From an uncultured Mediterranea sp. (GTDB lineage: Bacteria; Bacteroidota; Bacteroidia; Bacteroidales; Bacteroidaceae), in assembly GCA_945831575.1 (NCBI GenBank), contig CAMACX010000024.1, forward strand, positions 1 to 43,490: DNA of 43,490 nt. Reading direction: 5' to 3'. Shown piece by piece: positions 1-43,490 of this stretch (its first letter is position 1; each line of letters opens with the position of its first letter). The notes beneath the pieces are model-generated. The model made no database searches, was not told the DNA's origin, and saw only the letters and a program-made list of their open reading frames with translations. The translations under genes and the position numbers were made by a program.

Positions 1-44
1 GTAAACAACTTTAGTATTAACAAACAAAACTGTCAACCAAAATC

Positions 45-148
45 AGTACACGTCACTTCCAACAAGCCCGTACATTTGTCCGAGTATGTCCGGACAAATG
101 TACGGATAGGTCCGGAAAATTTTCCGAGTATGCTCGGTGACGTGTACT
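45..148. repeat. Nested inverted-repeat element
   Basis: Outer 12-bp arms AGTACACGTCAC (45-56) and GTGACGTGTACT (137-148) are perfectly complementary. Inside lie a second perfect 15-bp inverted repeat (68-82 with 91-105), a 14-bp palindrome CGGAAAATTTTCCG (113-126) and a small hairpin CCGAG-tatg-CTCGG (124-137). The motif TCCGAGTATG occurs twice (79-88 and 123-132). It sits just past the stop codon of the minus-strand EamA gene, so it could serve as a 3' hairpin for that transcript, but there is no clean T-run. It could also be a palindromic repeat element. The structure is certain; the role is not. Confidence 0.7.
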
Positions 149-149
149 T

Positions 150-1052
150 CTACTTGCTTCGCTTCAGCACGATGAGCGTTACGGCTGTGAGGATGAGTAG
201 GATGCCACAGGCTATGGGGAGGCTGAACTGTTCGCCGAAGAGGAGGATGCCTACGCTGACGGCTGTGAGTGGTTCGAGGGCTCCCATCACACTGGTCAAG
301 GTGCTGCCTATGCGGCGGATGGCCCAGATGAGGGAGATGTTGCTCACCACGGTGGGTACCAGGGCCAGGAGCAGGAGGTTAATCCAGGTGGATGTGTCGG
401 GTACGGCCTGTAGGCCTACCCCGCACAGCGTAGTGCCTCCGAGCAGGAGCAGAGAGCCCAGCAGGAAGACCCAGAAGGTGAGCTTGAGACCGCGAAGCTC
501 AAGTTGCTTGAACTGGCTGACGAGGACGAGATAGACGGCATAGCAGAGGCCTGAAGCCAGCACGATGAGCAGTCCGTCCAGTGGAAGCGATGAGCCTCCG
601 TCAGTGTGTGCGCCTCCGCTGCTGAGCAGCCATACACCACAGACGGAGAGGAGTACGGCCATGTGCCGCCACCAGGAGGAGCGCTCGTGGCAGAAGGTCA
701 TCATGAGCAGGGTGGTGAGCACGGGGTAGGTGAAGTGGATGGTGGTGGCCACACCACTGGCCATGAAGTGGTAGCCCCAGAAGAGGAGCAGGGCGGAGCC
801 GTCGTAGAGGGCGGCCAGCAGGAGCAGGGGGAGGAGCTCATAGCGCTTGATGCGCAGCGACTGGCGGTTGACCAGCAGCAGGATGCAGAGCATGAGTGTG
901 GCCAGGGCGAAACGGTACATCAGGATAGACCAGAAGTCCATGCCTGCATCCATGGCGGGCAGGGTGAAGAGCGGTATGAGTCCGAAGCTGGCCGAGGAGA
1001 GCATCCCGTAGAGGAAGCCGCTGGCATGCTGGAGATGAGTGCGGTAAGTCAT
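150..1052 (-). CDS. EamA/DMT-family transporter
   Basis: A 300-residue inner-membrane protein with about ten hydrophobic segments arranged as two EamA repeats. This is typical of drug/metabolite transporters that export small metabolites; the substrate cannot be read from sequence. Each half ends in the usual pattern of a glycine-rich helix followed by a hydrophobic helix, the second near residues 250-270 (SVMGALEPLTAVSVGILLFG), which is a good family hallmark. The ATG lies 15 bp after the stop of the M28 peptidase gene, so the two are probably cotranscribed. The length is normal and no defect is seen. Confidence 0.85.
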   Translation of the reverse strand: MTYRTHLQHASGFLYGMLSSASFGLIPLFTLPAMDAGMDFWSILMYRFALATLMLCILLLVNRQSLRIKRYELLPLLLLAALYDGSALLLFWGYHFMASGVATTIHFTYPVLTTLLMMTFCHERSSWWRHMAVLLSVCGVWLLSSGGAHTDGGSSLPLDGLLIVLASGLCYAVYLVLVSQFKQLELRGLKLTFWVFLLGSLLLLGGTTLCGVGLQAVPDTSTWINLLLLALVPTVVSNISLIWAIRRIGSTLTSVMGALEPLTAVSVGILLFGEQFSLPIACGILLILTAVTLIVLKRSK

Positions 1053-1067
1053 TTGGAGTATGAGGGC

Positions 1068-2114
1068 TTAATAGCTCTCCACGTTGGCCAGGTTCCACAT
1101 GTTGAGGAATGAGGCACGGGTGATGTCGGTGGCCTTCTCGTAGTTGATTTTGGAGGCTTCATCGCCGGGCTGGTGGTAGTCGGGATGGCCGTCGGTGTGA
1201 TACCAGATGATGGGGATGCCCTTCTTGGCAAATGAGCCGTTGTCGCTACCGCCCACGGGATTGTCCCATGCGTTATAGTAAGGGTCGAGGTGGAGGCCGT
1301 AGCGGGCGATGTCTTCCTTCAGCCAGTCACCAAAGGCGGGGTGGGATGCGGTGTAGAAATAGACCACGTGCTGTGGGTTATCGGGCTTGTTGTTGCGACC
1401 TATCATGTCGAAGTTGAGGTAGCCCTTCACCTGGCTGATGAAGGGGCAACTCTGCGTGAAGTGCTTCGAGCCGAGCAGGCCCAGCTCCTCGCCGTCCCAG
1501 AAGGCGAAGATGACGTTGCGCTCGGGCACATCTCCCGACTCGGCAAAGGCCCGGGCTATCTGCAGCACGGCGCTCACACCCGAGGCGTTGTCGTCAGCAC
1601 CGTTGTAGATCTGGTCTCCATCCAGCTCGGGGTCGCAGCCCAGGTGGTCAAAGTGTGCTCCCACGATGACGTATTCATCGCTCCGCTTGCCGCGTATCAT
1701 GCCCAGGATATTGACCAGGTCGAGCTTGCGGTGGGTCATCTGCTTGAGTTTGACTATGGAGTCGGGGTCCACGTAGTAGGGCTTGCGCTTCTGCCACTCC
1801 ATGCTGTAGGCTTCGAAGGGGTGCTCGTAGTCATCACCCAGCGGAGCGATGCCCCACTGACGGAGCAGTGACTTGATGTACTGCGCCGCAATCTTCGAGT
1901 CACGGGTGCCCGCCTTGCGCCCTCTGAGTTGGTCGCAGGCCAGGAAGCCGATGTGTGCTTTGGTGGTCTCGATGGTGATGGTCTGCAGGGCCCGCTCCTT
2001 GGCGGCCTGACGTTTGGCTTCTGGGTTCTTCTTGCCCGCTGCTGAGGCTGATGCTGTGAACATGACGGTCAGCAAGGCGGCCATGACGATGATTGCTTTG
2101 CTCTTCTGTTTCAT
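1068..2114 (-). CDS. M28-family zinc aminopeptidase, secreted
   Basis: A 348-residue precursor with a Sec signal peptide (residues 1-26, cut likely after ASA or SAA). It has the M28 di-zinc site: His154 in GAHFDH, Asp174 in NGADDNASG, Glu209 (general base) and Glu210 in FWDGEE, Asp236 in NFDMIG, and His314 in PDYHQPGD. Members cleave N-terminal residues from peptides; some relatives are glutaminyl cyclases, so exact chemistry is not proven. It likely acts in the periplasm. It is transcribed divergently from the helicase gene and leads a probable two-gene operon with the EamA transporter. Confidence 0.9.
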   Translation of the reverse strand: MKQKSKAIIVMAALLTVMFTASASAAGKKNPEAKRQAAKERALQTITIETTKAHIGFLACDQLRGRKAGTRDSKIAAQYIKSLLRQWGIAPLGDDYEHPFEAYSMEWQKRKPYYVDPDSIVKLKQMTHRKLDLVNILGMIRGKRSDEYVIVGAHFDHLGCDPELDGDQIYNGADDNASGVSAVLQIARAFAESGDVPERNVIFAFWDGEELGLLGSKHFTQSCPFISQVKGYLNFDMIGRNNKPDNPQHVVYFYTASHPAFGDWLKEDIARYGLHLDPYYNAWDNPVGGSDNGSFAKKGIPIIWYHTDGHPDYHQPGDEASKINYEKATDITRASFLNMWNLANVESY

Positions 2115-2164
2115 AAGTATCTATCTATATCTTTCTATATGAGGAAGAATGGTTATTGGTGCAG

Positions 2165-2172
2165 CAAAGATA
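2165..2172 (-). promoter_or_regulatory. -7 box of the M28 peptidase gene
   Basis: TATCTTTG on the minus strand matches the Bacteroidetes -7 consensus TAnnTTTG about 50 bases before the ATG at 2114. No good TTTG -33 element is seen at the expected spacing. Confidence 0.5.
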
Positions 2173-2230
2173 CACTTTTTCCCTTATTTATCGCTTTTTT
2201 CTTTAATTTATTTATCAATATGCGCAAGCT

Positions 2231-2262
2231 TTTGTTTTATTTCGCGCTTTATACTATCTTTG
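2231..2262 (+). promoter_or_regulatory. Promoter of the DEAD-box helicase gene
   Basis: TTTG at 2231-2234 and TATCTTTG at 2255-2262 are separated by 20 bp, a full match to the Bacteroidetes primary-sigma promoter. Transcription would begin near 2270, so the open frame upstream of 2299 (to 2149) is not in the mRNA. This fixes the helicase start at the ATG at 2299. Confidence 0.75.
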
Positions 2263-2298
2263 CGCTTTCAAAAACATATAGATACATACATTCGATTG

Positions 2299-4221
2299 AT
2301 GAAGACATTTGAAGAACTTGGTGTGTCGGCGGAGATTCGCCGGGCCATTGAAGAGATGGGCTACGAACAGCCCATGCCCGTGCAGGAGGAGGTCATTCCC
2401 TACCTGCTCGGCAAGAACAACGATGTAGTGGCCCTGGCACAGACCGGCACCGGCAAGACGGCGGCCTTTGGACTGCCTCTGCTGCAGAAGATTGAGGTGG
2501 AGCGCTGCGAGCCCCAGTCGCTCATCCTCTGTCCCACCCGTGAACTCTGCCTGCAGATTGCCGGTGACTTGAGCGATTACGCCAAGTACCTGAGTGGACT
2601 GCACGTGCTGCCCGTCTATGGCGGCTCCTCCATCGAGAGCCAGATTAAGGCCCTGAAGCGCGGCGTACACCTCATCGTGGCCACACCGGGCCGTCTTATC
2701 GACCTGATGGAGCGTGGCACCGTGTCGCTTCATGCAGTGGAGAATGTGGTACTTGATGAGGCCGATGAGATGCTCAACATGGGCTTTACCGAGAGCATCA
2801 ACACCATCCTGGCCGCCGTGCCGCAGGAGCGCAACACACTCCTTTTCTCGGCCACGATGAGCCCTGAGATTGCCCGCATTGCCAAGAACTACCTCCGCGA
2901 TGCCAAGGAGATTACCATAGGAAAGAAGAACGAGAGCACGGCCAACGTGAAGCATGTGGCCTACTGTGTGCATGCCAAGGACAAATATGCTGCCCTGAAG
3001 CGCATCGTCGATTACTACCCGCAGATTTATGCCATCATCTTCTGCCGCACCCGCAAGGAGACGCAGGAGATTGCCGACAAACTGATGCAGGAGGGCTACA
3101 ATGCCGACTCGCTCCACGGTGAGCTTTCGCAGGCGCAGCGCGACCTGGTGATGCAGAAGTTCCGCGTGCGTCACTTGCAGCTGCTCGTAGCCACCGACGT
3201 GGCTGCTCGCGGACTGGACGTGGACGACCTGACCCACGTCATCAACTATGGCTTGCCCGATGATGTCGAGAGCTATACCCACCGCAGCGGACGTACGGGC
3301 CGGGCCGGAAAGACCGGTACCAGCATTGCCATCATCAACCTGCGCGAACGCATCAAGGTGCGCGAGATAGAGCGCACCATCGGGAAGCAGTTTGAAGAGG
3401 GCGTGATGCCCACAGGCAAGCAGATCTGCAAGAAGCAACTCTACAAGGTCATCGACGACCTGGAGAAGGTGAAGGTCAATGAGGAGGAGATTGCGGAGTT
3501 CATGCCCGATGTCTATCGCAAGCTCGACTGGCTCTCTAAAGAGGACCTTATCAAGCGCATCGTGAGCCATGAGTTCAACCGCTTCCTGGAGTACTACCGC
3601 GACCGCGAAGACATCGAGCAGGTGGCTGCGGTCAAGCCCGCCAAGGGCAGTAAGCAGAAGGATGCCAAGGAGAAGGGCGCCAAGTCGCCCCGTAGCCGTA
3701 AGGCCGAGGAGGGCTTTGAGCGTGTCTTCATCAACCTGGGCAAAAGGGATAACTTCTTCCCTGCCGACCTGATAGGTCTCATCAACCGCAACACCCGCGA
3801 CCGCGTGGAGCTGGGCCGCATTGACCTCATGCAGACCTACTCCTTCTTCGATGTGGAGGCTGGTGAGGCGGCCCATGTGGTGAAGGCCCTGAACCGCACT
3901 CAATGGGGTGGACGTAAGGTGGTGGCCGAACTGGCAGACCAACCTGCCGATAAGTCCAAGAAGGAGCGCCGTGCTTCTGCTGATGCCACTTCAGGGAAGC
4001 GTGCATCTGCTGGGACTGCTGCCGGGAAACGGGCTGCGGCGTCTGCTGGGACTCCTGCCGAGAAACGCCAGAAGCCGAGCCGTGCCGAGCGGGGTTACAC
4101 CAAGCCTCGGGGCAAGAAGGACGACTGGAAGCAGTTCTTCCAGCACGACAACGAGTTGCGCGGTCCTGAGCCAGACTTCAGCGAAGAGGGATGGGCCAAA
4201 CGCTCCAAGAAGAAAAAATAA
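2299..4221 (+). CDS. DEAD-box RNA helicase, CsdA/DbpA type with basic tail
   Basis: A 640-residue ATP-dependent RNA helicase, probably for ribosome assembly or RNA turnover in the cytoplasm. Motifs in order: Q motif near 22-29, AQTGTGKT (47-54), PTREL (79-83), TPGR (129-132), DEAD (153-156), SAT (184-186), ARGLD (303-307) and HRSGRTGR (328-335). After a lysine-rich linker (about 440-470) comes a DbpA/CsdA-type RNA-binding domain (about 473-546), which often gives rRNA specificity. A low-complexity Ala/Ser/Lys tail with repeated GKR/EKR units follows (about 550-640). The upstream frame extension was rejected because a good promoter lies inside it. A cold-shock role is possible but not shown. 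Confidence 0.93.
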   Translation: MKTFEELGVSAEIRRAIEEMGYEQPMPVQEEVIPYLLGKNNDVVALAQTGTGKTAAFGLPLLQKIEVERCEPQSLILCPTRELCLQIAGDLSDYAKYLSGLHVLPVYGGSSIESQIKALKRGVHLIVATPGRLIDLMERGTVSLHAVENVVLDEADEMLNMGFTESINTILAAVPQERNTLLFSATMSPEIARIAKNYLRDAKEITIGKKNESTANVKHVAYCVHAKDKYAALKRIVDYYPQIYAIIFCRTRKETQEIADKLMQEGYNADSLHGELSQAQRDLVMQKFRVRHLQLLVATDVAARGLDVDDLTHVINYGLPDDVESYTHRSGRTGRAGKTGTSIAIINLRERIKVREIERTIGKQFEEGVMPTGKQICKKQLYKVIDDLEKVKVNEEEIAEFMPDVYRKLDWLSKEDLIKRIVSHEFNRFLEYYRDREDIEQVAAVKPAKGSKQKDAKEKGAKSPRSRKAEEGFERVFINLGKRDNFFPADLIGLINRNTRDRVELGRIDLMQTYSFFDVEAGEAAHVVKALNRTQWGGRKVVAELADQPADKSKKERRASADATSGKRASAGTAAGKRAAASAGTPAEKRQKPSRAERGYTKPRGKKDDWKQFFQHDNELRGPEPDFSEEGWAKRSKKKK

Positions 4222-4300
4222 CCTCATTGGAATCGTCGTATGAAGACAACCTCAACAAGAGATAATGTTCCTAATCTAAACAATTTAAAACAATAACCTT

Positions 4301-7300
4301 ATGAAAAAAGCAAAATCGTTGATGCTGGCCCTCTCGTTGCCTCTGGGCCTTTCGATAGCCAGCCCGATGTACGCTCTGCCTGCCAAGGCGGAGACCGTAA
4401 GCAGTTGTGCGGGTCAGACCGTAGGCATTGTGAGTGCCCGGATAATCAATCCCACCACAGCTGAAGTACTCTTCAGTGACAACACGCGGATGTGCATCGA
4501 CTTCTACGGTGAGAACATCTTCCGTATGTTTCAAGATGTCAAGGGCGGTATTATCCGTGACCCTGAAGCCAATCCCGAGGCGCAGATTCTGGTCGATGCC
4601 CCCAGAAAGGCGGTAGGCCCCATCACCCTGTTCGACAACGCCGGGGAGCTGGCCATCTCTACCGCCAGGATGAAGTTGGTATTTAACAAGCAGACGGCCT
4701 GCTTCAAGCTGGTGCGCCTGAGCGATGAGGCCGTAGTGGCCGAATCGCTCGCTCCCGTGGAGTTTTCTGCCAAGAAGGTCTCCATTCTCCTGAAGGGAAA
4801 TAAGGAGGAGTACTTCTACGGAGGGGGTGTGCAGAACGGACGCTTCTCCCATAAGGGGAAAATCATCTCCATCGTCAACAGCAACAGCTGGACCGACGGG
4901 GGCGTGGCTTCACCCACCCCTTACTACTGGTCCACAGCGGGCTATGGCGTGATGTGGCATACCTTTGCCAAGGGTAAGTATGACTTTGGCGCTACTGAGG
5001 CCGACAAGGTCAGCATCTCGCACGAGACTGACTATCTCGATGCCTTCTTCATGGTCAATGACGACCTTGTAGGTCTGCTCAACGACTTCTATCAGCTTAC
5101 GGGCAATCCCGTGCTGCTCCCCAAGTTTGGCTTCTACGAAGGCCACCTCAACGCCTACAACCGCGACTACTGGAAGGAGGACGAGAAGGGTATCCTTTTT
5201 GAGGACGGCAAGCGCTACCAGGAGAGCCAGCGCAACATCGAAGGCATCAAGGAGTCGCTCAACGGCGAGAAGAACAACTACCAGTTCTCTGCCCGTGCGG
5301 TCATCGACCGCTACGAGGCGCACGACATGCCTCTGGGCTGGTTGCTCCCCAACGATGGCTACGGAGCCGGCTACGGACAGACGGAGACCCTCGACGGCAA
5401 TATCCAGAACCTGAAGTCGCTGGCCGACTATGCCCACTCCAAGGGTGTGGAGATAGGCCTTTGGACCCAGTCAGACCTTCATCCGAAGGAGGGTGTCAGT
5501 GCCCTGCTGCAGCGCGACATCGTCAAGGAGGTGCGTGATGCAGGTGTACGTGTACTGAAGACCGACGTGGCTTGGGTAGGTGCCGGCTATTCGTTTGGCC
5601 TTAATGGTGTGGCCGACGTAGGTCACATCATGCCCTACTACGGCAACGATGCCCGTCCCTTCATCATCTCTCTCGATGGTTGGGCCGGTACACAGCGCTA
5701 CGCCGGTATCTGGTCGGGTGACCAGACGGGAGGCGAATGGGAGTACATCCGCTTCCATATCCCGACCTACATCGGTAGCGGACTCTCGGGTCAGCCCAAC
5801 ATCAGCTCCGACATGGATGGTATCTTTGGCGGTAAGAACACGCCCGTCAACGTGCGCGACTTCCAGTGGAAGACCTTCACTCCCATGCAGCTCAACATGG
5901 ACGGCTGGGGATCCAATCCCAAGTACCCCCACATCCTGGGTGAACCGGCTGCCTCCATCAACCGCTGGTACCTGAAGATGAAGTCGGAAATCATGCCCTA
6001 CGCCTACAGCATCGCCCGCGAGGCGGTGGATGGCAAGCCGATGATCCGCGCCATGTTCATTGACGATCCCAATCCCTATACCCTGGGTGCTTCCACACGG
6101 TATCAGTTCCTCTACGGTCCCTACTTCCTGGTGGCTCCTATCTATCAGGCCACGGAGGCCGATGAGAAGGGCAACGACATCCGCGATGGCATCTACCTCC
6201 CTGAGGGCGAATGGTTGGATTACTTCACTGGCGAGATTTATCAGGGTGGCCGGATCATCAACAATTATGAGGCTCCCCTCTGGAAGCTTCCCCTCTTCGT
6301 GAAGCGTGGTGCCATCATTCCGCTTAACCGTCCTCACAACCACCCCAATCAGGTGAATCCCAGTGAGCGCATCTACGAGGTTTATCCCTACGGAGAGACT
6401 GCGTTTACAGAGTACGATGACGATGGACTTACTGAGGCTTACCGCCGTGGCGAGAGCGCTACTACGCTCATTACGCAGTCGCTCAATGCTGACCTGGCTG
6501 TGGTACGCATCCAGCCCACACAGGGTGCGTTTGCAGGCATGGTGAAGGAGAAATCCACCGTGATTCGCATGAACTTGACTGCTAAGCCCAAGAAGTTGAC
6601 GGCTGTAGTGGGTGGCAAGCGTATCAAGCTGACCGAGGTGCAGTCACTCGACGAGCTGGGCCGCACGGACAATGCCTACTACTACGAGCAGCAGCCCGAG
6701 CTGAATCAGTTTGCCACTGCAGGCAGTGAGATGGCTCAGCTGCATGTCATCAAGAACCCCTTGCTCCATGTACGCCTTGGTGCTACTGATGTGACGCTCC
6801 ACGAAGTGAGTCTGGAGGTAAAGGGCTACGCCTACGAGGTGGAAAGCAAGCAGTTGATGCAGCACGGTCAGCTCACCGCTCCTCGTGCAGCTGTGTCTGA
6901 GGAGAACATCACTGCCTACACCCTGCTGCCGGTATGGAATAAGGTAGAGAATGCTGACTATTACGAGATAGAGCACGACGGTATGCTCTACTCCACGATT
7001 ACCCGCGACCGTCTGCTTCTGAGTGACCTGCGTCCTGAGACCACCTACTCGCTCAAGCTCCGTGCCGTGAATGCGGATGGCACTTCGGCATGGACTGAAT
7101 TGACGGCTAAGACCAAGTCCGATCCGCTGGAGTGGGCCATCAAGGGCATCACGGCAGAGACCACTTGCGATGACCAGGAAGACGAAGGTGTAGATAAGAT
7201 GTTCGACTTCGATGAGTCGAATCTGTGGCATACTGCCTGGGGCAAGTCAGCAGTTCCGTTTGACATCGTCATGGACCTCAACAGCATCGGTCAGGTGGAG

Positions 7301-8143
7301 AAGTTCATCTACCTGCCCCGTACCAACGGTGGCAATGGCACCTTGCTCCAGGGTACCGTATATTATAGCTTGGATAAGAAGAATTGGACTGAGGCCGGAG
7401 CCTTTGAGTGGAAGGGTGGTGATGCCAAGGAGTTCCAGTTCAAGGAGAAGCCCGTGATGCGCTTCATCAAGATTGGCGTAGCCAAGGCCGTAGGTAACTT
7501 CGGCTCAGGACGCGAGCTCTACGTCTTCCGCGTGCCTGGCTCGGAATGCTACATCCCTGGTGACATCAACCTTGACGGAAAGCTCGATGACAATGACCTC
7601 ACCTCGTATATGAACTATACTGGTCTGCGCCAGGGTGACGGCGACTTCGAGGGCTATATCAGCAAGGGCGATCTCAACCTGAACGGTCTGATTGATGCCT
7701 ACGATATCTCGCACGTGGCCGTGAAGCTTGAGGATGGTATCGAACCGGGACAGCCTGCTTCGCTCAACGGCAAGGTGACGGTAACGGCCAACAAGAAGCT
7801 CTATAACGCTGGTGAGACCATCGAAATCAAGGTAAAGGGTACAGGATTGCATGATGTCAATGCCCTCAGCTTTGCCCTGCCCTACAACCCGCAGGAGATG
7901 GAGTACCTGGGCACCGAAGCCCAAGGCATGAAGGCCATGCGCGACCTCACCTACGACCGCTTGCACACCAACGGCCAGAAGGCACTCTATCCCACGTTCG
8001 TCAACCTGGGTGACAAGGAGACCCTGGAGGGTGATGTAGAGTTGCTCACCATCCGCTTCAAGGCCAAGAGCAAATTCACGCTCAAGCTGAACGTCCTCGA
8101 CGGCCTGTTGGTAGATAAACAGCTCAACACGATCGACTTCTAA
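4301..8143 (+). CDS. Multidomain secreted GH31 glycoside hydrolase
   Basis: A 1280-residue secreted enzyme with a Sec signal peptide (cut likely after AKA, residue 30). The GH31 N-terminal sandwich and barrel cover about 35-690; the likely nucleophile is Asp422 (KTDVAW) and the likely acid/base Asp474 (WSGDQTGG). Then follow an unassigned beta-rich part, an FN3 domain (about 864-938), an F5/8C (CBM32-like) domain (about 940-1080), a dockerin-like pair of Ca loops (GDINLDGKLDDNDL near 1087 and GDLNLNGLIDAYDI near 1123) and a cohesin-like C-terminus (about 1155-1280). The family acts on alpha-linked sugars. The KTD nucleophile context differs from ordinary alpha-glucosidases, and the FN3/F5-8C/dockerin layout resembles GH31 alpha-N-acetylgalactosaminidases, so mucin-type glycans are a plausible but unproven target. 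No promoter consensus was found in the 79-bp gap after the helicase. Confidence 0.9.
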   Translation: MKKAKSLMLALSLPLGLSIASPMYALPAKAETVSSCAGQTVGIVSARIINPTTAEVLFSDNTRMCIDFYGENIFRMFQDVKGGIIRDPEANPEAQILVDAPRKAVGPITLFDNAGELAISTARMKLVFNKQTACFKLVRLSDEAVVAESLAPVEFSAKKVSILLKGNKEEYFYGGGVQNGRFSHKGKIISIVNSNSWTDGGVASPTPYYWSTAGYGVMWHTFAKGKYDFGATEADKVSISHETDYLDAFFMVNDDLVGLLNDFYQLTGNPVLLPKFGFYEGHLNAYNRDYWKEDEKGILFEDGKRYQESQRNIEGIKESLNGEKNNYQFSARAVIDRYEAHDMPLGWLLPNDGYGAGYGQTETLDGNIQNLKSLADYAHSKGVEIGLWTQSDLHPKEGVSALLQRDIVKEVRDAGVRVLKTDVAWVGAGYSFGLNGVADVGHIMPYYGNDARPFIISLDGWAGTQRYAGIWSGDQTGGEWEYIRFHIPTYIGSGLSGQPNISSDMDGIFGGKNTPVNVRDFQWKTFTPMQLNMDGWGSNPKYPHILGEPAASINRWYLKMKSEIMPYAYSIAREAVDGKPMIRAMFIDDPNPYTLGASTRYQFLYGPYFLVAPIYQATEADEKGNDIRDGIYLPEGEWLDYFTGEIYQGGRIINNYEAPLWKLPLFVKRGAIIPLNRPHNHPNQVNPSERIYEVYPYGETAFTEYDDDGLTEAYRRGESATTLITQSLNADLAVVRIQPTQGAFAGMVKEKSTVIRMNLTAKPKKLTAVVGGKRIKLTEVQSLDELGRTDNAYYYEQQPELNQFATAGSEMAQLHVIKNPLLHVRLGATDVTLHEVSLEVKGYAYEVESKQLMQHGQLTAPRAAVSEENITAYTLLPVWNKVENADYYEIEHDGMLYSTITRDRLLLSDLRPETTYSLKLRAVNADGTSAWTELTAKTKSDPLEWAIKGITAETTCDDQEDEGVDKMFDFDESNLWHTAWGKSAVPFDIVMDLNSIGQVEKFIYLPRTNGGNGTLLQGTVYYSLDKKNWTEAGAFEWKGGDAKEFQFKEKPVMRFIKIGVAKAVGNFGSGRELYVFRVPGSECYIPGDINLDGKLDDNDLTSYMNYTGLRQGDGDFEGYISKGDLNLNGLIDAYDISHVAVKLEDGIEPGQPASLNGKVTVTANKKLYNAGETIEIKVKGTGLHDVNALSFALPYNPQEMEYLGTEAQGMKAMRDLTYDRLHTNGQKALYPTFVNLGDKETLEGDVELLTIRFKAKSKFTLKLNVLDGLLVDKQLNTIDF

Positions 8144-8163
8144 ATCAAGTCGGTCGGATAAAT

Positions 8164-8203
8164 AAAAAAGGCAGAATCCTACTTCGGGGTTCTGCCTTTT
8201 TTT
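8164..8203 (+). terminator. Intrinsic terminator after the GH31 gene
   Basis: AAAAAGGCAGAA pairs with TTCTGCCTTTTT around a short C/G-rich loop, 20 bases after the GH31 stop. It ends in a T-run on the plus strand and starts with an A-run, so it can also stop minus-strand transcription from the convergent GNAT gene. Confidence 0.9.
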
Positions 8204-8256
8204 ATGCTATACGGTTCAAACAAGCTACAGGAGAAAGTGCATGTTTCTTATTCGCT

Positions 8257-9390
8257 TTACAGCGGCTTGGAGTAGCTGCGGCGGCGCTTGTGTTGCTTGG
8301 TCTCGAAGTAACCCCATTGGGCCTGTACCTTGCCGTTTTGCTCCAGCTCGGGGTTGCTCTCGGCATACTCGAAGCCCAGCTGCTGATAGACGGGTATCAG
8401 GTCGTTGAAGAGCAGGGCATTCACACCCTTATTCTGGTATTCCGGCTTGACGGCTACGAGCAGTAGGTCAAGCACCTTGGGGTAGCGCTTCAACAGGAGC
8501 GTCTTACCCAGGTACCACCAGCCGAAGGGGAGCAGCCGACCGTGGCTCTTCTGCAGGGCCTGGGCCAGCGAGGGCATCGAGATACCTACAGCCACGAGCT
8601 TGTCGTCAGCATCGGTAATGAGCGTCACCATACGCAGGTCGAGCACGGGCAGGTAGGTCTTTATCAGTTGGTCAATCTGCTTCTGCGAGAGGGCTGAATA
8701 GCCGTAGAGTGGTTTGTAGGCCTCGTTCATGAGGTCGAAGATGGCCTGGCCGTAGTCGGCGGCTATCTGTTTGGCTGAACTGTATTTCTTTACTTTCAGG
8801 TTGTACTTGCGCTGAATCAGTTCCGAGATGCGTTGGTGTTTTTCGGGGATGGCATCAGGCACGTAGATTTTGTATTCCACCCAGTCGGCCTCCTTCTGGT
8901 AACCCAGACGCTCCATGTGCTGAGGGTAGTAGGAGTAGTTGTAGATGGTGGCCATGGTGCTGAGCTCCTCAAAGCCCTCGATGAGCATACCCTCGGCATC
9001 AAAGTCGGTGAAGCCCAATGGACCTTGGATGTGGGTCATGCCCCGTTGGCGCCCCCACTGCTCCACCGTCTCCAGCAGGGCACGGCTTACCTCCTCGTCG
9101 TCGATGAAGTCAATCCATCCGAAGCGCACATTCTTGGCTGCCCAGGTGGCGTTGGCCTTGTGGTTGATGATGGCCGCTACGCGTCCCACAATCTTCCCCT
9201 CGCGCAGGGCAAGAAAGTAGTCGGCTTCGCAAAACTCAAAGGCGGCATTGTACTTCTTGTTGAAGGTGCGGAGCATGTCGTCGAAGAGGTCGGGCACGGA
9301 GTAGGGGTTGTCCTTGTACATATGGTAGTTGAAGCGGATGAACTGCTCGAGTTCGCGTCGTGTAGTGACTTTCTTGATGGTAACAGCCAT
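8257..9390 (-). CDS. GNAT-like N-acetyltransferase family protein
   Basis: A 377-residue cytoplasmic protein with the pattern of a Bacteroidetes-wide GNAT-like family. An N-terminal part contains VGRVAAIINHKAN (about 68-80), and a second part near the C-terminus contains VAVKPEYQNKGVNALLF (about 313-330), which resembles the acetyl-CoA-binding motif A (Q/RxxGxG/A). The tail is basic (KQHKRRRS). The acceptor substrate is unknown. The gene lies 41 bp after the antiporter gene and is probably in its transcript. Confidence 0.75.
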   Translation of the reverse strand: MAVTIKKVTTRRELEQFIRFNYHMYKDNPYSVPDLFDDMLRTFNKKYNAAFEFCEADYFLALREGKIVGRVAAIINHKANATWAAKNVRFGWIDFIDDEEVSRALLETVEQWGRQRGMTHIQGPLGFTDFDAEGMLIEGFEELSTMATIYNYSYYPQHMERLGYQKEADWVEYKIYVPDAIPEKHQRISELIQRKYNLKVKKYSSAKQIAADYGQAIFDLMNEAYKPLYGYSALSQKQIDQLIKTYLPVLDLRMVTLITDADDKLVAVGISMPSLAQALQKSHGRLLPFGWWYLGKTLLLKRYPKVLDLLLVAVKPEYQNKGVNALLFNDLIPVYQQLGFEYAESNPELEQNGKVQAQWGYFETKQHKRRRSYSKPL

Positions 9391-9431
9391 GAGGAATCTG
9401 AATTATTTTATGGTTTGAGATTAATGATTGA

Positions 9432-10412
9432 TTATGCGTTGATTTGCCAGATGAGGTAGGCCGTATAGGCCACGTAGGCTAGGGCCAGGATGCTGCCCTC
9501 TATGCGGGTGATGGTGCGCTTGCCGAAGAAGACTCCGAAGAGCCAGAGCAGAATGCCCGCAGCGATGAGCACCAGCAGGTCCACCTGTGTGATGCCTTGC
9601 AGGGAGAGGGGAGTGACCGTGGCCGAGCACCCCAGTACGAAGAAGATATTGAAGAGGTTGCTGCCCACTACGTTGCCTATTGCTATCTCGGAATTTTTCT
9701 TCAGGGCGGCCACGATGCTTGTGGCCAGCTCGGGCAGGGAGGTTCCTCCGGCCACGATGGTCAGGCCGATGACGGCCTCGCTCACGCCTAGTCCGCGGGC
9801 TATGCCGCTGGCTCCATTCACGAAGCCCTTGCCGCCCAGCACCAGGGCCGTCAGTCCACCCACGATGTAGAGGGCTGATTGCCAGAGGGGCATATGTCGA
9901 ACCTCCGCATCCTCTTCCTTCTTCTCTTCCCCTTCGTCCGTGGCAGGTTTGTGCGCGATGGCGAAGGTGTAGCTCATGAAGATAAGGAAGAAGCAGAGCA
10001 GGATGAGTCCGTCGGAGGTGTCAATCCGGTTGAGGAGACTGCCGTTGAGCAGACGGTCGCTGGCGCAGATGAAGAGCACCACCGAGGCCAGTATGCAGAG
10101 CGGTATCTCCTTGAGCAGGGTACCTCGGGTGATGATGATGGGGGCAAAGAGGGCGGTACAGCCCACAATCATCAGCGTATTGAAGAGGTTGCTTCCCACC
10201 ACGTTGCCTACGGCCATGTCGGCGCTGCCGTTGAGTGCTGAGGCTACACTGACCGTCAGCTCAGGGGCGGACGTGCCAAAGGCCACAATGGTCAAGCCAA
10301 TGACCAGTTCGGAGATGCCGAACCGTTTGGCCAGGGATGCGGCACCGTCGGTCAGTGCATTGGCTCCCAGGAGAATGAGGACAAGTCCTCCGATTAATAA
10401 AAGAATATTCAT
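9432..10412 (-). CDS. Calcium/sodium antiporter, YrbG family
   Basis: A 326-residue inner-membrane exchanger of the CaCA superfamily. It has the two inverted alpha repeats: FGTSAPEL near residues 45-52 followed by GNVVGSNLFN, and GGTSLPEL followed by a second GNVVGSNLFN in the C-terminal half. The acidic residues of these repeats bind the cation. A longer frame opens at 10511, but a -7 box at 10439-10446 and a hydrophobic start MNILLLIGG at 10412 support the shorter form. An acidic cytosolic loop (EGEEKKEEDAE) separates the halves. It likely exports Ca2+ in exchange for Na+ or H+. Confidence 0.9.
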   Translation of the reverse strand: MNILLLIGGLVLILLGANALTDGAASLAKRFGISELVIGLTIVAFGTSAPELTVSVASALNGSADMAVGNVVGSNLFNTLMIVGCTALFAPIIITRGTLLKEIPLCILASVVLFICASDRLLNGSLLNRIDTSDGLILLCFFLIFMSYTFAIAHKPATDEGEEKKEEDAEVRHMPLWQSALYIVGGLTALVLGGKGFVNGASGIARGLGVSEAVIGLTIVAGGTSLPELATSIVAALKKNSEIAIGNVVGSNLFNIFFVLGCSATVTPLSLQGITQVDLLVLIAAGILLWLFGVFFGKRTITRIEGSILALAYVAYTAYLIWQINA

Positions 10413-10438
10413 CTTTATGTTGGCTAGAAACTTGGGGG

Positions 10439-10446
10439 CAAAGATA
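10439..10446 (-). promoter_or_regulatory. -7 box of the antiporter gene
   Basis: TATCTTTG on the minus strand, 26 bases before the ATG at 10412, fits TAnnTTTG. No clear -33 TTTG was seen. Its place inside the longer open frame supports the shorter start. Confidence 0.5.
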
Positions 10447-10478
10447 CAACAAAGAAATGAAAGAGCGTGTAGGAGGTT

Positions 10479-10524
10479 AAAAAAAGTGGCTGCACGATGG
10501 GGATATTCCATCCTACAGCCACTT
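10479..10524 (-). terminator. Intrinsic terminator, minus strand
   Basis: The two-part hairpin pairs AAGTGGCTG with CAGCCACTT, and inside it GATGG with CCATC. On the minus strand it runs into a T-run (10485-10479). It stands 20 bases after the stop of the 29-codon frame, as if it once ended the gene whose tail that frame represents. It also insulates the antiporter gene. Confidence 0.75.
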
Positions 10525-10543
10525 GTGATTGAGGAAAATCAGT

Positions 10544-10633
10544 TTACAGGGTGTAACTCTTACCCTTCTTCAGCTGCAAGGTCTCTTCATGGTCTCCGTT
10601 GACCCAGAAAAGAAACATCGTTCTTATTTTCAT
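10544..10633 (-). pseudogene. 29-codon frame, probable 3' remnant of a lost gene
   Basis: The frame encodes MKIRTMFLFWVNGDHEETLQ followed by LKKGKSYTL and a stop. Codon choice (CTG, AAG, ACC, TAC) is like that of the neighbouring true genes, and the stop is followed at once by a strong terminator, as for the end of a normal gene. There is no gene body upstream; a stop in frame and a palindromic repeat precede it. I read it as the C-terminus of a deleted gene. A functional small peptide is the alternative. The family is not recognised. Confidence 0.4.
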
Positions 10634-10651
10634 CTCAGATACATATTATAT

Positions 10652-10681
10652 TGTAAGGGCGGAACATATTCCGCCCTTACA
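10652..10681. repeat. Perfect palindromic repeat, 13-bp arms
   Basis: TGTAAGGGCGGAA and TTCCGCCCTTACA are exact reverse complements around the 4-base loop CATA. The G+C-rich core in an A+T-rich setting looks like a dispersed palindromic (REP/MITE-like) element rather than a terminator, since no T-run follows on either strand. Confidence 0.75.
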
Positions 10682-10696
10682 GGTTAATCATAATAG

Positions 10697-10731
10697 TCAC
10701 TAGTCACTAATCATTTATCACTAATCACTAT
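10697..10731. repeat. Heptad array, family A (site A4)
   Basis: Five 7-bp units on the plus strand: TCACTAG, TCACTAA, TCATTTA, TCACTAA, TCACTAT. The same unit occurs in spacers near ruvB, znuA and purD. Here the last unit contains the stop codon of the short coding-like fragment at 10728-10775. Confidence 0.8.
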
Positions 10732-10775
10732 TTATTCGTGAAGCGGAACCAGTTGAAGTCTTTAAGTCTATCCAC
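10728..10775 (-). pseudogene. Short coding-like fragment ending in FNWFRFTNK
   Basis: Read on the minus strand it gives VDRLKDFNWFRFTNK and a TAG stop. A C-terminal NWFRF pattern is common at the end of beta-sandwich carbohydrate-binding domains in Bacteroidetes enzymes, so this may be the tail of a lost enzyme. A stop codon precedes it in frame. At 15 residues the match may be chance. Confidence 0.25.
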
Positions 10776-10808
10776 TTATGTGGCTAAACTTGCATATCGT
10801 AGAGGAGA

Positions 10809-10852
10809 GGTCAGCTTTCATTATATAATAGGTCAGCTTTACTTATATAATA
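10809..10852. repeat. 22-bp tandem duplication
   Basis: Two adjacent 22-bp copies (10809-10830 and 10831-10852), each starting GGTCAGCTTT and ending TTATATAATA, differ only at two adjacent bases. It is non-coding as far as can be seen, between the TonB receptor terminator and the gene remnants. Confidence 0.75.
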
Positions 10853-10867
10853 GGAATAGACCACGAC

Positions 10868-10905
10868 TGAAAAAAGAAGAGAAGGCAGAGCATCACTGCC
10901 CTGCC
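10868..10905 (-). terminator. Intrinsic terminator of the TonB receptor gene
   Basis: GGCAG-A-GCA pairs with TGC-C-CTGCC around TCAC (10884-10905), with one mismatch. On the minus strand it is followed by a pyrimidine tract ending in six T. It lies 52 bases after the receptor stop codon. Confidence 0.7.
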
Positions 10906-10956
10906 TCCTGCGCGGATTATCCCAAAAGTTGAGTAAAAGAGTCTAGCTTTAAGAGG

Positions 10957-13767
10957 TTAGAAGCTGATTTTCACTCCGGCATTGACCTTTACACCATAAT
11001 GCTCGCTCTGCATGGTCCGATCCTTGGTGCCCTGATAGTAGCGCAGGGGCTGGTTAAGGAGGTTCGTGGCCTCGGCATAGACGGTGGTCTTCAGTCGTCG
11101 GCCAAAGGTGTAGCTGGCATTGAGGTCGAGGTAGCCTACGGCATCGTAGTAGCGGTCGTAGAAGCTCGATGCACCCATCTCGTCGATGAAGGAGGAGGCG
11201 TAGTTGTAGCTGAGGCGTACATTGACGCCGGCCTTGTCGAAGAAGAGGGAGGCATTGGCGGTGTGCTCGGGTGAACCGGGCAGGCGCAGGCCGCTCTCAT
11301 TTTCGCGGCCCTCGAAGTTGAAGTGCTTCACGCGGCTGTAGGAGTAGGTGTAGTTGCCGTAGAAGCCGACGCACTTCAGAGCGGGGGCAATGAAGCCGAA
11401 GTCACGCTGGTAGCCCACCTCTACACCTAGGAGGTTAGCACTGCCCGAGTTGCGGGGCTGGCTGAACTTGGTATAGACGTTGCCGTTCCACTCGTAGTTG
11501 CGCAGCGTCTGATCCACGATGAAATCGTCGATTTTCTTGTAGAAGAGGCCGAGGCTGACCATGCCCACGGAGGGGAAGTAGTACTCGGAGCTGAGGTCGA
11601 AGTTGTACGACTTGGTGGGTTTCAGGCCCGGGTTACCCAGGGAGATCTCGTTGTCGTTGCGGTCGATGCTGATGTTGGGTGCCAGGGCTGAGTACTTGGG
11701 ACGGGCGATGGTGGTGGTGAAGGAGCCACGCAGTTTCAGGTCCTCGCTGACGCTCCACTTGGCCAGCACGGAGGGAAGTACGTTGAGGTAGCTGTCGCTC
11801 TCGTAGGGGGTGCGGGTGGTGACATCGTCAACGGCATCATATTGGCTTCCGCTGTACTTCACGTGGGTATTCTCCAGACGGAGGCCCAGCATCAGATTCC
11901 ACTGCTTGCCCAGCTTCTGGTCGAAGCGCAGGTAGCCGGCGGTCACCGTCTCACGGGCGTTGTAGTTGGTGGCCAATTCCTCGGCCACCTGCTCCTTCTC
12001 AAAGAGGGAGGGGTTGTTCAGGTCGAGGCTGCCCAGATACTCCTTGCTGGCAAAGCGGCCAGGCAGGTAGGCATTGTCAGGCATGTAGCCGTCACGGTTC
12101 TGATAGATGGCGGAGGCGAGGCTGGCCTTGTCAAACCCATCTTCATCCAGAGGCGTGTATTCGTAGAAGTCTATCTCTTTGTCTTTGCTTTTGCGCACGA
12201 ATTTACCACCGAAGCGGAGGCTGTTGCCCCAGGCACCCTTCTTGAGGGGCAGCTTGAAGTCGAGTTTGAACTTCAGGTCCTCCTCCACGATGTCCTCCTG
12301 TTGCTCGGTGACCTCCTTGAGGGAGAAGTCCTCATCGTAAATCATCTTGTAGCCCTCCTGAGGTGTGGCTAGGGGCCAACGCTCGTCGCTCAGGTCGAGA
12401 TTGAATTTCTGCTTCTTGAGCTGGTAGTCAATGTAGCGCTCGTTGGGACGCTCCTCCGTGGCACGGGCATAGTTGAAGCTCCAGTCGGCGCTCAGGCGGC
12501 CAAAGAGGTGCTCACCGCCCAGGGTGAAGTCCATGGTGCGCTGGCGCTCCAGGCGGGCGTTGCGGTTGTCGGGGGTACCACCCTTGGTCTGGATGCGTAC
12601 GGTGGCCTTGTTGTTGATGACGCAGCCGTCATCGTCGAGGTTGAGGTCCTTGAGCGTGAGGCGGTAGCGGTTCTCCCAGTCGTTGCGGTTGTTGAAGATG
12701 CCCTTGAAGGTCAGCTTGTGGTTGGCATTGACCACCCAGTCGAGGGCGGCGGAGTAGCTCTGACGCTCGCGGGTCACGTAGTACTGGCGGATCTGGTAGT
12801 CGGTGACGGTCAGCTCGCCGGTGTTGATGTCCTTGTCCCAGGCAAACTCCACATCGTCTGAGCCGCTGGGTGCGTTCTGGTAGGAGGCGGAGAGCATCAC
12901 GCCCAGGCGGTCACCAAAGAAGCGCTGTCCGTAGGTGAAGCCGAGGTTGAGCTGCGCCTTGTCGCTCACCCAGTTGTAGCCGCTACCGGCGGTGGCGGTG
13001 ATGAAGCGCTTGTAGGGGGAGTTCTTGGTCACTAGGTTGATGCTGCCACCGATGGCATCAGCATCCATATCAGGGGTGACCACCTTATTGACTTCAATGG
13101 TCTGGATCATGTCGGCAGGGATGAGGTCGAGCTGTACGTTGCGCGTATCACCCTCGGCGGAGGGGATGCGGTTGCCGTTGATGGTCACGGAGCTGAGGTC
13201 GGCCGAAGTACCGCGTACCTGACCGAAGCGGGCCTCGCCCTGGTCATACTGCACGTTGATGCCCGGGATGCGCTTGAGGGCATCACCGATGTTGGAGTCG
13301 GGAAACTTACCCACCTGGTCGGCGCTCACCACATGACCCATGCCCAGCATGGAGCGCTGCTGTGAGAGGGCACGTCGCTGTCCCTGAAAGGCACCGCCTA
13401 CCACCACCTCTTGCAGTTGCACGCCTTCACTCAGCACGAAGTCCTTCTCCAGCGTCTTGCCGGCAGGGATGGTGAGCTTCATCTCCACGGGGGCGTAGCC
13501 CACGTAGGTCACCTTGACGGTGTAGGTGCCAGGCTCCAGATTGCTTAAGGTATAAAAGCCGTTGACATCGCTTGTCACGCCTGTTTGTAGCTTCTCGATG
13601 TAGATGGAGGCGCCGGGCAGGGTTTGGCTTTCATTGTCGATGATGCGTCCGCGCACGGTGCCTTGTCGCGGGGCGTTCTCGTTCTCTTTCTCGTCGGCCA
13701 GCAGGGTTGTGGTACCCAGGGCCATCAGCAGCACCAGGAAGAGGGCTGCTCGCAGGATTGTCTTCAT
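10957..13767 (-). CDS. TonB-dependent outer-membrane receptor
   Basis: A 936-residue outer-membrane channel for TonB-driven uptake. Signal peptide at 1-24; carboxypeptidase-regulatory-like beta domain at about 35-115; TonB-box-like stretch LQEVVVGG near 118-125; plug at about 130-250 with the motif DMDADAIGGSINLVTK (233-248), typical of the Caulobacter/Xanthomonas-type TonB receptor subfamily; then the beta-barrel, ending in Phe as outer-membrane proteins do. There is no SusD partner; the upstream neighbour is a NigD-like lipoprotein. The ligand is unknown, and a starch-like glycan should not be assumed. It has its own -7 box and a set of GTTAC half-sites upstream. Confidence 0.92.
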   Translation of the reverse strand: MKTILRAALFLVLLMALGTTTLLADEKENENAPRQGTVRGRIIDNESQTLPGASIYIEKLQTGVTSDVNGFYTLSNLEPGTYTVKVTYVGYAPVEMKLTIPAGKTLEKDFVLSEGVQLQEVVVGGAFQGQRRALSQQRSMLGMGHVVSADQVGKFPDSNIGDALKRIPGINVQYDQGEARFGQVRGTSADLSSVTINGNRIPSAEGDTRNVQLDLIPADMIQTIEVNKVVTPDMDADAIGGSINLVTKNSPYKRFITATAGSGYNWVSDKAQLNLGFTYGQRFFGDRLGVMLSASYQNAPSGSDDVEFAWDKDINTGELTVTDYQIRQYYVTRERQSYSAALDWVVNANHKLTFKGIFNNRNDWENRYRLTLKDLNLDDDGCVINNKATVRIQTKGGTPDNRNARLERQRTMDFTLGGEHLFGRLSADWSFNYARATEERPNERYIDYQLKKQKFNLDLSDERWPLATPQEGYKMIYDEDFSLKEVTEQQEDIVEEDLKFKLDFKLPLKKGAWGNSLRFGGKFVRKSKDKEIDFYEYTPLDEDGFDKASLASAIYQNRDGYMPDNAYLPGRFASKEYLGSLDLNNPSLFEKEQVAEELATNYNARETVTAGYLRFDQKLGKQWNLMLGLRLENTHVKYSGSQYDAVDDVTTRTPYESDSYLNVLPSVLAKWSVSEDLKLRGSFTTTIARPKYSALAPNISIDRNDNEISLGNPGLKPTKSYNFDLSSEYYFPSVGMVSLGLFYKKIDDFIVDQTLRNYEWNGNVYTKFSQPRNSGSANLLGVEVGYQRDFGFIAPALKCVGFYGNYTYSYSRVKHFNFEGRENESGLRLPGSPEHTANASLFFDKAGVNVRLSYNYASSFIDEMGASSFYDRYYDAVGYLDLNASYTFGRRLKTTVYAEATNLLNQPLRYYQGTKDRTMQSEHYGVKVNAGVKISF

Positions 13768-13800
13768 ACGTTTGTTCTACTTTTGTTTTGAATTTTGCCG

Positions 13801-13808
13801 CAAAAGTA
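13801..13808 (-). promoter_or_regulatory. -7 box of the TonB receptor gene
   Basis: TACTTTTG on the minus strand, 33 bases before the ATG at 13767, fits TAnnTTTG. No -33 TTTG is seen at the right distance, which suggests dependence on an activator. Confidence 0.5.
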
Positions 13809-13818
13809 GAGGGTTGAA

Positions 13819-13898
13819 GTTACGCCGGTTTTTCGCCCATTTTAAGAAAAGGTAACGCGGAGGTTACGATCCTGTTGCATTGTAGTCCTTCGCGTTAC
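13819..13898. promoter_or_regulatory. GTTAC half-sites upstream of the TonB receptor
   Basis: Four GTTAC/GTAAC half-sites: GTTACGCC (13819-13826), GTAACGCG (13852-13859), GTTACG (13863-13868) and CGCGTTAC (13891-13898). The second and fourth are an exact 8-bp inverted repeat; the second and third form GTAAC-6-GTTAC. They lie just upstream of the -7 box and could bind a regulator. No regulator gene is adjacent. Confidence 0.35.
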
Positions 13899-13926
13899 TT
13901 TTCATGATTTGCACCCGCTGTCTGTC

Positions 13927-14661
13927 TTACTGTAGCAACATGCCGCTGGTGTCAACGGCCTGTCGGGAGGTGGTTGGAGCCTCTGCCAAGTCGAATGTTA
14001 CCTCCACAGCGCCGTTCTTCTCTGACTGTAGCTGCACCTTGACACCTTGGCATCCCTCGGGGAGTTGGCCCAGGTGGAAGGAGACTGCTCCGTAGGCCCT
14101 GCGGCCCGTCAGGTCGCCGAAGGTGTTGTAGCGCAACTGGCAATGCAGGTAGCCATCCGCTGCTGCGGCCAACTGCTCCTCCTCGCTCTGCACCAGACTG
14201 ATGCGGTGCTTCTGCGAGGCCGGCAGGTTCTGCAGGAAGAGCAGGTTGAGGTAGCCTCCGCTCACGCACATGTCGCCCTGGTAGATGAGCAGCGGGTCGT
14301 TGCCATACTCCTCTTCGTTGTCGGGGGTAAGCTGTTCGAGCTGTTTGGTCAATACATTCTGCAGCGAGAGAATCTTCACGGCATGGTCAAAGCCCTCGTA
14401 GTCATCGGCCAGGGGATTGAACGAGGTGATGACCCGCTGCCCATCCACGGCCTCGTAGCCGTAGAGGTCGGTATTGACGGGCCACAGCGTGCCCCACACG
14501 TCACAATCCAGGTAGAAGGCTGTGCCCTGGGTACGCACGGTAGCCCACAGGGGCGGGGTGAAGTCGCCCAGCGAATAGCTGTCGTCGTCATCGCACGAGC
14601 AGAGGAAAGCGGGGAGCACTGCACAGAGGCAGAGCAGGAGAAGCATCTTGGTTTTCTTCAT
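13927..14661 (-). CDS. NigD-like lipoprotein
   Basis: A 244-residue lipoprotein. Signal peptide with Cys23 as the likely lipid-bearing residue (FLCSC, then four Asp). The rest follows the NigD-like family: SLGDF near the start, ATV, LWPVN, a GQRV core near 60-90, then NVLTK, a GNDPLLI segment and GGYLNLLF. This family has an OB-like N-domain and a beta-sandwich C-domain; its job is not known, but members sit beside TonB receptors. The start MKKTK at 14661 was chosen because it gives a normal lipoprotein signal; earlier Met codons at 14667 and 14694 are possible. It lies 159 bp upstream of the receptor. Confidence 0.8.
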   Translation of the reverse strand: MKKTKMLLLLCLCAVLPAFLCSCDDDDSYSLGDFTPPLWATVRTQGTAFYLDCDVWGTLWPVNTDLYGYEAVDGQRVITSFNPLADDYEGFDHAVKILSLQNVLTKQLEQLTPDNEEEYGNDPLLIYQGDMCVSGGYLNLLFLQNLPASQKHRISLVQSEEEQLAAAADGYLHCQLRYNTFGDLTGRRAYGAVSFHLGQLPEGCQGVKVQLQSEKNGAVEVTFDLAEAPTTSRQAVDTSGMLLQ

Positions 14662-14699
14662 TGTCATAAGCATTACGTTATACATGATATACATTTTTA

Positions 14700-14754
14700 G
14701 ATGAATACTACATTTAGTTGAATACTACACGATATATTCAGATGAATATTACAT
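14700..14754. promoter_or_regulatory. Three direct repeats upstream of the NigD-like gene
   Basis: GATGAATACTACAT (14700-14713), TTGAATACTACAC (14718-14730) and GATGAATATTACATC (14741-14755) repeat one motif (minus strand ATGTARTATTCAWC). They begin some 40 bases before the chosen start codon. Such spaced direct repeats are often sites for a regulator. No TAnnTTTG box was found here. Confidence 0.4.
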
Positions 14755-14815
14755 CAAGTAAACGCTTCAGCGTGACGAATCCTGCATCCATCGGGCAATA
14801 ATTCTATCTTCTTAA

Positions 14816-14857
14816 CTTTTGAGGTCTTTGCAAATGCTTTTGAAGTCTCTGCAACGA
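14816..14857. repeat. 21-bp imperfect tandem pair
   Basis: Two adjacent 21-bp copies (14816-14836, 14837-14857), both beginning CTTTTGA and sharing 16 of 21 bases, sit right after the dcuB stop codon. No function is visible. Confidence 0.55.
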
Positions 14858-14863
14858 CTGGTA

Positions 14864-16240
14864 TTAGAAGAAAATCATCGCCAACCCATAGGCCACCACG
14901 GTGGCCACTGCGACACTGACCAGGCCGGGCATCATGAAGGAGTGGTTGAGTAGGTATTTGCCTATCTTCGTGGTGCCCGAGCGGTCGAAGTTGACCGTGG
15001 CGATGTCCGAGGGGTAGTTGGGCAGGAAGAAGTAGCCATAGACGCTGGGGAAGACACCGAGCAGCACCGGACCGGGTATGCCGAGCGAGTAGGCCAGGGG
15101 AAGCATCGACACGACGACCGCTCCCTGCGAATTAATCAGCATCGACACGGCAAAGAAGGCAAATGCTATTGCCCAGGGATATTCCGCCACGATGCCACCC
15201 AACCCCGCTTTCATCTCCTCCATGTAGTTGCTGAAGAAGGTATCGGCCAGCCAGGCAATGCCATAGATGGCTACCACGGCTACCATGCCGCTCTGCCACA
15301 CGGCACCCGCCACGGCTCTCTTGGGCTGTGCCTTGGCCAGGATAATCATGAAGGCCGCCGCAGCGATCATCACAATCTGGATGATGATGCTCATAGAGAG
15401 TGGTTTGAGGATGGGGGTGCCATCGGCCCCCAACTGCCCCGTAGGAAACGTTGGCCTGATGTCGCATCCCGCTATCTGACAGATGGAGAACAATACAATG
15501 ATGCCTAGCGCCACCAGGAAGATATAGACCGAACGCTTAGCTTCACGGGAGACCTCCACATCGAGCAGCGTAGCCGTATTGCCATACATGTAGCGATAGG
15601 TCTCGGGATTGGCACAACGGGCCTGAAACTTGGGGTCCTTCTCCAGATCCAGTCCCCGTTGGTAGCTCAGAGCCGATGCTGCGATCAGTCCGCACAGTGT
15701 GGCCGGGATGGTGATGGCAATGACCTGCAGGTTGCTCACCTCAAAGCCGTTGGCCGAGGAGATGACTACAAACGAGGCCACGGCAGCGGCAATCGGCGAG
15801 CAGGTAATGCCCAACTGTGAGGCCACGCTGGCCACGCCACAGGGTCGCTCGGGACGGATGCCCTTCTTGAGTGCGATGTCACAGATGATGGGCATCAGCG
15901 TATAGACTACATGTCCTGTGCCCACCATCACGGTGAGGAAGAAGGTGCAGAGAGGTGCCAGGAAGGTGATGGAACCTGGATTCTTGCGCAGCAGCTTCTC
16001 AGCCAGCTGAATCATCCAGTCCATGCCGCCCGAAGCCTGAAGCATTCCCGCACAGGTCACGGCAGCCACGATGATGTAGATGACGTCGGTAGGCGGTGTC
16101 CCCGGCTTCATCTGGAAACCAAACACCAGGATGGCCAGTCCAATCCCCGAGATAGCCCCTAGGGCCAGGCTCCCATAACGCGACCCTACATAGAGAGCCA
16201 GCAAGACAACAAGTAGCTGAACGATAATCAGTAAATCCAT
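14864..16240 (-). CDS. Anaerobic C4-dicarboxylate exchanger, DcuB type
   Basis: A 458-residue inner-membrane protein of the DcuA/DcuB family, which exchanges fumarate, malate or aspartate for succinate in fumarate respiration. It shows MKPGTPPTDVI (about 44-54), LQASGGMDWMIQLAEKLLRKN (about 67-87), GTGHVVYTLMPII (about 107-119) and KKGIRPERP (about 124-132), all closer to DcuB than DcuA as I recall them. Near the C-terminus, LPNYPSDIATVNFDRSGTT also fits. Single gene with its own -7 box. No two-component regulator is adjacent. Confidence 0.9.
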   Translation of the reverse strand: MDLLIIVQLLVVLLALYVGSRYGSLALGAISGIGLAILVFGFQMKPGTPPTDVIYIIVAAVTCAGMLQASGGMDWMIQLAEKLLRKNPGSITFLAPLCTFFLTVMVGTGHVVYTLMPIICDIALKKGIRPERPCGVASVASQLGITCSPIAAAVASFVVISSANGFEVSNLQVIAITIPATLCGLIAASALSYQRGLDLEKDPKFQARCANPETYRYMYGNTATLLDVEVSREAKRSVYIFLVALGIIVLFSICQIAGCDIRPTFPTGQLGADGTPILKPLSMSIIIQIVMIAAAAFMIILAKAQPKRAVAGAVWQSGMVAVVAIYGIAWLADTFFSNYMEEMKAGLGGIVAEYPWAIAFAFFAVSMLINSQGAVVVSMLPLAYSLGIPGPVLLGVFPSVYGYFFLPNYPSDIATVNFDRSGTTKIGKYLLNHSFMMPGLVSVAVATVVAYGLAMIFF

Positions 16241-16266
16241 AGCAGTCGGAGTTTTAAAATCTGCGA

Positions 16267-16274
16267 CAAATGTA
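16267..16274 (-). promoter_or_regulatory. -7 box of dcuB
   Basis: TACATTTG on the minus strand matches TAnnTTTG, 26 bases before the ATG at 16240. No -33 TTTG is found at 19-21 bp. Confidence 0.5.
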
Positions 16275-16363
16275 CAAAATAAATTGGAATAACGCTAGTC
16301 CTTTTCTCCAAAATTCATAAATCCTAACATCTATCTCTGTCGCACCTCTAAGGTTACTCTGTT

Positions 16364-16522
16364 GTTACGCTAAAGTGAAACCCATTTGAACTCGATTTGA
16401 AGTCAATGAATCTCTAATTTTTCATCGAGTTCAAATCGAGTTCAAATTGAGTTCAAATCGACTTCAAATTGAGTTCAAATCGACTTCAAATCGAGTTCAT
16501 CCCCTAGTTACTTTAACGTAAC
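16364..16522. repeat. Long inverted repeat enclosing an 11-bp tandem array
   Basis: Six full copies of GAGTTCAAATC (third base G or C, last base C or T) run from 16427 to 16492, and a seventh is partial. Two inverted copies lie at 16385-16404. Outside them GTTACGCTAAAGT (16364-16376) pairs with ACTTTAACGTAAC (16510-16522) with one mismatch. The whole could fold into a hairpin with arms of roughly 40 bases. No open frame runs through it. It could be a MITE-like element or a structured 3' region. Confidence 0.8.
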
Positions 16523-16600
16523 GATGGAGAAATATTAGAGCTGCTGTTTGAGGAGCAACTCCATGAGTAAAAAGAAATATTTGGACAAAACAGCTAAAAT

Positions 16601-17014
16601 TCAACGCTGCTTCTTGTTGTAGCGGGCTCGGTGGGCAATGACCTGGTCGTAGTGGCTGTTGGCCCAGTCGGCCAGGGCTTGTAAGTGGGGAATCAGCGAA
16701 GTGCCTACCTCGGTCAGGGTATATTCCACGCGGGGCGGCACCACGGGATAGACTTTGCGCGTTATCAGGTCGTCTGCCTCCAGAGTGCGCAGGCAGGAGG
16801 AAAGCACCCGTGAGGAGATGTCGGGGATGTGGCGCTCCAGCTCGCTGAAGCGGAGGGGCGAAGGGGTGCCCCCGATGACCATCAGGATGATGAGCGACCA
16901 TTTGTCGCCAAAGCGGCTGATGACGTTGCGAAAAGGACACTTGGGGTAGGTGGGTGAGAGGATGCCGTCGGCAGGCAGCTGCATCTTGGGCAAGGAGGTG
17001 GGATTGTTCTTCAT
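16601..17014 (-). CDS. HxlR-family transcriptional regulator
   Basis: A 137-residue winged-helix DNA-binding protein. The HxlR core starts at CPFRNV (Cys26), then DKWSLIILM, LRFSELERHIPDISSRVLSSCLRTLEADDLI (recognition helix region) and VEYTLTEVG (wing). In several studied HxlR proteins a conserved N-terminal Cys senses quinones, aldehydes or disulfide stress, and Cys26 is in that place. The frame could start at 17092, but the ATG at 17014 gives the normal family length. It is divergent from the cupin gene, which it probably controls. Confidence 0.9.
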   Translation of the reverse strand: MKNNPTSLPKMQLPADGILSPTYPKCPFRNVISRFGDKWSLIILMVIGGTPSPLRFSELERHIPDISSRVLSSCLRTLEADDLITRKVYPVVPPRVEYTLTEVGTSLIPHLQALADWANSHYDQVIAHRARYNKKQR

Positions 17015-17131
17015 TGTTTCATTATTGATAAGTGAAAATATTTTTTTGCGATCAGGCAATTTTTTTGTTGCATAACTCGTTGATACAGCCAATTCCGACT
17101 GAAAAGTAAGTGACTAACCTTTTTCTCCCCT

Positions 17132-17163
17132 CTTGCGGGAATGAAAAAGTGCCTCTAACTTTG
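17132..17163 (+). promoter_or_regulatory. Promoter of the cupin gene
   Basis: CTTG (17132-17135, one base off TTTG) and TAACTTTG (17156-17163) are 20 bp apart. The long leader to the ATG at 17289 is about 120 bases. Confidence 0.6.
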
Positions 17164-17170
17164 CACTTGC

Positions 17171-17193
17171 AAAATGAAAGTATCTTTCGTTTT
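17171..17193. promoter_or_regulatory. Probable HxlR operator
   Basis: Imperfect palindrome: AAAA-T-GAAAG, centre TAT, then CTTTC-G-TTTT. Nine of ten bases in each arm pair. It starts about eight bases after the -7 box, where the transcript should begin, a good place for repression by the divergent HxlR protein. Confidence 0.5.
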
Positions 17194-17288
17194 AAAACCG
17201 CGCGGCAAATATAGCAGAAGTTTTGCAAACCAGCGAGATATAGGCGCTGAAAAATATTAGAGTATTAACCAGTAAATAATTGAATTGT

Positions 17289-17681
17289 ATGGAAAAGAAT
17301 TATGCAGTCAAGCAGTTTGGTAGTTGGAACAATGTGGAAGGTAAAGTATTTCTTGGTGAGGCCCTAGGCTTGACTGGTGCGCAGCTTTCGGTCCAGAAGT
17401 TGGCTCCGCAGGAGGATGCCCCCTTCCTTCATGCCCACAAGCGGCATGAGGAAGTCTATCTGATACTCAGCGGAAAGGGCGAGTATCAGGTAGATGGAGA
17501 GGTATTCCCCGTGGGTGAGGGGACGCTGATTCGTGTGGCTCCGGCAGGTGTTAGGGCCCTGCGCAACACGGGTGATGAGCCGCTGGTGATGTGCTGCATC
17601 CAGTATCAGGCTGGTTCGTTTGGTGAGGCCGACGACTTCATGGTAGATGGTACGATCATCAACGAACCAGTGAAGTGGTAA
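17289..17681 (+). CDS. Small single-domain cupin protein
   Basis: A 130-residue single cupin barrel. Motif 1 is clear: HAHKRHEEVYLILSGKG (metal ligands His, His, Glu). Motif 2 is PAGVRALRN, where the usual His ligand is absent, so the metal site may have only three protein ligands. Substrate and reaction are unknown. The frame extends to a TTG at 17280, but the ATG at 17289 is better. Its partner HxlR gene suggests a role in electrophile or redox stress. Its 3' end is partly duplicated just downstream, inside the convergent DPP7 gene. Confidence 0.8.
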   Translation: MEKNYAVKQFGSWNNVEGKVFLGEALGLTGAQLSVQKLAPQEDAPFLHAHKRHEEVYLILSGKGEYQVDGEVFPVGEGTLIRVAPAGVRALRNTGDEPLVMCCIQYQAGSFGEADDFMVDGTIINEPVKW

Positions 17682-17710
17682 TCCTCATCAACGACTCGGT
17701 GAAGTGGTGA
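17656..17710. repeat. Duplicated 3' end shared by cupin and DPP7 genes
   Basis: Copies of 26 bases at 17656-17681 and 17685-17710 (period 29) share 22 bases. The first ends the cupin gene (INEPVKW stop). The second covers the gap and, read on the other strand, the last codons of the DPP7 gene (VTTSPSR stop). Confidence 0.6.
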
Positions 17711-19856
17711 CCAGGTTGAGCTCATCGATGAGGTGGGCGGCCTGGCCATACTTTTCGATGATGAAGAGGATGTAGCGTATATCTACCCCGATGGTGCGTT
17801 GCAGGCGTGGTTCGTAGCTCAGGTCGCTGCTCATCGCCTCCCAGTTGCCGTCGAAGGCTAGGCCCAGCAGCTCGCCGCGACCGTTGAACATGGCACTGCC
17901 GCTGTTGCCTCCCGTGATGTCGTTGTTGGAGAGGAAGCAGAGGTGCATCTGCCCGTCGCGGTCGGCGTAGCGCCCAAAGTCGCCTTGCTGAAAGAGGTCA
18001 AGCAGCTCGGGCTGAACCTCGTAGTCGGGGTTACCTGGGTTGCTGCACACCTTTTCGAAGATGCCCAAGGGGGTAGTGAAGTAGCTGTAGGAGGCTCCAT
18101 CGTAGGGATCGTAACCGCCTATGGTGCCGTAGCTCAGCCGCATGGTGCCGTTGGCATCGGGATAGTGACGGCCTCCTGTATCCATCCGCCGTAGGGCAGC
18201 ATTGAGCTGGCGCTCACAGCGGGCTATCTGGGCCAGAGATTCATCGGAGAGGGCCTTGAGGTTGAAGACTTGGGTCAGCAGGTCGATGCAGAGGCTGATG
18301 GCCGGGTCTTGATAAATCTGGTAGGTGGAGTCGTTGTTCAGAGCCAGTCGGAGTCCCTCGGTACTGGTCAGCTTGGATTGGTTGAAGAGGGTATCGACAT
18401 AGGCCTCAACGTTACCTTGGTAGAGGGTATCAATGGTTTGATAGAACTCGGGCAGGAACTCCGTATCGACTTTTTCACGGTAGGCCTTGAAGAGGGCTTT
18501 CGTCACGCGGCGGTCCAGTGGTTCGTAGTAGTCGGCATATTTCTTGGCTAGCTTCATCAGGTTCTTCACCACCTCTTCTTCCTCTGCCTCGGTATCGAGA
18601 TTGAGCACATCGAAGGCCAGTTGCACCAGCTCCGACCCATTGAAGAAGCTCTCTACCAGATAGGCAAAGGCCCTACTGCTGGGGAGGGTCTGGCTGTAGT
18701 TCAGCTCCAGGTCAGTGAAGAGGTGGAGCAGTTGCTGGCGTTCGGCGGGCTGGCTGTCAATCCAGTGGCGGAGCTGCTCCTCACGGGCCCGCTTCTTCTC
18801 TAGCACATGCAGCTTTCGGATGCTGCGTACAGTGCCGATGCTGTTTTTCCAGTAGTTGGAACTCTGGTCATATTTGGCGGCATACATGATGCGCAGGTTG
18901 TTATCACGGTTCATGGCCTCCTTCCAAATGGATTGCTTGATGCCGCGTATCTCCGTCTGTGCCTGATGCTGGCTCTTCATGGCCTGCTCGATGCCATACG
19001 AGGAGAGGTAGCGGTCGGTAGTGCCTGGGTAGCCCATGGTCATGCAGAAACTGCCCGACTGGTAACCGTTCAGGGAGATGGGGGCCACCACCTCGGGGTG
19101 GTAAGGCACATTCGACGGAGAATAGGGGTCAGGCCGGTTGAGGCTGTCGGCGTAGATGCGGAAGACGCAGAAGTCCCCCGTGTGGCGTGGCCACTCCCAG
19201 TTGTCGTTGTCCCAGCCAAACTTACCCACCGACGAGGGGGGTGCAAAGACCAACCGTACATCGGGAAAGTCTTGATAGACCGAGAGCCAGTATTCGTTGC
19301 CATCGTAGCAGGCATCCACCACTCCTACGAAGGTGGAGTCGAAGGCACTGATTTCCTCACTGATAGCTAGCGAGATGCTGTCGATAGCCTGCGACCGCTC
19401 CTGTTCGCTCATCTCCTCGGTGACTCCTGAGAGTACCCGCTTGGTGACATTCACCTGGTTGTAGAGGAAGCGCACGTAGAGGTCGGGATTGGAGAGCTCC
19501 TCGTCTCTTGAACGGGCCACGAAGCCATCCCGGATGTAGTCATGCTCGCTGTTGGAGTAGAGCTGTACCGACTCAAAGCCGCAATGGTGATTGGTCAACA
19601 CCAGTCCTTCGTTGCTCACCACCACGCCCGAGCAAAAGCCGCCAAAGCTTACTACGGCATCCTTCAGCGAGAGTCCCTTTCCGTTGTAGAGCTGGCGTGG
19701 CTTCAGCTGGAGCCCCTCGCGCTTCATCTCTTTCAGCGTGCGTTTATCTAGGTTGCCCAGCAGCCACATGCCTTCATCAGCACGCAGCATAGCCGGTGTC
19801 ATCAGGCCTCCGATGCTGAGTACGAGGCAAAGCGTCACGGTCCAAAAGCGTTTCAT
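17688..19856 (-). CDS. S46 dipeptidyl peptidase, DPP7 type
   Basis: A 722-residue periplasmic serine exopeptidase that frees dipeptides from peptide N-termini. Signal peptide ends at LRA, so the mature protein starts DEGMW as usual in S46. Catalytic residues are likely His90 (TNHHCGF), Asp228 (RHTGDF) and Ser652 (GGNSGS). The residue 18 after the Ser, which sets S1 specificity in this family, is Gly670: Gly there means DPP7-like preference for hydrophobic P1, while Arg would mean the Asp/Glu-specific DPP11. Last gene of the long 17.7-28.6 kb run, 18 bp after the DUF389 gene. Confidence 0.92.
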   Translation of the reverse strand: MKRFWTVTLCLVLSIGGLMTPAMLRADEGMWLLGNLDKRTLKEMKREGLQLKPRQLYNGKGLSLKDAVVSFGGFCSGVVVSNEGLVLTNHHCGFESVQLYSNSEHDYIRDGFVARSRDEELSNPDLYVRFLYNQVNVTKRVLSGVTEEMSEQERSQAIDSISLAISEEISAFDSTFVGVVDACYDGNEYWLSVYQDFPDVRLVFAPPSSVGKFGWDNDNWEWPRHTGDFCVFRIYADSLNRPDPYSPSNVPYHPEVVAPISLNGYQSGSFCMTMGYPGTTDRYLSSYGIEQAMKSQHQAQTEIRGIKQSIWKEAMNRDNNLRIMYAAKYDQSSNYWKNSIGTVRSIRKLHVLEKKRAREEQLRHWIDSQPAERQQLLHLFTDLELNYSQTLPSSRAFAYLVESFFNGSELVQLAFDVLNLDTEAEEEEVVKNLMKLAKKYADYYEPLDRRVTKALFKAYREKVDTEFLPEFYQTIDTLYQGNVEAYVDTLFNQSKLTSTEGLRLALNNDSTYQIYQDPAISLCIDLLTQVFNLKALSDESLAQIARCERQLNAALRRMDTGGRHYPDANGTMRLSYGTIGGYDPYDGASYSYFTTPLGIFEKVCSNPGNPDYEVQPELLDLFQQGDFGRYADRDGQMHLCFLSNNDITGGNSGSAMFNGRGELLGLAFDGNWEAMSSDLSYEPRLQRTIGVDIRYILFIIEKYGQAAHLIDELNLVTTSPSR

Positions 19857-19874
19857 GATAGGATAATCTAAGGA

Positions 19875-21251
19875 TTAATGGGTTTCTACAATCAGCCGGA
19901 GGCGGTCGGTGCCCAGACGGGCTTTGAGCCATTGGGTCATCTTCTCCCGTTCGGCAGGCTTGGGCTGCTTGCTGAGCTGTACGATAGCAAAGGTGAGCGT
20001 ATCGGCCTGCAGACTATCTACCTGCTGCTCGATGGCGTGGGAGAGGGCGATGCTCTTCACCTCGGGATAGAGCACCTTCAGTTCGGGTGCCAGGGTCACA
20101 CTCAAGGCATCAAACTTATGGTATTTCTCCAGGTCGCTGGTCAGCATGGCAATCTGCTGTTTCTGTTCCTGTAGGCGCTCCTCGCTCTTTTTGTAGAAGT
20201 CCTCCATCACCATGGCACGTAGGCTGCCAATGTCCAGCGTCTCGTTGTTGGTGCCTTGCATCACGGTGAGCTTCGTGTCCTCCAGATTGTACTCCTTCAT
20301 CTTGGCACGGGCTAGGGCCAGTGATGCCTCTGGTACCTCCTGACCGATGAGCACAATACGTATCTCGTTGCCGTCGGCGTTGCGTAGGATTTTCTTGTCC
20401 AGTACCTGAGTACCTTCAAACATTAGCTGCTCGTTGACGAAGCGGTTGGCTGCCCCGTCGAACACCATGTTGCGGATGATGCCCACCGTGAGGTATATGG
20501 CGGGACAGAGGGTGAGAATCACGATGAAGACGATGTAGCGGCGCACCTTCAGTTCGCGGTTCTTATCCACAAACGCCTTGCGCTGGAAGTGCATCACCCG
20601 CACACCGGTGAAGGTGGCCAGGCTGATGAAGACGGAGTTGATGAAGTAGAGGTAGAAGGCACCGAAGAAATAGACTGCATTGCCCGTGGCTAGCCCATAG
20701 CCTGCTGTGCAGAGGGGTGGCATCAAGGCTGTGGCGATGGCCACACCGGGGATTACGTTACCTTTCTCTTTAGTGCTGAGGGCCACCACACCGGCCAAGC
20801 CGCCGAGCAGGGCAATGAACACGTCGTAGATGGTAGGCGAGGTACGGGCCAGCAACTCCGACTGCCCCTCGGCTACGGGGCTGATCAGGAAGAAGATGGT
20901 GGCCGTCGTGACACTGAAGAGCGTCGTGATGAGGTAGCTCTTCAGTGAACGCTTCATCAGTTCAAAGTCGTTGAGCCCCACCGAAAGGCCTACGCCCATG
21001 ATTGGTCCCATGAGGGGTGAGATTAACATCGCACCGATGATGACGGCTGTGCTGTTGACGTTCAGTCCGAGAGAGGCCATAAAGATGGCCAGAATCAGAA
21101 TCCAGAGGTTGGCCCCTTTGAACTCCACTCCCTTGCGGATGGAATCCACGGTGGCCAGTTCGTTGTCTTTATCTTTGCGCAGGTCGAGGTAATCCTTCAT
21201 GAACTTCTTGATAGAGAACGGCTTGCGCGGTGTCTGTTGCAGGTTGTCCAT
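19875..21251 (-). CDS. DUF389 membrane protein
   Basis: A 458-residue protein. The N-terminal half (about 45-265) has six or so membrane helices with the DUF389 pattern NSTAVIIGAMLISPLMGPIMGVGLSVG (about 66-92) and the later VIPGVAIATALMPPLCTAGYGLATG. The C-terminal half is soluble and partly coiled-coil (about 350-385, rich in Glu, Gln and Lys). The function of DUF389 proteins is unknown. Its ATG is four bases after the flippase stop, so the two are tightly coupled. Confidence 0.85.
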   Translation of the reverse strand: MDNLQQTPRKPFSIKKFMKDYLDLRKDKDNELATVDSIRKGVEFKGANLWILILAIFMASLGLNVNSTAVIIGAMLISPLMGPIMGVGLSVGLNDFELMKRSLKSYLITTLFSVTTATIFFLISPVAEGQSELLARTSPTIYDVFIALLGGLAGVVALSTKEKGNVIPGVAIATALMPPLCTAGYGLATGNAVYFFGAFYLYFINSVFISLATFTGVRVMHFQRKAFVDKNRELKVRRYIVFIVILTLCPAIYLTVGIIRNMVFDGAANRFVNEQLMFEGTQVLDKKILRNADGNEIRIVLIGQEVPEASLALARAKMKEYNLEDTKLTVMQGTNNETLDIGSLRAMVMEDFYKKSEERLQEQKQQIAMLTSDLEKYHKFDALSVTLAPELKVLYPEVKSIALSHAIEQQVDSLQADTLTFAIVQLSKQPKPAEREKMTQWLKARLGTDRLRLIVETH

Positions 21252-21255
21252 AGTG

Positions 21256-22674
21256 TTATCGTTTGAGAATATGACGTTCTTTTCTTATCATCCATCCTAG
21301 GAAGAGGAGCAGGAGTAGGGAGCGGAAGGCCAGGCGTAGCCAGAGGTTGTCTATCTCTACTGCATAGGCCACGGCGCATAGGATTGCTGTCAGCAGTACG
21401 TAGCTGAAGATGGACTTCAGGTCGTAGGGGATGGGGTATTTTTTCTGTCCGATGAAGTAGGAGAGCAGCATGGCCGTGCCATAGCCTGCAAAGCCGGCCC
21501 AGGCACAGCCCATGTAGCTGTAGCGTGGGATAAGGAGCAGGTTGAGCAGCACCAGCACGCTGCATCCGGTCAGCGAGAACCAGGCTCCCCACTTGGTCTG
21601 GTCGGTCAGTTTGTACCAGAAGGAGAGGTTGAAGTAGATGCCCATGAAGATTTCTGCCGCCATCACGATGGGTACCACACGTAGTCCAGGCCAGTAGTCA
21701 CGGCCAATGATAAACTTCAGGATGTCGATGTAGAAGAGTACGGCCAGGTAGGCCAGCAGAGTGAAGATGATGAAGAACTTCATGGCCTGGGCGTACATCT
21801 GCAGGTTATCCTTGTCGCGGCTCTTGCCGAACACGAAGGGTTCGTAGGCAAAGCGGAAGGCTTGGGTCAGCATGGCCATGACCATGGCTATCTTACTGGC
21901 TGCCCCGTAGATGCCGAGCTCCACCGAGGCCTGCGACGGGTCTGGATAGACAAAGGGGAAGATGATCTTGTCGGCTACCTGATTGAGGATGCCGGCTATG
22001 CCGAGCAGCAGCAGCGGGAAGCTGTAAGAGAGCATCCTGCGCAGCAGGGCGCGGTCCATGCCGTAGCGGCAGGGACGCAACTCGGGCAGCAGGCAGAGCA
22101 TCACCACCGAGGTACAGATCAGGTTGATTAGGAAGGCGCAGCCCACCTCCTTGCCCTCCATGGCCACATAATAGATCAGGTTGAGGCTGATGTTGAGCAC
22201 GATGAAGAGCAACTTCAGCGCTGCGAACCGCAGCGGACGCTTCTGGTAACGCAGGTAGGCAAAGGGGATGCACTGGATGGCATCCATGGCCACCACCACC
22301 ATCATCATCCCCACGTACCAGGGATGATCGCCATACTCCAGCCATCCGGCAATGGGTTGCAGGCAGAGCAGGCCTATCAGCAGGAAGGTGAGTGAGAAGC
22401 TTCCCACGCCAAGCAGGGTGGTGGAATAGACCTTCTGCGGGTTTTCGCCCTCCTTGTTGGCAAAGCGGAAGAATCCTGTCTCCATGCCGCAGGTGAGGAT
22501 GACGAGTATCAGCGCCACCCAGGCATAGATGTTGGTCACTACGCCATAGCCTCCCGACTGTGCCGAGAGGGCTGTGGTATAAACCGGTACGAGCAGGTAG
22601 TTGAGGAACCTGCCCACAATGCTGCTCAATCCGTAGATGGCAGTCTCCTTTGCCAAACTTTTTAATCCAGCCAT
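21256..22674 (-). CDS. Oligosaccharide flippase family (Wzx-like) protein
   Basis: A 472-residue protein with 12-14 hydrophobic helices. The start LAKETAIYGLSSIVGRFLNYLLVPVYT (8-34) is the typical first helix of polysaccharide-export MATE-like flippases. Members move lipid-linked sugars across the inner membrane. No glycosyltransferase cluster surrounds it; neighbours are a DUF2723 protein and a deacetylase. A family B heptad array and an A-run fill the space before its ATG. Confidence 0.88.
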   Translation of the reverse strand: MAGLKSLAKETAIYGLSSIVGRFLNYLLVPVYTTALSAQSGGYGVVTNIYAWVALILVILTCGMETGFFRFANKEGENPQKVYSTTLLGVGSFSLTFLLIGLLCLQPIAGWLEYGDHPWYVGMMMVVVAMDAIQCIPFAYLRYQKRPLRFAALKLLFIVLNISLNLIYYVAMEGKEVGCAFLINLICTSVVMLCLLPELRPCRYGMDRALLRRMLSYSFPLLLLGIAGILNQVADKIIFPFVYPDPSQASVELGIYGAASKIAMVMAMLTQAFRFAYEPFVFGKSRDKDNLQMYAQAMKFFIIFTLLAYLAVLFYIDILKFIIGRDYWPGLRVVPIVMAAEIFMGIYFNLSFWYKLTDQTKWGAWFSLTGCSVLVLLNLLLIPRYSYMGCAWAGFAGYGTAMLLSYFIGQKKYPIPYDLKSIFSYVLLTAILCAVAYAVEIDNLWLRLAFRSLLLLLFLGWMIRKERHILKR

Positions 22675-22681
22675 TTTTTTA

Positions 22682-22709
22682 GTTACAAGTTACGAGCTAC
22701 AAGCTACTA
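22682..22709. repeat. Heptad array, family B (site B2)
   Basis: Plus-strand units GTTACAA, GTTACGA, GCTACAA, GCTACTA. On the coding (minus) strand each carries TAA or TAG. The final unit contains the stop codon of the upstream lipoprotein gene, and the array runs through an A-tract into the flippase ATG. Confidence 0.85.
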
Positions 22710-23318
22710 GAAAATAGAATTTTTTCCATCGAAGTCAACGGGGTGGTTTTCCTGACAGGCAGCGAGCTCTTTCTCGGTCATGCGCTGGTAGGTGGAGTAG
22801 CCATAGACATAGCGCATCGTACCGCCTCCCGTGCTGCGCTGGCCAAGGTAAATCAGCACCCTCATCAGGTCGCCTCGCAGATAGACTATCTGACGGAGGG
22901 TGAGCTGCTTATCTGAGTTGGGCGATAATAGGCAGTTGCTCTCTTCGTCATAGGTGTAACTGTAAGTCCTGTAGCCGCTGGCTGGAAGGGCATCGACAAA
23001 GAGGTAGCCCTTCAGCGAAGTGGCACTTTCAAAGTAGAAATCTGTAGGACTTGAACCGTCCATCTCTTTGTAATACTCCTTGCCGGAGGGGTTGCCGTTG
23101 GTATCTATCTCGTAGGTGCTGAGGTGTTTCCATCCACTCCCAACGACTTGCTGATTGAACTCTTTTTGGCTCAACGGGGTTACGGAAGCTGCCGTGCAGT
23201 TGCCGTTGCGGTCGAACACGAAGGCGGGACCATCGTCATCGCCACAGGCGCTCAAGGTGATGAGTGCGAAAAGGATGAGCAGGCAGCTGCTCCAGTTTTT
23301 TAAGAATTTGTCGTTCAT
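22707..23318 (-). CDS. Lipoprotein of unknown function
   Basis: A 203-residue lipoprotein with lipobox LSAC (Cys25) followed by GDDDG. The mature part has alternating polar and aromatic strands (for example YRTYSYTYDEESN) and no motif that I recognise. The ATG at 23318 was chosen because it gives a standard signal peptide; a frame start at 23354 would overlap the ruvB stop. It lies between ruvB and the flippase in one run. Acidic residues after the lipidated Cys suggest possible surface export, as known for Bacteroides lipoproteins. Confidence 0.75.
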   Translation of the reverse strand: MNDKFLKNWSSCLLILFALITLSACGDDDGPAFVFDRNGNCTAASVTPLSQKEFNQQVVGSGWKHLSTYEIDTNGNPSGKEYYKEMDGSSPTDFYFESATSLKGYLFVDALPASGYRTYSYTYDEESNCLLSPNSDKQLTLRQIVYLRGDLMRVLIYLGQRSTGGGTMRYVYGYSTYQRMTEKELAACQENHPVDFDGKNSIF

Positions 23319-23350
23319 CGTCATTGTTCTTCTCTTTTTGGTGTAAATAA

Positions 23351-24379
23351 TCAATCTTCGCTGAACAGGGTACGCTCCTGGTAAATGCTGCGTCCCAGGT
23401 GCTTGTAGGCCAGCTCGGTCACTTCGCGTCCACGGGGGGTGCGCTTCATGAAGCCCTCCTTGATAAGAAACGGCTCATAGACCTCCTCTATCGTGCCCGC
23501 ATCTTCGCCCAAAGCAGTGGCGATGGTGCTGATGCCCACGGGACCGCCCTTGAACTTATCTATCAGGGTGAGCAGAATCTTGTTGTCAATCTGATCCAGC
23601 CCATAGCGGTCGATGTTGAGGGCTTCGAGGGCAAATCGGGCAATCGTGGTGTCAATCTTTCCGCTGCCCTTCACCTGGGCAAAGTCGCGTACGCGGCGTA
23701 GCAGGGCGTTGGCGATACGGGGCGTACCCCGGCTGCGTCCAGCAATCTCCTGAGCGGCTTCGGCTGAGCAAGGCACACCTAAGATGGAGGCCGAGCGGCG
23801 GATAATCTCAGACAGCACCTCGGTATCGTAGTACTCCAGATGGAGGTTGATGCCGAAACGGGCACGCAGTGGGGCGGTCAGCAACCCGCTGCGCGTGGTG
23901 GCTCCCACGAGCGTGAAAGGATTGAGGTCAATCTGGATGCTGCGGGCAGACGGACCTTTATCTATCATGATGTCGATACGGTAGTCCTCCATGGCCGAAT
24001 AGAGGTACTCCTCCACCACGGGACTCAGACGGTGAATCTCGTCGATGAAGAGCACATCGTTGGGCTCCAGCGAGGTCAGGATGCCTGCCAGGTCACCCGG
24101 TTTGTCAAGCACGGGGCCACTGGTAATCTTGAATCCTACGCCCAGTTCGTTGGCAATGATGTTCGACAGCGTGGTCTTTCCCAGGCCGGGAGGGCCGTGA
24201 AGCAGCACGTGGTCGAGTGCTTCGCCACGCAGACGGGCCGCTTTGACAAAGATGCGCAGGTTATCGACCACCTTGTCCTGACCGTTGAAGTCCTCAAAGG
24301 CCAAGGGGCGCAAGGCATTTTCAAAGTCGCGTTCGCCCTTCGAAAGTTGCTGCTGATTCCGTATGTCAAAATCTTCCAT
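23351..24379 (-). CDS. ruvB: Holliday junction DNA helicase RuvB
   Basis: A 342-residue AAA+ ATPase that drives branch migration with RuvA during recombination. Walker [10 protein letters not shown] (62-70), Walker B FIDEIHR (111-117), sensor region [18 protein letters not shown] (159-176) and the C-terminal winged helix with GRSIYQ near the end. Normal length. ruvA and ruvC are not in the window; instead ruvB lies between envelope genes. A family A heptad array fills its upstream spacer. Confidence 0.97.
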
Positions 24380-24382
24380 ATC

Positions 24383-24410
24383 TCACTAATCACTAAACAC
24401 TAATCACTAT
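24383..24410. repeat. Heptad array, family A (site A1)
   Basis: Plus-strand units TCACTAA, TCACTAA, ACACTAA, TCACTAT (a fifth, TCACTCC, is degenerate). On the coding strand the unit is TTAGTGA, with TAG and TGA. It fills the space between the deacetylase stop and the ruvB ATG. Confidence 0.85.
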
Positions 24411-24416
24411 TCACTC

Positions 24417-25082
24417 CTACAGCATCTTCATCTGATACCCCTCTTCGATAAAAAACTCGATGGCGCGGGGCAGGGCATATTGCAGGTTGCCGTTCTTCCA
24501 CGACTTGAGGGAGTCGTGGAAGGTGATGATGGAGCCGTTGCGCGTGTAGCGTAGCACGTTGGCCAGTACCTGTGGTCCACGCAGCTTCTTGCTGTAGTCG
24601 CGCGTCACGAGGTCCCACATCACGATACGGTAGCGCTTCTTCAGCGTGATGTATTGCGCCCAGCCCATATGTCCGTGTGGCGGACGGAAGAGTAAGGGGC
24701 GCAGCTGACGTTCAGTGCACTCCAAGCCGCACATCTGCTCCCTCATCAGGTCGTAGGCCTTCTCCGTATTCTCCAGGTAGCTGTAGGAGGTGAAATACTT
24801 GCGGCTGAATCCCCTGATATGGTTGAAGGTATGGTTGCCGATGCGGTGTCCCTGTTCCACTACTTGCCGGAACACCTCAGGATATTTGCTGATGTTGTCG
24901 CCCACCATGAAGAAGGTGGCCTTTACGCCGTAACGCTCCAACAGGTCGAGTACCCAAGGTGTCACCTCGGGGATAGGTCCATCATCAAATGTCAGATAGA
25001 CGGCCTTCTCCTCGGGGTTGACCCGCCACAGGGCACCCGGATAGAGGCGCCGAAGCCATTTTGAGGGTTGTTCAATCAGCAT
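24417..25082 (-). CDS. Polysaccharide deacetylase family (NodB-like) protein
   Basis: A 221-residue metal-dependent carbohydrate esterase, CE4 type. Motifs: TFDDGP (31-36), HTFNH (84-88), RPPHG (133-137), WDLVTRDYS (156-164) and TFHDS (187-191). It removes N- or O-acetyl groups from glycans such as peptidoglycan or surface sugars; the exact target is unknown. No signal peptide is clear, so it may act in the cytoplasm or be weakly membrane-linked. It lies between DUF2723 and ruvB genes. Confidence 0.88.
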   Translation of the reverse strand: MLIEQPSKWLRRLYPGALWRVNPEEKAVYLTFDDGPIPEVTPWVLDLLERYGVKATFFMVGDNISKYPEVFRQVVEQGHRIGNHTFNHIRGFSRKYFTSYSYLENTEKAYDLMREQMCGLECTERQLRPLLFRPPHGHMGWAQYITLKKRYRIVMWDLVTRDYSKKLRGPQVLANVLRYTRNGSIITFHDSLKSWKNGNLQYALPRAIEFFIEEGYQMKML

Positions 25083-25092
25083 CTTTTTTATA

Positions 25093-25134
25093 GTTACAAG
25101 CTACAAGCTACGAGTTACAAGCTACAAGCTACAA
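25093..25134. repeat. Heptad array, family B (site B1)
   Basis: Six units on the plus strand, GTTACAA, GCTACAA, GCTACGA, GTTACAA, GCTACAA, GCTACAA. The coding strand has TAA or TAG in each. It ends in an A-rich tract right before the deacetylase ATG. A worn family A-like stretch (CTAATTA, CTAATCA; 25143-25157) lies beside it in the same spacer. Confidence 0.85.
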
Positions 25135-25166
25135 GTAGGTGTCTAATTACTAATCATTAAATTAAC

Positions 25167-28100
25167 TCACTTCAGTCGTTCGATGTAGAGGTCGTATTGC
25201 TGGTTGAGCTTCTCCTCGTAGGTGGGGGCCAGGGTCGAATGGTACTCCTTCATCATCTTCACCTCGGCATCGAGCACCGCCCAATGGTATTCAAACTCGT
25301 GGGTGGAAATCATGAAGCGGCTGTCATCCAGGCTGATGTAGAAGTTCATGTACTCCAGCGCCTTGTCGGCCAACACCTTCATGATGGCATCACCCTGCTC
25401 CATCTCACCCAGTTGGTAGTAGGCACGCGCCATCTGGGCCGCACCATTCTGCCAGTCGTAGGGTACGTTGTAGGCTGGGATGACTTTCTCGGCATACTGT
25501 AGTGCCTCGCGGGCCTTCTCCGTCTGTCCTTCGGTCATCAGCTGCTGGATGAGCTGAGAGAAGACGCGTCGGTGCGTGTAGCACATGCGCATGGCATTCT
25601 CATCGATGTAGATGCCCGGCTTATCAATGCCGCCGAAGCGGAACTTGTGCATGAGGTTGTCGTACATCTTTTCCGAGTCAATCTTCACCCCTGTCTTGTT
25701 GGTGTCAAAAGGTGTGAATCGGTAGGCCAATCCCTCCTGGACGAAGTGGTTCTGCATACCGAGTTGCTCGTCCGAGCCTACGCTGATAGCCATGTAGATG
25801 GGGCGTTCCCAGTTGGCCTCGGCCAGCATTTCCAGCATCATCAGGTCCTTCTTGTAGAGGGCGCGTTTACCTTTGAGGGAGATGTGCATGTAGTCGGGGA
25901 TGGAGTCACCCGGGATGATCATGCCGCTGCGGCGTACCGCTTCCTTGTCCACCTTGAGCACGATGCTGTCTGTGGGGATCACCTTCAGTTCCTCGTCCTT
26001 GGCGTTGCGCACCCAGTGCTTCAAGATGTTCTGAAGTTCGTAGGGGTTCTCACCAAATTCGCGCTTCACATTGACCATCGCTTCAGGATTTCCGTCCAGA
26101 CTCTCCTTCTCAGCCTGAGCATAGAGCGCGTCGATGCTCTTCTTGTACTCCGGCTTGACGGGAATGTATTCATTGGTGCCTTCCACGTACTCCATGCGGT
26201 CCCAGGAGATGGGGAGCGAGGGGCTGTCGTAGGCCGGGCGCTTCATCTGGTCGATGTACCAGTCGGTCTGCAGGTAGGAGAGGTTGCAAGTGCGGGTATC
26301 GGTGCGGAAACTTTCCGTCTCCTGGTTGTACCACAGGGGGAAGGTATCGTTGTCGCCGTTGGTGTAGATAATGGGGTTGCCCGTCTCCTGGAGCGACATC
26401 ATGTAGTTCTGTCCGAAGTCACGGCAGAGATAACGGTCGCTGCGGTCGTGGTCATCCCACGTCTGCGAGGCCATCTGGATGGGTACGAGCAAGCAAATCA
26501 GCACGGTTACCGAGGCCAGGACCACACCCGGGCCGTCCTGCTTCCCGGCAGCTTTCTTCTGCAGCAGCCGCTGCACGCCCTCCATCACACCGGCCACACC
26601 CATGCCAATCCAGATGGCGAAGGCGTAGAACGATCCTGCATAGGCATAGTCGCGTTCACGCGGCTGACTCGGTGTCTGGTTCAGGTAGAGCACGATGGCG
26701 ATACCCGTCATGAAGAAAAGGAAGAAGACCACCCAGAACTGCTGCACACCCACGGCATGTTCCACGGTCTTGCCCTCAGCATTGGTCGTCGTGCGTGTAC
26801 GGTAAGCTTGCCACAGCAGGCCGATGATGCCCAGCAGCAGGGGGAGGCAGTAGAAGACGTTGCGTCCCTTGTTCTCTCGCAGCTCCGTGGGCAGCTTACT
26901 CTGGTCGCCCACCAGCATCTGGTCGATGAAGTCGATGCCCGTAATCCAGTTGCCATGCTCTATCTCACCGCTACCTTGTATATCATTCTGTCGTCCGGCA
27001 AAGTTCCACATGAAGTAGCGCCAGTACATCCAGTTGAGCTGATAGGAGAAGAAGAACTTGATGTTCTCCCACTGCGTGGGGATGTTCACCATCACCATGC
27101 TGCCGCACTGGTCGTAGGGTACATCCGTTCCCTTGATGTCCTGCCAAGCCTGGTACTCGCGCACATGGAGCGAACTGTACATCCGGGGGAAGAGCATATT
27201 CTGCGCATACTCATACTCCACGCGGCCCGGTATCTCGATGTACTGGTCCTTCTCCTCGGGGCTGGCCTTCTCCTTGCGGATCCACTTCGTACCGTTGTAC
27301 TTCACGCGGGGTACGCAGTAGCCATCCTCCACGTCGAGCGCCACCTTCGAGCTGAAGGCAGGTCCATAGAAGAGCGGACGCGTGCCGTACTGTTCACGTC
27401 CCAGGTATTCGCCCAGAGTGAAGATATCCTCCGGAGAATTCTGATCCATCGGCGTATTGGCCGTGGAGCGGATGACAATCAAGGCATACGAGGAGTAACC
27501 TACCACGATGAGCAGCGTGCAAAGCAGGGCGGTGTTCAGCGTACGTGCCGATACCCGCCAGCTCTCTTTCAGCTTCTTCTGTACCGAAGGGGAGAGGTAC
27601 AGCCACAGGGCGGCAATCACCAGCATACCGATGACTACCGATGTAGCACCATGGCCATAGAAGGGAATACCCAGCAAGGCAATGGCCAGCACAAACGACA
27701 GGCTCATACGCATCGGGTCGCGTTCGGTATAGCTTTCGTACGCCCCCCAGATTAAGGCAGTGGCCAGGCAGAGGATATAGACTATCACGCCTGTATTGAA
27801 AGGCATTCCCCAGGAGTTGACGAAGAGCAGTTCAAACCAACCGCCCACCTTTACAATGCCCGGTACAATGCCATAGAGTACGGCAGCCACCAGTACGCCG
27901 CTACCAGCAAGGGCCAATAAGGAACCTTTGGCTGTGGCTTGCGGCACCTTCTTGTAGTAATAGACCAGCACAATAGCCGGCAGGCAGAGCAAGTTGAGCA
28001 GGTGAACGCCGATACTCAGACCCGTCAGATAAGCTATCAGCACTAGCCAGCGGTCGCTATGTGGCTCATCGGCCACATCTTCCCACTTCAAGATCAGCCA

Positions 28101-28574
28101 GAAGACCACTGCGGTAAAGAGTGATGAGAAGGCATACACCTCTCCCTCGACGGCGCTGAACCAGAAGGTGTCGCTGAACGTATAGGCCAGCGCACCTACC
28201 ACACCACTTCCCATGGTGGTAATCAACTGGGCATTGGTCATCTCCTTGCTCTCCCACACCAACAGCTTGCGCACCAGGTGGGTAATACTCCAAAAGAGGA
28301 ACAGAATACAGGCCGCACTCATCAGCGCACTCATGTAGTTCACCATCTTAGCCACGGTGGTGACATCGGATGCCAACTGTGAGAAGAGGTTGGCTACCAA
28401 CATGAAGAAAGGTGCGCCGGGGGGGTGTCCTACTTCCAATTTATAGCCGGTGGTGATAAACTCGGGACAGTCCCAAAAGCTGGCGGTAGGTTCTATTGTC
28501 AAGCAATAAACCATGGCTGCAATCAGGAAGACAATCCACCCCGTCACGTTATTTACGGTGTTGTACTTTTTCAT
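25167..28574 (-). CDS. DUF2723 membrane protein, TMEM260-like probable glycosyltransferase
   Basis: A 1135-residue protein with many membrane helices in the first half (about residues 10-370, more near 565-690) and a large soluble C-terminal part (about 700-1135) with TPR-like helices near the end (EKAREALQYAEKVIP, YYQLGEMEQGDAIM). The segment FWDCPEFITTGYKLEVGHPP (about 34-53) is the DUF2723 signature; its acidic residues follow the first helix as in GT-C glycosyltransferases. Human TMEM260 of this family is a protein O-mannosyltransferase, so a similar role on periplasmic proteins is possible but unproven. First gene of a seven-gene run. A GTG at 28583 is a less likely start. Confidence 0.85.
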   Translation of the reverse strand: MKKYNTVNNVTGWIVFLIAAMVYCLTIEPTASFWDCPEFITTGYKLEVGHPPGAPFFMLVANLFSQLASDVTTVAKMVNYMSALMSAACILFLFWSITHLVRKLLVWESKEMTNAQLITTMGSGVVGALAYTFSDTFWFSAVEGEVYAFSSLFTAVVFWLILKWEDVADEPHSDRWLVLIAYLTGLSIGVHLLNLLCLPAIVLVYYYKKVPQATAKGSLLALAGSGVLVAAVLYGIVPGIVKVGGWFELLFVNSWGMPFNTGVIVYILCLATALIWGAYESYTERDPMRMSLSFVLAIALLGIPFYGHGATSVVIGMLVIAALWLYLSPSVQKKLKESWRVSARTLNTALLCTLLIVVGYSSYALIVIRSTANTPMDQNSPEDIFTLGEYLGREQYGTRPLFYGPAFSSKVALDVEDGYCVPRVKYNGTKWIRKEKASPEEKDQYIEIPGRVEYEYAQNMLFPRMYSSLHVREYQAWQDIKGTDVPYDQCGSMVMVNIPTQWENIKFFFSYQLNWMYWRYFMWNFAGRQNDIQGSGEIEHGNWITGIDFIDQMLVGDQSKLPTELRENKGRNVFYCLPLLLGIIGLLWQAYRTRTTTNAEGKTVEHAVGVQQFWVVFFLFFMTGIAIVLYLNQTPSQPRERDYAYAGSFYAFAIWIGMGVAGVMEGVQRLLQKKAAGKQDGPGVVLASVTVLICLLVPIQMASQTWDDHDRSDRYLCRDFGQNYMMSLQETGNPIIYTNGDNDTFPLWYNQETESFRTDTRTCNLSYLQTDWYIDQMKRPAYDSPSLPISWDRMEYVEGTNEYIPVKPEYKKSIDALYAQAEKESLDGNPEAMVNVKREFGENPYELQNILKHWVRNAKDEELKVIPTDSIVLKVDKEAVRRSGMIIPGDSIPDYMHISLKGKRALYKKDLMMLEMLAEANWERPIYMAISVGSDEQLGMQNHFVQEGLAYRFTPFDTNKTGVKIDSEKMYDNLMHKFRFGGIDKPGIYIDENAMRMCYTHRRVFSQLIQQLMTEGQTEKAREALQYAEKVIPAYNVPYDWQNGAAQMARAYYQLGEMEQGDAIMKVLADKALEYMNFYISLDDSRFMISTHEFEYHWAVLDAEVKMMKEYHSTLAPTYEEKLNQQYDLYIERLK

Positions 28575-28817
28575 CGCTGTCACTTATCCTAATGTTTTTT
28601 AATCGTTAATATCAGTCACATTCAAGCTGCGAAGATAGCGATTTGTTGTCTAATTCCATGGGAAAAGTGCCAAATATTTAGGATAGATTAGGAATGATGC
28701 TGAATTGTATCATGATTTGCTTATTTATTATTAGTTTATTTCTCTCATTTCGCCTACTTTTGTACGTTCTTAAGCGTGATTACCATGTAGAAACAATAAT
28801 TATAAACAATAGATAAA
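28575..28817. promoter_or_regulatory. Divergent control region of DUF2723 and esterase genes
   Basis: A+T-rich 243-base spacer. Plus-strand -7 box TACTTTTG at 28755-28762 serves the sialate O-acetylesterase, with only a weak -33 (TTAG at 28731-28734). On the minus strand TATCTTCG at 28630-28637 is one base from TAnnTTTG and may serve the long run starting with DUF2723. Confidence 0.5.
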
Positions 28818-30269
28818 ATGAATAAGAAGTTTTGTTTTTTACTCGTAGTGCTCTGTCTGAGCGCTGCCTCTTACTTAAATGCTCAATTCAGGCTCTCCTC
28901 GCTGGTGAGCGACGGTATGGTCTTGCAGCAGCAGACCAATGTTCGTCTCTGGGGTGCCGCTGATGCAGGAAAAGAAATCAAGGTCGTTGCTTCTTGGGAT
29001 GCACAGAACAGCCATGCAGCTCGTACTGACCGTGACGGGCGTTGGGTGATTACCTTGCCCACTCCTGAGGCATCGTTCACTCCGTGGGAGATTTCCTTTT
29101 TTGATGGGAAAAAGCCATTGCTTACCATCAAGGATGTGCTGGTGGGTGAAGTATGGCTGGCCGGCGGACAGAGCAATATGCAGATGCCGCTCAAGGGATT
29201 TCCTGGTTGCTGCGTGGAGAATGGGCTGGATGAGGCCATTGCCGCGCATCGTACGGACGGCGTGCGCATGTTCAATGTGCCGATGAAGCAGGAGATGCAA
29301 CCGCAGGAGTGGTGCGGTGGACGGTGGATGAATACCTCCAGTTTTACGGACATGATGGAGTTCAGTGCCACGGCGTGGTTTTTCGCTTCACAGCTGCGTA
29401 ATGCGCTGCATGTGCCTGTAGGTATCGTCAACATTGCCTATGGTGGTACGCGTGTAGAGGGGTGGTTGCCTCGTGAGATTCTTGAGACCTATCCTGATGT
29501 CAGCCTCGATCCCAAGGAGATGGAGAAGCTGACCGACTATCATCGTCCTATGTTGACCTACAATGCCATGTTCGTGCCTGCCCATCTTTATACGGTGAAG
29601 GGCATCATCTGGTATCAAGGATGTAGCAACGTAGGTGCTCATGCCCAGTATGCCGACCGCCTTACTACCATGGTAGAGCATTGGCGTAAGGAGTTGGCCC
29701 TGGGTGAGATACCGTTCTATATGGTGGAGATAGCTCCCTATCGTTACAACGACCAGACGAATGGTACCGCAGGAGCTTTGCTTCGTGAAGCACAGCAAGA
29801 GGCAGCCAGCCGCATACCCCATAGTGGGTTGGTAAGCACCAATGACCTGGTGGACGACTTTGAGCAATTCAATATCCATCCTCGCAAGAAGAGTTTTGTA
29901 GGTCATCGCCTCTGCTATATGGCGCTCAACAAGACCTACGGTTTCCATTCTGTTTGCTGCGAAGGGCCCCACTACACCAAGTGGCAGCCCAAGGGCAATG
30001 AGGCATGGGTCAGCTTCGACCGACTGGACATGGGCATTTGTCGAAACTATGACATCCGTGGTTTTGAGGTAGCTGGTGAGGATAAGGTATTCTATCCGGC
30101 AGATAAGGTATGGCTCCATTGGCAAACCAACGAGGTGGTGGTGTCGTCAGAGAAGGTTGCTGCTCCCGTGGCTGTGCGCTACGGCTTCCGTGACTTCCTT
30201 CCAGGAACCTTGATTGGAGGCAACCAACTGCCCGCCTTCCCCTTCCGATCCGACCGGTGGGAAGAGTAG
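28818..30269 (+). CDS. Sialate O-acetylesterase, secreted
   Basis: A 483-residue SGNH-type esterase with a signal peptide (cut after NAQ, about residue 23). Catalytic Ser119 in GGQSNMQMPL and His354 in FNIHPRKK, with a nearby Asp (346/347), as in the sialate O-acetylesterase family. A second conserved block is IIWYQGCSNV (263-272). It removes O-acetyl groups from sialic acid or from plant glycans; members vary. It opens host sialoglycans to sialidases, though no sialidase is in the window. Its stop codon is one base from the stop of the convergent znuC gene. Confidence 0.88.
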   Translation: MNKKFCFLLVVLCLSAASYLNAQFRLSSLVSDGMVLQQQTNVRLWGAADAGKEIKVVASWDAQNSHAARTDRDGRWVITLPTPEASFTPWEISFFDGKKPLLTIKDVLVGEVWLAGGQSNMQMPLKGFPGCCVENGLDEAIAAHRTDGVRMFNVPMKQEMQPQEWCGGRWMNTSSFTDMMEFSATAWFFASQLRNALHVPVGIVNIAYGGTRVEGWLPREILETYPDVSLDPKEMEKLTDYHRPMLTYNAMFVPAHLYTVKGIIWYQGCSNVGAHAQYADRLTTMVEHWRKELALGEIPFYMVEIAPYRYNDQTNGTAGALLREAQQEAASRIPHSGLVSTNDLVDDFEQFNIHPRKKSFVGHRLCYMALNKTYGFHSVCCEGPHYTKWQPKGNEAWVSFDRLDMGICRNYDIRGFEVAGEDKVFYPADKVWLHWQTNEVVVSSEKVAAPVAVRYGFRDFLPGTLIGGNQLPAFPFRSDRWEE

Positions 30270-30270
30270 G

Positions 30271-30960
30271 TCAGTCGTTTAAGGTAATCCCCTCTGTGGT
30301 TGGATAGTAGGTTAACTCTCTATCCACCACAGCCAAGGAGCGGGCATGGCGAAGCAGGGAGTCGGTGTCGTGGCTCACCATCACGATGGCGCATCGTACG
30401 TTCAGTTCATCGAGCAGTTCATAGAGACGGGCCTCGGTGCGCTTGTCGATGTAGGTCCCTGGTTCATCCAGTACGAGCACTTCAGGATTGGAGACTACGG
30501 CACGGCCTAGTAATACCCGTTGCAGCTCTCCTCCGCTCAAAGCACCTATTGGCCGTTGTTCCATCCCCTCCAACCCCATGCGGGCAATCACTTCCTTGGC
30601 TCGCTTCTGTTCATCATGATTCCATCTAGATAGGAGACCTGTCTCGGCAATGAGGCCTGAGAGGACGGTGTCCCATACCGTAATCGGGAACTTCTTGTCG
30701 ATGTGGCTATATTGCGGCAGGTAGCCTAGGCGTAAGGCTCTCTTCTCTTCAACCTGCCCTTGAGGCGAATGGAATAGAATCTCTCCCTCTTGCGGCTCCA
30801 ACAGACCGAGGATGCACTTCAGCAGCGTGGTCTTTCCACCCCCGTTTGGCCCCACAATCCCAAGAAAGTCGTTCGGAAAGATGGAGAGGTTGACATGGTG
30901 CAACACCTGTTGCCGGCCATAGCCTGCAGTGAGGTTCTTGATTTCTATCAGGGGGGTCAT
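30271..30960 (-). CDS. znuC: Metal ABC transporter ATP-binding protein, ZnuC-like
   Basis: A 229-residue ABC ATPase. Walker A GPNGGGKTT (near 36-44), Q-loop PQYSHIDKKFPITVWDTV (typical of the zinc/manganese group), signature LSGGELQR (near 140-147), Walker B VLVLDEP, and His in VSHD. The ATG overlaps the znuA stop (ATGA), which settles the start and implies coupled translation. It would power import with ZnuA, but no permease gene (znuB) is found in the window. Confidence 0.88.
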   Translation of the reverse strand: MTPLIEIKNLTAGYGRQQVLHHVNLSIFPNDFLGIVGPNGGGKTTLLKCILGLLEPQEGEILFHSPQGQVEEKRALRLGYLPQYSHIDKKFPITVWDTVLSGLIAETGLLSRWNHDEQKRAKEVIARMGLEGMEQRPIGALSGGELQRVLLGRAVVSNPEVLVLDEPGTYIDKRTEARLYELLDELNVRCAIVMVSHDTDSLLRHARSLAVVDRELTYYPTTEGITLND

Positions 30961-31925
30961 GGTGCGGTAGAGGTTAGGGTAAGAGCTTTGGCTGTGGCAA
31001 TCAGCTCCTCTTCCCAATGATAGGAGAGTGGATTGATATGGATGATGTGCGCTCCCGTCTGCTTGGCGATGGCCTCAGCATTCCGGCTATCAAACTCCGG
31101 TTGGATGAAGATAACTTTGACATGGTTTGCCTTGCAGAGTTCGTTGAGTTCCTTCATGCGGGCAGCTGAAGGCTCCTTGCCATCGGTCTCGATGGCGATC
31201 TGCGTCAAGCCATAGTCGCGGGCAAAGTAGGAGAGTGCCGGATGATAAATCATGAAAGCTTCTGATGCCTCGGGCTTGGAAAGCCACTCTCTGATCAGGC
31301 TGTCGCATCGGTCAATCCGTTGGCAGAGTGTATCATAGCGCAGGCGGTAGCTCTCCGCATGAGGTTTGTCGAGAGTAATCATGGCTTTCAGGATATTGCC
31401 CGCGATAATTCGTGCGTTGGCAGGTGAGTTCCACACGTGGGGCTCTACACCTCCTTCAGCATCTGAAGTGGTATGGTGTTCCTCTTCCTCGTAATTTCCG
31501 GGCTTATCATCATGATGGTGGTGATGCGCATGGTGGCTGTCATAAATCAAGTCAATACCTTCTGACATGTTCATGAAGGGTACATGGGGGGCATTCTCCG
31601 CCAACCGAGAGTTCCATATTAACTCATACCCTACATAGCCAATGCGCAAGCAGGCTTTGCTTTCGGCCAGCTGAGCCAGCTGACGAGGCGTGGGGTCGTA
31701 TGTCTCCGGGCTGGCTCCATTGGGTACCAGCGTCTCCACTTTCCAGTCAGGTCCGGCAATTGCCTCAGTAAAATAGCGTAGAGGCTCAATGCTGACGGTT
31801 ATCACCTGTTGGTCAGCCTTGCTCTCCCCATCTCTTTTGGAGCTGCAACTGCTCCACGTCAGTCCTACCATCAGACCCACAAGTAGCATCAAGGCTACGT
31901 TGATTATCTTTGCATTCCTAATCAT
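30957..31925 (-). CDS. znuA: Zinc ABC transporter substrate-binding lipoprotein, ZnuA-like
   Basis: A 322-residue lipoprotein with Cys27 in LTWSSC. It binds metal outside the inner membrane. There is a His-rich loop (131-138, seven His of eight residues, more at 150-151), typical of zinc-binding ZnuA. Likely site residues are His163 in EPHVW, His228 in MIYHPALSYF and Asp279 in PEFDSRNA. A longer frame to a GTG at 31967 lies inside a heptad array, so the ATG at 31925 was chosen. Confidence 0.9.
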   Translation of the reverse strand: MIRNAKIINVALMLLVGLMVGLTWSSCSSKRDGESKADQQVITVSIEPLRYFTEAIAGPDWKVETLVPNGASPETYDPTPRQLAQLAESKACLRIGYVGYELIWNSRLAENAPHVPFMNMSEGIDLIYDSHHAHHHHHDDKPGNYEEEEHHTTSDAEGGVEPHVWNSPANARIIAGNILKAMITLDKPHAESYRLRYDTLCQRIDRCDSLIREWLSKPEASEAFMIYHPALSYFARDYGLTQIAIETDGKEPSAARMKELNELCKANHVKVIFIQPEFDSRNAEAIAKQTGAHIIHINPLSYHWEEELIATAKALTLTSTAP

Positions 31926-31963
31926 CCTATTATCATTGTTTTGAAGTTTGCAATCCGCATCAA

Positions 31964-31998
31964 TCACTAAACACTAATCACTAAACACTAATCACTAA
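31964..31998. repeat. Heptad array, family A (site A3)
   Basis: Five plus-strand units alternating TCACTAA and ACACTAA. On the coding strand each contains TAG (TTAGTGA or TTAGTGT). It lies between the YqaA/DedA stop (32006) and znuA. Confidence 0.9.
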
Positions 31999-32005
31999 AA
32001 AATGT

Positions 32006-32473
32006 TCACATCACCAACTGGAGGGTCTCCTGCATGGCCCATAACAAGACGATGTATCTCAGCAGCTTACCGAGCATCATAGAGAGCGTAGTCACCGTAA
32101 TGTTGCTTCGCATAAAGCCCAGGGCTACAGCCAGTACGCCCCCCACGAATGGCAGGAAGGCGAAGAATGCCATCATCGCACCCTTACCTTGCAGGAAAAG
32201 CTGCATCCGGTCCACCTTATCCTGCTTGACGTGCAGGTAGCGTTCAATCCAGTCCGTTCGTCCTGCCCATCCCATGCCGTAGCAGGTCATGCCTCCTAAC
32301 GTGTTGCCTAAGGTAGCCAGCACGAGGCACGCCATCGGATTCAGTCCTAACTTGACTAGCGTAAGGAGTACAATCTCCGAGCTGAATGGAATCAGGCTCC
32401 CGGCTAAAAAAGCAGATAGAAACAGTCCCGGATAGCCCCAGTCAATCAGCCATTGTACCAATATATCAATCAT
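32006..32473 (-). CDS. YqaA/DedA-type small membrane protein
   Basis: A 155-residue inner-membrane protein, with a VTT/SNARE-associated-like fold: DWGYPGLFLSAFLAGSLIPFSSEIVLLTLV near the start and GNTLGGMTCYGMG (about 56-68). Short for DedA, normal for YqaA. DedA relatives move lipids or help proton homeostasis; this one is not known. The ATG overlaps the stop of the upstream membrane gene (ATGA). Confidence 0.85.
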   Translation of the reverse strand: MIDILVQWLIDWGYPGLFLSAFLAGSLIPFSSEIVLLTLVKLGLNPMACLVLATLGNTLGGMTCYGMGWAGRTDWIERYLHVKQDKVDRMQLFLQGKGAMMAFFAFLPFVGGVLAVALGFMRSNITVTTLSMMLGKLLRYIVLLWAMQETLQLVM

Positions 32474-33423
32474 TGTTGCCAGATATTATAAATAAACAAA
32501 ATCACCAGTCCTATCAACGCACACAGGAAGAAAATGTTGCTGCTCTTGCTGTGTGTCAGCACGAACAGGTGGCCAGCCAAGATGCTCACGCCAATCAGCA
32601 GCGACGCAATCCAATAAGCACAGTAAGCCGGAAATAGAAATACTCCAGCAAAAAGCACTGCATTCAGCAGAATCAGGAACTGCAGGTAGGCTCTCGTACG
32701 CAATTTGTCGTCAAGACTAGCCAGCCAGCAATGGGCGGCACTGACCACGAAGAGCAGGGCTAGATAAATCAAAGCCCCGACACTCCAAGGTTGCAACACC
32801 TGGATGGAATCACTTGCAGGCACCCACTTTGCCGCCAACTCCGGAAAGAGTGTCCATTGCTGCTGCCATACCACGTAACCGAAGAGGAACCAATAAGGGA
32901 GCAACAAGCCCACCATGGAGGCAAAAAAGCTCCGAAGCGAGAGCGACTGAAACATGTAACTCCCAATCCAATAGATTGGCACCACATAGATCAGTGGAGG
33001 AAACAACAGACTCCCTACCCCAAGGCAGACAAAAGTATGAAACAGCATACCTGAGGGCTGCGTCTGCTGATAACTGCTAAAGAGGAAGAAGAAGGAGGCC
33101 AGTAGGGTTGCCGCAGCCAGGTTACCTGCATGCAGCTGATGCAACATGGGACAAACAGATACCAAAAGAAAATAGATGGCGGTCTGTACCGAAGCCCTCA
33201 TGCGGATGAGTGCAAACGTGTTGTTGAGTACGATAAGGAAATAGCCGGTAGCTCCACACAGCAAAAGGCTGATGATACGGTTGATCCACGAGGAAGACCC
33301 CTCCGATTCCGGCAAGAGGAAGTCGGTAGTCATCTGGCAGATAGCCGATATCAAGATAGCAGCGGGCAGGGTCCACCTGCCCGCTGTAATCGTATTTTGC
33401 AATCTCCGGCTACGGTTTATCAT
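32470..33423 (-). CDS. Hypothetical multi-pass membrane protein
   Basis: A 317-residue protein with about nine hydrophobic helices and short loops; not recognised at family level. It shows a short basic N-terminus (MINRSRRLQ) and no catalytic motif. It overlaps the stop of purD and the start of the YqaA gene by ATGA each, so it is translated with them. Location between purine synthesis and a lipid/transport-like gene gives no clear function. Confidence 0.75.
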
Positions 33424-34694
33424 AGGTCAAATCCGATGTCGCGGCGGAAATATTTCTTCTCGAAGTCAATCAGTTGTGCAGCCTTGAAGCAGTGGCTCAG
33501 GGCATCAGCCTTATCGTTACCATAGGAGCAGACAGCGATTACGCGTCCGCCGTTGGTCACGATGCCCTGCTCGTTGCGAGCCGTTCCGGCGTGGAAGAGA
33601 ATGCTTCCGGTAGCTGTTGCTTCATCCAGCCCACTCATCAGCTTCCCTTTCTCGTAGGCTTCGGGATAGCCCCCGCTCACCAGCATGACACAGGTCGCTG
33701 TGCGCTCGTCAATCTCCAGCGTACGCTGATCCAGGTCGCCGGCATCCACACCCTCCATCAAGTCAACCAGGTCGCTCTTGATGCGCAGCATGACACTCTC
33801 CGTCTCGGGATCACCCATGCGTACATTGTATTCAATCACCATCGGGTGACCTTCTACATTGATCAAACCCAGGAAGATGAAGCCCTTGTAGAGGATGCCC
33901 TCCTCCTTCAGACCGTTGACGGTAGGTTCGATGATACGGGTACGCACCTCTTCCATGAAGCGTTCGTCGGCAAACGGCACAGGGCTTACGCTGCCCATAC
34001 CGCCGGTGTTCAGCCCCTTGTCGCCTTCTCCGATACGCTTGTAGTCCTTCGCTACAGGCAATACCTTATAGTGTGTGCCATCCGTCATGACAAAGACTGA
34101 GCACTCAATGCCGCTCAGGAACTCTTCAATCACCACCGTAGCACTGGCGCTGCCGAACATGCCACCCAGCATCTCCTTCAGCTCCTTCTGAGCCTCCTCC
34201 AGGGTGGGCAGAATCAACACGCCCTTGCCGGCACAGAGTCCATCGGCCTTCAGTACATAGGGTGCCTTGAGCGTAGCGAGGAAGTCGAGTCCCTCCTGCA
34301 GATTGGCCGCTGTGATGCTCTTGTAGCGTGCCGTAGGGATGCCGTGGCGCATCATGAATTCCTTGGCAAACTCCTTGCTGCCCTCCATCTGTGCTCCTTG
34401 GGCCGTAGGGCCGATGATGGCGATGTGGCGGGTAGCCTCATCTGCCTTGAAGGTGTCATAGATACCCTTGACCAGCGGGTCCTCGGGACCTACCACGATC
34501 ATGTCAATGCCTTTTTCCAAGGCAAATGCTTTGAGAGCAGGGAAGTCGGTTGCCTTGATGGGTACGTTCTCACCCTGAGCCTCCGTTCCGGCATTTCCCG
34601 GAGCGATATAGAGTTTTTCTACACGTTTACTTTGGGCGATTTTCCATGCCAAGGCATGTTCGCGGCCGCCCGAGCCTAACAGTAATATCTTCAT
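33420..34694 (-). CDS. purD: Phosphoribosylamine-glycine ligase (GARS)
   Basis: A 424-residue ATP-grasp enzyme that joins glycine to 5-phosphoribosylamine in the second step of purine synthesis. N-domain [13 protein letters not shown] (8-20), ATP-grasp [11 protein letters not shown] (about 148-158), and [10 protein letters not shown] (about 232-241), which is a purD signature, plus [12 protein letters not shown] near 289-300 for metal and ATP. Normal length. A family A heptad array precedes it; it follows DPP4. Confidence 0.97.
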
Positions 34695-34699
34695 TTCTT

Positions 34700-34731
34700 T
34701 AAGTGATTAGTGATTAGTGTTTAGTGATTAG
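34700..34731. repeat. Heptad array, family A (site A2)
   Basis: Plus-strand units TAAGTGA, TTAGTGA, TTAGTGT, TTAGTGA and a partial TTAG. It is inverted relative to sites A1 and A3, so on the coding strand each unit carries TAA instead of TAG. It fills the spacer between DPP4 and purD. Confidence 0.85.
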
Positions 34732-34742
34732 CCCTTTCCCTG

Positions 34743-36920
34743 TCAGAGGTAATCCTGGAAGTAGCGTGTGATCTTCTCGTGCAGATGCACGCGGTCTCTG
34801 CCCATCACGTTGTGCTTATGACCGGGGTAGATGAAGAGGTCGGGATAGGTACGTGCGTCGATGCAGGCCTTCATGAAGGAGAGGGTATGCTGCGGTACGC
34901 AGGTATCGTCGTGGTCATCGTGGATGATGAGCAGGTGCCCCTTCAGCTGTCCGGCCAGATTCTTCAGGTTGGTCTGTTTGTACCCTTCGGGATTGCTTTG
35001 GGGCGTGTCCATGTAGCGTTCGCCATACATCACCTCATAGTAGCTCCAGTCGATGACGGGACCTCCGGCCACACCTACCTTGAAGATTTCGGGATAACGC
35101 AGTACGAGGGCGGTGGTCATGTGTCCACCAAAGCTCCATCCGTGTACACCGATGCGGTTGCCATCCACGTAGGGCAGGCTCTGGAGGAACTCCGCACCCT
35201 TCACCTGGTCCTTGCCCTCCTCGATGCCGAGGTGGCGGAAGGTGGCATTCTCAAACTCTCGTCCACGGTTATCGCTGCCCCGGTTGTCGAGGCTGAAGAC
35301 GATGTAACCCAGGTTGGCCATGTAGAGGTTCCAGCCTCGTGCGCCATGGAGCCAGCCGTTGTTCACCAGCTGGGCGTGAGGGCCACCATAGACATAGACG
35401 ATGGCGGGATATTTCTTGCTCGGGTCGAAGTTGGCCGGCTTAATCAGGTGATAGTAGAGGTCGGTCGTGCCATCGGCAGCCTTGATGGTACCCGTCTCCA
35501 CGGTCGGCATGGCGAAGTCCGCATAGGGATTGGCAGCCTTCAGCAGCTGTTGCTTTTTGTTGCCCGTGGTGGCCAGCAGCTCGATGTTGCGGGGTTGGTC
35601 TGGGGTGCTGTAGCTGTCGATGACGTAGGTACCCGAGGTGGAGAGCTGGGCATGGTGTACGCCCTCGCCGTTGTCGATGCGTGTCACTTTGCCGTTGGCT
35701 ACGCTTACCTTATATATATTACTCTGCAGCGGACTCTCCTTGGTGGCCGTGAAGACAATCTCCTTCTTCTTGGCGTTGAAGCCCAATACCTCCTGCACCA
35801 GCCAATCGCCTGAGGTGAGTTGCTTTCCAGCCACCTCGGTGGTATTGGCCTGCAGCTTCTTGAGGTCCATCAGCCAGAGGTGGTTGAAGCCATCGCGTTG
35901 GCTCTGGTAGATGAAGAGGTTGCTGTCCCAGGGGAGGAAGCAGATGGGGTTGGAAGGTTCTACGTACTTGGGGTGGCTCTCCTCGTAGAGTACATGCTGC
36001 AGCGTGCCTGTGGTGGCATCATACTGGCAGAGCTTGGCATGGTTCTGGTCGCGGTTCAGCTCGATGAGGAAGAGGCTCTGCTCATCGGGACTCCAGGAGA
36101 TGTTGGTGAAGTAGCGGTCGGTGGGGTCACCTGTCTGTAGGTAGAGTGTCTGCTGCGTAGCAGGGTTGTAGATACCCACCTGCACCTTGTGGCTCGTCAT
36201 GCCGGCCATGGGGTAGCGGATGGCGTTCACCTCACCGATGCGGGCTGTGATATCGACGAGCGGATACTCCGTCACCATGCTCTCGTCCATGCGGTAGAAG
36301 GCCAGGAGCGTACCCTTAGGGCTCCAGAAGGTACCTTTTGAGATACCAAACTCGTTGCGGTGTACGCTCTGCCCGCACACTACGCCGTTCGGCTCATCGG
36401 TCACGCGTCGGCCATTGACGTAGAGGTTGTTGCCTATGGTGTAGGCCAGGTTGCGACTGTCGGTCTCGTAGTCGAAGTTGGCAGCCGGCTCCTTGGGCAG
36501 GTCGTCGCGCATCTCCACCTGGCCGGTGCTCCAGTTGTAGATGGCATACTTCTGTGCCCGTGGCAGCAGGGCGATGAACTGCTTTGCCCAGGGGGTGCGG
36601 ATGTTGTTGAGGTGCTGCATCGGCTTGAGTCCTGCCTCTTTCAGCGCCTTGTTGACCTGCTCCAGGGTGAAGAGCTGGTTCTCCTTACCCGACAGCGGGT
36701 CGATGGCCACTACACACTCCTCCTTCGGACGGATGCAGAGGTCGCCCCACCATTGCAGGCCGTAGATGTTCTCAGCGAAACGGTAAGTCTCTCCACCTGG
36801 AATCAGGTCTTCCAGTGTGGGCAGGGGGCGTTGCTCTTGTGCCATGATGGTAGAATGGAATAGAGTACATGCAGCCATTGCGACCATGCAGAGGCTGCGC
36901 TTCATCAAGTGGTTAATCAT
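34743..36920 (-). CDS. Dipeptidyl peptidase IV (S9B)
   Basis: A 725-residue secreted serine exopeptidase that cuts X-Pro (and X-Ala) dipeptides. Signal peptide cut near MAQ (about 28). Beta-propeller first, with the YRMDESMV segment (about 206-213) that holds the substrate N-terminus. Catalytic Ser596 (GWSFGGH), Asp671 (HDDHDDTC) and His701 (PGHKHN). The start at 36920 overlaps the rlmL stop (ATGA); a Met at 36905 would also be possible. Together with DPP7 it suggests growth on peptides. Confidence 0.95.
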   Translation of the reverse strand: MINHLMKRSLCMVAMAACTLFHSTIMAQEQRPLPTLEDLIPGGETYRFAENIYGLQWWGDLCIRPKEECVVAIDPLSGKENQLFTLEQVNKALKEAGLKPMQHLNNIRTPWAKQFIALLPRAQKYAIYNWSTGQVEMRDDLPKEPAANFDYETDSRNLAYTIGNNLYVNGRRVTDEPNGVVCGQSVHRNEFGISKGTFWSPKGTLLAFYRMDESMVTEYPLVDITARIGEVNAIRYPMAGMTSHKVQVGIYNPATQQTLYLQTGDPTDRYFTNISWSPDEQSLFLIELNRDQNHAKLCQYDATTGTLQHVLYEESHPKYVEPSNPICFLPWDSNLFIYQSQRDGFNHLWLMDLKKLQANTTEVAGKQLTSGDWLVQEVLGFNAKKKEIVFTATKESPLQSNIYKVSVANGKVTRIDNGEGVHHAQLSTSGTYVIDSYSTPDQPRNIELLATTGNKKQQLLKAANPYADFAMPTVETGTIKAADGTTDLYYHLIKPANFDPSKKYPAIVYVYGGPHAQLVNNGWLHGARGWNLYMANLGYIVFSLDNRGSDNRGREFENATFRHLGIEEGKDQVKGAEFLQSLPYVDGNRIGVHGWSFGGHMTTALVLRYPEIFKVGVAGGPVIDWSYYEVMYGERYMDTPQSNPEGYKQTNLKNLAGQLKGHLLIIHDDHDDTCVPQHTLSFMKACIDARTYPDLFIYPGHKHNVMGRDRVHLHEKITRYFQDYL

Positions 36921-38395
36921 TGTTGTTCTCCTTTCTCGCGGGCTTCGCGACGTTTGCGTTCGGGGTACGATTCGCCCGAGCGGGGTTTAAACTCTTTCTT
37001 TTCAAACTTCTTCTCATAGGGTTTCCGTCCCTCACGTGGAGGAAATTTCCGTTTCCCCTCTTTATCGTCCGGGGCAAAGCGCTTCTCTCTGCGGGGAGCG
37101 AAGCCCTCCTTTTCCCCTCTGGGGGTGAACTCCTTGCGGCCTTCGCCTTGGGTGAAGAACTGCTTGCGGCCCTCACGTGAGGCAAATTCCTTCCGCTTGC
37201 CTTTGCTGGCTGGGCGCTGTTCGGGAGCCTTGTCCAGCTTCTCGCCCTCTTCGCGGAACTGCTTGTACTTGCCCTCGAAGAGCTCGTATTGCCGCAGCTG
37301 GCACTCCAGGGCACCGTTCATGAGCGGGATTTTCTTGGTAGGCTTCAGCCCTATCTGGTCGAAGCACTCGTCGCGGTAGGAGAGAATCCAGGCGTTCCCA
37401 CCGGCAAAAGCATGCTTCAGCCGCTCGCCGATCATCTGGTAGAGCCCCAGCAGGTCGGGGGCAGAGATGCGTTCGCCATAAGGGGGATTGGTCACGATGA
37501 TGGCCTTCTCCGCCGGTTGCTCAAAGGCCTGGAAGGGTTGCACGTTCAGCGTGATGCACTTCGAGAGCCCGGCAGCCTTCACGTTGCGCGTGGCTACCTC
37601 GATGGCTCGTGGATTGTTGTCGTAGCCATAGATGTGGTGGGTGAACTCCCGCTCGTTGCTGTCGTCGTTGTAAATCTCGTCCAGCAGGTCGGCATCAAAG
37701 TCGGGCCAATGCTCAAAGGCATAACCTTGGCGGAAGACGCCGGGGGCGATGTTGCGTGCAATGAGGGCCGCCTCGATGGGCAGTGTACCCGATCCGCACA
37801 TGGGGTCGATGAAGTCCGTCTCGCCTCGCCATCCCGTCATGAGGATGATGCCAGCCGCCAGTACCTCGTTGAGGGGAGCTTCCAGCGCTTCCTGCCGGTA
37901 GCCACGGCGGTGGAGCGACTCTCCGCTGGCATCCAGCGAGAGGGTACACTTTGTCTCGGCGATGTGGATGTTGACGAGCATGTCAGGTCCTACCACCCGT
38001 ACGCCCGGGCGCTTGCCTTCGCGCTCCATGAAGTAGTCGGCAATGGCATCCTTCACGCGATAGGCTACAAACTTCGAGTGGCGGAACTCGTTGCTGAACA
38101 CCACCTCATCCACAGCGAAGGTCTGTGCCGTGCCCATGTAGTTTTCCCAGGGGATGGCCTTGACCTGTTCGTACACCTCATCCGGATTGGTGGCTGTGAA
38201 GTGGCTGATGGGCTTCAGAATACGGATGGCCGTGCGCAGGCAGAAGTTTGCTTTGTACATCATCCGCTTGTCACCTGTAAAGGCCACCATGCGTCTGCCT
38301 TTCTCGATGTTGTTGGCACCCAGTTCGGTCAGTTCCTGAGCCAGTACCTCTTCGAGACCCTCCAGAGTCTTGGCTATCATTTCAAATTCTTGCAT
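36917..38395 (-). CDS. THUMP-domain rRNA methyltransferase (RlmL-like) with basic repeat tail
   Basis: A 492-residue S-adenosylmethionine-dependent RNA methyltransferase. THUMP domain (about 45-155), then DPMCGSGT (197-204) and NPPYGER (303-309), the N2-guanine MTase motif. It is probably RlmL-like (23S rRNA G2445), but other members act on tRNA. Residues about 378-492 form a low-complexity basic tail with repeated GRKxF units, as if for RNA binding. ATGA overlap with DPP4. Confidence 0.9.
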   Translation of the reverse strand: MQEFEMIAKTLEGLEEVLAQELTELGANNIEKGRRMVAFTGDKRMMYKANFCLRTAIRILKPISHFTATNPDEVYEQVKAIPWENYMGTAQTFAVDEVVFSNEFRHSKFVAYRVKDAIADYFMEREGKRPGVRVVGPDMLVNIHIAETKCTLSLDASGESLHRRGYRQEALEAPLNEVLAAGIILMTGWRGETDFIDPMCGSGTLPIEAALIARNIAPGVFRQGYAFEHWPDFDADLLDEIYNDDSNEREFTHHIYGYDNNPRAIEVATRNVKAAGLSKCITLNVQPFQAFEQPAEKAIIVTNPPYGERISAPDLLGLYQMIGERLKHAFAGGNAWILSYRDECFDQIGLKPTKKIPLMNGALECQLRQYELFEGKYKQFREEGEKLDKAPEQRPASKGKRKEFASREGRKQFFTQGEGRKEFTPRGEKEGFAPRREKRFAPDDKEGKRKFPPREGRKPYEKKFEKKEFKPRSGESYPERKRREAREKGEQQ

Positions 38396-38408
38396 ATATT
38401 TTTTTTCA

Positions 38409-38436
38409 GTTACGAGTTACGAGCTACAAGCTACGG
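38409..38436. repeat. Heptad array, family B (site B3)
   Basis: Plus-strand units GTTACGA, GTTACGA, GCTACAA, GCTACGG. The coding strand carries a stop codon in each unit, then an A-run, and then the rlmL-like ATG at 38395. Confidence 0.85.
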
Positions 38437-38464
38437 GTTATTGTTAGTTTTAAGTTTTTACATC

Positions 38465-39376
38465 TCATTTCCTTTGCGTTATTTTTGTTCCGGCAGGCAC
38501 ATCTTCTGTTACCCAGATGTTGCCTCCTACGGTCGCTCCCTGGCCGATGGTGATGCGTCCCAGGATGGTGGCGTTACTATAGACGATCACGTCATCTTCC
38601 AGGATGGGGTGGCGGGGTATGCCCTTGACGGGATTGCCCTGCTCGTCGAGTGGGAAACTCTTGGCTCCGAGGGTCACACCCTGGTAGAGCTTCACGTTGC
38701 GTCCGATGATGCAGGTCTCGCCTATCACCACACCCGTGCCGTGGTCGATGGTGAAGTAGGGCCCTATCTGTGCCCCTGGGTGGATGTCAATCCCCGTCTC
38801 GCTGTGTGCCATCTCCGTGATGATGCGCGGAATCAGCGGTACTCCTAAGGTGAGCAGCAGGTGGGCGATGCGGTAGTTGCTGATGGCCCTGATGGCCGGG
38901 TAGCAGCATATCACCTCACCAAACGAGGTGGCTGCGGGGTCACCATTGTAGGCCGCCTCCACGTCAGTGGCCAGTGTGCGGCGTATCTCCGGCAGCTTCT
39001 CGATGAAGCGTGCGGCGATGAGGGCCGCCTTTTTCCGTTGGTAGTCGGTGCAGGGGGAGAGGAGCGGGGCCTGCGTCTCGTCGTCGCTGCCTATGCCGAA
39101 GCAGAGGCCGGCCAGAATCTGCTGCTGGAGCAGTCCATGCAACTGTTCCACCTCCACGCCGATGTGGTACTTCATCGTGTGGCTGTAGATGACCGACGGG
39201 CCATAGTAGCCTGGGAACAGGATGGCACGCGCCAGTTCCACCATTTCGCTCAGTGCGCTCCACGAGGGGATGGGTGTGCCATCCACATGCCGATGGAACA
39301 AACCTTTGTACGATTCACTCTCCGACAGTTCATCTACCGCTCTTGTGAGCATCTCTTTATATTGATTCGGGTCCAT
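38465..39376 (-). CDS. cysE: Serine O-acetyltransferase (EpsC/CysE-type)
   Basis: A 303-residue enzyme that makes O-acetylserine from serine and acetyl-CoA, the first step of cysteine synthesis. The C-terminal left-handed beta-helix has GIDIHPGAQIG, IDHGTGVVIGETCIIG and GVTLGAKSFP, with the catalytic His in DIHPG and DHGTG as in CysE. The long N-terminal domain fits the EpsC form in Bacteroidetes. First gene of an eight-gene run, with a near-perfect promoter. Confidence 0.93.
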   Translation of the reverse strand: MDPNQYKEMLTRAVDELSESESYKGLFHRHVDGTPIPSWSALSEMVELARAILFPGYYGPSVIYSHTMKYHIGVEVEQLHGLLQQQILAGLCFGIGSDDETQAPLLSPCTDYQRKKAALIAARFIEKLPEIRRTLATDVEAAYNGDPAATSFGEVICCYPAIRAISNYRIAHLLLTLGVPLIPRIITEMAHSETGIDIHPGAQIGPYFTIDHGTGVVIGETCIIGRNVKLYQGVTLGAKSFPLDEQGNPVKGIPRHPILEDDVIVYSNATILGRITIGQGATVGGNIWVTEDVPAGTKITQRK

Positions 39377-39426
39377 TCTTTCCTCTTACATTGATGATGC
39401 AGGTCAACACCTGCCTTTTCAGGTTG

Positions 39427-39458
39427 CAAAAGTAGGAATAACTCCCGATACGGCCAAA
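39427..39458 (-). promoter_or_regulatory. Promoter of the cysE run
   Basis: On the minus strand, TTTG (39458-39455) and TACTTTTG (39434-39427) are 20 bp apart, an exact fit to the Bacteroidetes consensus, about 50 bases before the cysE ATG. It likely drives the genes to znuC. Confidence 0.8.
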
Positions 39459-39592
39459 TAATAGCCTCCAAAAATAACTTCTTTAAATCGCACAATTTTT
39501 ATCGGATATAGAGGAGTAATCGGAAATTGTCTGGGATGCTTTCATTTCATTGGTAATTTGTTATCAGCAGTAAGAAAAACATTTTTCCTCGG

Positions 39593-39612
39593 GATGAAAA
39601 TCGTTTTTCATC
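39593..39612. repeat. Short inverted repeat
   Basis: GATGAAAA (39593-39600) and TTTTCATC (39605-39612) pair around TCGT. It is A/T-rich and could be a small hairpin in the region between cysE and the downstream island. Confidence 0.5.
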
Positions 39613-39678
39613 GGGGTGAAAGCAATTGACAAATTAACGCATCTCGTACATTATCATGTTTTGGGTTGACACATGAAA

Positions 39679-39827
39679 AACACTTCACACTTCATATTTG
39701 CTTGTATGTTATTGATTATTAGGTCGATATAGTGTGAAGTGTCGAGTTTGACACTTTACACACACTTCATACCTGTAAATTGCTGTTTATCAGTAAAATA
39801 ATAGGCTTTTGTGAAGTGTGAAGTGTT
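39679..39827. repeat. CACTTCA/TGAAGTG inverted-repeat cluster
   Basis: AACACTTCACACTTCA (39679-39694) is exactly the reverse complement of 39812-39827. Between them GTGTGAAGTGTC (39732-39743) pairs with GACACTTTACAC (39750-39761) in 11 of 12 bases, and another ACACTTCAT follows at 39763-39771. No open frame covers it. Confidence 0.75.
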
Positions 39828-39922
39828 GTTTCCAAAAATACTGCGGAAAAACGGCTCACCTGCAAAACCCTGTGTTTGAATTAATGTTTTAATGTGCAAT
39901 AATCTCAAATATTATATGTCTT

Positions 39923-41740
39923 TTATTTAAAGTCACCAGGTCCGTATAACCCAAAATTGGGGTCTTTTTCAGGTTGCCATGTTCTTACTCGAATCAGTGG
40001 ATGAGTGGGGTCATTGATATCAACAATCAAGAAGAGGTATCCTTTGTCGCCGTATGTCGAGGAGTAGTAATCCTGAGAAATCTGTATGGCATAGGTTTCT
40101 CCCCCTTTACCTAACTTTATTACATCATTGTTGGCAAAACGTATGTTGATAAATTCATTGCTTGAGAAGCATCTTTTCAGTTGCTTTAGATACTGATTCT
40201 TGGTGTATCTATTGTGCCTGATGATTTGATTGTTAGTTGATACATTATCAAACTCTTTACTGTTCTTCATGCGTGAAGCCACATTTCCTACAATGATTAC
40301 TGCGTCGTCGTCAAATATCGTCTCTATATAATCCAGCCTCTTCAGCGCGTAGGCCGTTTTGTAATTCTCTAGAAACTCCATGATGGATTTGCGAGCCGAT
40401 TCACTCCACACCCCTTTATAGAGGATGTCTTTCTCGGCAGCGTCACCCAGTCCGAAAGTGATGTTACACACTTTTCCCTCATCATCAAAATAAAAGATAA
40501 CATTCTCAACGAATGACTTCCTTATCCCCGTTTTAAAGGAGAAACTCATCTTGATGCCTCTTGCTACAACTCCATTGGTGCTTTCATAGTAAATAGGGGA
40601 AGGGTCACTTATGAGCTTCGCGGTGCCATATTTGAGCAGTTTGGTATAAGTTTCCATTCCGCTGGCAGTGAACAGTCTGCTTTGTGCATCGTATCTTTTT
40701 GTTGTTATACTGTTCAGTACCTCGTTTAGCGTTCTCGAATATGTTGCTACGTCTCGTACTATCTTTGGCTTAGCTATCAGAGATTCGGAAATAGTACTGA
40801 AGTCTCCCTCCTGCCCTTCAGCGTGAGCTATTATCTGATTCTCTTGAAGTGCAGTAACCGTTTTATATGACTTTCGCATTGGAGTACTACTGATGACAGA
40901 CAGCACCGTCTCCACCTCTTTGTCTATGAGTGCTTCTCCTAGATATTCAAATTCGATTTTTATTTGATAGCTATCGTTGCTGTTTCCCTTTGCCAATTCC
41001 AGTACTCCACAGCCATCTTTTGCGCTATATAGGTTACTCCAATCCCTTCCATCAAAGAATGTATAATCTATGCTAGTGACCGATTTGCCTTGATAAGTTA
41101 TGGAAAGACTCACATCGTCACCTTCACGGCTGGTTGCAATGATTTTGACATCGTCAAACACGGCGTTCATTTTCTCTCTAATCCAGTTCATAAGCACATG
41201 ACTCACGCCATCCTCTGTGGTATAGGTCACGTCATTAGGGTGTTGCAATGAGCGAATCAGTGCAAACGCCCAATAGTAGTTCCTTAGCGCATCGTCCACT
41301 TTGCCCATGCTTTCAGCACGGAGCGCTGTCTCAATCATGTCCTTTGCTTTGATTTTGCGGCTCTCAAACAGTTTGGCAATTTCACTCCTCTTAATCCATC
41401 TTCCGACGTGAGCATTCGGCTCATTCTGAATAATCAGTCGCTCGGTGTTATTCAGTGTAGCTTGAGAATAGGTCCTTACTCGGTTGGATACATAGGTCTT
41501 ACTATCTACGCTCTGCCCGTTGCTGCTCTCTTCTTCAATGATGTCAAACGAGCTGGAGACGTGCGTAGTGATTTTGCTGGTAAGGTCAGAGAGGGCATTA
41601 CGGTCGGCTTCGGCTATAGTACTCCCATAGCCTTCACCACATAGGTAAGACGGATCATTCTTTATACTATCCCACGATTGGGCATAAACCAAGGCTGAAA
41701 ATAACAGCAAGAAGCAAAATGTAGATGTTCTGTGTACCAT
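39923..41740 (-). CDS. LPP20-like secreted protein of unknown function
   Basis: A 605-residue protein with a signal peptide (cut after VYA, about residue 20; no lipid-bearing Cys). The part GEGYGSTIAEADRNALSDL (about 36-54) looks like the LPP20 family, where such domains bind the cell envelope. The middle (about 130-420) is beta-rich with no known motif. The C-terminal part (about 460-590) looks like an NTF2-like fold by pattern only. A palindrome lies just before its ATG. Base content is more A+T-rich than most genes of the window. Confidence 0.6.
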   Translation of the reverse strand: MVHRTSTFCFLLLFSALVYAQSWDSIKNDPSYLCGEGYGSTIAEADRNALSDLTSKITTHVSSSFDIIEEESSNGQSVDSKTYVSNRVRTYSQATLNNTERLIIQNEPNAHVGRWIKRSEIAKLFESRKIKAKDMIETALRAESMGKVDDALRNYYWAFALIRSLQHPNDVTYTTEDGVSHVLMNWIREKMNAVFDDVKIIATSREGDDVSLSITYQGKSVTSIDYTFFDGRDWSNLYSAKDGCGVLELAKGNSNDSYQIKIEFEYLGEALIDKEVETVLSVISSTPMRKSYKTVTALQENQIIAHAEGQEGDFSTISESLIAKPKIVRDVATYSRTLNEVLNSITTKRYDAQSRLFTASGMETYTKLLKYGTAKLISDPSPIYYESTNGVVARGIKMSFSFKTGIRKSFVENVIFYFDDEGKVCNITFGLGDAAEKDILYKGVWSESARKSIMEFLENYKTAYALKRLDYIETIFDDDAVIIVGNVASRMKNSKEFDNVSTNNQIIRHNRYTKNQYLKQLKRCFSSNEFINIRFANNDVIKLGKGGETYAIQISQDYYSSTYGDKGYLFLIVDINDPTHPLIRVRTWQPEKDPNFGLYGPGDFK

Positions 41741-41749
41741 AAATGAAAG

Positions 41750-41785
41750 GTACCTACCAACAAGGATAAGACTGTTGGCAGGTAC
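41750..41785. repeat. Inverted repeat before the LPP20-like gene
   Basis: GTACCTACCAACA (41750-41762) and TGTTGGCAGGTAC (41773-41785) pair with one mismatch around ten bases. It lies about nine bases before the ATG on the minus strand, so it may attenuate or terminate transcription between the genes, or hide the ribosome-binding area. There is no long T-run, only CTTTCATTT. Confidence 0.65.
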
Positions 41786-41837
41786 AATAGGGTTTATTCA
41801 GTTGAAAATTCTTCGCGAACAAATAGGTTCACGCCCA

Positions 41838-42392
41838 TTATTTGAGGTTATTTTCTATGTCTTTTACGATTCCGTTTGCTATTTCCTCAAAAAAAGATAC
41901 ATACCTTTGTGCTCTTTTTCCCACTTTCCCCTTACTATTAAATAAATAATGGTTGTTGGACATATCCATTAGCATACTGTTTTTCCCTGAAGTAGGATGA
42001 ATGTAAAATACCCAACCTTTCTTGTCCCTCCTCTCTAACGATCCAATTTCTTCAAAAGAAATCTGTATTTTGTCTTCTGAGGCTTCTATTTTCAGTTTGT
42101 ATGGAATAGCCCAGTCTGTAGCAACAAGGTCACCTGGAAGCTTTCCATGCTTTTTGTAACTTGTTATGACAGAAAAGGATTTTTCATATTCCACATCGAT
42201 GATTTCTGCACTTGGGATAGTGACTTTTATTGCCTTTTTTGCTGCTTCATAATTGTCAGTTTCCGTCCCATTTCTTAGGATAGTGTAGGGACCATCTTCT
42301 GTTATCAAACCTGCCGTAGGAGTTAATTTGAATTGCGCATTGCAGCATATAGAAATCAAAAACAAAACTGCAGTTAATACTAAATTTTTCAT
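41838..42392 (-). CDS. Secreted hypothetical protein
   Basis: A 184-residue protein with a signal peptide (MKNLVLTAVLFLISICCNAQ). Contains many Lys/Glu and a run of beta strands such as YKLKIEASEDKIQISFEEIGSL, by which it resembles small DUF4468-like secreted proteins. The match is only by appearance. Its ATG overlaps the stop of the PDZ-like gene (TAATG), so they are coupled. A+T-rich. Confidence 0.6.
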   Translation of the reverse strand: MKNLVLTAVLFLISICCNAQFKLTPTAGLITEDGPYTILRNGTETDNYEAAKKAIKVTIPSAEIIDVEYEKSFSVITSYKKHGKLPGDLVATDWAIPYKLKIEASEDKIQISFEEIGSLERRDKKGWVFYIHPTSGKNSMLMDMSNNHYLFNSKGKVGKRAQRYVSFFEEIANGIVKDIENNLK

Positions 42393-43490
42393 TATCTTAT
42401 ATATTTAAAATTAAACGTTCGCTTTTCAAAAGGTGCATATACTCTAAATCTTTTGCCATATTTGTTTCTAACCTCAAAATGTGAATATGAGCTAATACCT
42501 CCTCTTAACTCATTATCGACTAAATAGTGGTACGCATTGTTGAATGTAAATTGGGGAATGATTGGCAAAAACAAGATTAAATCAACGCCCCAATTTTTCG
42601 CTTTGTCCTTTTTATTTGGTTTAAAATAACATCTTCTGGTTTTGGTATATGAGAAATTGGATGAATATCCTGCATATGCTTTAACTATAGCATCACCGCT
42701 TCGCAATCCTTTATTATATGCGTCTGAATTAGGTAATATTTCTAGTGTTTTTCCAGTGGGAACAGCTGATTCACTTTCAAATGCGATACCAAGTGTTGTG
42801 ATATTATAACTATAGACGGGAATGTCAAAGGGAAAATTGTTGCAACCCTTGCTAAATCCATTTTTTATGTTACTTTCTTGATGCTTTAAATCACTATTTA
42901 ATCCATTAATATCAAGTGTCCAAATAATTCGTTCATGACCAGCAGTTAATTTTTTTCTATCAAGAATGTTCAGAGATAATTTGTAACCATTGTAATTATC
43001 CCTACCTTTTGATAACTTTAATATCAAATCTGCACTATCCGTGTCATCTATTTTTTTGAACCCTAATCTAACCAATGATTTCCCTGCTGACTCCAAAACT
43101 TTTAACTCTTCTAATTCTTCAACGTTGCCTAATTGGTAAGCAAAGGTGTTGAAAGAAAATGCAGATGCATTTTTAAGATTCTGAATCTGTATATTATCAG
43201 AAAAGGTTTCAGGATTACTTAAGGTGAAACCTTCTGCCCAATAAATCGATTTATGATAAGAAAGAATACATTCTCTCTTTATATTTTCCCCTTCTATTTT
43301 TATCAGATATTCGATTGTACTTTTTTCGTCTGACATTAAAATCTTGTAAAATGATTCTTCTGACATCCCTTTCGTAGTGCGTCCATTTATGGATGTGACT
43401 ATAGATAGGAGTGGAGGAAGTTCACCTTTAACTGATGTTACAAGCAACCCTCTCCAATTATTGATTACCGTTGGATATTCATCAGACCAT
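42392..43490 (-). CDS. PDZ-like domain protein, 5' end outside window
   Basis: The frame is open to the window edge, so the N-terminus is missing; 365 residues are visible. The start (LLVTSVKGELPPLLSIVTSINGRTTKGMSEESFYKIL) looks like a PDZ domain and a second PDZ-like part (EILPNSDAYNKGLRSGDAIVKAYAG, about 240-270 of the visible part) lies further on. A TTG at 43447 is not needed as start. It may be a periplasmic or secreted peptide-binding protein; no protease motif is seen. Strongly A+T-rich (many AAA, ATT, TTT codons). Confidence 0.6.
   Translation of the reverse strand, partial: WSDEYPTVINNWRGLLVTSVKGELPPLLSIVTSINGRTTKGMSEESFYKILMSDEKSTIEYLIKIEGENIKRECILSYHKSIYWAEGFTLSNPETFSDNIQIQNLKNASAFSFNTFAYQLGNVEELEELKVLESAGKSLVRLGFKKIDDTDSADLILKLSKGRDNYNGYKLSLNILDRKKLTAGHERIIWTLDINGLNSDLKHQESNIKNGFSKGCNNFPFDIPVYSYNITTLGIAFESESAVPTGKTLEILPNSDAYNKGLRSGDAIVKAYAGYSSNFSYTKTRRCYFKPNKKDKAKNWGVDLILFLPIIPQFTFNNAYHYLVDNELRGGISSYSHFEVRNKYGKRFRVYAPFEKRTFNFKYIR

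Follow-up and report, generated by a model that had tools for sequence, protein, structure and literature searches.

The window, as we call the stretch of 43,490 nucleotides analyzed here, contains seven tandem arrays with a period of 7 bp, each located in a spacer between two genes of the same strand. The period was detected with Tandem Repeats Finder (TRF) across the whole window and the letters were then read directly; the gene calls on which the same-strand, coding and intergenic classes are based come from a custom script. Both the positions given in the preliminary description and the same-strand location were borne out for all seven arrays. The arrays represent two families, A (unit TTAGTGA) and B (unit TYGTARC). 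On the minus strand, family A includes a degenerate array at 10697..10731 (TRF 10697-10730), which had been assigned to a decayed region and also sits in a same-strand spacer, of 544 bp; an array at 24383..24410 (TRF 24383-24415) between what we take to be a deacetylase-like gene and ruvB; and an array at 31964..31998 (TRF 31965-31999). The fourth A array, at 34700..34731 on the plus strand (TRF 34702-34731), runs in reverse to the genes, and its scanned span ends 3 nt short of the start codon side of what is presumably purD. The family B arrays, all on the minus strand, are found at 22682..22709 (TRF 22684-22707), followed by an A-rich tail and an ATG; at 25090..25138 (TRF 25095-25135), where the array forms the 3' part of a composite whose 5' part is a family A remnant of two units at 25143..25156, also on the minus strand; and at 38408..38440 (TRF 38408-38440), ahead of an A-rich tract and an ATG. 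In agreement with the preliminary description, the stop codon of the preceding gene is part of the array in two cases (22682 and 24383), an A-rich tract precedes the ATG at all three B arrays, and all seven arrays close the three reading frames on the coding (minus) strand. A search of the window revealed no Rfam match at gathering scores and no tRNA.

The seven arrays belong to two 7-bp families that are spread over the genome. We sampled 843,490 bp (29% of the genome), that is, the window and 40 further stretches, 32 of them taken in contig order and eight chosen with matches in view (one each in C3, C4 and C6, and five in C5). The intergenic part of this sample contains 34 strict period-7 arrays, compared with a mean of 0.0 in five first-order Markov resamples of the intergenic DNA, and the coding part contains none; the consensus units of all 34 are variants of A or B. 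Of the 58 intergenic array calls with periods between 4 and 12, 34 have period 7, more than any other period. The arrays thus share two features of heptameric long simple sequence repeats, being tandem units beyond expectation and mainly outside reading frames. Overlapping three-unit matches in the whole genome number 261 for A and 119 for B. Within the sample, 56 spacers hold A or B (A in 38, B in 26, both in eight); the array densities and the count, given below, of orthologous spacers with arrays in both genomes lean upward because part of the stretches, from this genome and from the sister genome G152, was chosen for matches. The G152 sample comprised 62 stretches, including C19, C20, C27 and C34, which were placed on known matches, C35 and C36, which were chosen for matches, and two around the ruvB locus; its orientation and distance counts refer to the matched stretches, under a looser scan than the one used for orientation in the window genome. 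A few arrays lie inside called genes in G152 (4 of 63) and in the relative G031 (2 of 20). A scan of 80 named loci pooled coding and intergenic DNA and took in, by name, a few loci from other groups.

The preliminary description proposed that the arrays are translation insulators, the stop codons of which, present in all frames, would catch read-through ribosomes between cistrons. Beyond the frame closure in the window, this proposal draws support from family A, which prefers same-strand spacers (36 of 38, with two convergent and none divergent, versus 298 of the 455 spacers of 30 bp or more that served as background, p 2e-5; 42 of 48 in G152, p 0.008) and closes three frames in 16 of 16 forward and 17 of 19 reverse arrays; among 5000 control sequences of 38 nt, 709 do so. 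Family A stops occur on both strands, so they need no selection, and this family cannot test the idea. The evidence from family B argues against it. B is not enriched in same-strand spacers (20 of 26, p 0.15), and its orientation is balanced, at 9 forward and 10 reverse arrays in the window genome and 13 and 14 in G152 (the corresponding counts for A are 16 and 19, and 24 and 19). Pooled over the two genomes, B is thus forward in 22 placements and reverse, that is, stop-free, in 24 of 46; three-frame closure holds for eight of the nine forward arrays in the window genome versus one of the ten reverse ones. Accordingly, the statement that every unit carries a stop codon on the coding strand is valid for the seven window arrays and fails for family B in general. 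Furthermore, the TA of TYGTARC is equally conserved in reverse and forward units, and 14 of 29 array-bearing spacers of the window genome are array-free in their G152 orthologues. Given the orientation and unit conservation of family B, we reject the stop-codon barrier as the role of these arrays and regard translation insulation as very improbable. The A-rich leader that had been linked to translation starts is indeed present where B precedes a start (A fraction 0.50), but a similar tail is found where B faces the stop of the next gene (0.43), so that the tail belongs, at least in part, to the repeat itself.

Both families show a polarity with respect to gene edges. The 5' end of A is 10 nt or less from a gene in 31 of 38 cases versus 16 of 38 for the 3' end, whereas in B it is the 3' end that lies this close (14 of 25 versus 3 of 25 for the 5' end); the same polarity is seen in G152 (A, 38 of 49 for the 5' end versus 14 of 49; B, 15 of 33 for the 3' end versus 2 of 33). 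When the nearer end was scored instead, the polarity was significant for B (21 versus 4, p 0.0009); that of A (24 versus 14, p 0.14) is clear only by the within-10-nt measure. The G-minus-C skew, followed inward from whichever edge was nearer, was tried as another measure of polarity and rejected, the result being mixed. In the window genome, G exceeded C in 8 of 11 arrays next to a start (p 0.11) and in 10 of 14 next to a stop (p 0.18). G152 gave 11 of 16 for starts (p 0.21) with 20 of 31 for stops (p 0.04), and G031 gave 6 of 6 for starts (p 0.03) with 8 of 11 for stops (p 0.23); array-free start edges of the window genome lean the same way as the arrays (210 with G>C and 114 with C>G among 359), and array-free stop edges lean the opposite way (109 and 165 among 295). 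B units are nearly skewless, and arrays that fill short spacers lack a clear edge.

The closeness to starts (of the 19 A arrays with the 5' side towards a start, 16 are no more than 10 nt away) is compatible with a role as target sites, ahead of start codons, of a regulator that binds RNA or DNA. Such a role has been proposed for TAACTGA repeats, and the start-proximal heptamers covered by the part of MacGregor (2015, PMC4679880) used here provide a precedent. However, the edge side faces stops as often as starts (19 and 19 for A; 12 starts and 13 stops for B), A and B substitute for each other at two orthologous spacers in the window genome and G152 (C24:31926 and C5:4240), and the sister genome G154, which is 81% complete, contains no three-unit A match. 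A role as regulator sites therefore seems quite improbable.

Spacers that hold both families display a fixed arrangement, A followed by B on one strand, in all eight cases in the window genome and in five of six in G152, two of the six corresponding to composite loci of the window genome. Together with A-centre-B copies at three loci and short array-free orthologous gaps, this order would be expected of a mobile composite bounded by T6AG...CTA6, consisting of A, a central CCACAGATT inverted repeat and B, and moved by a putative enzyme; the T-rich and A-rich ends of the copies were seen by eye only. Mobile elements of the MITE type are characterized by terminal inverted repeats and a target-site duplication. 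Against such an element, A occurs without B in 30 of its 38 spacers and B without A in 18 of its 26, the stretch between A and B differs between the species at both orthologous composites, and the order is reversed in one of the six G152 cases. We consider this origin, on balance, quite improbable.

Comparison with the sister genomes reveals turnover. The orthologues of the window genome and G152 have a median protein identity of 92%; among 133 orthologous same-strand spacers, 15 hold arrays in both genomes, 14 only in the window genome, two only in G152 and 102 in neither. The 15 shared cases exceed the approximately 3.7 expected from the margins (p 3e-10), an excess that may partly stem from the choice of stretches. 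Array-free orthologous spacers in G152 are as short as -4, 10 and 11 bp. The window loci exemplify these changes. The B array at 22682..22709 is longer in the genome G151 and absent from G152; the composite at 25090..25156 corresponds to a longer A array without B in G152 and to a spacer of only 16 bp in G151. The A array at 31964..31998 is replaced by a reverse B array in G152 and by 25 bp without an array in G154, that at 34700..34731 is shorter in G152, and the spacer orthologous to 38408..38440 is 10 bp long and array-free in G152. The array at 24383..24410 is absent from G152 and G154; in G151, it is the same array minus one unit, in a spacer of 30 bp versus 37 bp here. Growth and shrinkage by whole-unit slippage, as had been suggested, fit this locus, but most of the other shared A loci differ by lengths that are not multiples of 7 (the gap differences among 11 A/A pairs are 0, 16, 49, 57, -9, -15, -19 and larger).

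The units differ between the two genomes as well. The variant TTAATGA, present in 16 of 38 A arrays, accounts for 20 of 113 in-register units in the window genome versus none of 138 in G152 (p 4e-8); the G152 partner of the spacer C2:54611 does contain one TTAATGA that the in-register count leaves out. A shift in mutation could give the appearance of such a concerted change of units: single TTAGTGA copies are rarer here (24.9 per Mb versus 47.1 in G152), and single TTAATGA copies are about equal (75.9 versus 73.6). In a test for subfamilies, TTAATGA and TTAGTGT were found together in two of 38 A arrays, a weak signal (p 0.03).

Another line of evidence comes from inverted pairs in relatives. 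Among the matches listed, hand counting of pairs within 150 bp gave A followed by its complement in 14 of 14 cases, and pairs of B had the complement of B followed by B in 22 of 22; this polarity of the arms is also kept by A and B of the window genome. Inverted partners accompany 7 of the 18 arrays sampled over 400 kb of G031, and two such spacers of relatives, chosen by eye, gave strong RNA folds (L188, of the A type, z -9.35; L195, with another unit, z -4.43). These observations raise the possibility that the arrays are remnants of inverted-repeat elements, that is, heptamer hairpins that span the spacer, two-armed in the relatives and reduced here to single or mismatched arms, the putative original function being, for example, mRNA processing or cistron coupling. 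The window genome offers little to match: inverted partners were found for none of its 38 arrays by one test and for one spacer (L056) by another, and for 4 of 56 arrays in G152. The reversed-spacer control scored 1 in the window genome, 2 in G152 and 6 in G031; TTAGTGA reversed is a rotation of itself, so that neither this control nor the backwards control is informative. None of the four of seven window spacers that were folded forms a stable hairpin (z -1.22 to +1.92), so a hairpin or terminator role in the window is unsupported, and the remnant reading appears quite unlikely. In the REP/BIME elements of bacteria, every copy is a palindrome that forms a stem-loop, a feature absent from the present arrays, which lack inverted partners in all 38 cases by the first test and, in the four folded window spacers, are weakly structured.

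The edge polarity and the inverted pairs of the relatives look too orderly for pure slippage, and slippage alone does not carry a unit to unlinked loci. It is conceivable, even if rather unlikely, that the gene edges of Bacteroides carry directional heptamer modules copied from one spacer to another by a trans-acting process that renews the unit across the whole genome in each lineage. From a start or a stop inward, the sequence would then mostly read TTAGTGA or GYTACRA and less often the complement; the same module at both edges would yield a self-adjusting spacer hairpin, which could pair after any 7-bp slip and would bring the stop of one gene beside the start of the next. If so, these modules would represent an undescribed kind of fast-evolving intergenic satellite in bacteria.

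On the whole, we lean, if only slightly, towards a simpler scenario, in which the two heptamer families are resized by slippage, spread by copying and tolerated in same-strand spacers, the stop codons being incidental. Replication slippage would make arrays grow and shrink, and copies would be transferred between gene spacers; copying between loci is suggested by the existence of only two families, the composite order and the lineage-specific unit variants. Purifying selection would then shape the distribution, with arrays persisting where they are least harmful, mainly between genes of the same strand. Tolerance alone should affect A and B alike, so the avoidance of divergent spacers by A and its stronger preference for same-strand spacers count against this scenario. 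The recurrence of arrays at the same orthologous spacers implies that some sites are inherited or favoured. Should slippage, copying and tolerance be the right explanation, roughly 190 spacers (extrapolated from the 56 in 29% of the genome, an upward-leaning sample) would be filled by A or B sequence, this filling would turn over between sister species while the flanking gene order stays, and stop codons would no longer be a reason for the arrays; these points bear on the annotation of leaders and promoters and on comparative analysis of spacers.

Dispersed arrays of heptamers are known from cyanobacteria as the STRR heptanucleotides. The closest published kind, judging by the part of the source used here, are the TAACTGA direct repeats of marine Beggiatoaceae, Cyanobacteria and five Bacteroidetes (MacGregor 2015, PMC4679880). 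Like the present arrays, these are tandem heptamers that are mostly intergenic, are often located just before starts or overlap the upstream stop, contain stops in three frames in one orientation (as do the forward arrays of A and B) and are patchily distributed between relatives, some of which have shorter, repeat-free spacers. A tripled TAACTGA, with up to three mismatches allowed, had no match in the window genome. The TAACTGA repeats, as covered there, are mostly oriented to the start codon, in contrast to the balanced orientation found here, and the two unit families with their order and edge polarity set the present case apart. According to the papers that cite Mrazek et al. 2007 (PMC4679880, PMC4692102), heptamers are the most abundant class of long repeats in most prokaryote genomes, and slippage has been proposed as their origin; by these descriptions, edge polarity and composite order distinguish the present arrays. 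In the portion of Rehm et al. 2015 (PMC4692102) consulted, the GGGAATC and GGGGA(C/T)T repeats of Xanthomonas and Nostoc are likewise genome-wide, degenerate heptamers, most often of about four units in Xanthomonas, but their units are G-rich quadruplex formers, unlike those of A and B. A text search of the literature for the letters of the units yielded, among the matches listed, only the bare 7-mer GTGATTA. This heptanucleotide, one reported example from Helicobacter pylori (van Belkum et al., as cited in PMC4692102), is a rotation of the family A unit TTAGTGA.

The seven 7-bp tandem arrays of the preliminary description, those of family A (unit TTAGTGA) at 10697-10731, 24383-24410, 31964-31998 and 34700-34731 and those of family B (coding-strand unit TYGTARC) at 22682-22709, 25093-25134 and 38409-38436, were confirmed at the positions claimed; all seven lie in spacers between same-strand genes, and all seven close the three coding-strand frames. 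This observation is sharp and holds up. The period scan of 843,490 bp of the source genome (the window and 40 further stretches; 29% of 2,888,586 bp) revealed 34 intergenic period-7 arrays and none in coding DNA, compared with a mean of 0.0 expected by chance (five Markov resamples), and the consensus unit of all 34 is an A or B variant. In a less strict scan for the family units, 38 of the 613 spacers of this sample contain A and 26 contain B; 8 spacers belong to both groups. The arrays are heptameric simple sequence repeats in a new form, with an unexplained polarity and order.

The arrays had been proposed to stop read-through ribosomes between neighbouring genes. Under a strict scan, the same-strand arrays of the source genome sample include 16 forward and 19 reverse A arrays (relative to the genes) and 9 forward and 10 reverse B arrays; in the matched stretches of the sister genome G152, the counts are 24 and 19 for A, and 13 and 14 for B. 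Because TTAGTGA carries stops on both strands, family A is uninformative on this idea. Family B has its TAR stops in the forward orientation only, such that three frames are closed by 8 of the 9 forward arrays versus 1 of the 10 reverse ones. The combined B placements in the two genomes are balanced (22 forward vs 24 reverse, p 0.88). Within TAR, T is retained in 37/39 forward and 31/32 reverse units and A in 39/39 and 32/32, respectively, which gives no sign that the stop itself is the object of conservation. Given this orientation balance and the equal conservation in the stop-free direction, the proposed function is unsupported and we reject a stop-codon role.

The two families differ in the array end that abuts a gene. 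In the source genome, 31/38 A arrays have their 5' end at most 10 nt from a gene, and 16/38 their 3' end; for B, it is the 3' end in 14/25 arrays and the 5' end in 3/25 (one additional B array, at the end of a stretch, is outside these counts). The matched G152 stretches yield 38/49 (5') vs 14/49 (3') for A and 15/33 (3') vs 2/33 (5') for B. The nearer-end test in the source genome is significant for B (21 vs 4, p 0.0009) and not for A (24 vs 14, p 0.14); starts and stops are faced almost equally (19 starts and 19 stops for A, 12 and 13 for B). Where both families share a spacer, A precedes B on one strand in 8/8 cases in the source genome and in 5/6 in G152 (the exception is C4:27762), two of these six corresponding to composite loci of the source genome. 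Three loci have an inverted repeat, CCACAGATT/AATCTGTGG, between A and B; a central inverted repeat AACCACAGATT...AATCTGTGGTT separates the A and B arrays in the stretches L038 (14610-14830), L044 (8058-8301) and L046 (7664-7814). A similar CACAGAG inverted repeat precedes a purD-like gene in stretch L073.

The claim that the arrays favour same-strand spacers stands for family A and is not borne out for family B. The A arrays of the source genome occupy 36 same-strand, 2 convergent and 0 divergent spacers, against a background of 298, 68 and 89 spacers of at least 30 bp (same-strand, p 2e-5; zero divergent, p 3e-4), and those of G152 (sample of 1,168,205 bp, about 47% of that genome) occupy 42, 5 and 1 (p 0.008 vs 451/630 background). 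The respective B counts are 20, 3 and 3, without enrichment (p 0.15), and 22, 2 and 4. In 400 kb of a further relative, G031, 18/18 intergenic period-7 arrays lie between same-strand genes (background 146/202).

Arrays in relatives also form inverted pairs of fixed polarity. Among the matches listed, A pairs within 150 bp are forward-then-reverse in 14/14 cases (G031 8, G018 4, G009 2) and B pairs are reverse-then-forward in 22/22 (G016 12, G007 5; G006, G011, G014, G015 and G025 1 each). Under a 12-of-14 rule, an inverted partner was found for 0/38 arrays in the source genome, 4/56 in G152 and 7/18 in G031, with an uninformative control (1, 2 and 6). Folded as RNA, two inverted-pair spacers that were selected by eye give strong stems (L188, z -9.35; L195, with a different unit, z -4.43); the four window spacers folded, of the seven, lack a strong stem (z -1.22, +0.95, +1.39 and +1.92). 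Thus, the source genome retains the arm polarity without arm pairing.

By a protein that we take to be RuvB, the closest genomes among those compared are G152 (98%), G151 (95%) and G154 (94%), and overlapping three-unit A matches number 261 in the source genome, 184, 25 and 0, respectively. Of the 170 spacers orthologous between the source genome and G152, 133 are same-strand: 15 contain arrays in both genomes, 14 in the source genome only, 2 in G152 only and 102 in neither. At the 14 spacers with arrays in the source genome only, the G152 gap measures -4 to 231 bp (shortest -4, 10 and 11), and the gap of the source genome exceeds it by a median of 49 bp; where both genomes lack arrays, the median excess is 1 bp (p 0.02). 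One spacer carries its array in G151 too, a single unit shorter (spacer of 30 bp vs 37 bp). Total gap differences in the 11 A/A spacer pairs with G152 are mostly non-multiples of 7, which indicates that changes other than whole-unit ones also happen. Families are swapped at window position 31926 (A in the source genome, reverse B in G152) and at C5:4240 (B and A, respectively), and orientation is opposite at C26:16654.

The A units differ by lineage: TTAATGA accounts for 20/113 in-register units in the source genome (in 16/38 A arrays) vs 0/138 in G152 (p 4e-8), where the partner spacer of C2:54611 has one copy outside the in-register count. Mutational shift remains a rival to inter-locus copying as the source of the lineage-specific unit because isolated TTAGTGA is rarer in the source genome (24.9 vs 47.1 per Mb) while isolated TTAATGA is equal (75.9 vs 73.6 per Mb).

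An A match is present in 20/37 genus members, the source included (1 to 371 overlapping matches), and B in 15/61 genomes. The window gene used as an anchor is presumably purD; identity to its closest named matches, from assemblies of uncultured Mediterranea sp., is 91% and 89%. A set of 80 named loci surrounding the purD-like gene (557,835 bp including coding DNA; titles almost all Bacteroidales) contains 27 arrays of period 4 to 12, of which 18 have period 7, more than any other short period; further units include AATTGTC, AATTCAT and ATCATAA.

Among the papers listed by searches for heptamer arrays in spacers of Bacteroides or Bacteroidetes, with subscription literature beyond their scope and absence therefore unproven, none concerns A or B, as judged by title and abstract. 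MacGregor 2015 (PMC4679880) describes TAACTGA arrays, with five Bacteroidetes among the carriers, and suggests a translational regulator; those arrays resemble A and B in their stop-codon property, overlap with the upstream stop, proximity to starts and the shorter, repeat-free spacers of relatives. The Thiomargarita genome paper (PMC4853749) counts TAACTGA and mentions MacGregor's proposal, and Rehm 2015 (PMC4692102), which gives an overview of heptamer repeats, cites GTGATTA of Helicobacter pylori, a rotation of unit A. G058, from the same order, has 137 overlapping matches to tripled TAACTGA and is likely an additional Bacteroidales case of the MacGregor repeat; G013 likely has a dominant heptamer of its own, given 318 matches (up to 3 mismatches) to tripled AGTCAAT, the mirror of TAACTGA.

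Other repeats were encountered as well. At window 10652-10681, 15 nt from a family A array, lies a palindrome whose arms match perfectly, GGGCGGAA...TTCCGCCC, and which recurs in G152 (L199, L202, L206 and others); with 2 matches in 843 kb of the source genome vs 30 in 1.17 Mb of G152, it looks like another dispersed element, expanded in one lineage. A spacer of 360 bp in the window contains an 11-bp tandem array, ATCGAGTTCAA (6.9 copies, 16424-16499); close to it, inspection by eye shows a copy that is partly inverted. The window further contains 22-bp tandem repeats of two copies each at 10808-10854 and 39574-39621.
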